From the NCBI RefSeq assembly GCF_025602895.1, contig NW_026516212.1, positions 248,001 to 312,000 on the forward strand: a DNA stretch of 64,000 nt, given 5' to 3'. Under the pieces are notes generated by a model. That model was given only the letters and a program-made list of their open reading frames with translations, did no database searches and was not told the origin of the DNA. The DNA is from Polychytrium aggregatum (Eukaryota > Chytridiomycota > Chytridiomycetes > Polychytriales). Made by a program: the position numbers and the translations under genes. This document shows, in pieces, positions 1 through 64,000 of the stretch (positions are counted from its first letter, which is position 1; each line of letters begins with the position of its first letter).

Positions 1-1236
1 AGGGACTGGTTCTGCTCTTGGTAATATTCCAAGTCGACCTTGAGCTGCTCCAGGAATATGCTCTGGGTTTCGTAATCTTCCTTGTGGCTCTGCAGCGCTT
101 GAATGAGCATCCGATTCTCTTCATGCTTTTTGAGCAAATGGTCATGCTCAGCTAAAAGGTCGATGTTTTTTTGGTCCACGTCCGCCTTGGCATTGGTTAC
201 GTGTAATACAATAGCTTGGAGCTCACAAAGTTTGCTGTCAGAGTCGTGCTTGAGTTCCTGGTACTTGATCTCTGCGTCCTTGAGGCATTTTGTGAGATCG
301 GCTCGCTCTTTTGCGTGATTTTTCTTTTCTTCGCCGAGTTGCTTATTGATATTCGTGACGGTGGTGCATTGAGCAGATGATTTCTTGAGATCATCTCGGC
401 ACTCTCGAAGCTCCCGGTCGATCAGTCGATGCCGATCCAAGATCCGGGCGTGTTCATCTTTCAAAGCATCCAGCTCCATGTTCAGTCTCATATTTTCATC
501 CTGGAGATCTTGGTTTTTAAAATTGAGGATGGCTTCGGGGGCGAGTGTGTGCCGTGTTTTTGGTCGAGGACTTGGGTTCAGGTCGATGAAATCATTTGCG
601 TCTTTGGCCATATCCCTCTCCAGTCGACGGTCGCTGTCACTGGGGCCTGGAGACATGCGGGGGCGATTGGATAGCTGTAACTTCTCAAGCTCCTGATATC
701 GTTCGATCCAGTGTTGAAGACTCTCTTCAAGCCTGGCCTTTTCCTGTTCAAGAGATTGTTTGCTCTCCAGCAGCTGCTGACCGATGAGGGCGCATTGTTC
801 GACAACTTCAAGTCAGACGGCAGAGATACAACAGTCATAATATAGAACAACGACCCAAAGTGTTCGATCGCAATATTTTCGGTTGATGTCGATGAGGTTG
901 GGGTGGGGTGGGGTGGGGTTTAGTATTAGGGGCAGCCCACAAGTCCGAGAGCCGATAACCAGCCAAGCCAACACTCTTCGACCGACAATCAACAGTCAGA
1001 CAAGGGCAGCAATAACCCCTTGGCACTATAAAACCTCGCACATGGCACGGCGACACGAGGTAAGGTGCTACGCTGTCCTAATATGATGTTTGGGCCATCT
1101 AACCGGGCCATGTGCATGCGGCTTATGATCGCTGTGATCAGCGAGAGAACAGCAAGAGCAGTAAGACTCAACTGATGTCTTTTTCGGCGAGCTGCTCTCT
1201 GAGCGAACGAATCTCGGTATCAAGATCCCCGTTCAT
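1..1236 (-). CDS. Coiled-coil protein with a CC1-box-like motif (BICD/Spindly-type dynein adaptor candidate), 3' end outside window
   Basis: Two exons are visible: 1236-1173, starting at an ATG on the minus strand, and 805 running past base 1. They join in phase 1. About 290 residues are seen, nearly all heptad-like and rich in E, K, L and Q, apart from a short Pro/Ser linker near residue 75. The first helix contains the stretch EQCALIGQQLLESKQSL, which resembles the CC1 box (AAxxGxxLLE) of BICD, Spindly and related cargo adaptors that bind dynein light intermediate chain. That would make it a cytoplasmic microtubule-motor adaptor, but this rests on one short motif. A generic centrosomal or Golgi coiled-coil protein is the alternative. 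The roughly 370-bp intron holds a G-rich tract near 900. The C-terminus lies off the left edge. Confidence 0.6.
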
Positions 1237-1841
1237 TTGCTACTTATGCCACGGAAGGGGGAGAGCAGGGTGGCTGTAGTATGCAGCGTTGGGGTTGCGA
1301 TGGGCCTCGAGGTCTTGACAGAGGCAGCCAGCCAAGAAAAAGCGGAACGGCAACAAGCCGAAACGAGTGTGTTTGGCACGTGATCGAAGCCGAATCACAC
1401 GGCGATTTCGGGAGCGACACCAGGGACGAGACCGCGGCTCGAGGTGCGATGTGAAAACCTGAAGCAGTCTGGTCAGATGCTCGAAAGAAGAGCTTGGCCA
1501 GGGACGATATGAGCCAAAGGACACGGTATTATCGATCCTCTATCACTTGAGACATATTAGCCCTCCCAACATGTTGAGAACGAAACGGGACAGCGCCTGT
1601 TCGCATCCTTTCGCTCAGCCACCACATGTTATTGATTTGGGGAGCGCAGTCTTAGATGTGTTATTCATTCGACCATTCGACAGCTCCAAGCAAAGCGGTC
1701 TCTTGTAGCCAATATTGTCATCATACCTGTGGGATTGGTGAATTACTTTCTTATGCTGCCTCCACGAGCCGTTCCCCGAGGCGGGCAGGAGTGTCAGTCT
1801 CTTTGAATAGGTTGTATGGTCGTGGTGAGTCGGTGTATATT
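1237..1841. other. Intergenic, no convincing gene
   Basis: Open segments here are short, share no family motif and have no supporting splice structure. An ACGGGACA motif near 1585, like the end of the neighbouring transposon, is the only notable item. Confidence 0.5.
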
Positions 1842-1869
1842 TACAGGCAATCCAATAAAAAACGGGACA
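1842..1869 (+). repeat. Left terminal inverted repeat of the Fanzor transposon
   Basis: It starts with TA then CAGGCAATCC and continues through an A-run to CGGGACA. It pairs with 5450-5477. The same motif recurs at both ends of the small element at 56228-56613. Confidence 0.8.
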
Positions 1870-1927
1870 CCCGGGTTTTTGACCATTCATCGAATATTTT
1901 GTTACCCAATGTTATCGCGCGCTGGCC

Positions 1928-2734
1928 ATGACCATTCGCCACACATCCGACTTTCGCACCGCCGCATTGCGATGCTACGCCCTCATCCATAGCCTGCGTA
2001 AGGTCGCCTCCATATTCAGTGTATCCAAGAGCACCATCCATCGATGGCACCGAGGATGCAAGCTGGATGACCCATCCCGGGTCCCAGCTCGCAGATCCAC
2101 TTTCTTCGAGCAGGCATGTCCAGTCATTCGCACCCTGATTGAACAGGACCCGTTCCAGACTGGTCCTGTGTTGCGATGCAAGCTCGAGTCCATCCTCCAG
2201 AGGAAAGTATCACTCTCACTCTGCCACACTGCCATCCACCGAGCGGGTCTCTCACACAAGAGGGCAACACACCTCTACAAGTCCAAGCGACTGGATGAGC
2301 GAGTGGCACAGTTCAGGGACCAGGTCCGCTCCATCGACCCACGACGATTCGTTTCTGTCGACGAGACAGGGATCAGGAGATCCATTTTCCCTCTCTACGG
2401 ATACTCGCCGAAGGGTGCTCCGCTTCGCCAGCGCAATCACATGAAACACAAGTCTGTCTCGGCTGCATTTGCCATCAACCACTCTGGTGTGCTGCATCGC
2501 ATGTACATCCCCACATCATTCAAGACACACTCGATGGTCGAGTTCTTTGAGCGAGCGACCTTCCCAGATGACTCTGTGATTGTGATGGACAATGTCAGCA
2601 TGCACAAGACAATGGCTGTCCTGGACTGCATCGAGCGCCGAGGATGGTCAGTGATCTTCACCCCACCTGCCTCGCCCGACTTCAATCCCATCGAGAACTT
2701 CTTTGGGGTTGAGTCCCCATCATTTTGGGGTTGA
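1928..2734 (+). pseudogene. IS630/Tc1-mariner DD34E transposase, C-terminally truncated
   Basis: The 268-residue frame starts at the ATG shortly inside the left repeat. Residues 10-45 form a homeodomain-like helix-turn-helix for binding transposon ends. The catalytic triad of the IS630-Tc1-mariner RNase H fold is visible: D145 in VSVDETG, D221 in VIVMDN and E256 in SPDFNPIENFF, a DD34E spacing. In the family the protein runs on for some tens of residues after NPIENFF. Here the frame enters 22-bp repeats and stops 12 residues later, so the C-terminal helices are missing. It would catalyse cut-and-paste transposition in the nucleus if intact. The truncation coincides with the junction to the Fanzor unit, suggesting the Fanzor segment replaced or was inserted into the transposase 3' end. 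Confidence 0.85.
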
Positions 2735-2762
2735 GTCCCCACCGATTTGGGGTTGAGTTCCC
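2705..2762. repeat. Three 22-bp direct repeats, each a mini-hairpin
   Basis: GGGGTTGAGTCCCC occurs at 2705-2718 and 2727-2740, and with one change at 2749-2762, so the period is exactly 22 bp. Each unit can fold as a GGGG/CCCC stem around TTGAGT. The array sits precisely between the truncated transposase and the Fanzor gene. Function is unknown. Confidence 0.8.
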
Positions 2763-2873
2763 TCCAATCAAGCCGCCATTTTCGCGTTCACATCCCTGGC
2801 TTGAACCTCTCGGCGATTGTTGAACAGGGTCACTTCCCCAACCAGCCCGCGCAGACGGGTTCCTGCTCTCGGG

Positions 2874-2880
2874 TATAAAT
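2874..2880 (+). promoter_or_regulatory. Candidate TATA box of the Fanzor gene
   Basis: TATAAAT lies about 130 bp before the Fanzor ATG at 3007, in otherwise unique sequence after the hairpin repeats. This suggests the Fanzor has its own promoter. Confidence 0.4.
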
Positions 2881-3006
2881 GCCACACCTTCGTCCTGCTG
2901 CTTTCTTCCCTCACCTCGCCTTGATCTGATCATCGCGCTATTGTACGATAAAAAAGTCTCTGCTCTGACCAGTACCACTGGCAGGCATCCAGCATCCTCT
3001 GTTCCC

Positions 3007-5377
3007 ATGCCTCCGAAGCGCAAGGGTACCGGTGATGGCCAGCCTCGGCCACCCAGGCCCAAGAAAGCCAAGTCACAGTCGGAGCCTGTCTCTGGTTCGT
3101 ATTCTGACCCCACGCATGCTTGTTCGTCTGTTGCTCCGTCGCTCACCACCACTGCTTCTGCAGATCCAATGGATGTCGATCCCACCGAGCCTGGTCCATC
3201 TACTTCCTCGAGTACTGGCAAGCGATGTCGCCAGTGCGATGGCACCGATCACGAACGTTGCAACACCAGCAAATGTCCCAAATACCGGCCCCTCAAGAGT
3301 TCTGTCGTCCCACTCGTGGATGGAAGGTCATCCGCCCCTCAGTTCAGCTGCTTCAAGCAGACGATGGATGGCTGTTGTCTCAATCCCGCTCTCCGCGACA
3401 AGATCCAGGCCACCGTCGAGGCCATGACCCAGATCTAGTTCGAGGCATCCAGGCTGCTCAACCTGCACATCCTCCGGTGCATCGAGCAGGATATTCCCGT
3501 CCCCGTCATCTCCAAGTCCACCCCTGCTTTCATCCGCCAATGCTTCAAGATTGTCGAGGCCGATGCCCTCTCGCCGACCGGGGACAACGAGAAATACAAC
3601 GAGCATCTGGTCGCTTCCTTTCGCGACTACCAGACCACTCGGCACGCAGACCTGCCTCCGGCCCCTCGTCTGCCTGATGGTGCTCACAGTCAGCTTCTCA
3701 CTCTCGCTGTCAATGCCTATGCCACCAACTGCACCACCCACCTCGACCTGGCCTACTGGCGACTCCTTCGCCGCTTCTGCGCTGCCGTCTTCCCTGCCAA
3801 CAAGCACAAGCACGAAGCCATCGAGGCTTGTCTTAAGCTCTTCGAGAAACCAGGGCAGACTCCACCCAAGGCCGATCTCGAGTTCCTCTATCCAGACTTT
3901 GGCCACATCCTGGACGAGTTTCGGTACAGCAGCGACCAGGACCGCTTCCGGGCCCTCCATCGCCTCTCACACCATGTGAGAATCCTCGCCCGAGACAAGA
4001 TGGTCGACAATGTCCACAAGTGGATCGACTGTGACATGCCCGCTCTCCGAGTCACCGAACTGCAGCGCCAGGCCAAGCTGGACGAGCTCACTACCCAAGG
4101 CATTCCCTCCGACGACAAGAGGTTCACCAAGGCCAAGTCGGAGCTCGGCACCACCAAGTCCAAGATCAACAAGCTGGCATCCAGGATCAACTGGGCACTC
4201 AAGCAGCTCGCCGTCGACACTCCTCCGGCCGTGTGCACGATGGTTCCTCTATGCACTGCCACGGCCAAGTATGTCAAGATCGACACGGTCACTCTCTGGC
4301 AACTCCTTGACACCGATCATCGTCTTGGACTCACCTGGGACAAGCTCAAGGAACAAGGTGATGACGGCATCAACAACCAGGATCGTCTCTGGCGCAGTTG
4401 CTTCAAGCTGCGTAGTTCCCTCTTCCAAGAGCGGGTCAGGGACAAGAAGCTGTTCAACTACGAGATCAGCACCGATGGCATTGGATGCACCATCGGCCTC
4501 GTCAAGTTTGTGCCTCGAACCGATCGCACCGAGGCCTCCGAGCCTCCTCCGACTGCCGAGCAGCGCATCCAGGCCCACATCGGCGACCCAGACCCCGACA
4601 AGACCACTTGGATTGGCATCGATCCTGGAGTCGGCTCCATCTTCACGGCGGTCATCCAAGCACCGGGCCACCAAGACGAGGTGGTCTCATTCTCCAACGG
4701 CCACTCAGCACATGTGTGGCCATACGTCCAATACTGAGTGGCACAACACCATGAAGTATCGACTCAGCATCGAGACCTGGATATCGACCACCCCCTCGCC
4801 CAAGGTGTCGTCCTCGGAGGCTTTCAAGGTCCATCTCACCCATGTCCTGCGACCGGAACTTCGAGTGCAGCTCGACTTCCACCTTGGCAAGAAGGCCCGT
4901 CACCATCGATTCACAGGCCACAAGAGGCGCCAAGTGGCCGTCGACAGGATGTGCAAGGCCGTCCTGAAGCACGCCCCGATACGGACCGATGTGGTGATCG
5001 CCTTTGGCAATGCGTCATGGCGACAGGGCAAGGGCTATGCATCCAGCCCTCGGAGGCAGCGGTTTGCTCGGTACTTTGAGCAATTCGAGCACCACCGACG
5101 CCGTCCCAATCACCATCATGGAAGCGTCAAGGTGGCCTCGACGAACGAGTTCAACACCTCGCAAGTGTGCTCCAAGTGCCTGGAGCCAGTTCGGCTGGAA
5201 GGACTCGATGCGCCCAGTGTTGCGAATTCCCACTTTGTCAGGAGCTGCAAGAATCCCAGCTGCCGGACAGTGTGGAATCGCGACGTCAATGCGGCGCGCA
5301 ACATGATCACAGTATGCAGGTCGATTGTGGAGATCGGAGAGCGACCGGCGGTCTTCACTCGGAGGCTGCCAAAGTGA
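3007..5377 (+). pseudogene. Fanzor (eukaryotic TnpB-like RNA-guided DNA endonuclease), one stop and one frameshift
   Basis: The reading starts at the ATG at 3007 with basic, proline-rich sequence (PPKRKG then RPKKAK), a likely bipartite nuclear localisation signal. A Cys/His knuckle (CRQCDGTDHERC) follows near residue 75. The RuvC-I motif WIGIDPGVGS has its aspartate at 4621. The RuvC-II strand reads DVVIAFGNASW near 4988 and lacks the usual glutamate. A zinc ribbon follows (CSKC at 5168-5179, then CKNPSC), and the RuvC-III motif WNRDVNAARN has its aspartate at 5282. Intact, it would be about 790 residues and cut DNA guided by an RNA from the element's 3' end. A TAG at 3436-3438 interrupts the frame, and the frame slips by one base between about 4713 and 4737. 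Flanking sequence on both sides of each lesion is clearly the same protein, so these are recent mutations or assembly errors. Confidence 0.88.
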
Positions 5378-5477
5378 TCTGTTTTATTTCTTGTGGCTTT
5401 GCTTGACGCAAGCACAGCACATACTACATGTCCATGGAAACGGCTATATTGTCCCGTTTTTTTCTGAATAGAGTGTA
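5378..5477 (+). ncRNA. Candidate guide-RNA scaffold region and right terminal inverted repeat
   Basis: TnpB and Fanzor guide RNAs come from the 3' end of the gene and the transposon right end, with the guide read from flanking DNA. The 100 bp here contain a perfect five-pair hairpin (TGCTTGACGCAAGCA, 5400-5414) and the right inverted repeat (5450-5477). If the family rule holds, the guide would start at 5478. This is an inference from family behaviour; no RNA evidence is available. Confidence 0.4.
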
Positions 5478-5925
5478 AGGATGAAGAAGTGGAACGCAGG
5501 ACCTCAACCAAGGTGTTCCGTTTTGGTTTGGGCGCGCTGGAGCATTGAAGAAGCTTCATCGGAAACAGAGCCCCCTCTGAATAGGCAGGTAGTACATACC
5601 CAATCTGTTCCTTTGCCTCAGCTCCCTTGGTATCGAGTAACGACCAAACATTGAGCTGTCCAAAGGGTCGATTATGTATTACGCCTCACTATCGCGCTCC
5701 CCAAAATCAGTAACTTGAGCCGGTTACACTCGGACGGCTGGTGAACTGTTACTGGCAGATCACTGTGTTGATGGCCGGATTGAATTGTGCAAGAGGGCAA
5801 ATGGGCACCAGCTCAGTTCGTTTTGAACAACCTCCAGTATCCAAGTGTTATGGGCACCATCAGCGAGACACCCTCTGTATAGATCGAGTTTTGGAGGGTT
5901 GTTTTTCGCGATCCTCATGGAATAA
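5478..5925. other. Intergenic between transposon and HEM4 3' end
   Basis: No open frame with family motifs is seen. The right part must include the HEM4 3' untranslated region. Confidence 0.5.
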
Positions 5926-6916
5926 CTATTCGGTAGTGGATGGGGCATGCACAATTGCGTCCAAAAGAGAGAGCGGGTTGGGCCGAGCCGCCTCAGCAGC
6001 AACCGAGAGGCCTTCGGCCATGAGCTTCGCTGTCGTTGTGGGCCCGATCGAGCCGATCGCAGTCTTGCCCCACCAAGACTGCTGCTGAAAAGTCGGCAAG
6101 GTCATGTCAACACCAGAGGGGCTGAAAAACACCACCCAGTCCGGCCGTTCATGTTTTTCCAGTGCTTGTAAAAGATCATGCTCCAGGCGTGAGTTGGCCT
6201 GTGTCTTGTAGACGCAAATCTCGTGCAGCTTTGCATTCGAGGCTGCAACGGCATCAGGGATAACGTTACGGCGCTTGTCACCAGCCAAGAACAGCATCCA
6301 TGTATTAGGCTGGCCAGTCGCAGTCAAATCTTGCAGAATAAGCTCAGCAAGGGCTTGCGCTGTCCCGCAATGGCTCCCTCTTGTCACCAGCCCCTCATTG
6401 AGGCCCTCAACTGCTTGCTTTGTCGATTCGCCAACGACATAGACTGGCACCGATCTCCATGCCAGCGTGGAGCTTTCTGCGTGTGAGGAAGACGTTGACC
6501 ATCGATCGATCGAGAGCGGCAAAGTCAGCTGCATCCACCTCGGGCGATACGACCAACGGCTTGCCACTCGTGTATCAGCACGAGCACAAACCTGGATATT
6601 GAGCAACATGCTTCCGAAGTGCCACATCCAGAGTCTCGACGGCACGCTGGCTGGTAACAATTAAGCCTCCACAGTCGGCAGGAGATCCGTATCGACCGTC
6701 CAAGTAGTCCAGGAGCAAGTCCACGTTGCACGATATGTGCTCAATAACAGGCAGGAAGCGGGCGCTGAAGCCACGCCGCTCGCATTCGGCTTGGTACGGA
6801 TCGACCGAGGCCTTGCTTTCTTCAACCTCGGCGGCGGCTCGGCAGAACAGAACACACGGCGTATGCTCGTGGAGCCGCTCCTCGTTTCGTGTTGCGGGCA
6901 TGGGGAAACTGGGCAT
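5926..6916 (-). CDS. HEM4: Uroporphyrinogen-III synthase
   Basis: Two exons, 6916-6592 and 6476-5926, join in phase 1 to give 291 residues. The acceptor follows a CT-rich tract ending in CAG. The enzyme closes and inverts hydroxymethylbilane to uroporphyrinogen III in cytosolic haem synthesis. The HemD fold is poorly conserved, but its signature segments are present: GLIVTSQRAVETL in the first half, VYVVGESTKQA at the domain return, VVFFSPSGVDM, and near the C-terminus IGSIGPTTTAKLMAEGL followed by the usual small C-terminal helix. The chosen ATG at 6916 gives a leader of about 20 residues. An in-frame ATG five codons later would also work. The start faces that of GRC3, 195 bp away. Confidence 0.85.
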
Positions 6917-7111
6917 CTGCGTCGTTTCTCGATGGCCGATGCTTATCCAAGGACTGCCAGGGCCGAGGTGCTGGCTGCGGTTGTTGCTGGAGCAGGCTCC
7001 TGGCTGGATCGCGTCCCTGAGTGGCCTCACGTGATCTGACCGAGCGGATTTTTCTTCGTGGGCGAACTCGGGCCTGTGCGGAATGCACCCAGACCGATCG
7101 CAGATGTGGAT
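6917..7111. promoter_or_regulatory. Shared promoter region HEM4/GRC3
   Basis: The 195 bp between two divergent start codons must hold both promoters. No clear TATA box was found. Confidence 0.4.
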
Positions 7112-10100
7112 ATGGCTGAAGACAAGACGAAGCGCAAATCCGGTGAGCACACTCGCGACAGTGGCATACGAGGTCACTTCCTGCTCGATGAAATCTCAGG
7201 GCTCACAGCGTTTAACCTGCAGGCGACGAGAATCCCGAGTCAGGCGGGCCTGTTGCGTCGGCAAACCCGTTTGCCATCCTTCGGAAGCGCCCGAGAAAAA
7301 TAGTACTGGCCGAACAGCTCGTTGCGGCACCGTCTGAATCTCGGCCTCAGAGCGCCAGTGAAGCGGCTCAACTGAATGCCAAGGAGTCGCCTGCTTCCGG
7401 TCGACGTTCGACGACAGCAGCAGCAGATGGACCACGGCGACAACCCTCGACCGGCCAGGGCCGCCCATCGGCCGTTTCCGCCAAGCAAGCAGACTCAAAA
7501 CGCCAGCCACTTCAAACTCCCAAAGATAATGGGTACATATCGTACATGCATTATCAGTTTCCGGTGATATGTCCACGAGTTGGTTATCGATGTCGCTTCG
7601 CACGGGGTCTGTCAGACTCATCATCAGAAGCAGCCCTGTGATCATCGTGTTGGACTCGACATAACGCATATCTCCTAATGCTCAATTCGCTCCCTCGTTC
7701 GTATGGTATCGGATCGTGCCAACTCGGAACTGCCGTAAATCCCTGTGATCCTCAGCTGGACCGACCCGGACACCGTGTCGACATTCCAGCCGTCGGACGC
7801 CAATGTCTTGGCCTCCACAAATGTAACTTTGATTGGGATGAATATTGGAGAGGTATCAACCAGAAACTATGTCTTTCTTCCAGCTGGCTCATTGCCCTTC
7901 CGCAGCTGCTCGATGTAGCATATCAGCCCCCACGAGCGATTCTGCGATCGCCTCTGTGGGTGTTAATATCTGGAACACTTGCACATACGACCAGACGCAG
8001 CCAAATCTCATCATCGTTTTCGCTTTCGTATTTGTTTTCGTTATCGCTTCGACTTGACGATCTCAGAAGATATGCTTTCACGGAGCTGTGCTGCTCTGTC
8101 CAATCCAAGGATCATTTAGCGTCATGGGATACAACTTTGCGCCTCCGATTCACAGGGTGTCTGCGCTGCTGCGTCCGTCCGATGCAAATCGCGATGTTAC
8201 GGATGCTCTTCGGTTCTATCCGTGCTTTTCTCCAAAGTCCCATAGTCTGCTGGTGATAGAATCGACCGGAACTTCGACTCAGAACCAACGTCCCGATGAT
8301 GCTCGCCAAAAACCGCGCAACACTGCCTCCGACCCGACACTCACGGTCGAAATTGCCGGCTTGCTCAAGAGCGCAAACTTTTCAGAGAGCACGACCATCA
8401 TAGCCATGCGTAGTCTTGCTTGGGCCAATCACTCCGGCCTCGAGAAAACAGGAAATGCCTTCCGCGGACTGTTCGGCATGGGCAGCGAGAAGGTAGCTCG
8501 TAACGCTGTTCCAGCAGTACGATTCAAAGCTGCTGCATGATATCAAGCGAATTTGCTCCCAGTTTAACTTGACCACTCTTATCACGTCAGATCCCTATGG
8601 ATCCAAACTTCAAGCTGCGAGGATTTTTTCCTGTAAGACCATCATCGCAGCACACACAGTCCAAATCACCCCCCGAGATGAAATCACTACTCACCCACGG
8701 CTTTCTGTTTGAAAGATCACTATGGCGTTGTCGAGTGCCTCAGCTTTGAAAGTCCCTCCCACTTGGTTTGACTTTGGCCGCCGGCTCAAAATAGGTAGCG
8801 ATGATTCTGTGCATGGAGCCATTGTTTTCGCGACCATTGACATAGCTTTATTGCCCATGTCTCTATGAATGCGACAAGCCCCGTAGCTAATGATCTTGAC
8901 TCTGTTACCAAGCGCATGCACCGCCGATAACCTGTGTTGTCGGAAGCAAAAACGTCGGTAAATCCACATTCTCGAGATATGCGGTGAACTCTTTGCTCGA
9001 GCGGTATGTTTTCGACGCTTCTTTGCACAAAAAACTGGCCCGGGTGGATCATTCCCAACTGGTCCCGCCATATACAAACAATTGGCCGGTGTGATTATCG
9101 GTCAGGGTGGCGTAGATTCAGTTATGGCTATGGACTGGACGAATCACGATAATCTAAGCTGCGCGTTTCACGGTCTTTCTTCAACTACAATACTTACCAG
9201 ATATCCCGCCGTTGCGTATATGGAGTGCGACATTGGACAAAGCGAACTCACCCCGAGCGGGATTGTTTCGCTTCATGTTGTGCGCTATCCCCTATTAAGT
9301 ATATATCGTAGGCTGCATGGCGAGACGGGGAATGTGGAAGTAGGCAGCTGGCTTACCGTCCAGCAACTTGTTTTTGCTGCAGGTCCTCCCTTTGTACATC
9401 TCCAAGAGCCCTATCACGCCTACTATCTTGGTGCAAGCACACCAAAAGATGACCCAGATCACTATGTCAATTGTCTCGAGCACTTGTACAGAACCTATCA
9501 AAAAACACTGCGCACACAAGGCATGCCCCTGATCGTCAACACCCATGGATGGATTCGCGGTACCGTAGCTCGCATAGCTGGCCCAGCACTCCATTTTCGA
9601 TCCACGCAAATGGGTGATTGCCGAGTCGCCATTCGCTTCGCAAACTTATTTGTCATTACGCCGGTCACTCTTTGGCCACTCCTCGGTACCGACCGGACAT
9701 TAGGCATAGGTTACGATTTGATGCAGCATTTGCTTGGAGTCATTGATGCCGACTATGTTGCTCAGCTCTGGTATCCTCCCGGATCGACCATGCTCAGCAA
9801 GAATCTTCCTGAGAACTTTGACCACACTGTCACTGAAACAAATCCAAATTGTCAGCTGGTCAGAGTGGAAGGCTTCGAGGATCGGTCGCTCAAGTAAGCG
9901 TTCATCGAACTCTTTGCGTTTGTTAACGAAATGTGCTCATTCGACGAACTGAAGAAGCTCGCCATGATGCGAATCAGAATTGTGTCTGATGTCGACAGCA
10001 ACCGCCGAATTCCAGCTCGTCCCGCCTGCTCACTGACGTGCCGTTGTCGATTCCCCGTTCACTTTGGATCCCAGGCCCAAGTTATCCTCGGCAGATCTTC

Positions 10101-10992
10101 GAACACTTGCAACGATATCATATTTCGCCAAGTCGAACCTACCAACTGGATGTCCAAGGGAGGGGCTTGATTGTGAGCGACCCATATGGTGCTTCTCCAA
10201 AGCTGCAGCCGAGGAAACACCTTATCAAGTCCCTTGGAGCAGTGTTCGAATCAAATTCATCAACTTTGACGTTCCTTATTCGCAAACCCTGCGAGCCCTG
10301 AACGGCTGCGTGGTAGCCTTGGTTGTTGACCGCACAAAATACTGCAGAGTACCCGCAGAGTCCCATCGTCGCGACCATCCTTTCTCGGTAACGTATCATG
10401 CTATCATTAACCATGGCGTTTCAGATTGCATATTGAGAATGCCACCAATTCAGCAAAAGCCGTCCTGCGATATGGCGTGTATGGCTTTGTGTTGGCTGTA
10501 TTTCAGGATCGTCATGCCAGGGGCCATGTTTTAGCCGGGCCTCGATCGGGCACTGTGCTGATCTCCGGTTGGCGCTCCAGTCGCTTCGAATTGTGCCGTC
10601 GCAGCTGCCACTCCGCCCCCAAAACCACAAGTGCGTTGGCCTTGGTCTGGTCCGCTCCATCGATCCAGAGCAAGGTCTGTTCCATATCGTCTCGCCTGTT
10701 GCCCCGACCACGCTCGGTGAAGTCAACATGCTCGTCCGAGCAAGTGGCACAGAAACTCCAGCTTATCTTTCCTTGGCCGGATACATGGTAAGCCCGCTGT
10801 GGGAGGACATCCAGCCATTTCTATGCTCGAATGGTACTGATCGACTTGCCCCCCCCCTTTTTGTTTGGTATACAGTCGGTTCGAGTTGATTTGCCATATA
10901 CCACCTATTCGATGGCCGAAGGGGTAGGCTCGCTCTCTTGGAAACGAAGAGCCATGCAGCGACGAAAAAACATGTCCGAAAACAGAAAATAA
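7112..10992 (+). CDS. GRC3: Polynucleotide 5'-hydroxyl-kinase of pre-rRNA processing (Grc3/NOL9)
   Basis: Exons with consistent phase are 7112-7142, 7223-7532, 7756-7852, 8067 to about 8490, one ending at 8794, 8913-9003, 9201-9279, 9364-9559, 9704-9893, 10075 to about 10330, one ending at 10787, and 10876-10992. The product phosphorylates 5'-hydroxyl RNA ends made by Las1 at ITS2 in the nucleolus. The Walker A motif CVVGSKNVGKST lies at about 8931-8966. It is followed by VAYMECDIGQSELTPSG, GPPFVHL, PLIVNTHGWI, the C-terminal DLRTLATISYF, PYQVPW and LVRSID segments, and a basic tail. The N-terminal 110 residues are low-complexity and basic. The joins near 8490-8630 and 10330-10640 are not settled: at 8490-8520 the frame shifts over only about 22 bases. 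Confidence 0.82.
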
Positions 10993-11501
10993 CAGAGTCG
11001 CACGCGATGCCGTGGTTAGCCCAATACGAGGTACCGGCCAGACAAGCAAACAAATCCTGCCCAAATGTGCGGATATGCCAATCCTTGCTCGAGCAGCGGG
11101 ACACAAACGGTGCTGCCCAAGATGGCGTATCACAGGATGCTCAATGTCCATGTGTGATAGTGCGTGAGCGATGGCAACCCCACGGAGCGCACTCCACCTC
11201 TCGGCTCCGCGTAACAATGCCGCGGCCGCCAAGACCATCTGGAACTTGGTTGATGAGTTAGCCCGTGCGAATATTATGGTGCAATTTCAGTCTGATCTTA
11301 TTCTCGGGATATGGGTTTCCAACTTCTTCAGTATCATATTCCTGGGCTTCCTTCCAGCCCATTTGCCCACCCGATGGACCAACAAAAGCAGCGTGTATAT
11401 GGACACCCATTGGCCGGGACGGCTGCCAAAGGATGCGATAGGCCCCACTCACAATGCCTGCAGGAGCAATCGTGTGAGCTTTATGTATCACTAGGAGCGG
11501 G
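10993..11501. other. Intergenic/convergent 3' region with uncertain small open frames
   Basis: A frame starting at 11171 has a hydrophobic stretch (about 11285-11370) that could be a membrane exon feeding the TM2-like segment downstream, but no consistent splicing was found. Confidence 0.3.
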
Positions 11502-11609
11502 ATGCTGGACATTCAGCTGTCGAAAATCCCTATTGAGGCGCTGCTCACTTTGCTCTGCGGTGGCTTTGGCGTCGACCATATCTACACAGGATTCTCAGAG
11601 ACAAGGTGA
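11502..11609 (+). CDS. Possible TM2-domain-like exon fragment
   Basis: The segment reads IPIEALLTLLCGGFGVDHIYTG, close to the first helix of TM2-domain proteins (LLxxFLGxFGxHxFYLG). A donor-like AAG|GTGAGC follows at about 11606. Upstream and downstream exons could not be fixed, and any downstream exon would overlap the 3' end of the opposite-strand DNAJC11 gene. It may be a small membrane protein gene or a chance hydrophobic frame. Confidence 0.25.
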   Translation: MLDIQLSKIPIEALLTLLCGGFGVDHIYTGFSETR

Positions 11610-11678
11610 GCTGTGATGGCGAGATTGAAAGTTTAGGGTTGGTGTCAGTGTGATATTCAGTTATGCATCCACTGCGTT

Positions 11679-14600
11679 TCACCGAGTCACTTGGGCAGTG
11701 GTCATCGGAGAGGCCGTGGACATACCACGCAATGGAGCTGCAAAGGCACCAAAATCGTCCACTTCAGCCTGATGCAGTCGACCCTGGAACTGGTAGATGA
11801 CACGCAGTTTCTTGGGAGTACCTAGACAGGGGTCATAGAAGCCAAGAATACTTGACTGGTGCGATCAAAAAAAAAAAAACCAGTCACGGTCAATGGTGGC
11901 TCAGTTACACTTTCCCCTAGCCATCTAGTCTCCGAACCGGAACAAATTAAATACGCATCGTTTTTGTTGCGGTACGCGAAAGCGAAAGGTAGAAAGCCAA
12001 GGTAAAGTGTGCTTGATACCTTGGCGTGACCACCGCTTATATGAAGCTGGCTGTTGTTGACCATCGACTGTAACACGATCGTAACGTCACAATATGGCTT
12101 CGGAGATCTGTCTGCGTCCTGATCCAGTGGCGGGTGAGCATCGTCCCTGGAAGGTATGCTCATGAACTCGACAGATGATGATTTGGAGAATAGACTCCGA
12201 ATGCCTTGCACTGAGAATCCACGACCCGAATCAATCGACTCCTTCGCAGCCAGGTCACCATAGAGAGCGTGCACTATGATCAAGCCGTCACGGGCCTGCT
12301 CCTGTTCGAGCTTGCGCTGGGCCAGATCTTTCATCAGCCGGGTGGCTTCGAGGGCCTCCTTTTGTCTATCGGCGAGAATCTCTGCATTTTCCTTCCGAAT
12401 CTCATCCAATTTCCTATTGGTTTGACAAAGGCAGGGACACATTGACCAAATGAAAAGTTCATCAGTTAGTCGGTTAACGAGACCCCTCTCTGTAGCGATA
12501 TATGTGCTTTTGCGTTGTAAGGACAGAACCACATGGCTCAAGCATGCGCGACAAGCCCAATTCCTGATGTCGAAGGGTCGAAGTTGCTCCTCAAGCTCGG
12601 TTCGACAGCCAACTTACTCGGCAAGTAGCTGCTTCTTGCGCGGTGCCAAGATGAACTGGTCGATGGCGATGGCTGCAACCACAGGGGCAACCGTCGCCCA
12701 CAAAACTGCTTCAATGCTCAATTGATGTGAGAGCAGCACCGGAATGATGAACTTTTGGCCTAGTCGAGTATACCTAGGTTATAGAGTTTGTGGGCAATCG
12801 AGTTACACCGCAACAAGTTAGCGGACGCTACGTCGTGTGGGTTGCGCGGCGATCATGACTGACGCGAAACTCAAGAGATCGGCAGCCTGTTGCTTTCAGC
12901 GATCGGGGAAGTATCGATATCGGAATGTGTGATGTGGTGACAAGGGCAGCACTCACTTGAGCTTGAAAGAAACCCCACTTGAAGCTCCGCATGTGACTCC
13001 CAGGCCGACTCTGCTATGCTTCGATACTTTCTTTTCGCCACTCAGGGAGGCTGTGACACCACCGACGTTCGAGAGTTGCAGCGACCCCCGCAGACGAATT
13101 TGCTTGGGCAATATCTTGGCGTACGCAAGGCTTATATGGGAGCCACTCAGGCCCGCTTGCACATCCACATTGAGCTGCGCATCATTGAATCGTCGAACGA
13201 TGCCCACGGAACAGGAGCTTCGTTGGCGCAGCCGCTCCGAGGCACCCCAGGAGCCAAGGCGAAACTGGCCAGTCTGGAAGGTCAAGAACATGGTAGTACT
13301 CTGGCTGATTCGACGTCCGAGTACGAAGGCCAAGGTCGGTGGAAGAGCGGTGGTCGCTATGTGGGCATTGGCAGTGCAGAAGCTGCCCGGAAGAGAGGAG
13401 ATTGCTTGTTAAAAAGTAATAATAATAACTGTTCGAGGACCTGGGGAATTTCCTGGATGGCAGGTGTGCATACGCACGAAATATGGGTGCAGGGTCCTGG
13501 CAGGACTACGCAACTTTGGTGCACCCACCTGTCGTTTGCAAAAGTTTTGGTCAACTTGAACGATGATGATGGCTGCCGACCAACGACCACTGAGCCCTAT
13601 TTTTGGGGCGCCGACGACAAAAAGGGAGGATCTGTGAATCGGGAGACAATGGCGTGTTTTGCTATTTACCAAAACGCAGCGCCAAGGCTGGCGTGGCATT
13701 ACCTCTGCCCAGAGGCTGGGCGTTATGACATGTTGCAGAGTCGCCTGGGCACTACCAACACCAATACCATTGTTGGCGAGGGCAGTTCCCTCGAGGGTCA
13801 GGTTTGTTTGGGAGGCCAGCTTGGTCTATGTTCAGATTCGGTGATGAATTACTACGTAAGATGGCCGTACTAGCCCTTGATGGGCTACGATAGTGTGCAC
13901 ACAGCCGCTGGTAGCGCGCAGAGCCTCCATGAGGGCTACAGCTACCTGTGGTGGACGCAGGCAAGCCGTACACTACCTCCCACGAATGTTTGACGAACGC
14001 CTGGGTTAGTTCGGGAAACACCAGCAGCTCATGAGCCTCGCGCTTGTGGCCGCCATAGGGTTCGAATATGCTTGTAGCATCGAGCATAAGGGAAATCTCG
14101 CCCTGTTGACAAAAGGATTTTGGGACTATATCACTAACGATAAATCGGGAAGGCGCATACTCGGGGGATGCACCATACTGCAACAGAGGGCAACTGTCGG
14201 TGCCGCCCAACCTTGGACTTGACGAGGTTTTCAGCCTCCTCCTGAAGCCTAAGTCGCTTCTGTCTCTCAAATTCCTCACGGATCTGATAGCAGATCAAAT
14301 GTAGATGCGTATATGTTTAGATACGCATATGTTTGGATGCACAACGAAGCGAAAGCCTGATTTGAGGATCCAAGCTTGATCCGGAGGCGGGCTGTACCTC
14401 TTCTGGCGTCGAAAATCGCTGTCCGATCTCCCATGTTGACTGGAGTCCCTCGGCACCATACAGATCGTAGATATGCCGCTTTGCTGGGTCGCTGAGGACT
14501 AGAGGGGCCAGACACAAACAGATCTTGGGTCAACCCGAGGGCGGCGGCCAACTCAAGCCATCGCTCGTGTCTTCTACACTTGCAAGCCACGGGAAGCGCT

Positions 14601-15196
14601 CTACCATCATAGGCTTTCTGGATGACTTGGAACTTGCGCTGAGCGGCTTCCTGGTGAAAGGTATGAATCGGATCGGTGAGTCAACTCAATCGTGGATGAC
14701 GACAAGTCAACGATACTCTCAATCTCATCACCTTGTGATCCCACAAGCCAGACCGCGACAGCACTACCTTACCTTATCATCCGGCGAAAGATGCTTGTCT
14801 GGATGAAATGTCACACAGAGCCGACGATATGTGTTTCGAATCTCATCGTCAGAGGCCTGCATGGGGGGGATGCGGCAGGATACATCCGGGAGAACAGGCC
14901 ATAGCTTGTCAGCCCAAAGCGATCGTGGTGGTTCCCCGAGCAACGGAACCGCAGGAAATCTGCAGTGACCTCCAGAGGCCCCCCCTCCCACCAAGTTATG
15001 GCGGATCGCGTACGTCTTTTGAGAGATTCATGACGCCGTAGTAGTTGACCTCGCCAAGGGCATTGTCCTTCTCGATGCGCTCCAGCAACTCGTCATAGGT
15101 GTCGTTGGCATTGTCGGTGTCGTCGATATCGACGTGCAGATGGATCGGGTTGCCGCCATCGGGTCCCGAATAAGGGTCGTACGAATGTGCACTCAT
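11679..15196 (-). CDS. DNAJC11: DnaJ homologue subfamily C member 11
   Basis: Twelve exons join with consistent phase: 15196-15014, 14856-14773, 14650-14605, 14498-14398, 14283-14212, 14102-13977, 13825-13703, 13596-13529, 13382-12957, 12773-12618, 12413-12020 and 11855-11679. They encode 651 residues. An N-terminal J domain (residues about 50-115) keeps the HPD tripeptide in CVTFHPDKH and ends with LSDPAKRHIYDLYG. The long middle region matches the beta-rich DNAJC11 body. A hydrophobic segment near ATVAPVVAAIAID is followed by the charged coil and the C-terminal DUF3395 domain (VTIVLQSMVNNSQL, LGFYDPCLG, LRVIYQFQG). In animals this protein joins the MICOS/MIB complex at mitochondrial membranes and supports cristae. 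It is absent from yeasts, so its presence suits an early-diverging fungus. Confidence 0.92.
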
Positions 15197-15626
15197 GGCC
15201 TGATCGATTGTGCCTGATCGATTATGCCCTCGGTGAGCTGTCGATGCGGGGAGGGGCCCTGCGATCTTGGATGAACGAGGCTGCCCACCCTGACCAGACC
15301 GCCAAAACACACCGCAAAAAGCCAACGCTGTTCCTGCGCAGAAAAGACGCAAGAGCCCCGGCGCAAGGAGGAAGGAGGAGGGAGAAGGGGAACGGTGCCA
15401 GGCGCAAGGCGCAAGGCACAAGCGGTGCCAAGCCACCTCGTGCGGTGGCTCACCGCAGTCGTCATGTGACCAAGATATGGATTAGATACCTCGGGCTGGT
15501 TTCCCTCGCCTCGCTCTCGTTCGTTGATCTGCTGCTGTTCCCAGTGTCCGGCTCCCGCAGTCCAGACTCCTCGCTACCCAGCCAACCCGCCACTGCCCGC
15601 TGCAGCACCAACTCTTCAAGCTCAGT
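15197..15626. promoter_or_regulatory. Divergent promoter region DNAJC11/LEU4
   Basis: 430 bp separate two opposite start codons. Much of it can be read open on the minus strand, but no family motif is present. Confidence 0.4.
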
Positions 15627-18289
15627 ATGACTCACGAAAAGGACAGCCTCATTGTCTTTGACACAACCCTCAGAGACGGTGAACAGGTGGGGGTGGTGGC
15701 CGAGCCAGTCGCTTGACCGGACGTCCCAACCAGGCGTCCAAGCATCATCCGCTCCGCAACTGCCGTGGAGGCTGTTGGGTGTGCTGCCCATTCACTCGAA
15801 TCTGTCTCGTATCTAGTCTCCGGGTGTCACCCTCAATGAAAACGAAAAGGTCGAGATCGCCCTCCAGCTCTCCCGTCTAGGAGTTGATATCTGTGAAGCC
15901 GGGTTCCCGATCGCCTCGCCCGGCGATTTTGCCGCCGTCAAGCGTATCGCTCAGGAAGTTGGTCCCTTGATCGAGGGCCGTAAGACTGGAAAGCCAATGG
16001 TGAGATAGCCCATGTCAACAACATCATTGCGCTCCCACTGGCAAAGAGGCTCTGCCCTCTGTGGGGAAGGGGCGAGCTGCAAGACTGGCAAAGTCTTTAC
16101 TGGAGGGCGCATGCACCGGTGTGTCTTGCCTACTGAAAACCAAAGCAAACTGCCATTTGCTTGGCCTATTCGGGCGGATGGCGACTCATCGTCTTCTCTC
16201 CTCTCCTCTCCTCTCCTCTCCTCTCCGTATCCAGCGCATTTGTGCCCTTGCGCGCGCTGTCCCTGCCGACATTGAGCGTGCCTATGAGGCCATCAAGTAT
16301 GCGCCCTCCAACCGGATCCACACTTTCCTCGCCACCTCCGATATCCATCTGCAGTACAAGCTCAAGATCACGCGAGAGGAGTGCATCGCGCGAGCCACAG
16401 CAGCGGTGAAGTACGCAAAGTCGCTGGGCTGCGAAGATGTCGAATTTTCTCCAGAGGATGCCGGCCGATCTGATCGCGACTTTCTCTGCACGATCCTTGG
16501 AGCCGTCATCGAAGCTGGCGCAACCACCCTCAACATCCCCGATACCGTGGGATACAACACCCCAGAAGAGTTTGGTTCTCTGATGCGACATCTGATCGCC
16601 AACACTCCGGGCTCGGATAAGGTATGCAGGAGACAAAGCTGTCCAGAGAGCACATCCGTTTGAGCGTCCCTTGTTGGCTGAGAACGGAGAGAAATTGTCG
16701 ACTTTGGTCAGAGTGCGTTACTCTGAGCCCCGTGGCTGAGATAAAGCACCACGATACCTGGATTCCCGAGACCCATGGCTGCTGAGTTGCAGCAAGGTCA
16801 TGGCTTTGACTGTGATTAGGCTTTTGGTGATGAAAGACAGACTCTCTCTGAACCGGAATGCGGGCAATTGAGCAATTGAGTTGATATCGGACCCAACCAG
16901 CCGACTTACGAATATTTGTCGCTCGATAGGCTATTTGGTCAACCCATTGCCACAACGATCTCGGCCTTGCCACAGCCAACACTCTGTCGGGTGTCTTGAA
17001 TGGCGCTCGCCAGGTTGAGGTTGCCGTCAATGGCATCGGCGAGCGAGCCGGTACGTATGGACTACAACATGTGTCATCCGATCGCCTATCCCAAGGAGCA
17101 GAGGCTACCCATACAAGTGGAGCGAGCACCGTTGCCGAGAGGGACGTTTATAAGGATGTCTGTTGTCAGCTTGGAACGGTTGCGGCGGTACACCCTCTAA
17201 ATCCCCCCCCCACCTTTTGCAGGAAACACATCCTTGGAAGAGGTTGTCATGGCCATCCATACTCATCCCGACTATTTCCCTGTCCGCCACAACGTGGACA
17301 CCTACCAAATCTACCCGACCTCCCAGCTGGTCACCAAGCGTACCGGCATGGTCATCCAGCCCAACAAGGCCATCGTTGGCTCCAATGCCTTTGCCCACGA
17401 AAGCGGCATTCACCAAGACGGTGTCCTCAAGAACAAGCTCACGTACGAGATCATCCAACCCGAAGTTATTGGACTCCCTCCCCCCGCCCTGTTTTTGGGA
17501 AAGCATTCGGGTCGAAATGCCTTCAAGACACGCATTGAGGAGCTTCTTGGAAGCGTTGTCTATGCCCACCATTTCCACGAGAAGCCGGCACTGCTCAACA
17601 GCCTGTTTGGCAAATTCAAGTCCCTCGCGGACACCAAGAAGAATGGCGTCAGCGACGACGATATTTTGGCTCTCCTGGATGACGAGCTCCACATCCGGGC
17701 GTCCGGGGAGCAGGTGTATCAGCTCAAGTCTCTCCACGTCATGTCTGGCAGCGGTGTAAGCGCCACGGCCACAGTGACGATCATCGACACCACCCGAGAG
17801 CCCGCAGTGACTTCGCCTATCATCGGTAGCCCCAGAAGCGAGCAAGCAGGCCAAGAGAACCAAGTCGCCGGGCTTGAGCTTAGCGATGCAGCCGTTGGCC
17901 ACGGCCCGGTCCACGCGGTGTTCAGTGCAATTAACCGCGTCATTGGTTGTCACAATGTACTGGCGGCCTATGAAGTCAAGGCCGTGACTGAGGGATCCGA
18001 CTCCCTGGGCAAAGTCGTTGTGAGAATCCACGAGGGACCCGATTCATCTCAGGGCCAGATTCCGAAGCTGATTCCTCGATTCGAAGAGATCGACTCGGCC
18101 ACGTATCAGGGCCAAGGCATTGACGAGGACATCTTGGTTGCCAGCGCCAAGGCCTACATCAACGCCATCAACCGCATGAAGTCGGCCAAGGAGCGCCAAT
18201 CAAAGCTGGAACCTGTCCAGAGAGGCGAAATCGAGGTGATTGGAGGAGTGGTTCCCTCCGTTCCGGAGAGCCGCAATGTCGATGTTTGA
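15627..18289 (+). CDS. LEU4: 2-isopropylmalate synthase, bacterial-type LeuA
   Basis: Five exons, 15627-15686, 15817-15999, 16235-16621, 16930-17050 and 17223-18289, give 605 residues with consistent phase. It condenses acetyl-CoA with 2-oxoisovalerate, the first committed step of leucine synthesis. The N-terminal TIM barrel shows [37 protein letters not shown], the metal-binding HCHNDLGLA and [13 protein letters not shown], then HESGIHQDG and GKHSGRNAF. The C-terminal allosteric domain ([15 protein letters not shown]) should bind leucine. The organisation follows the bacterial/plant LeuA group, not the Leu4 of yeast, whose N-terminus differs. It lacks an obvious mitochondrial presequence. 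The second intron holds a CTCTC pentamer run at 16199-16226. Confidence 0.9.
16196..16226. repeat. CTCTC pentanucleotide run inside a LEU4 intron
   Basis: About five units of TCTCC, just upstream of the acceptor of exon 3. It may act as the pyrimidine tract. Confidence 0.8.
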
Positions 18290-18805
18290 TTCAGGAACCT
18301 CTGCAAAGGCGAGCGCGTGTGGGTAACCCTCAGGGGGCAGCCGTCTCAAATGCACGATTCGATTTCTGTTGGAATGGCGATTGCCTTGGACAATACGACC
18401 ACGTTCCTGTTGAATAAAACAATGGGACACATCGTCACGTTCGGAGAAAAACATGCCGTTGTTGCACCATATCACCCACTCGGCCAACAACGACCAAGTG
18501 GGCCAAATTTTATTCCATGTGATGTCGAGATGGCAGCTGGCTCAGACAAATCCTTCGCTGCTGTGGATCCGAGGTGGGGCCCTGGCCATTCATCCGTCGA
18601 GCAGTACAGATGTATTCAGGTCAGAAGCATGTGGCAATTGGTCTCAACTTCCTGTGGCAATGGCGATCCAATCAGCATTTTCCCATCCAGGCAAGAACCA
18701 AAAGTAACCAAGCAATCTAGCGCGACGTCCCCCGCCCCTCGCCCACCTGGGCGATGCGCCCCAGAGTACAACGTCGTCTTCTTGGAAAGAGCAGTGGCGG
18801 CAGTA
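18290..18805. other. Convergent intergenic region LEU4/MFS
   Basis: Nothing beyond the two 3' untranslated regions is recognised. Confidence 0.5.
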
Positions 18806-20904
18806 TCAGGTTGCAGCAACAGTGTCATATAGGATATGTGAGGCCAGGAGCAGACCGTAAGTGGTCACCCAAAACGCCATGGCCTGCGAGAAAGCGCATA
18901 CTCGAGTTAGCTGCCGGCAGTGTCATGTGTCAGGCGCAAGTGTGTTGATGAATGCAGGGCATGCTCACCGCAAACTTGATTCGAGTCAAGCGACTGCCTT
19001 GGCTCTTCCAGTACAAGTACAATGTCAGGGCAATCCCGAGGGCGGAGGCGAACGAGCTGACGGCGAAGGATGCTATGTAGCATCCACGAGACACACAAAT
19101 GCCGTCCCGCTGATGGGCATCGTACACCTGGAGGAGGAGGTAGAAAGAGACAATCAGACCCGTGGAGGCGATGGAGACATAGAAAGGGGTATGCCGACGC
19201 GATGATAAAGTCCGAACGGTGGCCGATCGACAGGTAGAACGGAAGGGTGCATCGTAATTGTAGCACAGGTAATCGATGGCCGTGAGCACGGCTGGGCACG
19301 GCTGGGCACGGCTGGGCACGGCTGGGCACGATGCCTCAGCTGCATTGGATTTGGCCTCTCGACTTGACGGACACTTACTATTCCAAAAATGATGCCAAAT
19401 ATTTGGGCACCGACTGCGGTGCCTGTGCTGATCCATCCCCTGTGGTAGTCAGACAGCCAAAGGGTGAGCACGCCGCGGCTGAGAAGCAGAAAAGCATCCG
19501 CATCAGAGAGCGGCTGTAGTGGTACTCACCAGTTGGTGGCAAACTTGCGAGCGCCAAAAAAGTGGCTCACAACGACGGGCATGGCGGTGTTGATGCATCC
19601 ATAGGCCAGACCAATGACGATCGTGACGGCCCATAGGTCCACCAGCGACCGCACAAACAAGCCTCCGAAATGACCCAGAGCCATCAGGGCCGCGGACACA
19701 CCCACCCAAGCCAGGCGGTCGACGCCGCGGGTGCGGATTAGCCAATCCGACCCGATGCCCGTGAGCAGGCGGCCAATGCAGCTGCAAACAGAGAGGATCT
19801 TGACATGATAGTTTTGGTACTTTTGAAACACAGGGGACGATGGGCCCTGTTGATCAGGAGTGAGAGACAGCACAATCGAGCCAACGGTGTTGACATAGAA
19901 CAGTCCGGACCCGCCAATGGCGACCAGCGTCACAGTCAACAGGATCGCCTCGAATACAGAGAAAGGCCGAGGTTCGGTCGAGACAGACAAGGCCTCTTCG
20001 ACTGCAGGGCCATCTGCGAGCAAATCTTGGGTCTCGGGCGATGCTGCCGGCTGTGGTAGGAGACGTGGCAGCAGTCCGTGGGGAGCCAGGTGCCGGACGT
20101 CTTTCAGGAGGAACGCAGCGCATAGGGCAACGATACTGGTGGCAATGCCAAGGAAGGCGAGCAGCCCGGCGACATCCAGAGTTGATTTATCGGGTCCGTC
20201 GTGGCTGTAAAAGAATAGTGAGGCGAGCTGGGAGAAAATAAAGGCAGAGAGTCCCAGGAACGACACCGGAATGCCGACGGCAAAGCCGTGGTCGCTTGTT
20301 GGCCAGTTGCGGACATTGGTTCCCATCGATCCGTGGTACAGCGCGGCACTGCAGCAGAGGAGAATCGTTCGTCAAAGCGTCACCAACGGCCCGAATCCTG
20401 GTTGCGAGCGACGCCCAGCCAAGGACCGGCATGAGAGGCCACAGATCCAACAACCGAGCTGGCACAGTGGATCCATGCACGATCGTCCGTGGTCAAAACG
20501 CAGAGAGCATACCTTCCGAATCCAACCAGGAACGAGAAGAATGAGGACACGATGTAGTGTGTGCTTCGGATGGTGCCGGCGTAGGTGGCCGACAGCAAGC
20601 TGTAGCCCGAAAAAAGCAACGCAGCAGCGTAGAAAAAGACTCGCTTCGGGTCGTTTTGATGGCGGTCGGTGACCGAGCCCCAAAATGCCCCACCTAGATA
20701 CTGGCCGTAGTTGCCCAAGGTCGCAATGATGGTTGTCTGGGTTTGGGTATAGTGGAGCTTGGCCGTGAGCTGAGGGCCATAGAGCGAAAACAGGTAGATG
20801 GTGCCGGCGCAGCTCATGGCGAGGATGCACATGGCGAAGGAGATTGTGCGGCGGAAGCGATACAGGCTTGCATCATTGTGCACAGAGCGATCCGGGGACG
20901 GCAT
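18806..20904 (-). CDS. Major facilitator superfamily transporter, MCH1/nodulin-like type
   Basis: Five exons, 20904-20513, 20348-19530, 19439-19379, 19127-18969 and 18883-18806, give 502 residues. About twelve hydrophobic segments are present, with a central soluble loop rich in Pro, Glu and Asp around residues 200-245. The N-terminal half shows LHYTQTQTTIIATLGNYGQY, and the second exon TSDHGFAVGIPVSFLGLSAF, both typical of the Nodulin-like/MCH1 branch, whose yeast member is an orphan monocarboxylate-like carrier. The C-terminal half has GRLLTGIGSDWL, an MFS loop motif. The substrate cannot be told from sequence. The last exon supplies the twelfth helix and a short tail. Upstream in-frame ATGs exist, but MPSPDRS at 20904 gives the family-like start. 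Confidence 0.85.
19284..19330. repeat. 10-bp minisatellite (GGGCACGGCT) in an MFS intron
   Basis: Four exact units plus a partial one lie in the intron between the third and fourth exons of the transporter. Confidence 0.85.
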
Positions 20905-21357
20905 ATTCAGCAGGCGCAGCGGGGAGGGGAGCTGCAGCTTGGCGGTCAGGGTCGATGTCGAAGTCGACGCTGTCGGAACTGATGGTGTCGAAGTGGAAAT
21001 GTGTCGAAGTGGACGGTGTGTCTGTGGGCCGCTTTGAAGCATCGGTCCCCGTGACCGCAGCACCCGCCGCACGTGCGATGGCGTGAGGCTGCGCACCGGA
21101 TCGATCCGGGGTGCGTGGCTGGATGCGCATCGCGGCGCCAGCGTCACGCATGTGTGACTCTGGCGCGTCTGTGTCGCCGCGGCGGAACTCCGCCCAGCGC
21201 CGCCGCTGCGCCGACAGGCACCGATTGGCCTCGTCGCCATCGCTGGTCGTCTTCCTCCCCATCGTCCTTCCGCCGCCAACCTCGTCCAGCTTTCCTTCGC
21301 ATCAGCCCGCCAGCTCTCGCCGATCTCGTCCTCTCGCTCCTGTCCCCAGCGCCAGCC
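20905..21357. promoter_or_regulatory. Divergent promoter region MFS/TPR-like gene
   Basis: 453 bp between opposite start codons, GC-rich and open in several frames, without recognised motifs. Confidence 0.35.
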
Positions 21358-23724
21358 ATGGTCCAGACAGTCCCCACCAAGCGCCAGCACCACCATGTCT
21401 ACAACAGCTTCCAGGAGGCTCTCGACCAGCCCCGCAACGAGTACCGGACCCTCAAGACTATGCTCGCGGCCGACACGCAGTCCATAGACTGGCCTCCGCT
21501 GCTAGACGCCCTCGCTTCTTTTGTTGCGCAAATCAAGCCGCATGAGTATCCGGCCTTCAACCCGCTCTTCACGCAAATGGCCAAACACGTCGAGACCCGG
21601 CTTCTCCCCGAGCCGCTGGTTCGCCAGCACCACCCGCTGTTCCTGACCATGGCATCTGCCAAACATTCCCTGCAAATGCACACCGAGGCTCGGGACTTTG
21701 CTGCCAGCCTCATCTCCATCCGGCTGATATCCCATCCAGCCTTTTGCGCCTTCTTGATGGAACGCACGGAGCCGTGCACGACGATTGCCGAGATCGAAGA
21801 TCATGTCGAGCCGCTCTTTCCAGGAAAGGATTTGCTCGAGCCCGAGACGGACGTCAACCCGGACGATCGTCTTGCCGCGATCCGGACCCTGGCCCTCGAT
21901 CTGGCCGAGTATCTACAACTGTTGGCCAAGATCATGGACGACCATCAAGCGCCGCGGATCGCCTTGCATCTCTACTCCGTCGCCATTGTCCTGATCGAGC
22001 GTCTGACGGCCACTGTTGTGGTCGACGGGCTCCCAAACACCGATCCGCTCTTTGCCAAGATCCGGTTGCTGCTGAAGCGGCTCTATTGGGAGGCCATGCA
22101 GCTTGCCTCCAACGTCAACGAGGTCGGCATGGGAGTCGAGTACGGTCGGTGTCTCAATGAAATCTTTGACTATGAAGTCGGCATCGATACGGATCACCCA
22201 CTCGAAACAGGCTCTGAAACTGCGGTTTGGGCAAGGACCAGCAGCGGGCCATCTTCGGCCATACCTGTTCGCCAGAGCAGCCTCGCTGCTCCCTTGTCCC
22301 TTGCCCCTGGCCCGTCCGTCGGCGATGCTGCTGCAAGGCCTTCGGCCCAGAGCCTCATCGACTCGACCCGGGCCAACGAACATGGCTCCCTGTCCAGCCC
22401 CAGTCGCTTCGGCAGTGGCCACACAGCCCCTCTAAACTCTTCAACAGGAATCGTCTCGACTGGGCCCATCGCCATCGCGGCCTCCCAACCGACAGACACC
22501 GCAGACCCTACCGCCGCCGAAATCGCAGCCGAGTTCACCAATGACTTTTTACTCGAGTCCCCCAGCGAGAGGGCGGCGACACCGCAAGGAGCCGCCCTGG
22601 ATTCGGGTCTCCCCATCGTCGCCACCAAGGTCGCCACCAAGGTCGCCAACGGAACTGGGCTGACCGTCCCCGCAAGCACAGCCAGCATCGGTGCCGCAGC
22701 GGCCACAGCCAACGCCAGCGCGAAGACGCTGCCAGCCCAAGGCGAGCTCGGGACAGAGGCCGACCAGACCGACCCGAGCAAAGCGGAGTCAACGATCGCC
22801 ATCTCCTTTGCGTCCATGACCGTCGCCGATAGTAAGAGCCTCGAGAATGAGGCCCGCATCGATGAGATCCTTGCTGGCGGAGCCACAGCAGCGAGGACGA
22901 GCACAGGGACCTCGGCCGAGGACAACCAAGCGCCATCGCCAACCGCCAAGGCCACGCTGCAGGAGCGTTCGATCGACGACATCGAGTGGCAAACCGAGGC
23001 GCTGCAGGTCTATGGCCGATTCTTGTTCAAGGCCGACGAACCCATCGAGGCATTCAAGCAATACTACAAATCGTTGGTGATTCTGCGGACCGCGGCCACG
23101 AACCAGCGGCCGCCATCGAGCCGACTGCTCAAGACCTCACACTTTTACATTGCAGCGACTCTCGAGACCCTCGGGCGGTATCGAGAAGCCATGCACTTTA
23201 CCCTCGGGGCAGTCGGGGCGATGAAGAGCATGCATTCCTTTGGCATCATCGAGAGCGAGACGGACACTCAGATCATGCTTCTGTCGGGCATGCTCTCGTA
23301 CCGCTGTGCGCTCGAGATCTCGGCGGCGCCGGATCCACCACTTCAAGTGATCCAGGGATTCCTGGACGATTCAGTGGGCTCGCTGCAGCTGGCGCTGAAG
23401 CTGGCCCCGGCCGAAATGGCATATCCGTGCTCACGCAAGGTGATTGCCCTGCAGCTGGCGGTGGTTCTGGGCGACGGCGCCGATGCCTACAACGCCCGCA
23501 AGGTTCTACACGAGCACGGACTGACGCGGACGCTGCTGGGCGAGATCATGGCGCTCCGAACCAACGCAAAGACGATTGCGGGAGGTTCCTATTCGCTGGA
23601 GGCCTATCGGATCGTGATTTGCACGCTGGCGGCGCTGCAGCATTTGCAGACGCTGGCGCCGACCCGAGAAACCCACCGCAAGTCCTCCATTGTGGGGTCG
23701 ATCTTGACGGCTGTGGGACTGTAG
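21358..23724 (+). CDS. Large TPR-like helical-repeat protein of unknown function
   Basis: A single uninterrupted frame encodes 788 residues from the ATG at 21358. The frame is open further upstream, but that part is Arg/Ala-rich and reads like promoter DNA. Residues 1-280 form an alpha-helical domain. Residues about 285-530 are low-complexity (Ala, Thr, Ser, Pro). The C-terminal third contains helix pairs such as ALQVYGRFLFKADEPIEAF and HFYIAATLETLGRYREAMHF, with the spacing of tetratricopeptide repeats. No catalytic motif or signal peptide is seen. I do not recognise the family; a scaffold role is only a guess. The absence of introns contrasts with its neighbours. Confidence 0.75.
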   Translation: MVQTVPTKRQHHHVYNSFQEALDQPRNEYRTLKTMLAADTQSIDWPPLLDALASFVAQIKPHEYPAFNPLFTQMAKHVETRLLPEPLVRQHHPLFLTMASAKHSLQMHTEARDFAASLISIRLISHPAFCAFLMERTEPCTTIAEIEDHVEPLFPGKDLLEPETDVNPDDRLAAIRTLALDLAEYLQLLAKIMDDHQAPRIALHLYSVAIVLIERLTATVVVDGLPNTDPLFAKIRLLLKRLYWEAMQLASNVNEVGMGVEYGRCLNEIFDYEVGIDTDHPLETGSETAVWARTSSGPSSAIPVRQSSLAAPLSLAPGPSVGDAAARPSAQSLIDSTRANEHGSLSSPSRFGSGHTAPLNSSTGIVSTGPIAIAASQPTDTADPTAAEIAAEFTNDFLLESPSERAATPQGAALDSGLPIVATKVATKVANGTGLTVPASTASIGAAAATANASAKTLPAQGELGTEADQTDPSKAESTIAISFASMTVADSKSLENEARIDEILAGGATAARTSTGTSAEDNQAPSPTAKATLQERSIDDIEWQTEALQVYGRFLFKADEPIEAFKQYYKSLVILRTAATNQRPPSSRLLKTSHFYIAATLETLGRYREAMHFTLGAVGAMKSMHSFGIIESETDTQIMLLSGMLSYRCALEISAAPDPPLQVIQGFLDDSVGSLQLALKLAPAEMAYPCSRKVIALQLAVVLGDGADAYNARKVLHEHGLTRTLLGEIMALRTNAKTIAGGSYSLEAYRIVICTLAALQHLQTLAPTRETHRKSSIVGSILTAVGL

Positions 23725-24412
23725 GTTGCGTCGAGAAACCCTGGATCTTGAATATAACATGCATGGCACACTCGGTCGTGGTCATTGATTTGTGCACCGC
23801 TTCATAGACGATGCCGATATTTGGCTTAGGCTGGGTGTGTCTAGTTGGGTATGTCCAGTTGGGTATGTCCAGTTGGGTATGTCTCTGGCTGGGTGTCCCT
23901 CCACTCTGTCTGTCTCCCACACCATCACCATTATCCGATTTCTACTTCTGAGCACAAGGGGTGTATTGTAGCATGTGTTGGAGATATGTACAGCTAAAAC
24001 TGGTGTAAGGGCGGGGGAATGGCCTCCGCGCGCGGTGAGAGATTAGAGGCAAAAGTGGGAGGAGGACACAGAAAGGATGGGTGTGCGCACGGTATAGCAT
24101 AGCGAGCGTCAAAGAGCCCCCGTCGATCGAGACAGCGGCTTGTGGATAGACCGGGTTTCGACGCAAAAGGTTAAGTTAACGAAGTGAGTGAATGGGTTGG
24201 GAAATCGAAAAAAAACAAAACTGCGTTTGTGAGAGCCAGGAGGAGGGAAGCCAAGTTTCACTATGGCGGGACGTCGGAAAGGAGGACACACAATGGAGAT
24301 GCATGCACGAATATGCTTGCACGTATATATGCATGCATAGAGCAGGGACGGGAACGCGGTGCGCGCGCCATGGAAGCACATGCGATCGCAACCGCCATGA
24401 TCAAGTAATCCA
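23725..24412. other. Convergent intergenic region with a 14-bp repeat
   Basis: It holds about four imperfect copies of GTATGTCCAGTTGG at 23832-23893. The rest shows no coding signal. Confidence 0.5.
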
Positions 24413-25684
24413 TCACACAAGCAAGTCCGCGATGCGGTTCCGGAATCGCTTGGGCGCGGGCTCGTTCCAATCTTCGTGGGACAGCAGAGCCTCGGTTGGG
24501 GTCGGTGGGTCTGCTTCGAGCATTGAGGTTGAGTGGCGCTTGACGGGGGGCGAAGGCATCGAGGTTGGCGACGGAGGCGCCGAGGGGTAGGCCTGGATCG
24601 GGGACGAGGACCGGGAGGGCGGGAGCGGCAGAGAACATTCGGGAGGATCGGATACAGCCCGGAGAGGGGCGAACGGTGCTGATGCTGATGCTGGTGCTGA
24701 TGTGGGCGATGCCGAGAAGGGTCGGGCCGAGAGATCGAGGTTGGCCAGAGCCACTTCCAGCTCGATGTTGGAGCGGAAGTACTCGGACGGGATGTGGACG
24801 ACGTTGCAGCGCGAGCAGAGGGATCTGAGTTGGTGAGCGTCAAAGATATGCTGGTCGAGAGCCATCAGATCCTGCTTGACCTGGTCCAATTGCAGTTGCA
24901 GCTGCTGGGGGTGATGGGTGGATCGGAGGGTCGGCTGGGTGTGATGGGCGGCCGGCAGAGTATCGAGGTACAGCGACGATGAGACCCGGATCAGGTCGGC
25001 GCAGTTTGGGACCGGACAGCGGAAGTAGCACTGGCGGCGCTGCGAATCGACCAGGATATCGGGGAGGGTGGAGGTGGCCGACTGGCGTGGCAAAGTCAGC
25101 GAGTGCTTGAGCGAACGAGCGACGAGCGGACAGATGCCGGCAGAGTGCGAATGCGAGAGCGAGTGCGAGCCGGCGGCGGCGGAGCCTTGCGAAGGAAGCG
25201 CACACATGGACGAGGGCGAGATGGGGCTTGAGGCAGATGTCGAGAACGGAAGACAGTAGTGGCTTGACTGGGGTGAGGAGACGGGCGAAGTAACCTGATC
25301 GGCCGACGAGGACAGTGCGACCTCGGGCGAGTGGGATGGGGTTCGTGGGAGTGCAGGCCGCAGGCTGCGCTGGGACGCCGGCGAGGATTTGGAAGGGGCA
25401 GGGGCAGGAAGCTTGCGGATGTGTGCCGAGACCAGGGCCGACTGCGACGCCGGCGACGAGTCCGAAGACAGGGCTTTGGACGAGTCGAGATGGGTCTTGA
25501 CATGGCGCTGGACGGCGTCGAGACGGGAGAAGGAACGCGAGCAGATGTGGCAAAGGAAGGGCTTGGCGCCCGAGTGGGTGAGGAGATGCCGGGAGAGGTG
25601 TTCGGAGCGACGGAAGGACAGATGGCAAGTGGGACAGGGGTACTTTTTCCTGTCGAGGGCAGGAGCCGAGGCGAGCGAGCTCAT
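24413..25684 (-). CDS. C2H2 zinc-finger transcription factor
   Basis: A single frame of 423 residues starts at the ATG at 25684. Two adjacent C2H2 fingers lie at residues 15-65: [21 protein letters not shown], one residue longer than quoted limits would allow if the linker were added, and [21 protein letters not shown]. Their RxEHLxRH and RLDAVxRH helices resemble fungal stress and sporulation regulators that bind GC-rich elements. The rest is Ser/Pro-rich. Two further Cys pairs ([10 protein letters not shown] and LCSRCN) are unlikely to be classical fingers. The C-terminal PAPKRFRNR could be a nuclear localisation signal. The DNA target is unknown. Confidence 0.8.
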
Positions 25685-26418
25685 GTTGGAGAGGGTGTGC
25701 GTGGGACGAGGGGGGGGGTTGGTAGTGGGGTTGATTCGCAGGACAAGCGTGCGAACGGCAGGACAAACGAGAGAGCAGCGGGAGTTGCGAGAGGGAGGTG
25801 CAGGACCTTTTAAAAGCCAAGGATCGACGGCGGGGTTGGCAGCAAGAGCGATTGCGAGCAGCACAAGTAACCGATGATGCGGCGTGGCCGATGGTGTGGG
25901 GTGGGGTGGGAGCGTGGCCGGGAAGTGGGCGAGCGAGGGAGGGAGGGCGCGAAAGGGTGGTGGTGGATCCGGGCGAATGACGGCAATTGCCGAGACAATT
26001 GCGGTATGGGATGGGGAAGTGCCGTGAAGAGCGGCGGACACAGCGTCGGTGTGGGCCGAAGGGAAAGATCAGAGGGCGGGGGGGGGGAGAGGCGAAGGAA
26101 TCGGATGGGATTGAATTGCGAGTCGAATTGCGTCGGAGCGATAGTGGAGTCGAATTACGTCGATGCGATGATGGAGTGTAATCCGATGGTTGTTGCAGCG
26201 GGATATGCGATAATTGCTGCAGACCGAGAGTGATGCCCTGCGGGGATGTGCGAATGCGGCGGGAACGAACAGAGTGAAGAGTGAGCAGAAGAGAGCGCTG
26301 AAAAGCAAACAGCGCCGATGCCGCCCGAGCAGCAGACAGAGACGTTCGCGCATGGGCATGGAGGGCGAGCGCTGATTGCTGGACGATTGCACCATCGCGG
26401 CCGAATGGCGAGCCGATC

Positions 26419-26469
26419 TGGGCCAGCGGCGGGCCAGCGGCGGGCCAGAGGCGGGCCAGTGGTGGGCCG
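26419..26469. repeat. 11-bp tandem repeat (GGGCCAGCGGC)
   Basis: Four to five imperfect copies in the gap between the C2H2 gene and ERG1. Confidence 0.75.
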
Positions 26470-26654
26470 ATGGCATCATCGCCGTCCAATCAGCACACGC
26501 GTCCTTGTGAGGGACCGCTGTGTGCTGTTGTGGGCTGCTGAGGGCTGTGGTGGGGAGACGACGGGTGGGGCCGCTCGGTCGGCTGGCGACGGATCGGACG
26601 AGGCCGGTGGACTTGCTGAGGGTCTGCTACCTGCGCTATGGACATGAGCATGAA

Positions 26655-26750
26655 CAGCATGAACATCTGCATCTGCATCTTCACCAGCATCTGCATCTGC
26701 ATCAGCATCAGCGTCGGCATCAGCATCTGCATCTGCATCAGCATTGGCGC
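26655..26750. repeat. Hexanucleotide array CATCTG/CATCAG
   Basis: About fifteen imperfect hexamers. They read as an Ala/Asp run on the minus strand, but no gene model supports this. Confidence 0.8.
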
Positions 26751-27788
26751 CGGCATCGCCCTTCTCGCTCTCGCGATTTGAAATCGACACGTGTCGCACA
26801 CCCCCACACTGCCGCGCCCTTGGTTGGCTGCCCTCCCCTTGTCCGCCCATCACGCCCCGCCGGGCCCCTGCCCCGCCGCAACACACCCCCACAAGTCCGG
26901 CGACACACCCCCACCGTCATGGCGACACACCCCCACACCTGCCCACCCGATTGCGCGCCGCCCTTTGTCGTGGGGGGTTGCGCGAGCGGCAGCCAATCGC
27001 TGCGGGTCTGGGTGGATCGAGTGGATCGAGTGGATCGAGTGGGTGAATAGAGCTGGATCCACCCACACACCCAGCCACACTCGATCCACCCACTCGATCC
27101 ACGCTGACCCGCAGTTGTCTCGCTGGCCAATGGGAATTGCGCCCGATTTTGCCCTTTTTGGGCCGCCCCTCGTTTGACTCACTCGATTTCCCACCGTCTC
27201 CGATTCACTCTCACCCGCCGTCCATCGATTCACTCAATCTGCTTGCAGACAGACGACTTACAGCGCCGTCCGGCTGTACTGACAACATTTGCTTCCAACA
27301 CCGCGCAAGTGAGTTCCCCACATCATACCCGACACATCCCATCGCCAACAACACCATCCCGTCACCACCAACACCATCCCGTCACCACCAACATCACCCC
27401 ACCAACAACATCACCATCCCCGCAGAATGACACATGCAGATCCCCTCCTCCTCCGTCGGATTTTCCCATTTGTCGCGCCGCGATCGTGCTCGTGTCCCGC
27501 GGCGCCTGCCCGCCAATCGCCCGCACGCCGATCGAGTCATCCTGTGCCTCGCTTTTTCCTGTCCCTTCCGCTCCTCTGACTCGGTCTGCTCCGTTGCCCC
27601 TCGATCGCTGCCATATATTTCCGCGCTGTCTCGGCCTGTGTTGCTCGCCGCCATCGCGCTCAAACTCTCTGCCACCTAGCTTTTCAAGCCATCCCATCTC
27701 GTCGGACACCCGGCCCGCCTCCTGCTGATCTCTGCAGAGCACTCCTTTCCCCTGCTACATCTCTCAAACTGCCAAGCTATTTCCCAAC

Positions 27789-30285
27789 ATGTCCCAGGAT
27801 GTACTCGATCGTCCCATCCGTTGCCGCAACACTCACTCCTTCGCCGCAACGCTCGCCCTCTCCACCAGCATCATCCACATCACACTTGCATCATCCACAT
27901 CACACTTGCATCCCCCCCGCTGACTCTCAACTCCTCTGCCTCTTCCACCCCCCCCCACAGATTGAATACGATATCATCGTCGTTGGTGCCGGTGTTGTTG
28001 GCTGCACCGCTGCTGCGGCTCTCGGCCGTGACGGACGCAAGGTTCTCCTGATCGGTAAGCGCCCGTCTTGCATCGGATCCCACTTTGGCGGCTCGCCTAT
28101 CCTTCCCATCTCCTTCCCTGGCCGTCGGCTCTGCCATCGACCTCACTGTACGCTCAACGCTCAACATTCGGTTCTAACCTTTGTCCATGCACCAATTCTA
28201 AACCTTGTCTCCCCACACACACTTTCGCCTCTCTCTCCGTTTTATTTCGCAGAGCGGGACTGGAGCGAGCCCGATCGCATCGTCGGCGAGCTTCTCCAGC
28301 CTGGTGGTGTCAAAGCCCTGAAGGAGCTTGGTCTCGACTGGACCCTCGATGGCATCGACGGCATTATCCACGATGGCTATGTCGTCTATCAGAACCCCGA
28401 GGACCACGTTTTGCTCAAATACCCGACCGACCGCGGCGTCAGCCAAGGCATTGCTTTCCACCACGGCAAGTTCATCATGAACCTGCGCAAGGCTGCCCGC
28501 CAAGCCCCCAAGTAAGTCATCCCATCCTGCCGAATCATGTTCGCGGCCATCCCTGGCGACGGAATCCCGCTTTCATCCTGTGGATTGCTGTCCCATAGGC
28601 GTGTACACCCGCAGCGGGCTTGCCCATCCCCTGTCGCTCGTTTCTGACTTTGGTCGCTGCATTGCCCGCCACGCTTCGCACCAGCGTCACCACCCTCGAA
28701 GCCACTGTCACCGCCCTCGCCACGGATGAAACTGACAAGGTTGTCGGCGTGAGCGTCTCGACCAAGACCGAGCCTGGCGCCGAGCCTGTTCTGTCGACGG
28801 TACGGTATCCCAAGAGCACGCAAATCCAAACACTATTCTTTGCATTTGGCCCTGCTGGCATTTCTTGGCGCGTACGCCTCGGTCGCTTGGCATCCATTTC
28901 GACCCACTTATATTATATGCTCTTGCCATCGGTTGTCCATCGATCCACAACGCAATTGCAAATCGACCCATCAACAACGACGATATCCCTGCGCCGTGCA
29001 TCTGGACTAAACCATGTCCACCGTTCATCCACTGCCACATGATGCGCACCCTTCCGTCTGCCCAGATCTATGCGCCCCTTACCCTGGTCGTCGATGGCTG
29101 CTTCTCCAAGTTCCGCAAGGACCTCTCCCCGAACAAGGTCACCATCTCGTCTCACTTTGTCGGCATGGTCCTCAAGAACTGCAATCTGCCATACAAGCAC
29201 CACGGACATGTCATCTTGTGCAAGCCTTCTCCAGTCCTGCTCTATCAGATCGGCACCGACGACACCCGAATCCTCATGGATGTCCCCGGCAAGATGCCCA
29301 CTGGCGGTGAGCTCAAGGTAGGCTGACGTGGATGCATGTCCGAGCTCCGGCCGACCCGAATCCTGGGCCGATGCCGCCCGTGTCGCCAACGCTGATCCCA
29401 TCCGCCCCCATCCATCTTCACCCCATCCATCTTCACCCCATCCCCACGCTTCAAACGGCGACATCGAATCAGACTTATCTCAAAGATACGATCGGCCCCC
29501 AGCTGCCAAAGTCTGTGCAGCCATCTTTCTACGAGGCAATCGAGAGCGAGCGTCTGCGCTCCATGCCGAACCAGTGGCTGCCCTCGGCCATGAACAAGCA
29601 AGAGGGCGTCATTCTGCTTGGCGATGCCAACAACATGCGCCACCCTCTCACCGGCGGCGGCATGACTGTTGCCTTCTGGGATGTCGTCCATCTGCGCGAC
29701 CACCTCCACCCCAAGATCATCCCGACCTTCCAGAACTCGAATACCCTGGTGCGATCGCAAATGGTCAAGCTGCATCGCAAGCGTAAGGAGCTGTCCTCGG
29801 TCATCAACGTCCTGGCGCAGGCTCTCTACAGCTTGTTCTCGGCCAACGACCAGCCGCTCATGATGGAGCTTCAGAAGGGCTGCTTTGGCTACTTTCAGCT
29901 TGGCGGACGATGCGCCAGCACTCCAGTCGGGCTCTTGGCTGGGTAAGTCGTCGGGTCTCATTTGCACGGATGTACTGGGCGTCGATGCACAGGAATCGTC
30001 CCACTGGGTTGAAATCCGCTGGCTGGTGGGCAGTGTCCTGATCGACACTTCCATTTCGAGCTTAACCTGACAGTCCACCGCTCACACCCCATCCCCAACA
30101 GCCTGCGGCCCGAGCCCCTCACGCTCTTCAACCACTTTTTCCTGGTCGCGCTGTATGCCTCCTACACCATGACCACCTCGGGTCCGATTTACATGGTGCC
30201 CTACAACATTGTCAAGTCCATCTTGGTGCTGTGGACTGCCTGCGTTGTGATCCTCCCAGTCATCTGGACCGAAATCAGGGCCTGA
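27789..30285 (+). CDS. ERG1: Squalene monooxygenase (squalene epoxidase)
   Basis: Seven exons, 27789-27800, 27961-28054, 28253-28511, 28685-28799, 29066-29317, 29473-29942 and 30102-30285, give 461 residues in phase. The enzyme uses FAD, O2 and NADPH with a reductase partner to epoxidise squalene at the ER, the first oxygen step of sterol synthesis. It shows the FAD-binding VVGAGVVGCTAAAAL, ERDWSEPDRIVGELLQPGG, the VVDGCFSKFR segment and GDANNMRHPLTGGGMT. Hydrophobic C-terminal helices in the last exon anchor it to the membrane. The first exon is only 12 bases (MSQD), placing the dinucleotide-binding strand unusually close to the N-terminus and leaving no N-terminal membrane helix. Azole or sterol response elements were not recognised upstream. 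Confidence 0.92.
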
Positions 30286-32233
30286 TCTTCCCGGTCTCCC
30301 AGTCTCCGAGTCTGAGTGTCCGAGTCTGAGTGTCTGGGCCATCGGGTCTCGGGCACTGGACCCAAGGAAGCCGCCAACCAGCGAGCCCTGTCATCGCGAC
30401 TGATCTCGCAAGGTCTTCTCCCAGTTTGCGGAGAATGGCTAGTTGGCAGGGACTCGGTCCAACAACCTGCATCCACTTGATCAACCAACGTCATCTCCTG
30501 ATCAAACCTCCCTGCCTGTGCAAGCCCATTTTTTCATACATTCTTTGTTTTTTCCTCTTTCTTTATTCTACTGGAATCGCCGATCCAAGTCTTCCCACAA
30601 ACTGAATACATATCACATCATTGTATATTTTTTTCCTCAGCAACGCGAGAGGCTCTGGGGGAGAGGCACAATCAAGGACGATCCGCGGCAATTCTCATGT
30701 CTATTGGACCCATCCAATCGACCTGGGCCTGGACAAAGTTCAGTCGCACTGCCCAAGGCAACGCCTGTGTCTCCGCAGCCATGCCGCTCAATTTTGCCTG
30801 GCGGCCTCCTGGCGCCTGGTCCTCCAGCACACCACTCGGCCACGGCGTCCGTCTCATGATCCTCGGCCTGCATCCCGATGCGCAATCGTGAGAAACCCGC
30901 CGGTCATGGCGCATCAACCAGAGCGCGCAGCCCTGCTGTGTGGCCTGCTGCGCACTGTGTCGGTATCTGGTGACACTGCGTCGTGTGTGTGTGCGTGGCT
31001 CACGTGTCCGCGATGCGTTGTCTGTGTGCGCCGCCGCCAGCACAGCCGAGACTCCGACCGCTATCTGCGACGCGCGGCGCAAAAACAGTGAGGGTCTGTG
31101 GGGCGGGTGGCGCCGCCGGCTGGCCACAACATCATCTGGCTGGGGCCCCAAGGCGGTCACATGCGTGGTGCTGGACGCGGCCCCTTGCCAGGGCAGACAC
31201 AGAGACAGCTGTGCAACAGCAGCCCGGGCACAGCAGCCGACAGACACACTGCGCCGGGCGACACCGGTGACACAGCCCTGCACAAGGCCGTCTCCGCCAC
31301 ATGTCCCGCGGCGGTCTCGCTGTCCTCCGAGGCGCTCTCGTCCCCCTCTCGCCCCCCTTTCGCCGCGCTCTCGCCGCGCTCTCGCCGCGCTCTCGCCGTG
31401 AGACCATTCGTCCTATTTATCGGCCCTGCCGTCCCGATTCTTTCCTCACGATCCCACTCGGAAACCCCGAACGCTCCTCTCCCGCAGCGCCCCTCCCGAA
31501 AGCCCTCCAACTCCCTTATCGAACCCAACCGCAGTATCGACTTGCTGACTCTTTCTGTACGTTGCTTATCGCCGCATGCTCTCTCCGACTCTCTCCGCCG
31601 ATCCTGGCGAGTCCCCGTTGCATGGTCCGCCTCGGAGGCCGCGATTGTTTCCCGGCCCAGCACCACGGATGCTCGCCCGGCATCTGTTGATCTTTGGCGG
31701 GCGCATCTGGGTTGCCCTTCCGCGGCCCGTCTTGCCCGGTTGTTTGTTTTCCTCGCGCGAGCCCCGTTTCCATCCCGAGCCCCGGCGCTATGGGTTTGGG
31801 CTTGCGCTCCCTCGCATTGTCTCGTCTCGGCCTGTCTCGGCCTGTCCGGTCGGTTGGGTTGTATCCTGGGTCGGCCTGGACCTGTCCGGACCTTCTTCCC
31901 ATCGCCCGCCGCCTCTGGGTGTATCCAACGGCGCTGCCTTCGGGTCGCTGTCTCTGCCCATATCCTTCGCTGTGCTCGCTCCCAATCACATCCGCCTGCG
32001 TTCGCTTGGTGCGCCTCCACCATCGACCTCCATCGCCCCATAACCTGCCACCGCTGGCTCTGGTCTCACACTCCCTTTCAGCGTCTCCTGATACCCTTGC
32101 TCGTCGCCTCCGTGCACACCGTATATACTCACCTCGCAACCCGATTCCTCCGACTTATCCTCGTGCTCTCCGGTCATATCTGGACTATCCCCCCCACACA
32201 CACACAGGACAGAAGAATCGCCAGTAGAACGAA
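30286..32233. other. Long intergenic region, no supported gene
   Basis: Several overlapping open frames exist on both strands, but all are Arg/Ser/Pro-rich without motifs, as expected of GC-rich noncoding DNA. A short CTCGCCGCG tandem repeat lies at 31362-31400. The right end should hold the promoter of the acetyltransferase gene; CT-rich sequence precedes its ATG. Confidence 0.5.
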
Positions 32234-35200
32234 ATGAGTGAACCTCGAACCTTTCGTTTCCAGTCCCAGCTTCCCAAGCTCCCTGTCCCCGAATTGGACG
32301 AGACTTGCGACCGTTACCTCACCACGGTCAAGCCCTTTTTGAGCGAGCAGGATTTTGAAAGAACCAAGCTCGCCGTCGAAGAATTCAAGAAGGGCGGTGT
32401 CGGCCAAGAGCTCCAGAAGCGCCTGGTCGAAAGAGCTCAAAAGTCCGAGACTAGGTAAAGACCCGGCTGTCGCTGCTGCCATGGGTCCTTCCCTTCAACG
32501 GACGAAAACGGGGCCCTTTGTGTCGTCATGATGGGTTCGGGTTTCGGGTTTCGGGTTTCGGGTTTCGGGTTTCGGGTTTGGCGGTGCAGCCAGGCCAATC
32601 GAGTTAGCCAGCTCCTCTGTGCAGCACATGGCACCGCCTGGGCGGCGAGTGCGTCGGTCTCTGTCGCCACATCGCACATGTCGCCATCGCATTCATTGAT
32701 CAAGACCTAACTCTCGCGTCCCATCCACACCTCCTGCACGATTCCCACAGCTGGTTGATCGATTGGTGGAACGAGTGGGCCTACATGGGCTACCGCGACC
32801 CTGTCGTCATCAACGTCAGCTACTTCTTCGGTACGTCCTCTGGATCTGTCGTGGCGTATTGCCGCACCTGCGCTCCTCATTCCTTGGAATTCATCCTGCT
32901 GACTCTCGTGTCCTCTCCCACGACCACCCGCAGTCTTTCGCGATGATAAGCGCAGAAAACAGCCCGCGGCCAGGGCGGCCTCGCTCGTGACCGGGGCGCT
33001 CCTGTTCAGAGATTCGCTTCTCAAGTAAGTGAAGCCACAGTGTCCCTGCTTCACGACTGCCTGTGATGCCGTCAATGCGCCCGTTGCCTTTGCGGGCATA
33101 TCGATCCACCTCCTGTCAGGCCGCGACGACACTTTCGGTGATTCCAGCGCTGACGCTCGCAACGGTACTCGTAACGGCGCCCGTTTGCCTCTCCGCTTCA
33201 CAGGGAAGAGCTCGAGCCCGACATGGTCCGCACCACCCCGCTCTGCATGCAGCAGTACAAGTACATGTTCAACAACTGCCGCATTCCCCAGATCCCTTCG
33301 GACATTACTCGCAACAGCGATCCCAAGGAGAACCAGCACATTGTCGTCATGAGAAAGAACCAGTTCTACTCCCTCACCGTTATCGACAAGGACGGCAGCC
33401 AGCTCTCCACCGATGAGATCGAGGAGTACGTTCCAATGACAACCTCTGCAGTCGCTGGTGCATGTCCACCCCGTGGGCTCGCGGCACCCCATCCCGCCCA
33501 CAATTGCTTATCCAAATCTCGCCCACTTGTCGCTCCAGGCAGCTTCTCAAGATCTACGAGCAGGCCGACAAGATCGGCAAGGTCCCCGCCGTTGGCGCCC
33601 TCACCTCCGAGCACCGCGATGTCTGGACCAACATTCGCGACGAAATGTTGAAGTCCCCCCTCAACGCCGCGTCGCTCGAGGCGATCGAGAGCGCCATCTT
33701 GGTCCTCTGCCTGGACGACACCAAGCCCGTGACCCATGACGAGGTATGTTGGTCTCTGGCTCTGCCGACTGTGTTGCTTCCGTTGATGGCGGACTCTGAG
33801 CTGGGCTGGGTCCAGGACTGCACGGGGAAGCTCGGATTGGCCGGCCTGTGGTATCCGGTTGCTGATTCCCAGTCTCTCACGCACACTCCCGACATTGCTC
33901 CTTATTCAGGCTAGCCGCGCTTGCTGGCACGGCGACGGTCGCAACCGCTTCTACGACAAGTCGCTCGAGTTCATTGTCTTTGACAACGGAAAGGCCGGCT
34001 TCCTCGGCGAGCACTCCATGATGGACGCCACCCCCACCTCCCGCCTCTGCGACTTTATCCTCGAGGGCCTTGACAATGGCACCATCAACCACGGCACTCG
34101 CACCGGCGCCTCGATCGAGCCCGTGCGCCTCGAGTTTGAGTTGACGGACTCGCTGCTCCAGGCCATCGACACGGCCCAGACCAACTTTGCCGCCCTGATT
34201 GCCAAGGAGGACCTGCGCGTGGTTGCTTTTGATGGATACGGAAAGAACCTCATCAAGAAGTTGCAAGTGTCCCCCGACGCATATACCCAGATGGCCATGC
34301 AGCTGGCTTACTACCGCATGTACGGCCACTGTGTCCCCACCTACGAGTCCGGCATGACCAAAAAGTTCCTCTGCGGCCGAACCGAAACCTGCCGCTCCGT
34401 CACGATGGAGTCCGTCGACTGGGTCAAGGCCATGGATGACCCCGCTCTCTCGGTGAGTCCCCACGCATGATCGTTGCGATGGTGTTGCTTGCTATGGCTG
34501 CTTGCTATGGCTGCACGGCCAGCTGCGTCTGGACGGTGCCCCTCCGATGTCGATGCTGCAGCGAGCCGGCTGCCCCTCAGCGCCCGACCGTGTGAGCCAA
34601 CCCGTCGAACACCGAACACCAGCGCTAGTTACTGACGCACACTGCCTTGCATCGTGTTCACTCGTGCCGCTCATCCAGCCCAAGGAAAAGGGCGAGCTTG
34701 GCCGCAAGGCTGTCGGCGCCCAGTCCGCCTACATGGCCAAGTGTATCGACGGCCGTGGTGTCGATCGCCATCTCCTCGGTCTCAAGCTCTCGGTTCTCCC
34801 TGGCGAGCCTGTCCCCAGTCTCTTTGCCGACCCTGCTTACGCCTACTCGACCCACTGGTATCTCTCCACCTCGCAAATCACCTCCGAGTATTTTGAAGGC
34901 TATGGCTGGGGCCAGGTCGTCTCGGATGGCTACGGTATTGCGTACATGGTGCCCAACAACAAGCTCTACTTCAACATTGTCTCTCTCCACTTGAGAAACG
35001 ACCAGCTTGAGCACTACCTCCGCGAGGCTCTCATGGAGATGCGCGAGGTCTTTGAGGCTTCGATCCCGCCTCCCAAGCCCAAGCCCGCTCCCGTGTCTGC
35101 TCCCGTGTCTGCTCCCGTGGCTGCCTCGGCCCCTGAACTCGCTGCACCTACTGTCGTCATTACCCCGTAAGGAATCCTGCTTTGTGTGCTGCTGTATCTG

Positions 35201-35712
35201 GTTGTGGTGGTGCCTTTATCAGGCGACGCATGGCTGTGCATCCACTGCCTCTGGACCCCGTACTGACCATGCCGCTCGTGCTTTGAATCTTGGCCTCCCT
35301 TCTTCCCACTGGTCGCCCGATCTCGATCCGCAGTGATGCCAACGCCGCTCCTGCCCAGCAGCCCGCCTCGCTCCCCAGAGCCATGACCCTGGAGATGCCC
35401 GCCCTTCCCCCCAAGTCGGCTAATCCCTCCGACTTCAACCTGCCCTATCTGGCCAACAAGCCCCAAACCAGCAGCGGATTCTGTCCCTTCTGCGGCATCA
35501 CCAGCGGCAAGGCTTTCAGCTTCTTCTCGTCCTCCTCTGAGGCCAAAGCCGTGCCCACTATCAAGGAGGAACACCACCAGTAAGACCCGTCTTGTTGGTC
35601 AGAGAGCAAAGCTGTCGCTTCCCAACGAATCTCTCTGAGTACCATGTTTGATTGTGTGTGATTTTTTTTCTTCCGTTCCCTCTATCACAGCCGTGCCCCA
35701 TCTGATTTGTAA
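32234..35712 (+). CDS. CAT2: Carnitine O-acetyltransferase with a C-terminal extension
   Basis: Nine exons, 32234-32454, 32751-32830, 32934-33024, 33204-33425, 33539-33743, 33910-34452, 34679-35166, 35334-35579 and 35691-35712, give about 705 residues. It moves acetyl groups between CoA and carnitine, linking peroxisomal and mitochondrial acetyl pools. Choline/carnitine acyltransferase signatures are clear: LPKLPVPELDETC near the start, YRDPVVINVSYFF, CLDD, the catalytic histidine in GEHSMMDATP (codon at 34012) and the carnitine-site RTETCRS. The C-terminal 110 residues are unusual for the family: Pro/Ala-rich, then a CPFCG pair. If the last two introns are wrong the protein ends earlier, at 35170 or 35583. 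No peroxisomal SKL-like end is seen. The first intron holds a 7-bp repeat array. Confidence 0.88.
32533..32580. repeat. 7-bp array GGGTTTC in an intron
   Basis: About six tandem units, G-rich on the plus strand and resembling an interstitial telomere-like repeat, inside the first intron of the carnitine acetyltransferase gene. Confidence 0.85.
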
Positions 35713-36503
35713 GTTCCCTACGCAAAACTGTGTTGCTCGTTGGTGTTGTTGTTGGTATTGGTGTTTAGGGTGGGGGCCACTCTCCCTTCCCTTGCCTTCC
35801 CTTCCCTTCCCTTCCCGTGCCCTCTCTTTCTTTTTGTTTCCCTTCTCCCCTCTAGTATCGTATTGATTCTACTGTTGTCATCGTTGCGGCTGGTGGTGGT
35901 ATGCAGTTGATTAGCAGCACACCCAAACGAAAGGGGGGCCGCCCGATTTGAGTCCCTGTGTGTGCCACTTTCTTCTGGATCTTGAATACACAACCCCATC
36001 CACAATGACCAAACAGCGTGTCCATCGAGACCGGCACGGTGGGAGGGGGAGGGCTGCCTTTGGGAATGAATGCCTCATCGAAGCAGAAAGGGGCAATCGC
36101 CCTGGCTCAAAACATGGTGTCCCGTTTCAAAATGGCCTCGCTGTAATACCTGGTTGATCAGCGGCGGCGAAGAGAGAGGGAAATGAGCACGCCGATGCAA
36201 ACCAAGCTGCTGCAGGTCGCCGCCCACAACGTCTCTCTCCACCATTTGACTCGACCCAGAAGCAAGGGAGGGTATCTGCCAACAATCCCTACTTTGGATG
36301 GCAAATCTTCAAGATGGCCGATTTGAATGCATAGTAGTACGCAATCGAGACTATGGGGCCGTGAGCCCAGGACGTAAGTATATCGTTTCGATTGAAGGGT
36401 GCAAGGCTCTCTTGGTTTACGTCAGGGTCTGCATTCATTGCCGTTTGGATGATGGAGGGGGCGGCTGGTACACGCAAGCCATCCAGGATTCTTGCGCGAC
36501 GCC
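35713..36503. other. Convergent intergenic region
   Basis: No coding signal is supported. A CTTCC run lies at 35792-35815, and near 36118 a GTGTCCCGTTT motif resembles the end of the transposon family. Confidence 0.5.
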
Positions 36504-37177
36504 TTACCAAGTCTGAAAATGACATAGACTGCCAGATATCCTGGGTCCCAAAAGTCCTGGACCAGCGCCGGACTGAGGTTGGTGTATCGGGGCAGCAGCA
36601 CCTGTCGAGCCGAATGCGCCGGGTTCATCGTCGGATTCACACGAATGGTGCTGTGGAAAGAAGTGCGATGCGAAGCCCGATTCAAGGCCGATGCATCCCA
36701 AACTCGCCTTCCTTCCCCCTCTCTCTTCTCCACCCACATACCAGTCCGTAGATGCGACAAACAACAAACGCGGTCATGTAGACACCCGATATCCAGATGC
36801 AGCCCGAGAACTCGTTGATCATGATCCGGACGACGCCGGCGCGAAAGGCGTATGAGTATGTGAATCGAACAAGCAGCAGAATAAGATTGAGGCTCATGGT
36901 CAGGAACTGGAAGCTGCCCCACGAGAAGCGGTTGGAGTGAGCAGTCGATCTGGCAGCGAGTGGCCGATGCTTTGGTAAATGCCACCACCCAATTGCATCG
37001 ACGACGAATGATGGAAACGGCGATGAGATCGACTCACAGATACAGCCCGGTCACGTAGTAAAACGAATGCCGCAAGTATTCGGCGAACAGCGTCAGGATC
37101 AGGTCCGCCAGCAGCAGCAAGAGCTGCACGCATGTGAGGATGCGGATGCTGTGCAGGTTCTCGGTGAGCTTCCGCAT
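36504..37177 (-). CDS. Small membrane protein, unrecognised
   Basis: Three exons, 37177-37038, 36913-36742 and 36650-36504, join in phase to give 152 residues. At least three hydrophobic segments are present: ILTCVQLLLLLADLILTLF, FLTMSLNLILLLVRF and CIWISGVYMTAFVVC. A Ser/Gly/Pro-rich tail then follows. I do not recognise the family. The N-terminus is uncertain, because another hydrophobic stretch ([19 protein letters not shown]) lies upstream at about 37320-37380 on the same strand and could belong to an extra first exon. It starts 355 bp from RidA on the opposite strand. Confidence 0.55.
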
Positions 37178-37531
37178 CGCTGTCGCTGGTATCGCTGGTA
37201 TCGCAAGGGTCTCTGCGCGAGCTCAAGGGCGAGATTCGCTCCAACACACATCAAGGCGCCGGATAGCCATGGACTTGCGATTGGTGCCCGCGCTCGCTGC
37301 CGAGAAGCAAGAGCAAGCACCCTCCCTCCTGGAGGTCCGCTGCCAGCGCTATCGCCGATGCGACGGTGATGACGATTCCGAGCGCAGTCCCAAGTCCCGG
37401 CTGCGACGGTCCACAAACGGAGACCTCAAATAGAAGCATCCCGAGAGTGCATCCATTGCCGCCATCGTCATCGCCATTGCCATCGTCATCGCACCTTCGC
37501 CATCGCCATCGCACCTTCTCCCCCGCAAGCC

Positions 37532-38099
37532 ATGGAAACCAACGTCCAGCGAGTCTCGTCCAACTCCAAGTGGGAGAGCATTGTTGGCTACTCGCGAGCG
37601 GTCAAGAAAGGCCCCTTCGTCTTCGTCTCCGGAACCACCGCTACCGATCCCGAGACCGGCAAGATCGCCCACCATGGAGACTCATATGCCCAGGTAGATG
37701 ATCGTGCGGAGCGTGAGGGGGGGGGCGCTGTAGCGATCTACGCTGGCATGGTTGGCTCAAGGTCGATTGCATGACCCAGCCAGTCCCCGGGAGTCTTACT
37801 CCATGCCGATTATGCTGTTGCTGGTGCTGATACCCGTGCGTCGCCCGGCATCGTATCATCAGACCCGCTTGATCTTCCAGAACATCGAGCGGGGTCTGCT
37901 GGCCCTCGGAGCCTCCCTCGGTGATGTCACCCGCACCCGCATGTACGTCGTCGATATGGGGCGCAACTGGGACGGCGTCGCAAAGGCCCACGCCGAGTTC
38001 ATGAAGTCGGTTATGCCCGCGGCCACGGCAATCCAGGTCGAGAAGCTTGTCGATCCAGCCATGCTGGTTGAGATCGAGGTGGATGCTGTAGTGCTATAG
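37532..38099 (+). CDS. RidA/YjgF/UK114 family enamine/imine deaminase
   Basis: Two exons, 37532-37693 and 37863-38099, give 132 residues. RidA proteins form trimers that hydrolyse reactive 2-aminoacrylate and related imines made by PLP enzymes, in cytosol or mitochondria. Family features include [18 protein letters not shown] in the first half and [14 protein letters not shown], with the arginine that binds the substrate carboxylate. The C-terminal [18 protein letters not shown] strand is typical. The sequence belongs to the YjgH-like branch by its GYSRAV start, so substrate preference may differ from yeast Mmf1. No presequence is obvious. Confidence 0.88.
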
Positions 38100-38538
38100 T
38101 GCGGCTTGGAGCGGTCTTGCAGCCAACTGGTTACCACACATCCACCGGCTGGCCCTCAATACAATTTGTGTCGTCGGTCTCCACCGGCAAGCAGCGTGCA
38201 CGCAGGCCGTCACCATCGAGTGCCGCCACAGATCGTCGTCGCAGATCGTCGTCGCAGAGGCAGTTCGCAACGGCTGGAGAGCCTTGCCGCTGGGACAGGT
38301 CCGCGAGTCCCGCCCTTCGTGTCCAGCACAGGCGAACGGCCCCTTTCGTCGTCGCCCTCGTCACCTTGGCACATTGATGCATTTCGCCCTTCATCAGCTT
38401 CGGCCTGGGTGCTCACCAGCAAGTCCTCAGTACACCGTGCGCTTGGTCTTGCCCGCCCATCCGCCCGCCTGCCCGCCTCCTCCTCCTCCTTTCGTCTCAT
38501 CGCTCGCCCGCTCGCCCGCCCACCTGGCGCCGATCCCA
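38100..38538. other. Intergenic RidA/SNX4
   Basis: Nothing recognised; it should contain the SNX4 promoter. Confidence 0.45.
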
Positions 38539-41518
38539 ATGGAAAACGTCTTTCTCGACAGCGACTTCAGCGCCAGCGTCCACTGGTCCGGCGAGGCTCA
38601 AGGGTCGTCCAGCATTGCCGGCCCCTCTCGCAGCCACTTTGATAGCGATCCGCTCTCGAGCTCTGTTGCGCCGCTCCAGATGGCTAGCTCGCTTGCTCCG
38701 GTACTGTCCTGTCTGCGACCCTGGCGCTATGTCGTAGCCCCTTGCGTTTCGAGTGTTTGCTGAGGGGGATATAGCACAATGCATGCCTGGCCAACTTCCC
38801 TCCATGCGACTTGTACGGCCCGAGGGATCCGAGCGCTAATCATACATGATTGCTCTCCGGCCATATGCCTTTCCTTGCTTTCGCCCAATCCGTCTGCGTG
38901 GGCTGCTCGGATGCCTTCTCGAATGCGCCTGGGCTCTTCCAACAATCCCCTCCTCCCCCCCGCCAAGGCTGGCCCTTCGTCGAGCTCCTATGCCCCCACC
39001 ACCCTCACTTCCTTTGAGGTTTTCACGAACAGCGCCATCCAGATATGGATCAGTGACCCCCAGAAGCATGGCGAAGGCACCACGGCGTTTGTCACCTATC
39101 TGATCACAACCAAGGTGAGAGACCATCGTCGAGCCCGAGACAGCGCCGCAAGCTGCCATGGCAGTCACATATGCTCGATGGTTTGCTGTGACGGCAGTCC
39201 CCACGCCTGTGGATGCTGTAGCTGAGCCTTGGGTACTAACAGGCCCATCGTCTCTGCCATGTGGCTTCGTTCGTCCACAGACTATTCTGGAGTCGTTCTC
39301 TGTGCCCGAGTTCTCGGTTCGACGACGATTCACCGATTTTGTCTGGCTCAACAAATATCTGGGCGACGAGTGTCCGGCCTGCATCATCCCTCCACTTCCG
39401 GACAAGCATCGGATGGGTAATGCCGATGGATAGACGGCGAATGTGTCGGCTGACGGGAGCAAGGCTGTTGATGATCAATGACTGCGCCGGTCTGTAAATG
39501 TCGCCGCGTGGATGCTTGCTGACTGATGATTGCCTCGTTCGGTTGCTGCACGAAAACAGAGTATATCACCGGCGACCGCTTCAGCACCGAGTTCATCGAG
39601 AAGAGAAGGCTGTCGCTCCAGATCTATCTCGACCGCGTTTCTCGACATCCGACGCTGCAACGAAGTCAGACCCTCAAGCAATTTCTCGAGAGCAGCGACC
39701 TGGTAGGGTTGGGCGATGCGGTTGATGTCAACAAGAGTTGGTGAGGCAGCGATTCTCTCGCATCGCCTCAGCCGAGCTTCACTGGCGACTCAGGGGCCGA
39801 GCCCACACCGTCTTCATCAACCACGCTTTGGCGGGTCTTGTAGCCGCCTCTCACACTTGAAGCTAACTTTGCTTACTTCATCGACTGGCCGCTGACGTCT
39901 GTTGGTGCTCCGTGATTCTCCGCAAATAATACTTGCAACACTTTGCTCTCGCCCTCAAAGCGAGTGGAAATCGCCATCAAGAAGAAGGATGCATACGTGT
40001 TCGAAGGCTTGAGCGATGTGCTGATCAATGTATTCACCAAAGTCAAGAAGCCCGACGAGCGTGCGCTGCTCTACCGTGCGGGCGTCGACAAGCTCGAGGA
40101 GAATCTAACGGCAGTCGAGAAAATGGCAGCAAAACTTGTCAAGCAAGAGTCGGGTAGGTGGCAAGCATCCGCGTTTGCTTACTGTGTGTTCTCATGGCAT
40201 TGTCGGTATTGGCGTCCGTCGTCAGTTGCGTCATCCTCTGCGGCGGTCTGACCTACTGGGCCATACAGAGCTGGAACTGGACTATGCCGAGCTGGCCGGG
40301 CTCATGACAACGTTGGGCAATATGGAGACGCAAATCACCGTTCCGCTCTCGGAGTTTGGGCACACCATTCGGGATGCCTCGTTGCTGCTGAAGGATAAGG
40401 TAGCCTGGCGCTGTCGTGTGTTTGAGGAGGGAGGCATGTCAGCTGTGCACTGTTGGGGGACCAGTGCCCATCAGTAAGCGGCGACGGACATCCACTGACA
40501 TTTGCGGCCATCTTTCATGGCTCTCTGCCTCCGCACTTACGACCACTCAGATCCAGAACGAAGAAAACGACTATCTAAGCAATCTCCGCGACTATATCGC
40601 TTACTGCCATTCGGTTCGGGTCGGTAGCCCCGCTGCTGAGATTTCGTGTGCCGTGGCTGCTGGCCATGTCGCTGGCTATGCCGCTAGCCATGTCGGCTGC
40701 CTTTATTGCTCTGTTCTCATACGTTCGCACTGCCCCCATTGCCAATCTGGCCAACGCTCGGTCTGCTGGCTTGTGCGGGTTATCTATAGGAGGTGCTGAA
40801 GTTGAATGACCAGAAGCAGATGGATTTCGAGGCTCTGACGGGCTACTTGGAAAGCTACACCGCCGAACGAGAGCGTCTTCTGTATCCCGGCCGCAACGCC
40901 AACTCCCTCAGCACCTTCTTCAAGGACAAATACCAGGAACTCAAGGGCGTTGATCTTGAAAAGGCCAAGGTGGCTCGGATCGGGCGCCTCGAGCTGAAGA
41001 TTGCAGAGGTGCGTGTGCCGCCGATGCTGCTTATCCACCCGCTCGACAGTCCATGGAGGGAGCGCCAATGCTGATGCCTCCCTCTCCCCATCAACGCGTC
41101 GTTAGTTGCAAGATGCTGTTGACTCAAGCCACCAAACCGCCGAGGCCTTTACCAACGAGATCTCGAAGGAAATGGATCTCTTCGAGGCCAACAAGTCGAT
41201 GGATTTCAAGGAGATTCTGCGCCGATCAACTGATGCCCAGCTAGAGTACCATCAGCGGGTGAGTGGCCCGATTTGCAGTGTGCGGCAATCGATCCGTGAC
41301 AGGCGCGTGGTCGCCGGTTCGAGCATACGGGCTGCTGGATAGCCAAAACTGGAATGACGAACGACTTGCCAGTCCGAGCTGTACCTGTGTCTGGATGTGA
41401 TAGTGAACAAGAATCACGCGGCGATGACTCACTCGAGGCACATCTTTCCCATCGACAGGGACAGAAACTCTGGGACGATTTGATCCCGATCTTGGAGGGT
41501 ATCCGGCTTGTCGAATAG
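38539..41518 (+). CDS. SNX4: Sorting nexin 4 (Atg24)
   Basis: Ten exons, 38539-38700, 38968-39114, 39281-39416, 39560-39702, 39961-40153, 40269-40399, 40551-40619, 40790-41008, 41106-41258 and 41459-41518, give 470 residues, all phases agreeing. Snx4 with Snx41/Snx42 returns SNAREs from endosomes and supports selective autophagy. After a Ser-rich leader, exons 2-4 encode a PX domain that binds phosphatidylinositol 3-phosphate (RRRFTDFVWLNKYL, IIPPLPDK, EKRRLSLQIYLDRV). Exons 5-10 encode a BAR coiled coil, including EVLKLNDQKQMDFEAL and the terminal WDDLIPILEGI that marks the SNX4 group. The exon 7 donor is a non-standard GTCGGT. A nearby GTAGCC would add one residue but break phase. Confidence 0.92.
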
Positions 41519-41970
41519 TCTGGTTCCAGCAGCTGTCGTTTCATCGGTTTGTTATTTTGTGCATACGTCTGTCCTCCATGAGTGAGATTGCCTTGGTAAC
41601 GTTGCGCTTGTCGGCCTGTCCGCGAGCCTCTCCGTTTTCGAACCACGGCTACATCGCAAGTCGACCCGACCTGATTGCTATCCGTGCTGCTGACGCTCCA
41701 TGCTGCGTCGGCCCGTGTATTTTGTGGGCAGTCGTTGTTTGTACTTGCTTGCGGTGTTGTCTGCTGGTTCGCCGGCTCCAGACGCTTGTGGCGCCGCAAC
41801 AATGCGTCTCTCTCACCGACTCTCTGGCATATATATGTAATGACCGCGCTGCGTACTTTCTGCGCGCAACGCGGCGCTTCCGACCAAGGCCTTTGTCAAG
41901 TCCATGTATTTGTGGTCGAGAGGGGAGGGGAGCAAACGCAGGATCGGCAGCGCTGGTGGTCGCGCCTTGC
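41519..41970. other. Convergent intergenic SNX4/Reb1-like
   Basis: No supported gene. Confidence 0.5.
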
Positions 41971-44900
41971 TCACGAGCTGCTGCCCTCTGGGCTTTTTGC
42001 GTCGCTCGCGTGTAGCATCAGCTGAACATTTGATATCTGACCCATGTTCATGGCCTGCGGATCGATCATCGCACACCTTGCTTCATATTCGTGGATTATG
42101 AGCTCGACGTTTTCTGGATGTTGGATGGGGGCGTGCGTATGCGAGCAGATCTGTCAGTCGCAACAGCAGAACCCCCAACCACACTCGTTCCTCAACTCTG
42201 GCTTCGCGCACCACCAGCGATGAGCCCCTCCCTCCCTCCCGCCAGCGTAGATCAGCCCCACGTATCATCGTTGGCAGCTCGCCCTTTGCCCTGTGAGCTA
42301 AAACCGATTGGCGAGGCCCCAGCATCCAGCGGAACTCACCCTGCAGCGATCTGTTGATGTCGCCGTGCTCAGCTTTCAGTTTTTTCCACATATTGGGGAG
42401 ATTGTTGCTCCTCTTGCCCACCAGCAAGCCGTTGATGAAGTGCGTCCAGGGAACCTCGGACTCGTCGTGCGCGCCGCTGGACTGGATCCTGTGGTTCAAA
42501 TCAACATCGAAGCCGGGGTGACAAAGAGTCAGGCTGCTATACAAGGCGCAAAGCGGCGGTGTGTGGGAGCGCCATCGACGCAGAGCAAGTCGTCGCACTT
42601 GCTGGACGAGTCACACGTTCATACATACTTTCGAAGGAACTCGAGCACAAGGGCAGGCGGAAACCCGGGATGGGCCTCAATGTCCATGAGCATCACCGTT
42701 TTCCTAATAGCGACGCAGACATTAGCGGAGGCAGGTTCGAGAACGCAATATGGTCCGAGAATGCAATAACGGTTCAGGGACATGCTGATGTATCTGCGCT
42801 TTCCACTTGCATTGGAAGAATGCGAGCAAGCAGACGCACACCCAGTCACCCCACGACGAGTCTGTCCCGGAATCAGCTACTTGCCAAAAGTCCTTCATAT
42901 TCGCCGGGGTTGTTCCGGGAAACTTGGCTGCCAGAGCAGTCCATGCCTTGAATTGGCGAGGATCTTCAATATCCATCTCCGCCATCATCTCCGCGCCGAC
43001 CTTCTTCAGCTTCATAAAGTCCTGGTATTTCCATTTGCGCGATTCGCCTGCGGGTGGTGTGTGTCAGCCGTCGGTTCAATGAGTTAAGCTGAGTAACAAC
43101 CATCACGTTCGCTGCTCTACGCATGTCTTCAAGCACGCGGATGTCGGCTGAGCCGGACACGGCATGCCTCTCGATGCACAGGACTTACCTTGATCGCGGG
43201 CTTCAAGGATCCGATATCGCTCCTGCAAGCAGCGCCATATGCCAAATCGATCGCCATGCAGAGATGAGTGGCGTAAGTAACTGCCCACTACCATAAACGC
43301 TTTCGGATGGATGCGCGTCAAGACAGCCCCATCCGTCCAGCATCTCCACCACGCGCTTTCGAGAAAAAGGCATCGATTTGGGACCGCGCCTCACGGTGAG
43401 TTGCAGCGTACCTTGGCAAACGCCTTTCCGATCATCCGCTCGAGCTCGGCCCACTGCCGGCCATGGATGGCGACGAGGGCACGAAGCTGGTCGTCCTCCT
43501 CCTTTGTCCATTCACCCTTGGAGATGATTTGATACTTGTTGACCAAATACCGCTTCAGACTCTTGGCCGTACGGTTAATACGGCTCTCGTACTGGATGGC
43601 CTTCAAAAACTCGTTGCATTTCCGATTCAGTCCTTTCTTTCCCGGCTTGATGTAGCCGTAGATGTTTTCAGTGGTGGGGTCCAGTCCTTCGCTCTGGAGG
43701 TATTGCCGGATCGCCTCATCGACGGCCTCGATTTCACGCTTGACAAACGGGCCGGAGGCAAACGTCGCGGCTTCATGTTCGGGAGGGTTGATCTGCTGGT
43801 GCCATGACTGGCGTGTTTCCAGCTCGGTGTTGATAAAGTCGTAAATGGTCGAGTAGTTGCTGATGGCCGGACTGATGCTTTGAGTGGCTGCAGTTTCGGC
43901 TGGCTCGGCAGGGGTGGGCGGCATAAGGACATTGATGATGCTGGCGGCGTCCGAAGCAACTACAGGCGCATCCCTTCGCTGAACGAATAGACTCTGCGAC
44001 AGGGCGTGATCGAGCTTGAACGGGAGGAATCCGGGGTTGGTCGGCACAGAAATGGGGACCGCTTTCCGGGGCGGCACGGGGGCGACTGACGCACTGGACT
44101 TTTGGCGCTTGGCCGGCCCGGGATCGGCTGATTTATCCTCGAGTGAGTCCTGCAACTCGGATGCATCTCGTTTCCAGGCGACTTCAACAGGAACAGATTC
44201 ACTAGGAGGACAATCGATCGTGGCTTTGGGTGTTCTCGAGTCAGCGGGAGACAGCGCTCCGGCTCCGCTGTCGTTGTCGATGTCGTTTCCATCGCCTTCT
44301 CTGTCTGAGCCCGAGCCTTCGTTGTCGTTCTCGACAGGGGCATCGACGCGACCGTCCCGGTTCTGAGTCGCATCGGCTTTCTTGGAGCCTTTCGTTCCTT
44401 TTGCACGGACAGCTTTCTTCTTGCCGCCCGCCTTGTTCTCCGATCCGAATTTGCCGACATCATCCGGATTAGACCTTGACAAACCGTCGTCCTCTTCTTG
44501 TTCTTCCTTTGCCGCCGCCTGGGCATGGATGGAGGCATGCTCGAGGCCGGATTCATCTACGACATCGGCGGCCTCAGGGTCAGTATTCGAGTCGACTTGC
44601 TTCTTCTTCTTTTTCTTTTTCTTCTTTTTCGCTTCGGCGCTATCGTGCACATCCGCCTCGGACGGACTGGCCAGGGCAGCAGTCTCCGCAACGCCGTCCG
44701 GTGTAGTCTCGTCGGTGTCAGGATCGACATCGCTTGCTTTTTCGGTTTTTGATATAACAAGAGTATCGTTTGGGGATTCAGGCGGGTTCAGCTCCTCGCT
44801 GGCAGCTGTCGCCAGACCACCATCGGCGGATTTCTTCTTCTTCTTGGGCTTGACAGATAGAGGTGCTTCTCCCGATACTGCGATCGGGGACGCGCAGGCA

Positions 44901-45690
44901 TAAATAGGAGTCCGGATGTTTCAGACGACGAAGCCAGGTGTTGATGAAAGTGCGATAGTACCGATGATGATAGCGAATCAGTGACGTTAGCAAGAGCGCT
45001 GTCGAGGCAACACGGATTACAAGCAGCGACGGCATGTCGATGTCGATGTCGGCGTCGGAGTCGATGTTAATGGCGATATCGATGGCGAGAGGGCACAGTG
45101 CCGTGTCCTCCAGTCGAGCTTAGGCAGCGATCGACAGCGAGTCGCCGGCCTCGCGATGCGGCCACGATACGATCAGACATGGACTGTCGCCGCAACACGC
45201 GATTAGGATAGTGGAGGATAGGATGTTCGGACTTACGCTGCTGTGTCTTATCGGCGGTCTTACTCTTCTTGACAGTCTTTTCTGAGGGTGCAGCCTCTGT
45301 GTGGTCCTGCTCATTGTTTCGCCTCTTCTTCATGGGAGGGTTTGCTACTTCAGCGGGGATGGATGCGGATCCGGTCTGATCGCCGATGGTGTTGTTGCTC
45401 GAGGTATCGGCATCGGCGATGGCGGACTTTGCCATCTTGGCCTTCTTCTTCTTGGTCAGTAGCTTGGCGGACGTCCTTTCGGCTGCTTCGACATCCAGAC
45501 CTGGGTCGACCGAGGGACCCTTGTGCCGTTCGACAGCCTCGCGGGAGGCTTTGGAGGTCGGCTTGTCCATGACGGATGCTGCCGGCAAGTCGTGGCTTGT
45601 GGGAGCAGCTTTCTCAAGATCGTGCTCGGCTTGGGCAACGCCCTTCGACTTCAGCTTGCTTTTCTGGATTCCAGTTGCAACGTCGCTCAT
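41971..45690 (-). CDS. Reb1/TTF1-like Myb DNA-binding protein
   Basis: Exons 45690-45237, 44877-43412, 43222-43189, 43047-42881, 42703-42629, 42488-42340 and 42113-41971 are found. All phases agree except the 42881/42703 junction. The N-terminal 400 residues are Lys/Glu/Asp-rich with long lysine runs (nuclear or nucleolar). The C-terminal half holds Myb repeats: GEWTKEEDDQLRALV with HGRQWAELERMIGKAF, completed by ERYRIL across an intron; then SRKWKYQDFMKLKKV with FKAWTALAAKFPGTTP; and a third with EVPWTHFINGLL, GKRSNNLPNMW. This arrangement matches Reb1, Nsi1 and TTF1, which bind rDNA terminators, stop RNA polymerase I and block replication forks. The target in this organism is unknown. It is head-to-head with the mitochondrial uS2 gene. 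Confidence 0.8.
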
Positions 45691-46133
45691 AACGGCCCGG
45701 ATGCAGGCCTGCGGCAGCGGGATGGTGTGCTGGGTTGGGCTCTTGGCTGGAGGCGAGAGCGGCAGCGGGTGAAAAAGCGGAAGCCAGGCCGTCAGCCCTC
45801 CCCGATACGTCGGGTCTTGGTGCTTCTCGAAAAAAACCACCCTTGCCCCAACCGCAGCCCCAGCCCTAACCGCAGCCCTCGGCGGCGCCGCCTGCGCATC
45901 TGGCACGAGCGCGGCATGGAGCCAGCCATCGCCCGGCCAGCCATCCCGTGGCTGTCCGCCGCTTTCGCCCAAGAGCGAAAATTTTTTTCAAGATCGCTTG
46001 GATCGCTTGGATCGCATCACACCGGTCAAGCCAGTTCGCATCGCGATCGCCTGAAGCCTCTGCCCGCTGCCTCCGCTGGGCCCCCTTCCTCCGTCATCTT
46101 GGTCTCTACCTCGACACACCTCGCGCTCGAACA
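45691..46133. promoter_or_regulatory. Divergent promoter region Reb1-like/uS2m
   Basis: 443 bp between opposite starts. A CCGCAGCCC cluster and an A-tract near 45981 are the visible features. Confidence 0.35.
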
Positions 46134-47117
46134 ATGCTACGCATCCAGCCCATTGCACAACGATCGCTTGCCAAGCGACTCGCCCTCAATGTCGGCCTCC
46201 GGGCGCCCATGCGGGCCAACGCTACTGTCACCGCCGCCGCGACTTCAACACCGCTGGAATCGACCCCTGCAAGTGCCGGCACGATCGATCTGGCTCAGCT
46301 GGTCCCGAAAAAGACGGTGCATGTGCCGTCGCCCATGGCCGACTTTTATGCCCACGCCGAGCAGAGCCACAACAATGCCACGGGCGAGCTTTCGATCAAG
46401 ACGCTAATGGCCGCCAACGTCCATCTGGGCCACTCTGTGTCATCCTGGAACCGCGACATGCTGCCTTACATTTACGGCGAGCGCAACGGCATCCATATCA
46501 TCAATCTGGAGCACACCCTCTCGCATCTGCGACGAGCGGTCAACGTCACCCGCGAGGTCGCCCGAAACGGCGGCAAGATCGTCTTTGTCGGCACCCGGCC
46601 CTCGATTCACAGACTCACTGTCGATGCGGCACTGAAGGGCCATGCCTACTTCATGGTCGAGTGGGTGGGCGGAACGATCACAAACAAAGAACGGGTGCTC
46701 AAGCGAAGTGTTGGCTTTGATCCCGACAAGATGGGCCAGGTTCAATCCGAAGGTGCCGGCCGAGGCCGCCGAGCCAAGAAGAACGTCGAGGTTCCCGAGA
46801 GCGATGCCGGCCTGGTTTCGGTTCAACAGCCCGATGTCTCGAAACCGGATCTGCTGGTGCTCCTGGATCTTCCCAACAACATCTGGGCTGCCCGCGAAGC
46901 CAACCAGCACCACATTCCGGTCATTGCCATCTGCGACACGGACTGCAGCCCCAAGCTAGTGACCTATCCCATCCCCGGCAACGATGACGCCAAAACCTCT
47001 GTCAAGCTGATCGCGGGTGTTCTGAGTCTGGCAGCAAAGGAGGGACACGATCTGCGACAGGCTGCCGTCCAGCAGGAGCAATACAGCAAGTTCGATGGCG
47101 CCGGGGCGCAACCATGA
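46134..47117 (+). CDS. MRP4: Mitochondrial small ribosomal subunit protein uS2 (MRP4/MRPS2)
   Basis: One exon of 327 residues. The first 60 residues are rich in Arg, Ala and Ser without acidic residues at the start, as in a mitochondrial presequence. The uS2 core follows: NVHLGHSVSSWNRDMLPYIY, IHIINLEHTLSHLRRA, GGKIVFVGTR, the WVGGTITN tryptophan-glycine motif, DLLVLLDLPNN and IPVIAICDTDCSP, ending with YPIPGNDDAKTSVKL. It sits in the small-subunit head region and is needed for mitochondrial translation. About 50 extra residues between GTITN and PDLLVL, charged and glycine-rich, are an insertion relative to bacterial S2. Confidence 0.93.
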   Translation: MLRIQPIAQRSLAKRLALNVGLRAPMRANATVTAAATSTPLESTPASAGTIDLAQLVPKKTVHVPSPMADFYAHAEQSHNNATGELSIKTLMAANVHLGHSVSSWNRDMLPYIYGERNGIHIINLEHTLSHLRRAVNVTREVARNGGKIVFVGTRPSIHRLTVDAALKGHAYFMVEWVGGTITNKERVLKRSVGFDPDKMGQVQSEGAGRGRRAKKNVEVPESDAGLVSVQQPDVSKPDLLVLLDLPNNIWAAREANQHHIPVIAICDTDCSPKLVTYPIPGNDDAKTSVKLIAGVLSLAAKEGHDLRQAAVQQEQYSKFDGAGAQP

Positions 47118-47523
47118 GGTCATTCGTGATGAGGGTCACCACGGGCAACTGCATCGTCGCCACGGACACAATAAACCAGTGGAAATTCTGCTCAGTGATG
47201 TCTGCGACCAAATTTGCAACTGAGGGGGCGGACTGTGAGCAGTGGTGCGCTCAGGAGAGGCTGCTATCGATGACCGACGCTGCATGGCAGATCCAGGCAG
47301 ATCCAGGCAGATCCAGGCAGATCCAGGCAGATCCAGGCAGATCCAGGCAGACGCCGTTCTCTCGCAGCGATCTGGCTGTGCTGCGACACGAGGCACCTGG
47401 CCGGCCATGGGACAAATTGCCGCCCAATCTCCGAGGTCGTGCGTTCTTTGCTTGTTTGCTGCCATCGCTCGACCCATCTCGCTGCCTGAGGCCGTCCAAA
47501 TCTACGTTCTGCCATGAAGAGCC
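47118..47523. other. Intergenic with 10-bp minisatellite
   Basis: It contains about six units of ATCCAGGCAG at 47288-47352. The rest shows no gene. Confidence 0.6.
47288..47352. repeat. 10-bp minisatellite (ATCCAGGCAG)
   Basis: Six nearly perfect tandem copies between the uS2m and CCCH genes. Confidence 0.9.
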
Positions 47524-49842
47524 ATGGACTCATCGCCATCAGTACCGCAGCCCCTCGATCCGCATCCGCATCCGCATCCGCTGGGCACCGACGCTGTCTC
47601 GGCAGCCCCAAGGCCAAGACGAACTCGTGTGCTCGATGATCTCCCCTTCGTCATCCACACACCCGCCGCTCAAGCTTCCGTCCATCCTGCGGGCGAGCCA
47701 CCAGTATCAACAGCTGCACATGCGAGGCTTCAAGACAACCCCGCATATCCGCTTGAGCTTGAGCCTGAATCCAGCGAGGCTTCACCGTTGGCATCGCTGG
47801 CTCTGTCGGGACTCCTTCTTCCACCTCCTCTTCTTGGGCCTCCGGCACTCCCCATCAGAACCATGGCGATCCAATCAAAACCCATCGACCCTTCGATCTC
47901 CGTGAGCAACCCCATGTCACCACATTCTCAACGGCACGTCCAATACCGGCCTAACGATCCATCGCCCGCTCCTCTCCAACAACCGCTGACCACGTCCGAT
48001 GTCGCAGCCCGATTGCTCCCGCCGTGCACCCAAGCCGAGCCGGTTTCTGTTTCTCTGACCCTGATCCAGCCTCGGATCGAGGCTCATGTCTCCACGCGGG
48101 ATATGCCGCTGTATTCTCACAGCCTCCACCCAGCAAATGCTATCGCTGACATGCCGGGCAGTCCGCCCGTGCCCGAGATCCCCAGCAAGGTTGCTGCACA
48201 AGCGACATCCGATGGGCTTGCAGTCGCATCCAGAGACAAAGCATGCGGTCATGGTCATGGCAACCAGGGCCATGAGGATCGAGACGACGGCGACGGCGAT
48301 GCTGAATCCGAAGAAGGAGAGATTGACGAAGCGGATGACCAACTGGCGATCTCCAGGACAAGTCCTACTGGTCCTGTTGAATCGAATGCCCAGCACCAAC
48401 CAGTTGTGCCGTCAAGCATCGGACCCGCCTCCGGGCCAGCCGAAGCCAAACGAAAATGGAATCTGTCAGAGCTGCTGGATCAATCGTTTGACTACATCGA
48501 GCGAGCCAACAAAATGCCCAAGACAGAAGGACAGTCGCTCTGTGGCTCTGCCGCCTATTCCCTCAGACGAGACACCTGCCCATTCCCACCCGCTGGATCC
48601 GAATCTATCGCCGCCTTCGCCAGCCGCCGTGATCCTCGTCCCATCATTAGCTACGAAGACGATGGCCCTGGCCCTGGGAATTTCACACCGCCTCTCCCGA
48701 CGATGCCTTCTGGCCAAGCATTTGTGGTACCCGAGGATTCAGGACCATGGATATATCGCCAGCATCGACAGAATCAGCAACACCACCAAGACTCTCAGCG
48801 TCCCCAACATTCCCCGTATCCGCCGTATCCTCAGCACTCACGAGTTTTGCAAAACCCACTGCATTCCAACCAGATGACTGGCCAGCCATCTTCTACAAAG
48901 ACAAGTGGCAAGAAAAAGAAAAAATCCAAGTCCAACTCCAAAAACAAGCACAAGCCAGCAGCAGCACCAGGTCCAGTCGAAGGCAGTGGCTCTGGTATCG
49001 GCGACGAGGCACCAGCTTCGCCCGATATGCATGACGGTCCTGGAGCGTCGCATTCATCGCCTGAGACCATTGTGACCAATCTGAATGCCCCGGAGCACCA
49101 ACCACAGCGTCTCTTGAAGCAGATTCTAAAGGAGCAACAAACCCAGATGATGCACGCCAAGCGTGAAAAGGAACGGCAGAGACGGCCATGCGAATTCTGG
49201 GCCGAAGGACGGTGTTTCCGCCGAGAAAAATGCAAGTTTTCGCACGATGGACCAGGGTGGCCGGTGCCTGAGATGACTCCGGCAGACCGAAAGACGATCG
49301 TTTGCGGACCCTTCCGGGGCGGCGTCTGCCCAAACACCGAGCAGACATGCGCATACTCGCACAATCTCAGCATGATGCCGTGTCTGTTTTTCTTCAAGTC
49401 TGGGTGCGTCAAAGGCAGTCAATGCCGGTTCAACCACGGAGCCCTGTCGATCTTTCAGCAGGAATGGGTTGAGCGCGAGCACAAGCACCTCAATACGATT
49501 GTTCCTGGAATCGAGACGCCGGATGGGAATCACATTGTCTGCCACAAGTTCAAGATCGGCGAGTGCCTCAAGAGCGAAGAGGAATGCGGATACTCTCACA
49601 ATCTGAAGTTGCTCCCGTGCGTCTACTTCTATCGCCCACAGGGATGTCATGTCGGTGATCAGTGCCGCTTCGGTCATGGTCCTCGAACTCCCGAGATTGA
49701 CGCCTTCCTGCAGAGAGAACGACAGCAGTATCTGGCACGGATGCAGCGCAATGATCGACTCAAGGCTGATCAACTGTCGAAGTGGCCGACCGGAAACAGA
49801 GGTGGCCCGGCCGGTGGGCAACAGGCGCATAGGCACGGCTGA
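47524..49842 (+). CDS. CCCH-type zinc-finger protein
   Basis: A single frame of 772 residues. The first 540 residues are low-complexity (Pro, Ser, Gln, His), with an acidic patch near residue 260 and a lysine-rich run (GKKKKKSKSNSKNKHK) near residue 465. The C-terminal 230 residues hold CCCH fingers: CEFWAEGRCFRREKCKFSH, CGPFRGGVCPNTEQTCAYSH, CLFFFKSGCVKGSQCRFNH, CHKFKIGECLKSEEECGYSH and CVYFYRPQGCHVGDQCRFGH. Five spaced fingers suggest single-stranded RNA binding, as in the CPSF30/Yth1 or Nab2 neighbourhoods, but finger spacing here does not fix an orthologue. I infer a role in mRNA processing or decay. No introns. Confidence 0.82.
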   Translation: MDSSPSVPQPLDPHPHPHPLGTDAVSAAPRPRRTRVLDDLPFVIHTPAAQASVHPAGEPPVSTAAHARLQDNPAYPLELEPESSEASPLASLALSGLLLPPPLLGPPALPIRTMAIQSKPIDPSISVSNPMSPHSQRHVQYRPNDPSPAPLQQPLTTSDVAARLLPPCTQAEPVSVSLTLIQPRIEAHVSTRDMPLYSHSLHPANAIADMPGSPPVPEIPSKVAAQATSDGLAVASRDKACGHGHGNQGHEDRDDGDGDAESEEGEIDEADDQLAISRTSPTGPVESNAQHQPVVPSSIGPASGPAEAKRKWNLSELLDQSFDYIERANKMPKTEGQSLCGSAAYSLRRDTCPFPPAGSESIAAFASRRDPRPIISYEDDGPGPGNFTPPLPTMPSGQAFVVPEDSGPWIYRQHRQNQQHHQDSQRPQHSPYPPYPQHSRVLQNPLHSNQMTGQPSSTKTSGKKKKKSKSNSKNKHKPAAAPGPVEGSGSGIGDEAPASPDMHDGPGASHSSPETIVTNLNAPEHQPQRLLKQILKEQQTQMMHAKREKERQRRPCEFWAEGRCFRREKCKFSHDGPGWPVPEMTPADRKTIVCGPFRGGVCPNTEQTCAYSHNLSMMPCLFFFKSGCVKGSQCRFNHGALSIFQQEWVEREHKHLNTIVPGIETPDGNHIVCHKFKIGECLKSEEECGYSHNLKLLPCVYFYRPQGCHVGDQCRFGHGPRTPEIDAFLQRERQQYLARMQRNDRLKADQLSKWPTGNRGGPAGGQQAHRHG

Positions 49843-50162
49843 GGCTCTGCTGCAACCTGGTTGTTGCTGATCTGTTGCGCACCGAATGGTCGGCTTGGGC
49901 AGGGCTCAAATACATTGCCTCCACGGCCTGTTCCCTCATATCATACCTGGAACCGCTGCGATTCGAGCAGCGTCTCATCTGGGAATGTGGTGGTGCTGTC
50001 CCAGTTGCTGGTCCTTGCACTGGCTCTCAGGGCTCAGCCAAGGCCTTTGCGGTCTCTGGTTACACAGCATCTGTCCCGGCTGTGGGCCTGGGCGATTTTG
50101 CCCTTCCGTCGACCCTGGCGACTCGCCCTCTCATCTTCCGCTCTGTCCAGCCCAAGACGACC
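49843..50162. other. Upstream region of the capping protein gene with an unexplained open frame
   Basis: A 97-codon frame ends at the capping-protein ATG (49875-50165), with balanced codon use but no recognised motif. See findings. Confidence 0.35.
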
Positions 50163-51814
50163 ATGGTAAGCCGTCTGGACTGCGACCAAGCAGCCGCTTG
50201 ATCCATCTAGCGCCTCCGACGTTCTGCTTGACCGCGAATACCACATTCACCTGAATGATATCCTTGGCGCTCGGGTCAGCCCGGACGTTGCTTGGACTGC
50301 GATCGCAGATGAGCGAACGGGATATGCAGCCAAGGGGCGTCTCTTGGTTGCGAGTGCCCCTCCAAAGGCCCACACAACGGCCGTGCGCTTATCGGCTATT
50401 CTCTTTGCACAGACCGAACCCATCGATTGTGCTCTTGACTTGATGCGTCGCCTGCCTCCGCAGCATGTGGAGCAGAGCCTGACGGATCTCATCAACCTCG
50501 TCCCCGATCTGACGGATGAGCTCCTCTCGGCCATCGACCAGCCCCTGAAGGTTCAGCGCTGTCGCCAGACCGGGCGAGATTACCTTCTCTGCGACTACAA
50601 CCGCGACGGAGAGTCCTATCGGTGCGTTGTTGCCGATGGCGGCCCTGACGCCTCGGCCTTCTGGCTGAACAGCTTGGCCGTTTCCTCGAGCCAAGCAGCC
50701 GAGCCACCCCGCCGAGCCGAGCACGCCACGATGCTTTTTCTGCCACCCGGCTCGTCTGCCTCGATGCCATGAGCAGAATGCCACTGCCTCCCTCTCGAAG
50801 ATTTACCTGCTGTGTATATTAACCATCGTTGGGCCATCCAACGATCGTTGCATCAACACAGTTCTCCGTGGTCGAACGACTATGACCCTCAGCTCCACGA
50901 TGGCACCCAGCCTTCGCTCAAGCTGAGGAAGCTGGAGGTCTCTGCCAATGACGCCTTCGATACGTACCGAGAAATGTGGGTGCAGATCTGCCCATGTCTC
51001 ATCGACTCTGTTGAATGGCTGTGGTCGAGCAAGTCCAGCGAGATGGGCGAGTGTCAACAGCGATATGCCTGGGCTGTCGACGGCCCATACCGGTGGTGGC
51101 GAGACCAGATTTGTTCCTGACCATGGCAACTGCATCTCTTGCCGCGTGCACGCTGCCATCTCGTTTGCTTTGACTGACTAGGTACTACGAGGGCGGTGTC
51201 TCGTCCGTTTATATGTGGGACCTGGACGAAGCTTTCGCGGCTGTTGTTCTTATCAAGAAGACCAACGACCAGGGCGGCTCGTGGGACTCGATCCATGTTT
51301 TTGAGGTTCAGGAGAAGCGCCGCGAGGCTCACTACAAGCTCACCTCGACCGTCATGCTCTCGTTGACCACGGGCTCGCAGAAGATGGGTGATCTCTCGCT
51401 GGCCGGCAGCCTGACCCGGCAGGTGAGTCGTGATGCCATAAAGCTGGCAGACAGGACTAATCCTGAAAGATAAGGCCACATGCTCTTGCTGGAGGATTCA
51501 GATCGAGGCTCTGCGCGATTCGGACTAATCCACACGGGAACTCGCCTCTTGTCTCTGGCTGTGATGGCGGACCGCAGCACGAAGTGGATTGCCCCTTGGA
51601 CGACTACTCGGCCCACGTCGGCAACCTTGGCCGCATTGTCGAGGATGTCGAGATCAAGATGCGCAACGCTCTCCAGGAGATCTACTTTGGAAAGACACGC
51701 GAGGTTGTCAACGACCTGCGATCGGCCACCAACCTTGAAGTGGTGCAGCAGCAAATGTCGGTCACTAACGAACTGTTTGCCATGCTCAACAAGCGAAACG
51801 CTGGCAACAACTGA
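50163..51814 (+). CDS. CAP2: F-actin-capping protein subunit beta
   Basis: Exons 50413-50621, 50862-50975, 51182-51422 and 51578-51814 are firm. A first exon made only of ATG at 50163-50165, followed by GTAAGC, would complete a 267-residue protein, the usual length. With the alpha subunit it caps actin barbed ends in cortical patches. Conserved segments include [13 protein letters not shown] at the N-terminus, [48 protein letters not shown], and the C-terminal [20 protein letters not shown] with the actin-binding tentacle after it. The ATG-only exon is inferred. The region between 50166 and 50412 is also open in the same frame as exon 2, so an N-terminally extended form cannot be excluded. 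Confidence 0.88.
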
Positions 51815-51934
51815 GGCGGTGGGCTACACTTTTCACTTGGGCGAACGGGACATTGCCCGATTTCCGCTTTGCTTGTGTGGGCTTTGAACGCCTGCGTCCA
51901 GTTGCAATAAACCAGCAATCTCCTTGGCAGCCTC

Positions 51935-52110
51935 CGGGTGAATGCCCTGGGTGAATGCCCTGGGTGAATGCCCTGGGTGAATGCCCTGGGTGAATGCCCT
52001 GGGTGAATGCCCTGGGTGAATGCCCTGGGTGAATGCCCTGGGTGAATGCCCTGGGTGAATGCCCTGGGTGAATGCCCTGGGTGAATGCCCTGGGTGAATG
52101 CCCTGGGTGA
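51935..52110. repeat. 13-bp minisatellite (GGGTGAATGCCCT)
   Basis: About 13.5 virtually identical tandem copies. Such homogeneity suggests recent expansion. Confidence 0.95.
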
Positions 52111-52210
52111 AGAGCTTGAGTCGCCAAGGTTGCATCACGACTCCAGAGGAATCGCCGTTGCGGTCATGGATATACTGTGGAGCCACGATCTGATGCTCTG
52201 TGGGAACGGC

Positions 52211-52310
52211 CTGCTCTCGCCTGCTCTCGCTCGCTCTCGCCTGCTCTCGCCTGCTCTCGCCTGCTCTCGCCTGCTCTCGCCTGCTCTCGCCTGCTCTCGC
52301 TCGCTCTCGC
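52211..52310. repeat. 10-bp minisatellite (CTGCTCTCGC)
   Basis: Ten copies, two of them with TCG in place of CTG at the start. Confidence 0.95.
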
Positions 52311-52746
52311 TCTAGAGCGAGATCATCGCCAAGCCATCCCGGCTTGTGGTCACGCGAGCACACGTGGCGCGAACCAATACGTCCCGAAAAGGCAGTCCGC
52401 TGGTCGGCGAAACGCCGGCTTGGGCTGATGGCGCCCTTCCCCTCCCGATCGAGTCACTCTCCAACGCCGATCTGGCCTGCTCCCACAACGCAATCGCCTG
52501 CTCCTCCACGGCCGATCTAGCATCGCCAGCCCCACGGTCAGTCTGCCCCGCCGCGGTGTGTTCTCCCGTCCCAGCCTGCCGGATCTCGGCGGCGGTCTCC
52601 GATCGGCCTGGTTCTCATTCGCTCATCCCTTCCACAGATTCGACCGAGTCCATCCAAGCCCATAGACGCCTGTTTCACTGCACCATGTCTGTCTGGCGTC
52701 CACAAGAAGTACCAGAGTCGTTCCCGCACCATCGCTTCCCTCGTCT

Positions 52747-55700
52747 ATGCTCGTGGATTGCGCTTCGAGATCCAAGCCTTTTCATTTCATCTGCAAGACT
52801 GTGAGATAGCCGCGTGCACGGCCACCCAGCACTTCGCCAGCGTCCCTTTTGTCGCCATAGGCGGCCCGCTCCGCCAACTAACTCTTGCCCGGAACGACTT
52901 TTGTTGCCTGCCAACCGCCACTTGTCGCACTCTCCATAGGATGCCGAGCTCAAACGGGCCGTTACGGTCTGTTCAGACTATCGCTCGATCAAAAAGGAGC
53001 TCGGAGGGTTGAAGACCGTCAGTGAGGTGAGAAGCGCTGCGATGGTCCATGACTCTGGGGTGGTCCAGCAGCCATTTGGGCATGGGATTCGAAGCATTGC
53101 AGCTTCTCTACATCAAAAGACGACCCCATGTGAGGGATCGATGAGTCCGCGGCATGTCCGCGGCACGTCCATGGTGTGCTGGCTCTGTGGTCATCTGTCT
53201 CTATGATCTGAATTGACGGCCTCAACCCCATTCGTCTGGTCGAATCGCTGATCTCTGTCCCTGTATGTCTCTTCCAGATCAAAGAGCGCATCGAGTATCT
53301 CAAGCTCGCCTTTGGCTCCTCCGCTCCCGCTGCCCACGCCGCCCACGCCGCCCCCGCTGCTCCCCGAACCCCGCGCAAATCGGTCGCCAAGCCCGCTGCC
53401 GAGAAAGCCGGCGGACAGACCCCAAAAGCCTCGGCCGCCAAGGCCGTCAAGGCTCATACTGCCAAATCCCATTCAGCCAAGGCATCCTCGCACGTCAATA
53501 TCCAAAAGGAAAACAAGGCCATCCCGGCGGCAGCCGAGCCGCTCAACAAGGCAGACTACATGGACTACGGCGGAAGTGACCCAGTGGTCCTGCTGCCGGC
53601 CAGCCCTGCTTCAGCCTCGAGTGATGCACTCCTGCCTCCTGCGGGCAAGGTCCGGAGCACCAAGCAGATCCTTGCGGAATCGACCCTCTTCAAGAAAGAA
53701 AAGGATCCCGTTGTCGTCCCTGTTCCCGAACAGCATGTGCGGCAGACCATCAGGGCCCTGCAGGTCGGCTCGTCTGCACCCACCCAGCGCACCCAGCGCA
53801 CCCAATCGAGAACCCGGATCAAGTCCGAGACTCCTGTGGAGGAGGCAGTACATGCGTCGGACCCTGCTCTCCCGGACACTACTGTTTCTGAGGATGCCTC
53901 TGCTTCTGCTCCGGATGCTGAGGCCCCTGTCACCAACCCTGGCACCATGACTCCTTCCCGAAAGGCTGCCCTCCGCGCCCGCAAGGTATCGACCCGCCTG
54001 GGCGGCTCCCGGTTGGCCTACGAGTTTGTTCCCAATCCTGACGCTCCCTACAACGCTCCTGCTGATGTGTCTCCCAGCGATGCATTGACCTCGTCCCAGG
54101 AATCTGTCGTCTCTACCCCGAAGCGCTCGATTCGGAAACGAGCCACAATCGATCCCCTCTCGTTCCCACCCGCCGAGCCAGCCGCAGAGGCTAAAGCCGA
54201 CACCAGTACTTCGCTGACACCTGCCCGCAGATCCCGTCGAACACCATCCCGTGCCTCGTTGATCGCCCGTGGTGCCTCAACCTCCCCTCCGGAAGCCGAG
54301 GCGCCTGAAGCACCTGCCCCAGCACCTCCTGTTGCGGATAAACCTCGGCGGAAATCGGCCAGCGCCAAGACCTCAAGTGCAAAAACAGCCATCAGCACCA
54401 AGACATCAGCGGCCATCCGAGCCACTGCTGCCACCAGAGCCTCGCTTGCAGCAAAGGAGGCCTCGAGCTCTGTCCCGGTGGTCATTGTTCGCACCCCTCC
54501 TCCTGTCCTGGCAGTCTCTACTACGCCATCTGAGCCCTCCCCCAAGGTCGCCAGCCCGGCCGATTCGGAAATCAATCGCCCCACCGCCTCATCGCAGTCG
54601 AGTCCTCAGGAGTCCCACGATGCTCCCGTCGCTCCATCCACTTCTCAGTCCGAGATCGATACACTGTCCGATGTTGCCCAGACGCCTTCGCGAAAGTCAC
54701 TCTTTGACTTTTCTTTCGTGTCCCCGCGTTTCTTCACCCCCCGATCGCCTGTCTCGCCTTCTTCGGAGTCGCCATGGACACAGTCCAGAATCGAGACTGT
54801 CCCCCCACTGCAGGAAGACGACGATCTGGGCGAGAGCCAGCCGCCTGCGGCAACCTCGCCTCTCGCTGCTGCTTCTGCATACCGCCGCGAGCACCGGACT
54901 CCCAACCAAACCTCGGCTCATTCGCTTGCCCGCACGACTCCAAGCTCCTGCTCGCTGACTGAGCCGCAGCGCCCTCAGTCGCCCGACTCCATCTATCTTG
55001 ATGCTGACCTCCCTTCGCCGGTCGCTGCGCCTACGAGCTCGATCCGACCCCTCTCGTCCATCTTTGGCAAGTTTGCGCGCTACACGGAGGGATCCAAGGC
55101 TGCAAGCGACCCTCGGAGCCCTGCCCCAGTTGTCGGCAAGAAGCGGGAGCGCCAGGAAGTCACTCCCCAAGTCCATCGCATCGCACCAAGCCCCCTCTCT
55201 TCCCAGGACGACAGTGCAAGCAATGGCACCCATGGATCTGATCCTTTTGCCAATTTGGCGAGCCGGCCAATCGCGCAGCCCCGGCGCTTCAACCGCGCTG
55301 CTCTGGCGAATGGATCGCTGTACCCAAAGCTTCCTTCTCAGAACACGCTGGGTCTCCAGACACAGCTTGAAGTGGAGATTGAGCCCGCGTCTGCCAGTAA
55401 GCGAGTCAAGTACGACGATCAGGCCAACACCACCCAAGTCCCGATCTCGGCCCCATCGCGCCCCGCATCGCAGAGACAAGTCGATTTGGTTCGCAAAGAT
55501 GGCTCCCGGCTCCCGGTTCGAATCCGAGGCACGCCGCAGCGATCCTTGATCCGCAACCCGATCATCTTGACCACATCCATCTTCCGAAGCTGGTTTGGCC
55601 AGCCAAAGACCGAGCCCGACGACAACGAAGATGACGAGGAGGATGAAGATGAAGATGAAGATGAAGGCGAGGACGGAAGCGAGGAGGATGAAGATGCCGA

Positions 55701-56169
55701 CGACGACGAAGATCAACCAAGCGACAACGGCGAGGAATCTGTGTACGACGAAGAGATCGCGCTGGAAGCGGACGAGGGCTTCGGTGACCATGATGATGTG
55801 GGCGAGGACGACGGCAACGGAGAAGACGAGATCGAGGACGACCCCATGGACGAAGACGAAGATGGGAATGGGGATGGGGATGGGGACGAAGACGAGGACG
55901 AATACCGGCCCCAGTATCTCCCTGGGCAGCCAGGCTGGCTGACATCGATCTATAATGTAAGTTGGACCACGAGCAGGAACCTGCAGCCCCAGCTGTCTTG
56001 CCAATTGCTGCTGGCGGATGGTCGTGGTAGCTAGCACTCGCATCCGTGGCTGCGCTCTTGATGCTCTTTGCTGCAGTCTGGCAATCGCTCCCTCACTGTG
56101 CTGACTGGTTTTCGGTGTATCGGCTTCACTTGGATCCAGCGCGTGGCACGATCGCTCAATTATCACTGA
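52747..56169 (+). CDS. Large low-complexity acidic nuclear-type protein, unrecognised
   Basis: Likely exons are 52747-52800, 52940-53026, 53278-55956 and 56077-56169, together about 970 residues. The second and third are firm (DAELKRAVTVCSDYRSIKKEL then IKERIEYLKLAF). The first exon and its ATG are the best phase-compatible guess. After this short helical head the protein is Ala/Pro/Ser/Thr-rich with many basic patches and SP/TP pairs. It ends in a run of about 110 residues of almost pure Asp and Glu (55605-55905), then YRPQYLPGQPGWL. Composition suggests a nuclear, chromatin- or chaperone-type protein that is phosphorylated. No domain is recognised. The last exon lies just before the small transposon relative at 56228. 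Confidence 0.55.
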
Positions 56170-56227
56170 GTTGGACCCGTGTGCTTGCTCGCTCCGGGTC
56201 GCTCATAAATGAAGCGGGACACCCTGT

Positions 56228-56613
56228 TACAGCCAATCCAATAAAATCCGGGACACCTCGGATTTTGGTCATTGACCGAATAGCTTGTTGCCTCAAAACA
56301 TCGCGCGCTGGCCATGACCGTTCCTTCTTGCAATACATTCGCCATGTATTCGATGGAGACATGCTGGACATACAGCTGTACTTCAGTCTGCCCGGCGACG
56401 GCGATTCAAGCGACTCGATCTCCAGATGTGCTCACAGTACCGGGAAGCCAAGCGATTCGAGAAGGCCGAGTATCTTGATATCGATACACCATGGAGCTGT
56501 CCAGAGGGCGAGTGGATGCGCCACACAGAGAGATTGCCAACCAGAACGGGAAAAAATCGCATGGCCTGCCCACTGGAGCCACGGCTGTCCCGTTTCTTTC
56601 TGGATTGACTGTA
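56228..56613. mobile_element. Non-autonomous (MITE-like) relative of the Fanzor/IS630 transposon
   Basis: The ends read TA-CAGCCAATCCAATAAAA and, inverted at 56588-56613, CAGTCAATCCAGAAAG, both running into CGGGACA and bounded by TA. The left 100 bp match 1842-1940 of the large element, including GCGCGCTGGCCATGACC at the transposase start, then diverge. At 386 bp it lacks both transposase and Fanzor. It could be mobilised by an intact family member elsewhere. Confidence 0.8.
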
Positions 56614-56820
56614 CTGCCCTCCTCTGAATGGAATAGACACATTCATCCTCCACAGCGACCATCCGCTCCGTGGGTGCTGGACAGGGGCATTCCTCCACGA
56701 GGCGCCGAGAACAGGCGAGAGGCGGCGTACTCCACGTGACCGGACTGGTCGGCTTGGGGATCGTTCAGATCGGCGGGTCCTCGTCGCCGTCTGCTGCTGC
56801 ACCGATCGCACATCTGTCTC

Positions 56821-58149
56821 ATGGCTGCCATTCCTTCGAATCCCAGGGGAATCCCCAAGGCCCCCTTCATTGTATGTTGAAGTGCATGCTGTACAGAGCC
56901 GCTGCTCGGTCTTGCCGATCTGCATGGGCATCTGCATCCTGCCCTATCGTCGCTGTGTCAAATGTACCAAACTTGCTCATCTGCAAACCGATGCAGTTGG
57001 TCGCCGACGCAGCTCTTTTTGCCTCGACATCACCCCCAGCTGCCTGCTGCTGGCACTGTGTCTAATATCGATGAATCTATAGGGCAACATCGATGAATTC
57101 ATCGTGGGCTCCACCGTCGACGACACTTTGCGCAAGTTCCAGGAGATGATCTCGTAAGGGCTGCCGTTCGATTCTGTGGCCCGACCATCTCTGCTGGCGG
57201 CCAGCTCCACCGTCCCTGGGGCCAGTGCTTGGCACATTAAGCGATGCGATATATCTCGCTGTCTCTATCGCTGACCCTTTATCGATCCTGCCTCTGATCC
57301 TGGCTCTTCTTTCGCCGACCCGGGCTTTATCTGGCTTGGTTGGCCATTGCCCCCCCCCGATATCCGCGCACACCTCGCGGGTTCATCCCACCTGCCGAAA
57401 CGGCCAACATTGGTACCTTTCTGGGATGCATCGATGTTGAATCCTTTTTGTGCGCTGTGGTCCTCAGCAAATACAAGTACATGGAGGTGCATTTGCTGCA
57501 GCGCAAGAAGAATCTCGACAACAAGCTGCCTGAGATCAAAAAGACCCTGGACATTGTCCGTTTCCTCGTCGGCAAGAAAGAGACCGATCCCGACACACCC
57601 ATCGAGACGCAGTTTGAACTCAACGAGACCCTGTGGGCCAGCGCCAAGATCCAACCCCGAGGCACCGTCTACCTCTGGCTCGGCGTAAGCGGTCGCTTCC
57701 TTCATTTTTGCTGCAGCGTGGGCGGATGAGGCCTAGATCTACTTGCCACAGGCAATATCGGATGCGAATTCTATGCTGATCGGGATAGATCGGACTTTGT
57801 TGGATTCAAAGCCGAGACGAAACGTGCTCCAAACATATCCCTCGATTGTCGACAAATCGCACTGAATCCAGCGCACCAGGACCAGCCAGCTTCTGCGCCG
57901 GACTGGCCTGCTTACGAGTCGATTTGCCCCTCTCTCTCCCTCTCTTAGGCGAACGTGATGCTCGAGTACTCGACGGAGGAAGCGAGCGAGCTTCTCTCTG
58001 AAAAGTACGACACAGCCGGGAAGCGGCTGCTCGAGGTCGACGAAGATCTGAACTTTTTGCGAGAACAGATCACCACCATGGAGGTCAACACTGCCCGAGT
58101 ACACAACTGGGACGTCAAGCGGCGCCGCGAGCAAACTGCCAAGGCCTAA
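56821..58149 (+). CDS. PAC10: Prefoldin subunit 3 (von Hippel-Lindau-binding protein 1 homologue)
   Basis: Four exons, 56821-56871, 57083-57153, 57468-57684 and 57949-58149, give 179 residues. It is an alpha-type prefoldin subunit; the hexamer captures unfolded actin and tubulin in the cytosol and hands them to the CCT chaperonin. The N-terminus NPRGIPKAPFI is characteristic. Two coiled-coil arms flank beta hairpins: KYKYMEVHLLQRKKNLDNK, then LWLGANVMLEYSTEEA, and the second arm ends with TTMEVNTARVHNWDVKRRR, the family's most conserved end. The length is normal. Its end faces the unresolved region before the FYVE gene. Confidence 0.94.
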
Positions 58150-59267
58150 GAAGCAGCGGTGCGCCTGGCTCGCCACCTCCGCTCTTCAACGCTTGCGGGT
58201 CGGCAATATCCCTTACCATCCGCTCTCTACAGTGGTCATAAAGCGAGAAACGGGACGTGGAGCACGGGAGGCACGCCCTGATTTGAGGATATTGAAGGCT
58301 CTGTTGAAGATCCTGAATACACCCACCCACGGCCATTCATCCACTCGTATTCTTTGTTTCCTGAAAAGTGATGTCGTCCACTCTAGCGAAACCGGTGTTA
58401 TTTGCAAAAATGAGTCCTTTCCCAACATCACTGCTCTTTGAGTTGCTTCCCGGAGCACCGTCTTGAGGACGAGGTTGAGCAAACCGATCTTTGATGCAGC
58501 TGTCGCAGGTGAGAATCGACAGAAAACAACAACAACAGCAGCAGCAGTAGCAACAACAACAGCGCATTCAAGTTTAAGCAACGAGAGGAAGCGAGGCTAC
58601 AAAATTACAGACGAGAAAAGTCGACAGGGAGTGATCGACAGACTACCAATCCATCTGAAGACCTGGATACCAAAGGAATCCGACAACAGCAAGAGCGAGA
58701 AACAAAGGCTTCGCAACAGGTAACCAAAGTAAAAAACAGCGGGGAAGGTACGAAAGGCAAGGTTATCAAAGGAGGAGGTCGAAGAGGCCGGGGTTGTGAG
58801 GACAACGACGGCTGGAGCATACTCAGCAATATTTTTGGATCTTGGGAAGATGGTGGCTTTAGAAGCGGTACACTGGAATCCGCTTTGATTGTGCTCGATT
58901 ATCCTGGCAACATAGTCAGGGTTAGCTATGGCGAGCATCAACACCGCGACTAGCATCGAATAGGCGCAACCCATCGCGATCCTGGGCCGGCTTCCAACAT
59001 GGCCAACGCCTGCGATGCAATGATTCTGAACAGCGCAAGATGCTGGCTGTCTGAGCCTCACCATTTTTTTGAGGGTGGGGGGAGAGGAGAGGAAGAAAAG
59101 GTTGATTGGCACATCGTCGGGCTAGAACGTTGACCATGTCCAGTCGGATGGCACGGACGACAACGGCGGCGGGTCGGCTATACGATTGAACGTCAGCCCG
59201 AAACATACGGAGAGCCAGCCAGAAGCACACACAAGTCAGTAGCAGTATATATGATCCAAATACAGCG
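58150..59267 (-). other. Unresolved region with hydrophobic coding potential on the minus strand
   Basis: On the minus strand, stretches such as SYILLLTCVCFWLALRMF (near 59230) and MGCAYSMLVAVLMLAIANP (near 58950) could be membrane helices, but no splice path with consistent phase was found. A CAA/CAG triplet run lies at 58529-58563. It could be a small membrane protein gene or just the FYVE 3' untranslated region. Confidence 0.3.
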
Positions 59268-60625
59268 CTATAGAGCCGACTGCGAAGGAATCGTGGCGCT
59301 GCTGGACAGTGTGGAGCGAGCCATGGCAATGCGACGCAAATCAGACATACGATGTGGTATATTCCCGGCCTTGATTAGGACAGGCATCGGGCCGATCTCG
59401 TCTGGTGGAAACGGGAGAGAGGTCAGCTGAGCACGGTATCGGTGCCATAAGCTGCAAAATATGCCCAGCTTGTATGCACATGATGGGGCAGTGCCGAGTG
59501 TTCAGCAATAAGCACGGCTGCAGACTTTGGCTCGAAAGGCACTATTATCACTTGATAATCCCCTGCCCGTCTCCTGGCCCCCCCCATTTTGCACAGTGCT
59601 TACCCCTTGATTCCTCCTCATCGTCTTCGTCGTTGCTATCGGCATCCTTGATTTCGTTTTTGGCCTCACCGCGGGTCTCGTCCACGGACTCGACTTGGCC
59701 GCCTTTGGAATGCCAAGGCGATGTGTAGCAGAAGACACACACCCGGCACATGACACCGGCATCGTTGTGGTTGCCGTCCTGGTCTAATCGCATAGCCATC
59801 TGAAGAAGCACATCGTCGCACCGCATATCAGTGGCTGGACTCTGCACATGAAGGCCCGTTTGCTCTACAGGAAGGCATCGGTGGGCTCGACGGGCGGTGG
59901 GCGACAGGCCGCAAACCGAGCTTGGGCGTACATGGCAGCCTGACCAGCATGTATCGTATCGGATCGGATCGTATTGTATCGTATCATACAGAGTACATTC
60001 TTCTGCTGTGCACCTACCGAACAACAATCGTTGCAAAAGATGTCGCCACACTTGCGGCAGTGGTGTCGTCGCTTCAGGATGGTGAATTTCTGAGCGCAGC
60101 GCTGGCACTCGCTAGCAGCGTTGTCGGGCTGTTCAACCGGCAAGGATCGAGATCATAGGCACCACCGTGGATCCGATGTGAGTGAGCAAGGACGGCAGGT
60201 GAGATACAGGACCATGGACCCGAAGATGAGGCGGGACTGGAGACGAGGGGGTGGGCAACATCACGAACGCTGTTGGAACTCAGGCCAAGATGGTTGCTCG
60301 TGCACCAACTGCACTAGCACTCGAAAAGGCCAGGGCGAATGCGCTGCTTTCAGGCCAGAGACAATCTTTGGGATTGTGGAGAGTCGGAGGAAGCGGCTGT
60401 ATCGGCTGGGCTCACCTTCCAATGGCTTCGGCTGGGCGGCCCTACATTGGACGATGCTCCGTTGAGATTGCTGGTGCCGGACTCACGGAGCGAGGCCGAG
60501 ACTCCGCTACCGTTCGAGGCCAGAGAGGCTTTTCGGCTGAGCGACGGCAGGGAGGCGGTTGAGCTGCTGAAGCCGCTGTTGAGAAACAGGCCGTTCTGGG
60601 TCGACTTTGTCTGGCTGGGTCCCAT
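59268..60625 (-). CDS. Compact FYVE zinc-finger protein
   Basis: Four exons, 60625-60416, 60128-60018, 59799-59604 and 59401-59268, give 216 residues in phase. Residues 1-68 are Ser-rich. The FYVE domain follows and shows all its hallmarks: the N-terminal WKPDNAASEC, the basic RRHHCRKCG phosphoinositide site, and the terminal RVCVFC. Such domains bind phosphatidylinositol 3-phosphate on endosomes. Between the ligand-binding half and RVC the usual CSxxR turn is changed (CCSMAMRLDQDG). After the finger lie an acidic, Ser-rich stretch and a short C-terminal tail. There is no lipase, kinase or Rab-binding domain, so it may act as an adaptor. Confidence 0.8.
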
Positions 60626-61513
60626 TGTCGGATGCTGCGGCCGGTCGGTCCCCAGGAGCTTGGAGTAGAGTTGCTGTCGACGGAGGGAGCGGGAGGGCGA
60701 TATGGAGGTCAGTAAGCATGAGTCCGGGCGACGAGCGGCTGAGAACGTCGCTGGGTAGGCTGGAGAGGCAGCTGTACTTGAGGGTCCATTTCGGCAGCAG
60801 ATGCGGCCAGGATGCTCTCGACAACTGGGATAAACGCAAGCTGTCGATGCGGAGCAAGACAGGCGACGGCCGGTGCGGCTGCAGGTTGGCAACAGTGGCC
60901 AGGAGCGAACAGGATGTGTGATCAGGGCAGCAAGCGGGAGAGCTAGGCAGGTGGCGGGAGAGATGGAGAGCGATGGTGAGGCGGATAGACACCTGTAAGC
61001 TCGAGCGAAACGGATCGCCGCCCGTTCAATCACAGCGGAAAGGCGATGGAGGCGCAACATCTGCTCGTTGGCTCTCTCTGATGCCGCGCGACACAGCCTT
61101 GCAGCGACGGCCACGGCGGATCAGCCGACGACCGCTGCCGGCCCACAGCACCGACAGATGCAGGCGCTGGGGCGGTATGTCTATTGAGCGGCCGACCGAC
61201 CGACCGAGCAAGCGAGGGCTCGAATGGAGTGGGTGGGGTGGGGTGGGGTGGTGTGTCCATGGCCGCCCCGACCCGACTGTGAATGATGGATGTGCATGTA
61301 TTGACTCCCACTCAAAACATAAAGAAAAGTCGAAAGCAAACGAGACGCCCTGTTACAATTTGTGAACGTTGCAGAGTGAATATCGTTGCAATGGCCGTCA
61401 GGAAGGCGCTGACGTACCCAGGTCCGATCGTCGCCGAAACGGCGTGGAGGGAACGGACGATGCCAAGGCCTCTGCGCCGAGCCACAGCCCGGCCAGCGGC
61501 AGATCTGAGGACG
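60626..61513. other. Intergenic FYVE/LEA2-like
   Basis: No supported gene; a GTGGG pentamer run lies at about 61229-61253. Confidence 0.5.
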
Positions 61514-63225
61514 CTAGAGGAACGAGCCTCCGTTGATCAGGCTCGCAATAGCGGTTCGCATAGCGCTGGGGCAGTCCTGGGTAAAGGTTCCATCAAAGCT
61601 GGGGTGATACCCGGTCCAAGAGATCAGCGGGATCGTCAGAGAGCCGGTGTACTTGAAGTTGAAGGGCGTCGACCCGACGCAGGACGACTCCAGCACCAAA
61701 AAGTCAGGGTCGACAATGTTTTTGACGCTGACAGGGCTGGTTGTGGTATAGGAAACGTTCGTGGGCTGCAGCGCATCCGTCGAGCGAGAGCATGGTTAGC
61801 AGTGGCAACGACATCACACGCAACACATGCAAGCCATGCGACACATGCAACACAGACAACATGCAGCGGCCTGGAATCATCTAATCCAATCTAGTGTTGC
61901 CACCACCCATGCGCAGAGAGACTCACCAAAGTCACAACCGATGTCTGGAAGGAGCGGATGTTGAAGTTGTTGGCCACTCCAGTTCCTTTGACGGACGAGA
62001 GCGGGTTTCCGTTGTTGTCGAGGAGGTTGATCTGTGTGAGAGTGGGCAAACGCACATCGCCGTTAGCCACCGACTGGGAAACACTTGGTCATTGGCTGCT
62101 GCCAGCAACGAGCCCAGACAGGTCGTCCCGCATGCCCATGCCCGTCGCCGCTCTCTGCAGAGGAGCAACACTACAGACCCAAGCAGAAGGCATACTTACA
62201 TTCACCGTCAGCGACGACACAAAAATGTCAATGTAGTTCTGGGAGTTCACCGTGATGTTGACTGCAAAGCCGAACGACAAGACGAACGGACTGGCCGCCG
62301 ATGCAGAACCAAGCGAGCCCAGGGTCGTCAAGCCGGCACTGCTATTCAGCAGGAAAGGGCTCGAGACGTTGATCGTCGGGAAGCGCGGATACAAAAAGTA
62401 CACCGCCAGACCCAGACCGACCAGGATCAGGATGGTGAGCAGGATGGAGAAAGTGCAGCAGCCTCGCCGGGTACGAAAGCAGCAGCAGTAGCGCCTGTCT
62501 TTGGGCCGACGATCATATCCAGTGTCGCTGGCGGGATCCAGCACTCTGGCGTTGGATGTTTTCTGTCGCTTATCAACCGAGGAAGTCTGGCGATGCTCCG
62601 GATGCGCATACAGCCCGCGCTGATCGGGGGTATAGTCCAGCGATTTTGTGGGCACAGCTTCGTATTTGCTTCGCTGAGGCGGATACGAGGTTTGTGTAGG
62701 AACGATACTGGCATCTCCATAGGGCCGCTGCGTTTGTCTTGGTGAGACAGGGTTTCGGTACTCGGTCGGCGAGGTGGGGTGGCCATATTCCGTGGGCTGG
62801 CGGTATCCGGCGGTCGAGCCGGCGGCATAGGAGGCCGAGGCGGGCGGGGACTGGCTGTAATAGCCTGATCCGGACGACTGCTCATAGGGACGAGCATAAG
62901 ACTGCTCGTAGTACCGGTCTGCCGGGGGTGAGGGCCCATAGTGGCTAGAGCTGGGCTGCTGGGCGTAGTAGCTGGACGGGCCGGGCTGGTGATCGGAGTA
63001 CTGGCGGACATACGGGGTGGCGGCCTGGACGGGGCTTGTCGAAGATGGGAAGTTGGACGGGGCCGCCGAGAACTGGGTGTAGGTCTGTGCTGGTTCAGGC
63101 AACGGCTTGCTTTCGAGCGGCCGCCAAGGCTTGAATTCGCCCGTCGAGCTGGTGGGCGAGGTGTTGGCCGCAGCCTTGCCGGGGACATCAGGGCGATCAC
63201 CCTTGTCACTGGGGTTGGACGACAT
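61514..63225 (-). CDS. Single-pass membrane protein with LEA2/WHy-like extracytoplasmic domain
   Basis: Three exons, 63225-62200, 62031-61927 and 61765-61514, give 460 residues. The N-terminal 240 residues are Tyr/Ser/Pro/Gln-rich, with repeated YxxP-like and SYY motifs, probably cytosolic and disordered. A Cys-rich patch (RRYCCCFRTRRGCC), likely palmitoylated, precedes one transmembrane helix (ILLTILILVGLGLAVYFLYP). The C-terminal 200 residues form a beta-rich domain with NVSSPF, VNITVNSQNYIDI and LINGG segments, like the LEA2/WHy folds of NDR1-type proteins. Topology is type II. Many fungi have such proteins with unclear roles in the cell envelope or vacuole. No enzyme motif is visible. Confidence 0.72.
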
Positions 63226-63653
63226 GGCGGGCTTTGGGGAGTTGGCGACGAGGACAGAGTGGGTGCCTATGCAGCAGACTTGCTCTTGGATCTGGGGAAG
63301 GGCCGGATGGAGGATCAAGCAGGGCAGACGGAGAAGGCAGGACAGCGGACTGATGGAGAGCAAGTCGGTCGATGGCCGCCGGACAGATGGGAGGGAAAGA
63401 CGATGGAAACGGCCGTGTTTGTTTCAGCCGCCCGTGACCCGGTGGCGCTGCAGCTGCCAAGGCTTTGGCGCCGGGCCATGGGCGGGCTGGCCCCTGTCCT
63501 CGGGGTCGATCCAGCGTCCATCCCACGCGCAGTATGGTCTCCGGCCAATGGACAGCACCCATCCAACGGACAAGCAGCAGCGGCTGGGATAGTCTACCGC
63601 GGGTATCTGTGTATTCAAACAGCGGATGGCGATGGCCATTCGCCAAGGCGGTG
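63226..63653. other. Intergenic
   Basis: Open frames here lack motifs. It contains the promoter of the LEA2-like gene and the 3' region of the edge gene. Confidence 0.45.
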
Positions 63654-64000
63654 CTACTGCTCGGCTTCATTCGATAGGGTCGCCGGCACGGGGATGCTGA
63701 CGCAATTGGTGGACAGACACAGGGTTTCTTCAGGGAGCGGCATGTAAAAGTTGTCCTTGCCGACCAGCCAGTACGTGCGCCCTTTCGCCTGGAATGTTGG
63801 TTCATCCAGCCATAGGAATGTCAGTCGCGCCGTCTGGGCTCACTGATCCAGGATACCACAACGATCCGTGCTATCTTGCGCAAATACCCGTGCCGCTCCC
63901 ACACCTCAGCTCTCTCTTTCAGGATCCAGCCTCTGATCAAGGCAACAAGCTGTAAGCCGTGCATTACCTCGGGCGGGCGGTCCGTGCGGCACACCAGCTC
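63654..64000 (-). CDS. Unrecognised gene, 3' part only
   Basis: Exons 64000-63968, 63949-63857 and 63788-63654 join in phase and end in TAG. The visible 86 residues include LVALIRGWILKERAEVWERH and RTYWLVGKDNFYMPLPEE. A branch-like CTGAC precedes the last acceptor. No family was recognised, and the 5' part lies beyond the right edge. Confidence 0.5.

Follow-up and report, generated by a model that had tools for sequence, protein, structure and literature searches.

Anatomy and copy number of the element

The window analysed here is a 64,000-nucleotide stretch of the chytrid Polychytrium aggregatum (contig coordinates 248001–312000), in which positions 1842–5477 hold one copy, read as TA + 3632 bp + TA, of a Tc1/mariner-IS630 transposon family with many copies in the genome. 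The element proper spans 1844–5475, the wider interval taking in the flanking TA on both sides, and its inverted repeat arms (1841–1869 and 5450–5478) are 79% complementary and lie directly inside the TA on each side. Between them sit a DD34E transposase gene and a gene for a Fanzor, both on the forward strand (Table 1). The host, for which the first-pass annotation had suggested a likely chytrid from the letters alone, is indeed one.

Table 1 Features of the window copy (positions in the window; strand given where defined)
Feature	Position	Strand	Basis or remark
Left TA	1842..1843	.	presumed half of target duplication
Left terminal inverted repeat	1844..1869	+	start identical in 39/40 copies
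DD34E Tc1/mariner-IS630 transposase gene, short form (268 aa), without C-terminus	1928..2734	+	domain match and frame
Three 22-nt tandem repeats at the site where the transposase C-terminus is replaced	2702..2767	.	repeat analysis
Predicted Fanzor1 gene, broken in the window copy	3007..5377	+	frames; 790 aa in most intact copies
RuvC-I aspartate codon, DPG motif	4621..4623	+	read from sequence, motif aligned
TNB / zinc-ribbon domain	5126..5305	+	PF07282
Rearranged RuvC glutamate codon (Ealt)	5147..5149	+	read from sequence, aligned
RuvC-III aspartate codon, RD motif	5282..5284	+	read from sequence, aligned
Candidate omega-RNA scaffold (Fanzor tail, 3′ untranslated part, right inverted repeat)	5348..5477	+	L044 fold, miniature copies
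Right terminal inverted repeat	5450..5475	-	
Right TA	5476..5477	.	

A DNA search of the genome (64.7 Mb, 418 contigs) with this stretch gave 1251 candidates; the best 40, which were scored, are all near-full or split copies at ~96% identity, and the 56 matching pieces among the matches listed mostly lie at 95–98%. We assembled a set of 40 copies, namely the window copy and 39 others taken with ~400 bp of flank. Most are ~3.63 kb long, with five (L043–L047) at ~3.74 kb. Both ends fall at the same position in 39 of the 40, the exception (L035) being without a left end; TA adjoins the left end in 38 of 39 copies and the right end in 39 of 40, and transposase and Fanzor sequence lies between the ends in every copy, some transposases being partly deleted. 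The flanking DNA is distinct from copy to copy, save for three same-flank pairs and two partial similarities. Genome-wide, there are 244 right ends at ≤3 mismatches, short remnants and presumed alleles counted in (a reversed-pattern control gave 0), and 178 exact left ends, presumed allelic duplicates included. The enclosure of a Fanzor and a DD34E transposase by TA-bounded inverted repeats, as claimed in the first-pass annotation, thus recurs across the copies. That the two ends might belong to different elements, with the Fanzor lying outside the transposon, was the finding named in advance as fatal to that claim; in 39 of 40 copies one and the same pair of ends encloses both genes within differing flanks, so we rejected this explanation and give it practically no chance.

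Transposase and Fanzor genes

The assignment of the transposase to the DD34E Tc1/mariner-IS630 group holds on several counts. The window protein matches Pfam DDE_3 at 73 bits (cut-off 28.6), a 325-codon frame of copy L066 reaches 127.7 bits against the NCBIfam IS630 equivalog (cut-off 100), 34 residues separate the second D from the E (counted in the window and L044 sequences), and the element ends in terminal inverted repeats. A PDB search with the transposase returned no match up to E 0.01. The window protein is the 268-aa form, in which the C-terminus of longer copies is absent, and a short transposase is found in most of the 40 copies. Among L043–L047 the transposase has 310 residues in three (L043–L045), 328 in one and 122 in one; open 325-codon frames occur in many further copies, sister elements included (best 150 of 335 candidates).

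The window Fanzor carries a Cas12f1-like TNB domain (40 bits; cut-off 26.3) and is not intact, having an in-frame stop after 143 residues and a frame change further on. Intact Fanzor frames, which the first-pass annotation had proposed to look for, do exist among the copies: the Fanzor is intact (780–800 aa) in 32 of 42 scored copies, of 766 aa in L019 and L040, and broken in eight including the window, where scored copies are those in which the Fanzor start was found (L035 and the miniature or deleted copies being excluded and three presumed second alleles included). Between copies, dN/dS is 0.32 for the Fanzor (1.30 and 1.45 in shifted-frame controls on the same alignment) and 0.25 for the transposase, indicating purifying selection on both genes; on these values and the intact frames we rejected the possibility that the family is a dead relic. 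Taken alone, the truncated 268-aa transposase is no less constrained (dN/dS 0.22 over 18 copies), so that some of the constraint seen in the family may stem from its history or from exchange and not from present function.

The available text of Bao and Jurka (2013) defines a Fanzor1 motif, D-X(125,275)-[TS][TS]-X-X-C4 zinc finger-X(5,50)-RD, which is present in L044 with a spacing of 179 between D538 and TS, followed by TS-QV-C4, five residues and RD. The four-cysteine pattern is matched in 24 of the 32 intact Fanzor copies, IDPG in 32 of 32 and the rearranged glutamate in 29 of 32, and both DPG and Ealt are invariant across five aligned proteins. A 2023 paper, in its accessible part, gives DPG, Ealt and a WED-domain TDG as Fanzor1 features; the STDG common to both Fanzors of this genome (see below) matches the last of these, a WED-domain motif by definition. 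The predicted model shows the Fanzor1 fold, at low global confidence, and the carrier is, as for Fanzor1 proteins generally, a eukaryotic transposon other than IS607. Motifs and predicted fold thus place the protein among the Fanzor1 nucleases. A PDB search with a single Fanzor query returned nothing below E 0.19; a profile built from three proteins matched mimivirus L79 (E 5.1e-10), with SpuFz1 at no better than E 0.022.

Nearly the same transposase half also occurs with a second Fanzor. In the sister element L067 (C2:38100–42500, C2 being the contig of the window), the sole one whose sequence was examined, the transposase half is 95.5% identical to that of L045 over 1014 bp and is closely followed by a different Fanzor with 42% identity to the first. 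Its right end was not found within the stretch analysed (C2:38100–42500).

Left-flank T, empty sites and the 3′ end

The base ahead of the left TA is T in 38 of the 39 copies having a left end, compared with an A behind the right TA in just 6 of 40 (Fisher 5e-15). Among the exact left ends genome-wide, T precedes TA in 172 of 178 and another base in six (presumed allelic duplicates included), against a background of 14% of TA dinucleotides within the window. In the window copy this T is base 1841. The right end of the element itself reads G before TA, so that an occupied site would be without the T. According to the accessible text of Saito and colleagues, Spizellomyces elements have a conserved CA upstream of the left repeat and the Spizellomyces nuclease SpuFz1 uses the motif CATA, whereas GtFz1 of Guillardia uses TTAAN; one sentence in the available part of a later Cell paper swaps the two motifs, while its experiments use TTAA for GtFz1. 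Applying the same left-flank logic, the motif here should be TTA, and the one-sided T is as expected, by analogy, of a 5′-TTA target motif of the Fanzor.

No clean empty site was found for 36 insertion sites searched with joined 72+72 bp flanks (best 40 of 484 and 40 of 474 candidates), among which a junction-spanning match should rank first; the empty TA sites that the first-pass annotation proposed to look for therefore did not come to light. Of the 35 sites other than that of L031 (see below), 20 had a second contig sharing the flank among the matches listed, and an element was present in all 12 of these that were examined. Since TA stands at both ends of many copies, the target duplication is presumably TA. 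The single junction-spanning match (on C10, for L031) shows 87% identity over positions 288–432 of the query and lies inside a tandem repeat (L061). We set it aside as atypical, since additional bases adjoin the element and the duplication is not defined by such a site. The 13 bases next to the left end of L031 recur unchanged in the left flank of L021, which suggests a piece copied in from elsewhere more than it does an ordinary insertion.

Seven miniature (ghost) copies of 284–384 bp, two of them with common flanks, all retain ~100–210 nt of the left end and 168–216 nt of the right end. They were drawn from the exact-TTA list and have no independent bearing on the T. The last 130 nt of L044 fold more stably than any of 200 shuffles (z −2.77), a value that varies with length (z −1.08 at 100, −2.06 at 150 and −1.04 at 208 nt). 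In the window copy the terminal 101 nt reach z −0.89, and a sister-type end in the window z −0.07, so the 3′ end beats shuffles by no more than a moderate margin. No compensatory (two-sided) pair changes were seen in the 3′ end among nine sequences, and the one match of an RNA-family search (E 0.85, far below the gathering score) was taken as chance. An omega RNA made from the 3′ end of the element is a candidate.

In TnpB systems, the RNA is read from the element end and the motif is set by the left flank. On this model, together with the one-sided T and the missing empty alleles, we consider it probable that the family is a composite transposon whose Fanzor1 favours retention through a TTA motif and a 3′ omega RNA, this being the best explanation of the observations. 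The DD34E transposase of the left half would move the element into TA, and the Fanzor1 of the right half would be guided by an omega RNA from the element 3′ end, with the DNA just past the right TA as guide. The nuclease would recognise the 5′-TTA before the guide DNA, which is available in an empty site (T-TA-guide) and absent from an occupied one (G-TA-guide). An empty allele at T-TA would then be cut and refilled by repair from the occupied chromosome, and insertions at T-TA would be kept, others being lost on excision.

The T could instead belong to the transposase, as a target preference or as part of the left end, with the Fanzor a passenger that has no effect on retention. Transposases do show target preferences, the two inverted repeats differ, which makes an asymmetric complex conceivable, and some copies with a broken Fanzor have the same ends. 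A palindromic TA should, however, yield a left T or a right A according to orientation, and the right A is as rare as given above; moreover, the CAGCC-type left ends (the type of L067) are preceded by T in 30, C in 14 and A in 5 of 49 cases (G not queried), a distribution different from that of first-type ends (Fisher 6e-10) despite a transposase half that is so similar in the one sister element examined. The purifying selection on the Fanzor also speaks against a passenger, and the Spizellomyces precedent, as far as the accessible text of Saito and colleagues goes, has the motif at the same place. We thus regard an origin of the T in the transposase as unlikely. More than one family may be mixed in the CAGCC-type set, and in L067 the base before TA is A.

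Mosaic copies and known relatives

The copies are mosaics in the assembly. Among 41 near-full copies, the 814 non-allelic pairs have a mean identity of 95.96% (SD 0.44, maximum 97.0%), and linkage across 35 copies (one per site) at 217 common sites falls from r2 0.50–0.56 at 1–3 bp to 0.075 at 16–25 bp and 0.042 at 26–50 bp, reaching background beyond (permuted r2 0.029). Twelve same-flank pairs on different contigs are presumed alleles (or duplicated contigs). Their flanks differ at 6 of 7087 bases (0.08%) and their elements at 921 of 36897 (2.5%), gaps uncounted, with single pairs ranging from 0.4 to 4.3% in element divergence; a few of the element differences reflect forced alignment of two transposase-end forms. 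Such a pair set is a biased sample, as the assembler probably keeps second contigs where repeats differ. We read the mosaics as reflecting frequent in-place exchange between copies, perhaps driven by the nuclease.

Two other accounts have to be weighed. The pattern could be an artefact of assembly, in which consensus building mixed the reads of different copies: linkage decays within ~25 bp, far below the usual length of conversion tracts, and the presumed allelic contigs were probably retained precisely where repeats differ. On the other hand, singletons are in excess and not missing (289 against a neutral expectation of 169 in 35 copies), and their transition-to-transversion ratio (205:84) is about that of common variants (150:67). 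Identical runs are longer than in shuffles (p<0.05) in 9 of 10 presumed allelic pairs and in 34% of 53 sampled non-allelic pairs, so the element differences come in tracts, and presumed alleles often differ in length as well, as at one site with forms of 3629 and 308 bp, the shorter of which is matched in length by forms found elsewhere in the family. In a low-copy repeat (that of L049), judged by its scores, several pairs of contigs from the same assembly score alike or almost alike, and the longer matches are 91 to 99% identical, as is usual; with so few copies this serves as a partial control. An artefact is, on this evidence, rather improbable. Alternatively the exchange is real but stems from ordinary ectopic gene conversion, together with interrupted gap repair once the transposase has excised a copy, and the Fanzor has no role in it. 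Gap repair follows cut-and-paste excision in other DNA transposons, and a shared 134-bp deletion in the family sits between 8-bp direct repeats; a Fanzor-driven process is set apart only by the T being one-sided and by clean empty alleles not having been found, and we give the account of ordinary exchange close to an even chance.

From the near-equal copy distances, the linkage equilibrium beyond ~50 bp and the allele differences despite near-identical flanks, one may draw a bolder picture, which we offer as a long shot: the Fanzor would let a cut-and-paste transposon renew itself in place, so that copies persist only at TTA, where the nuclease can cut the empty allele, the family forms a freely recombining pool through repeated cutting and copying between its members, and a Fanzor swap changes the site rule. 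To our knowledge, the benefit of a Fanzor to its own transposon is not settled, and little was known of the biological function of Fanzors according to the accessible part of the 2023 paper. The family offers a natural experiment in this respect, with hundreds of ends, many intact nucleases and two Fanzors on one transposase half; its left-flank signature predicts the nuclease target motif, its presumed allelic sites let element exchange be followed, and it is a source of new, divergent Fanzor1 nucleases.

The first-pass annotation had called the family undescribed, which is fair for this family but not for its kind, known since 2013: the available text of Bao and Jurka describes Mariner elements encoding a Mariner transposase and a Fanzor1 (PGv-1 and PUl-1), as well as the chytrid SPu-1. 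Like the present family, PUl-1 and PGv-1 hold both genes between inverted repeats with TA flanks, and the same text reports chimeric sets in which one transposase half is joined to different 3′ halves, as here. They differ in host, whereas the Polychytrium family comprises hundreds of ends in one chytrid, with many intact Fanzors and, within one genome, an almost identical transposase half joined to either of two Fanzors. No paper pairing Polychytrium aggregatum with Fanzor was found among open-licence papers, and as far as searches of such papers show, neither the family with its two Fanzors nor its predicted TTA motif nor its mosaic structure has been described previously.

SPu-1 of Spizellomyces punctatus, with its nuclease SpuFz1, shares with our family a chytrid host, TA flanks, ghost copies in which the 3′ end is preserved and, in the published excerpts, conserved bases outside the left end that match the target motif, which in Polychytrium is a predicted one; it differs in that the Fanzor is the one open reading frame described for it there, and SpuFz1 is only 16% identical to the Polychytrium Fanzor in a Foldseek alignment. 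Bacterial TnpB proteins (IS200/IS605, IS607) likewise combine a RuvC nuclease with a zinc ribbon but are carried with different transposases, and the Fanzor falls far short of the cut-offs of the NCBIfam TnpB models. GtFz1 of Guillardia theta resembles the Polychytrium protein in its Fanzor1 fold and in an experimental motif that begins with TTA, and differs in host and sequence (13% identity, Foldseek alignment). The third catalytic residue is N in GtFz1, according to the accessible text on that protein, and D in the Polychytrium Fanzor.

Flanks and internal deletions of the transposon copies

Of the insertion sites of the Fanzor-bearing Tc1/mariner-IS630 transposon, only that of copy L031 has a possible unoccupied counterpart, among the matches listed. 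This copy lies in a tandem repeat (possible counterpart at 1440–1620 of L061, which matches its joined flanks), and the 13 bases adjoining its left end are common to the flank of the copy L021. Inspected by eye, the right flanks of three further copies (L033, L038 and L045) begin with CAG and continue into sequence that looks like the inverted repeats of other Tc1-like families, as though these copies were located in or close to the termini of other elements. Within the element, 8-bp direct repeats bound the deletion in copy L040, and copies L039, L041 and L042 carry a deletion at roughly the same position.

Features located in the window, in transposon copies and elsewhere in the genome
Feature	Location	Detail
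Second miniature Tc1-like element, 0.4 kb	window 56228-56613	left end TTACAGCC
134-bp deletion	L019/L040 element columns ~648-782	in L040
L049-type repeat, inverted pair	C124:405489-410803 and C379:92813-98127	

Related elements and apparent further Fanzor/TnpB-like families

The opening 97 bases of the main element have 79% similarity to the left end of the miniature element, whose interior, by eye, looks like part of the Fanzor gene of the sister family (near-identical transposase half, different Fanzor). Scores and frame lengths differ among genome-wide PF07282 profile matches (best 150 of 663 candidates scored), and additional Fanzor/TnpB-like families seem to be present. One such family, the low-copy repeat L049, has mimivirus protein L79 as its nearest PDB entry. 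The two contigs hosting its inverted pair also have main-element flanks in common at another place.

Annotated host proteins and reverse-transcriptase clusters

Precomputed PF07282 domains occur on two public host proteins, P0001 and P0004 (male sterility domain, kinase-like), which are probably gene models fused with element pieces close by. Separately, a genome search for reverse transcriptases (best 150 of 1671 candidates scored) recovered gene clusters at C1:1275421-1320684 and on C115, C201, C366 and others, with nearly identical scores across many contigs; these clusters are possibly centromeric.
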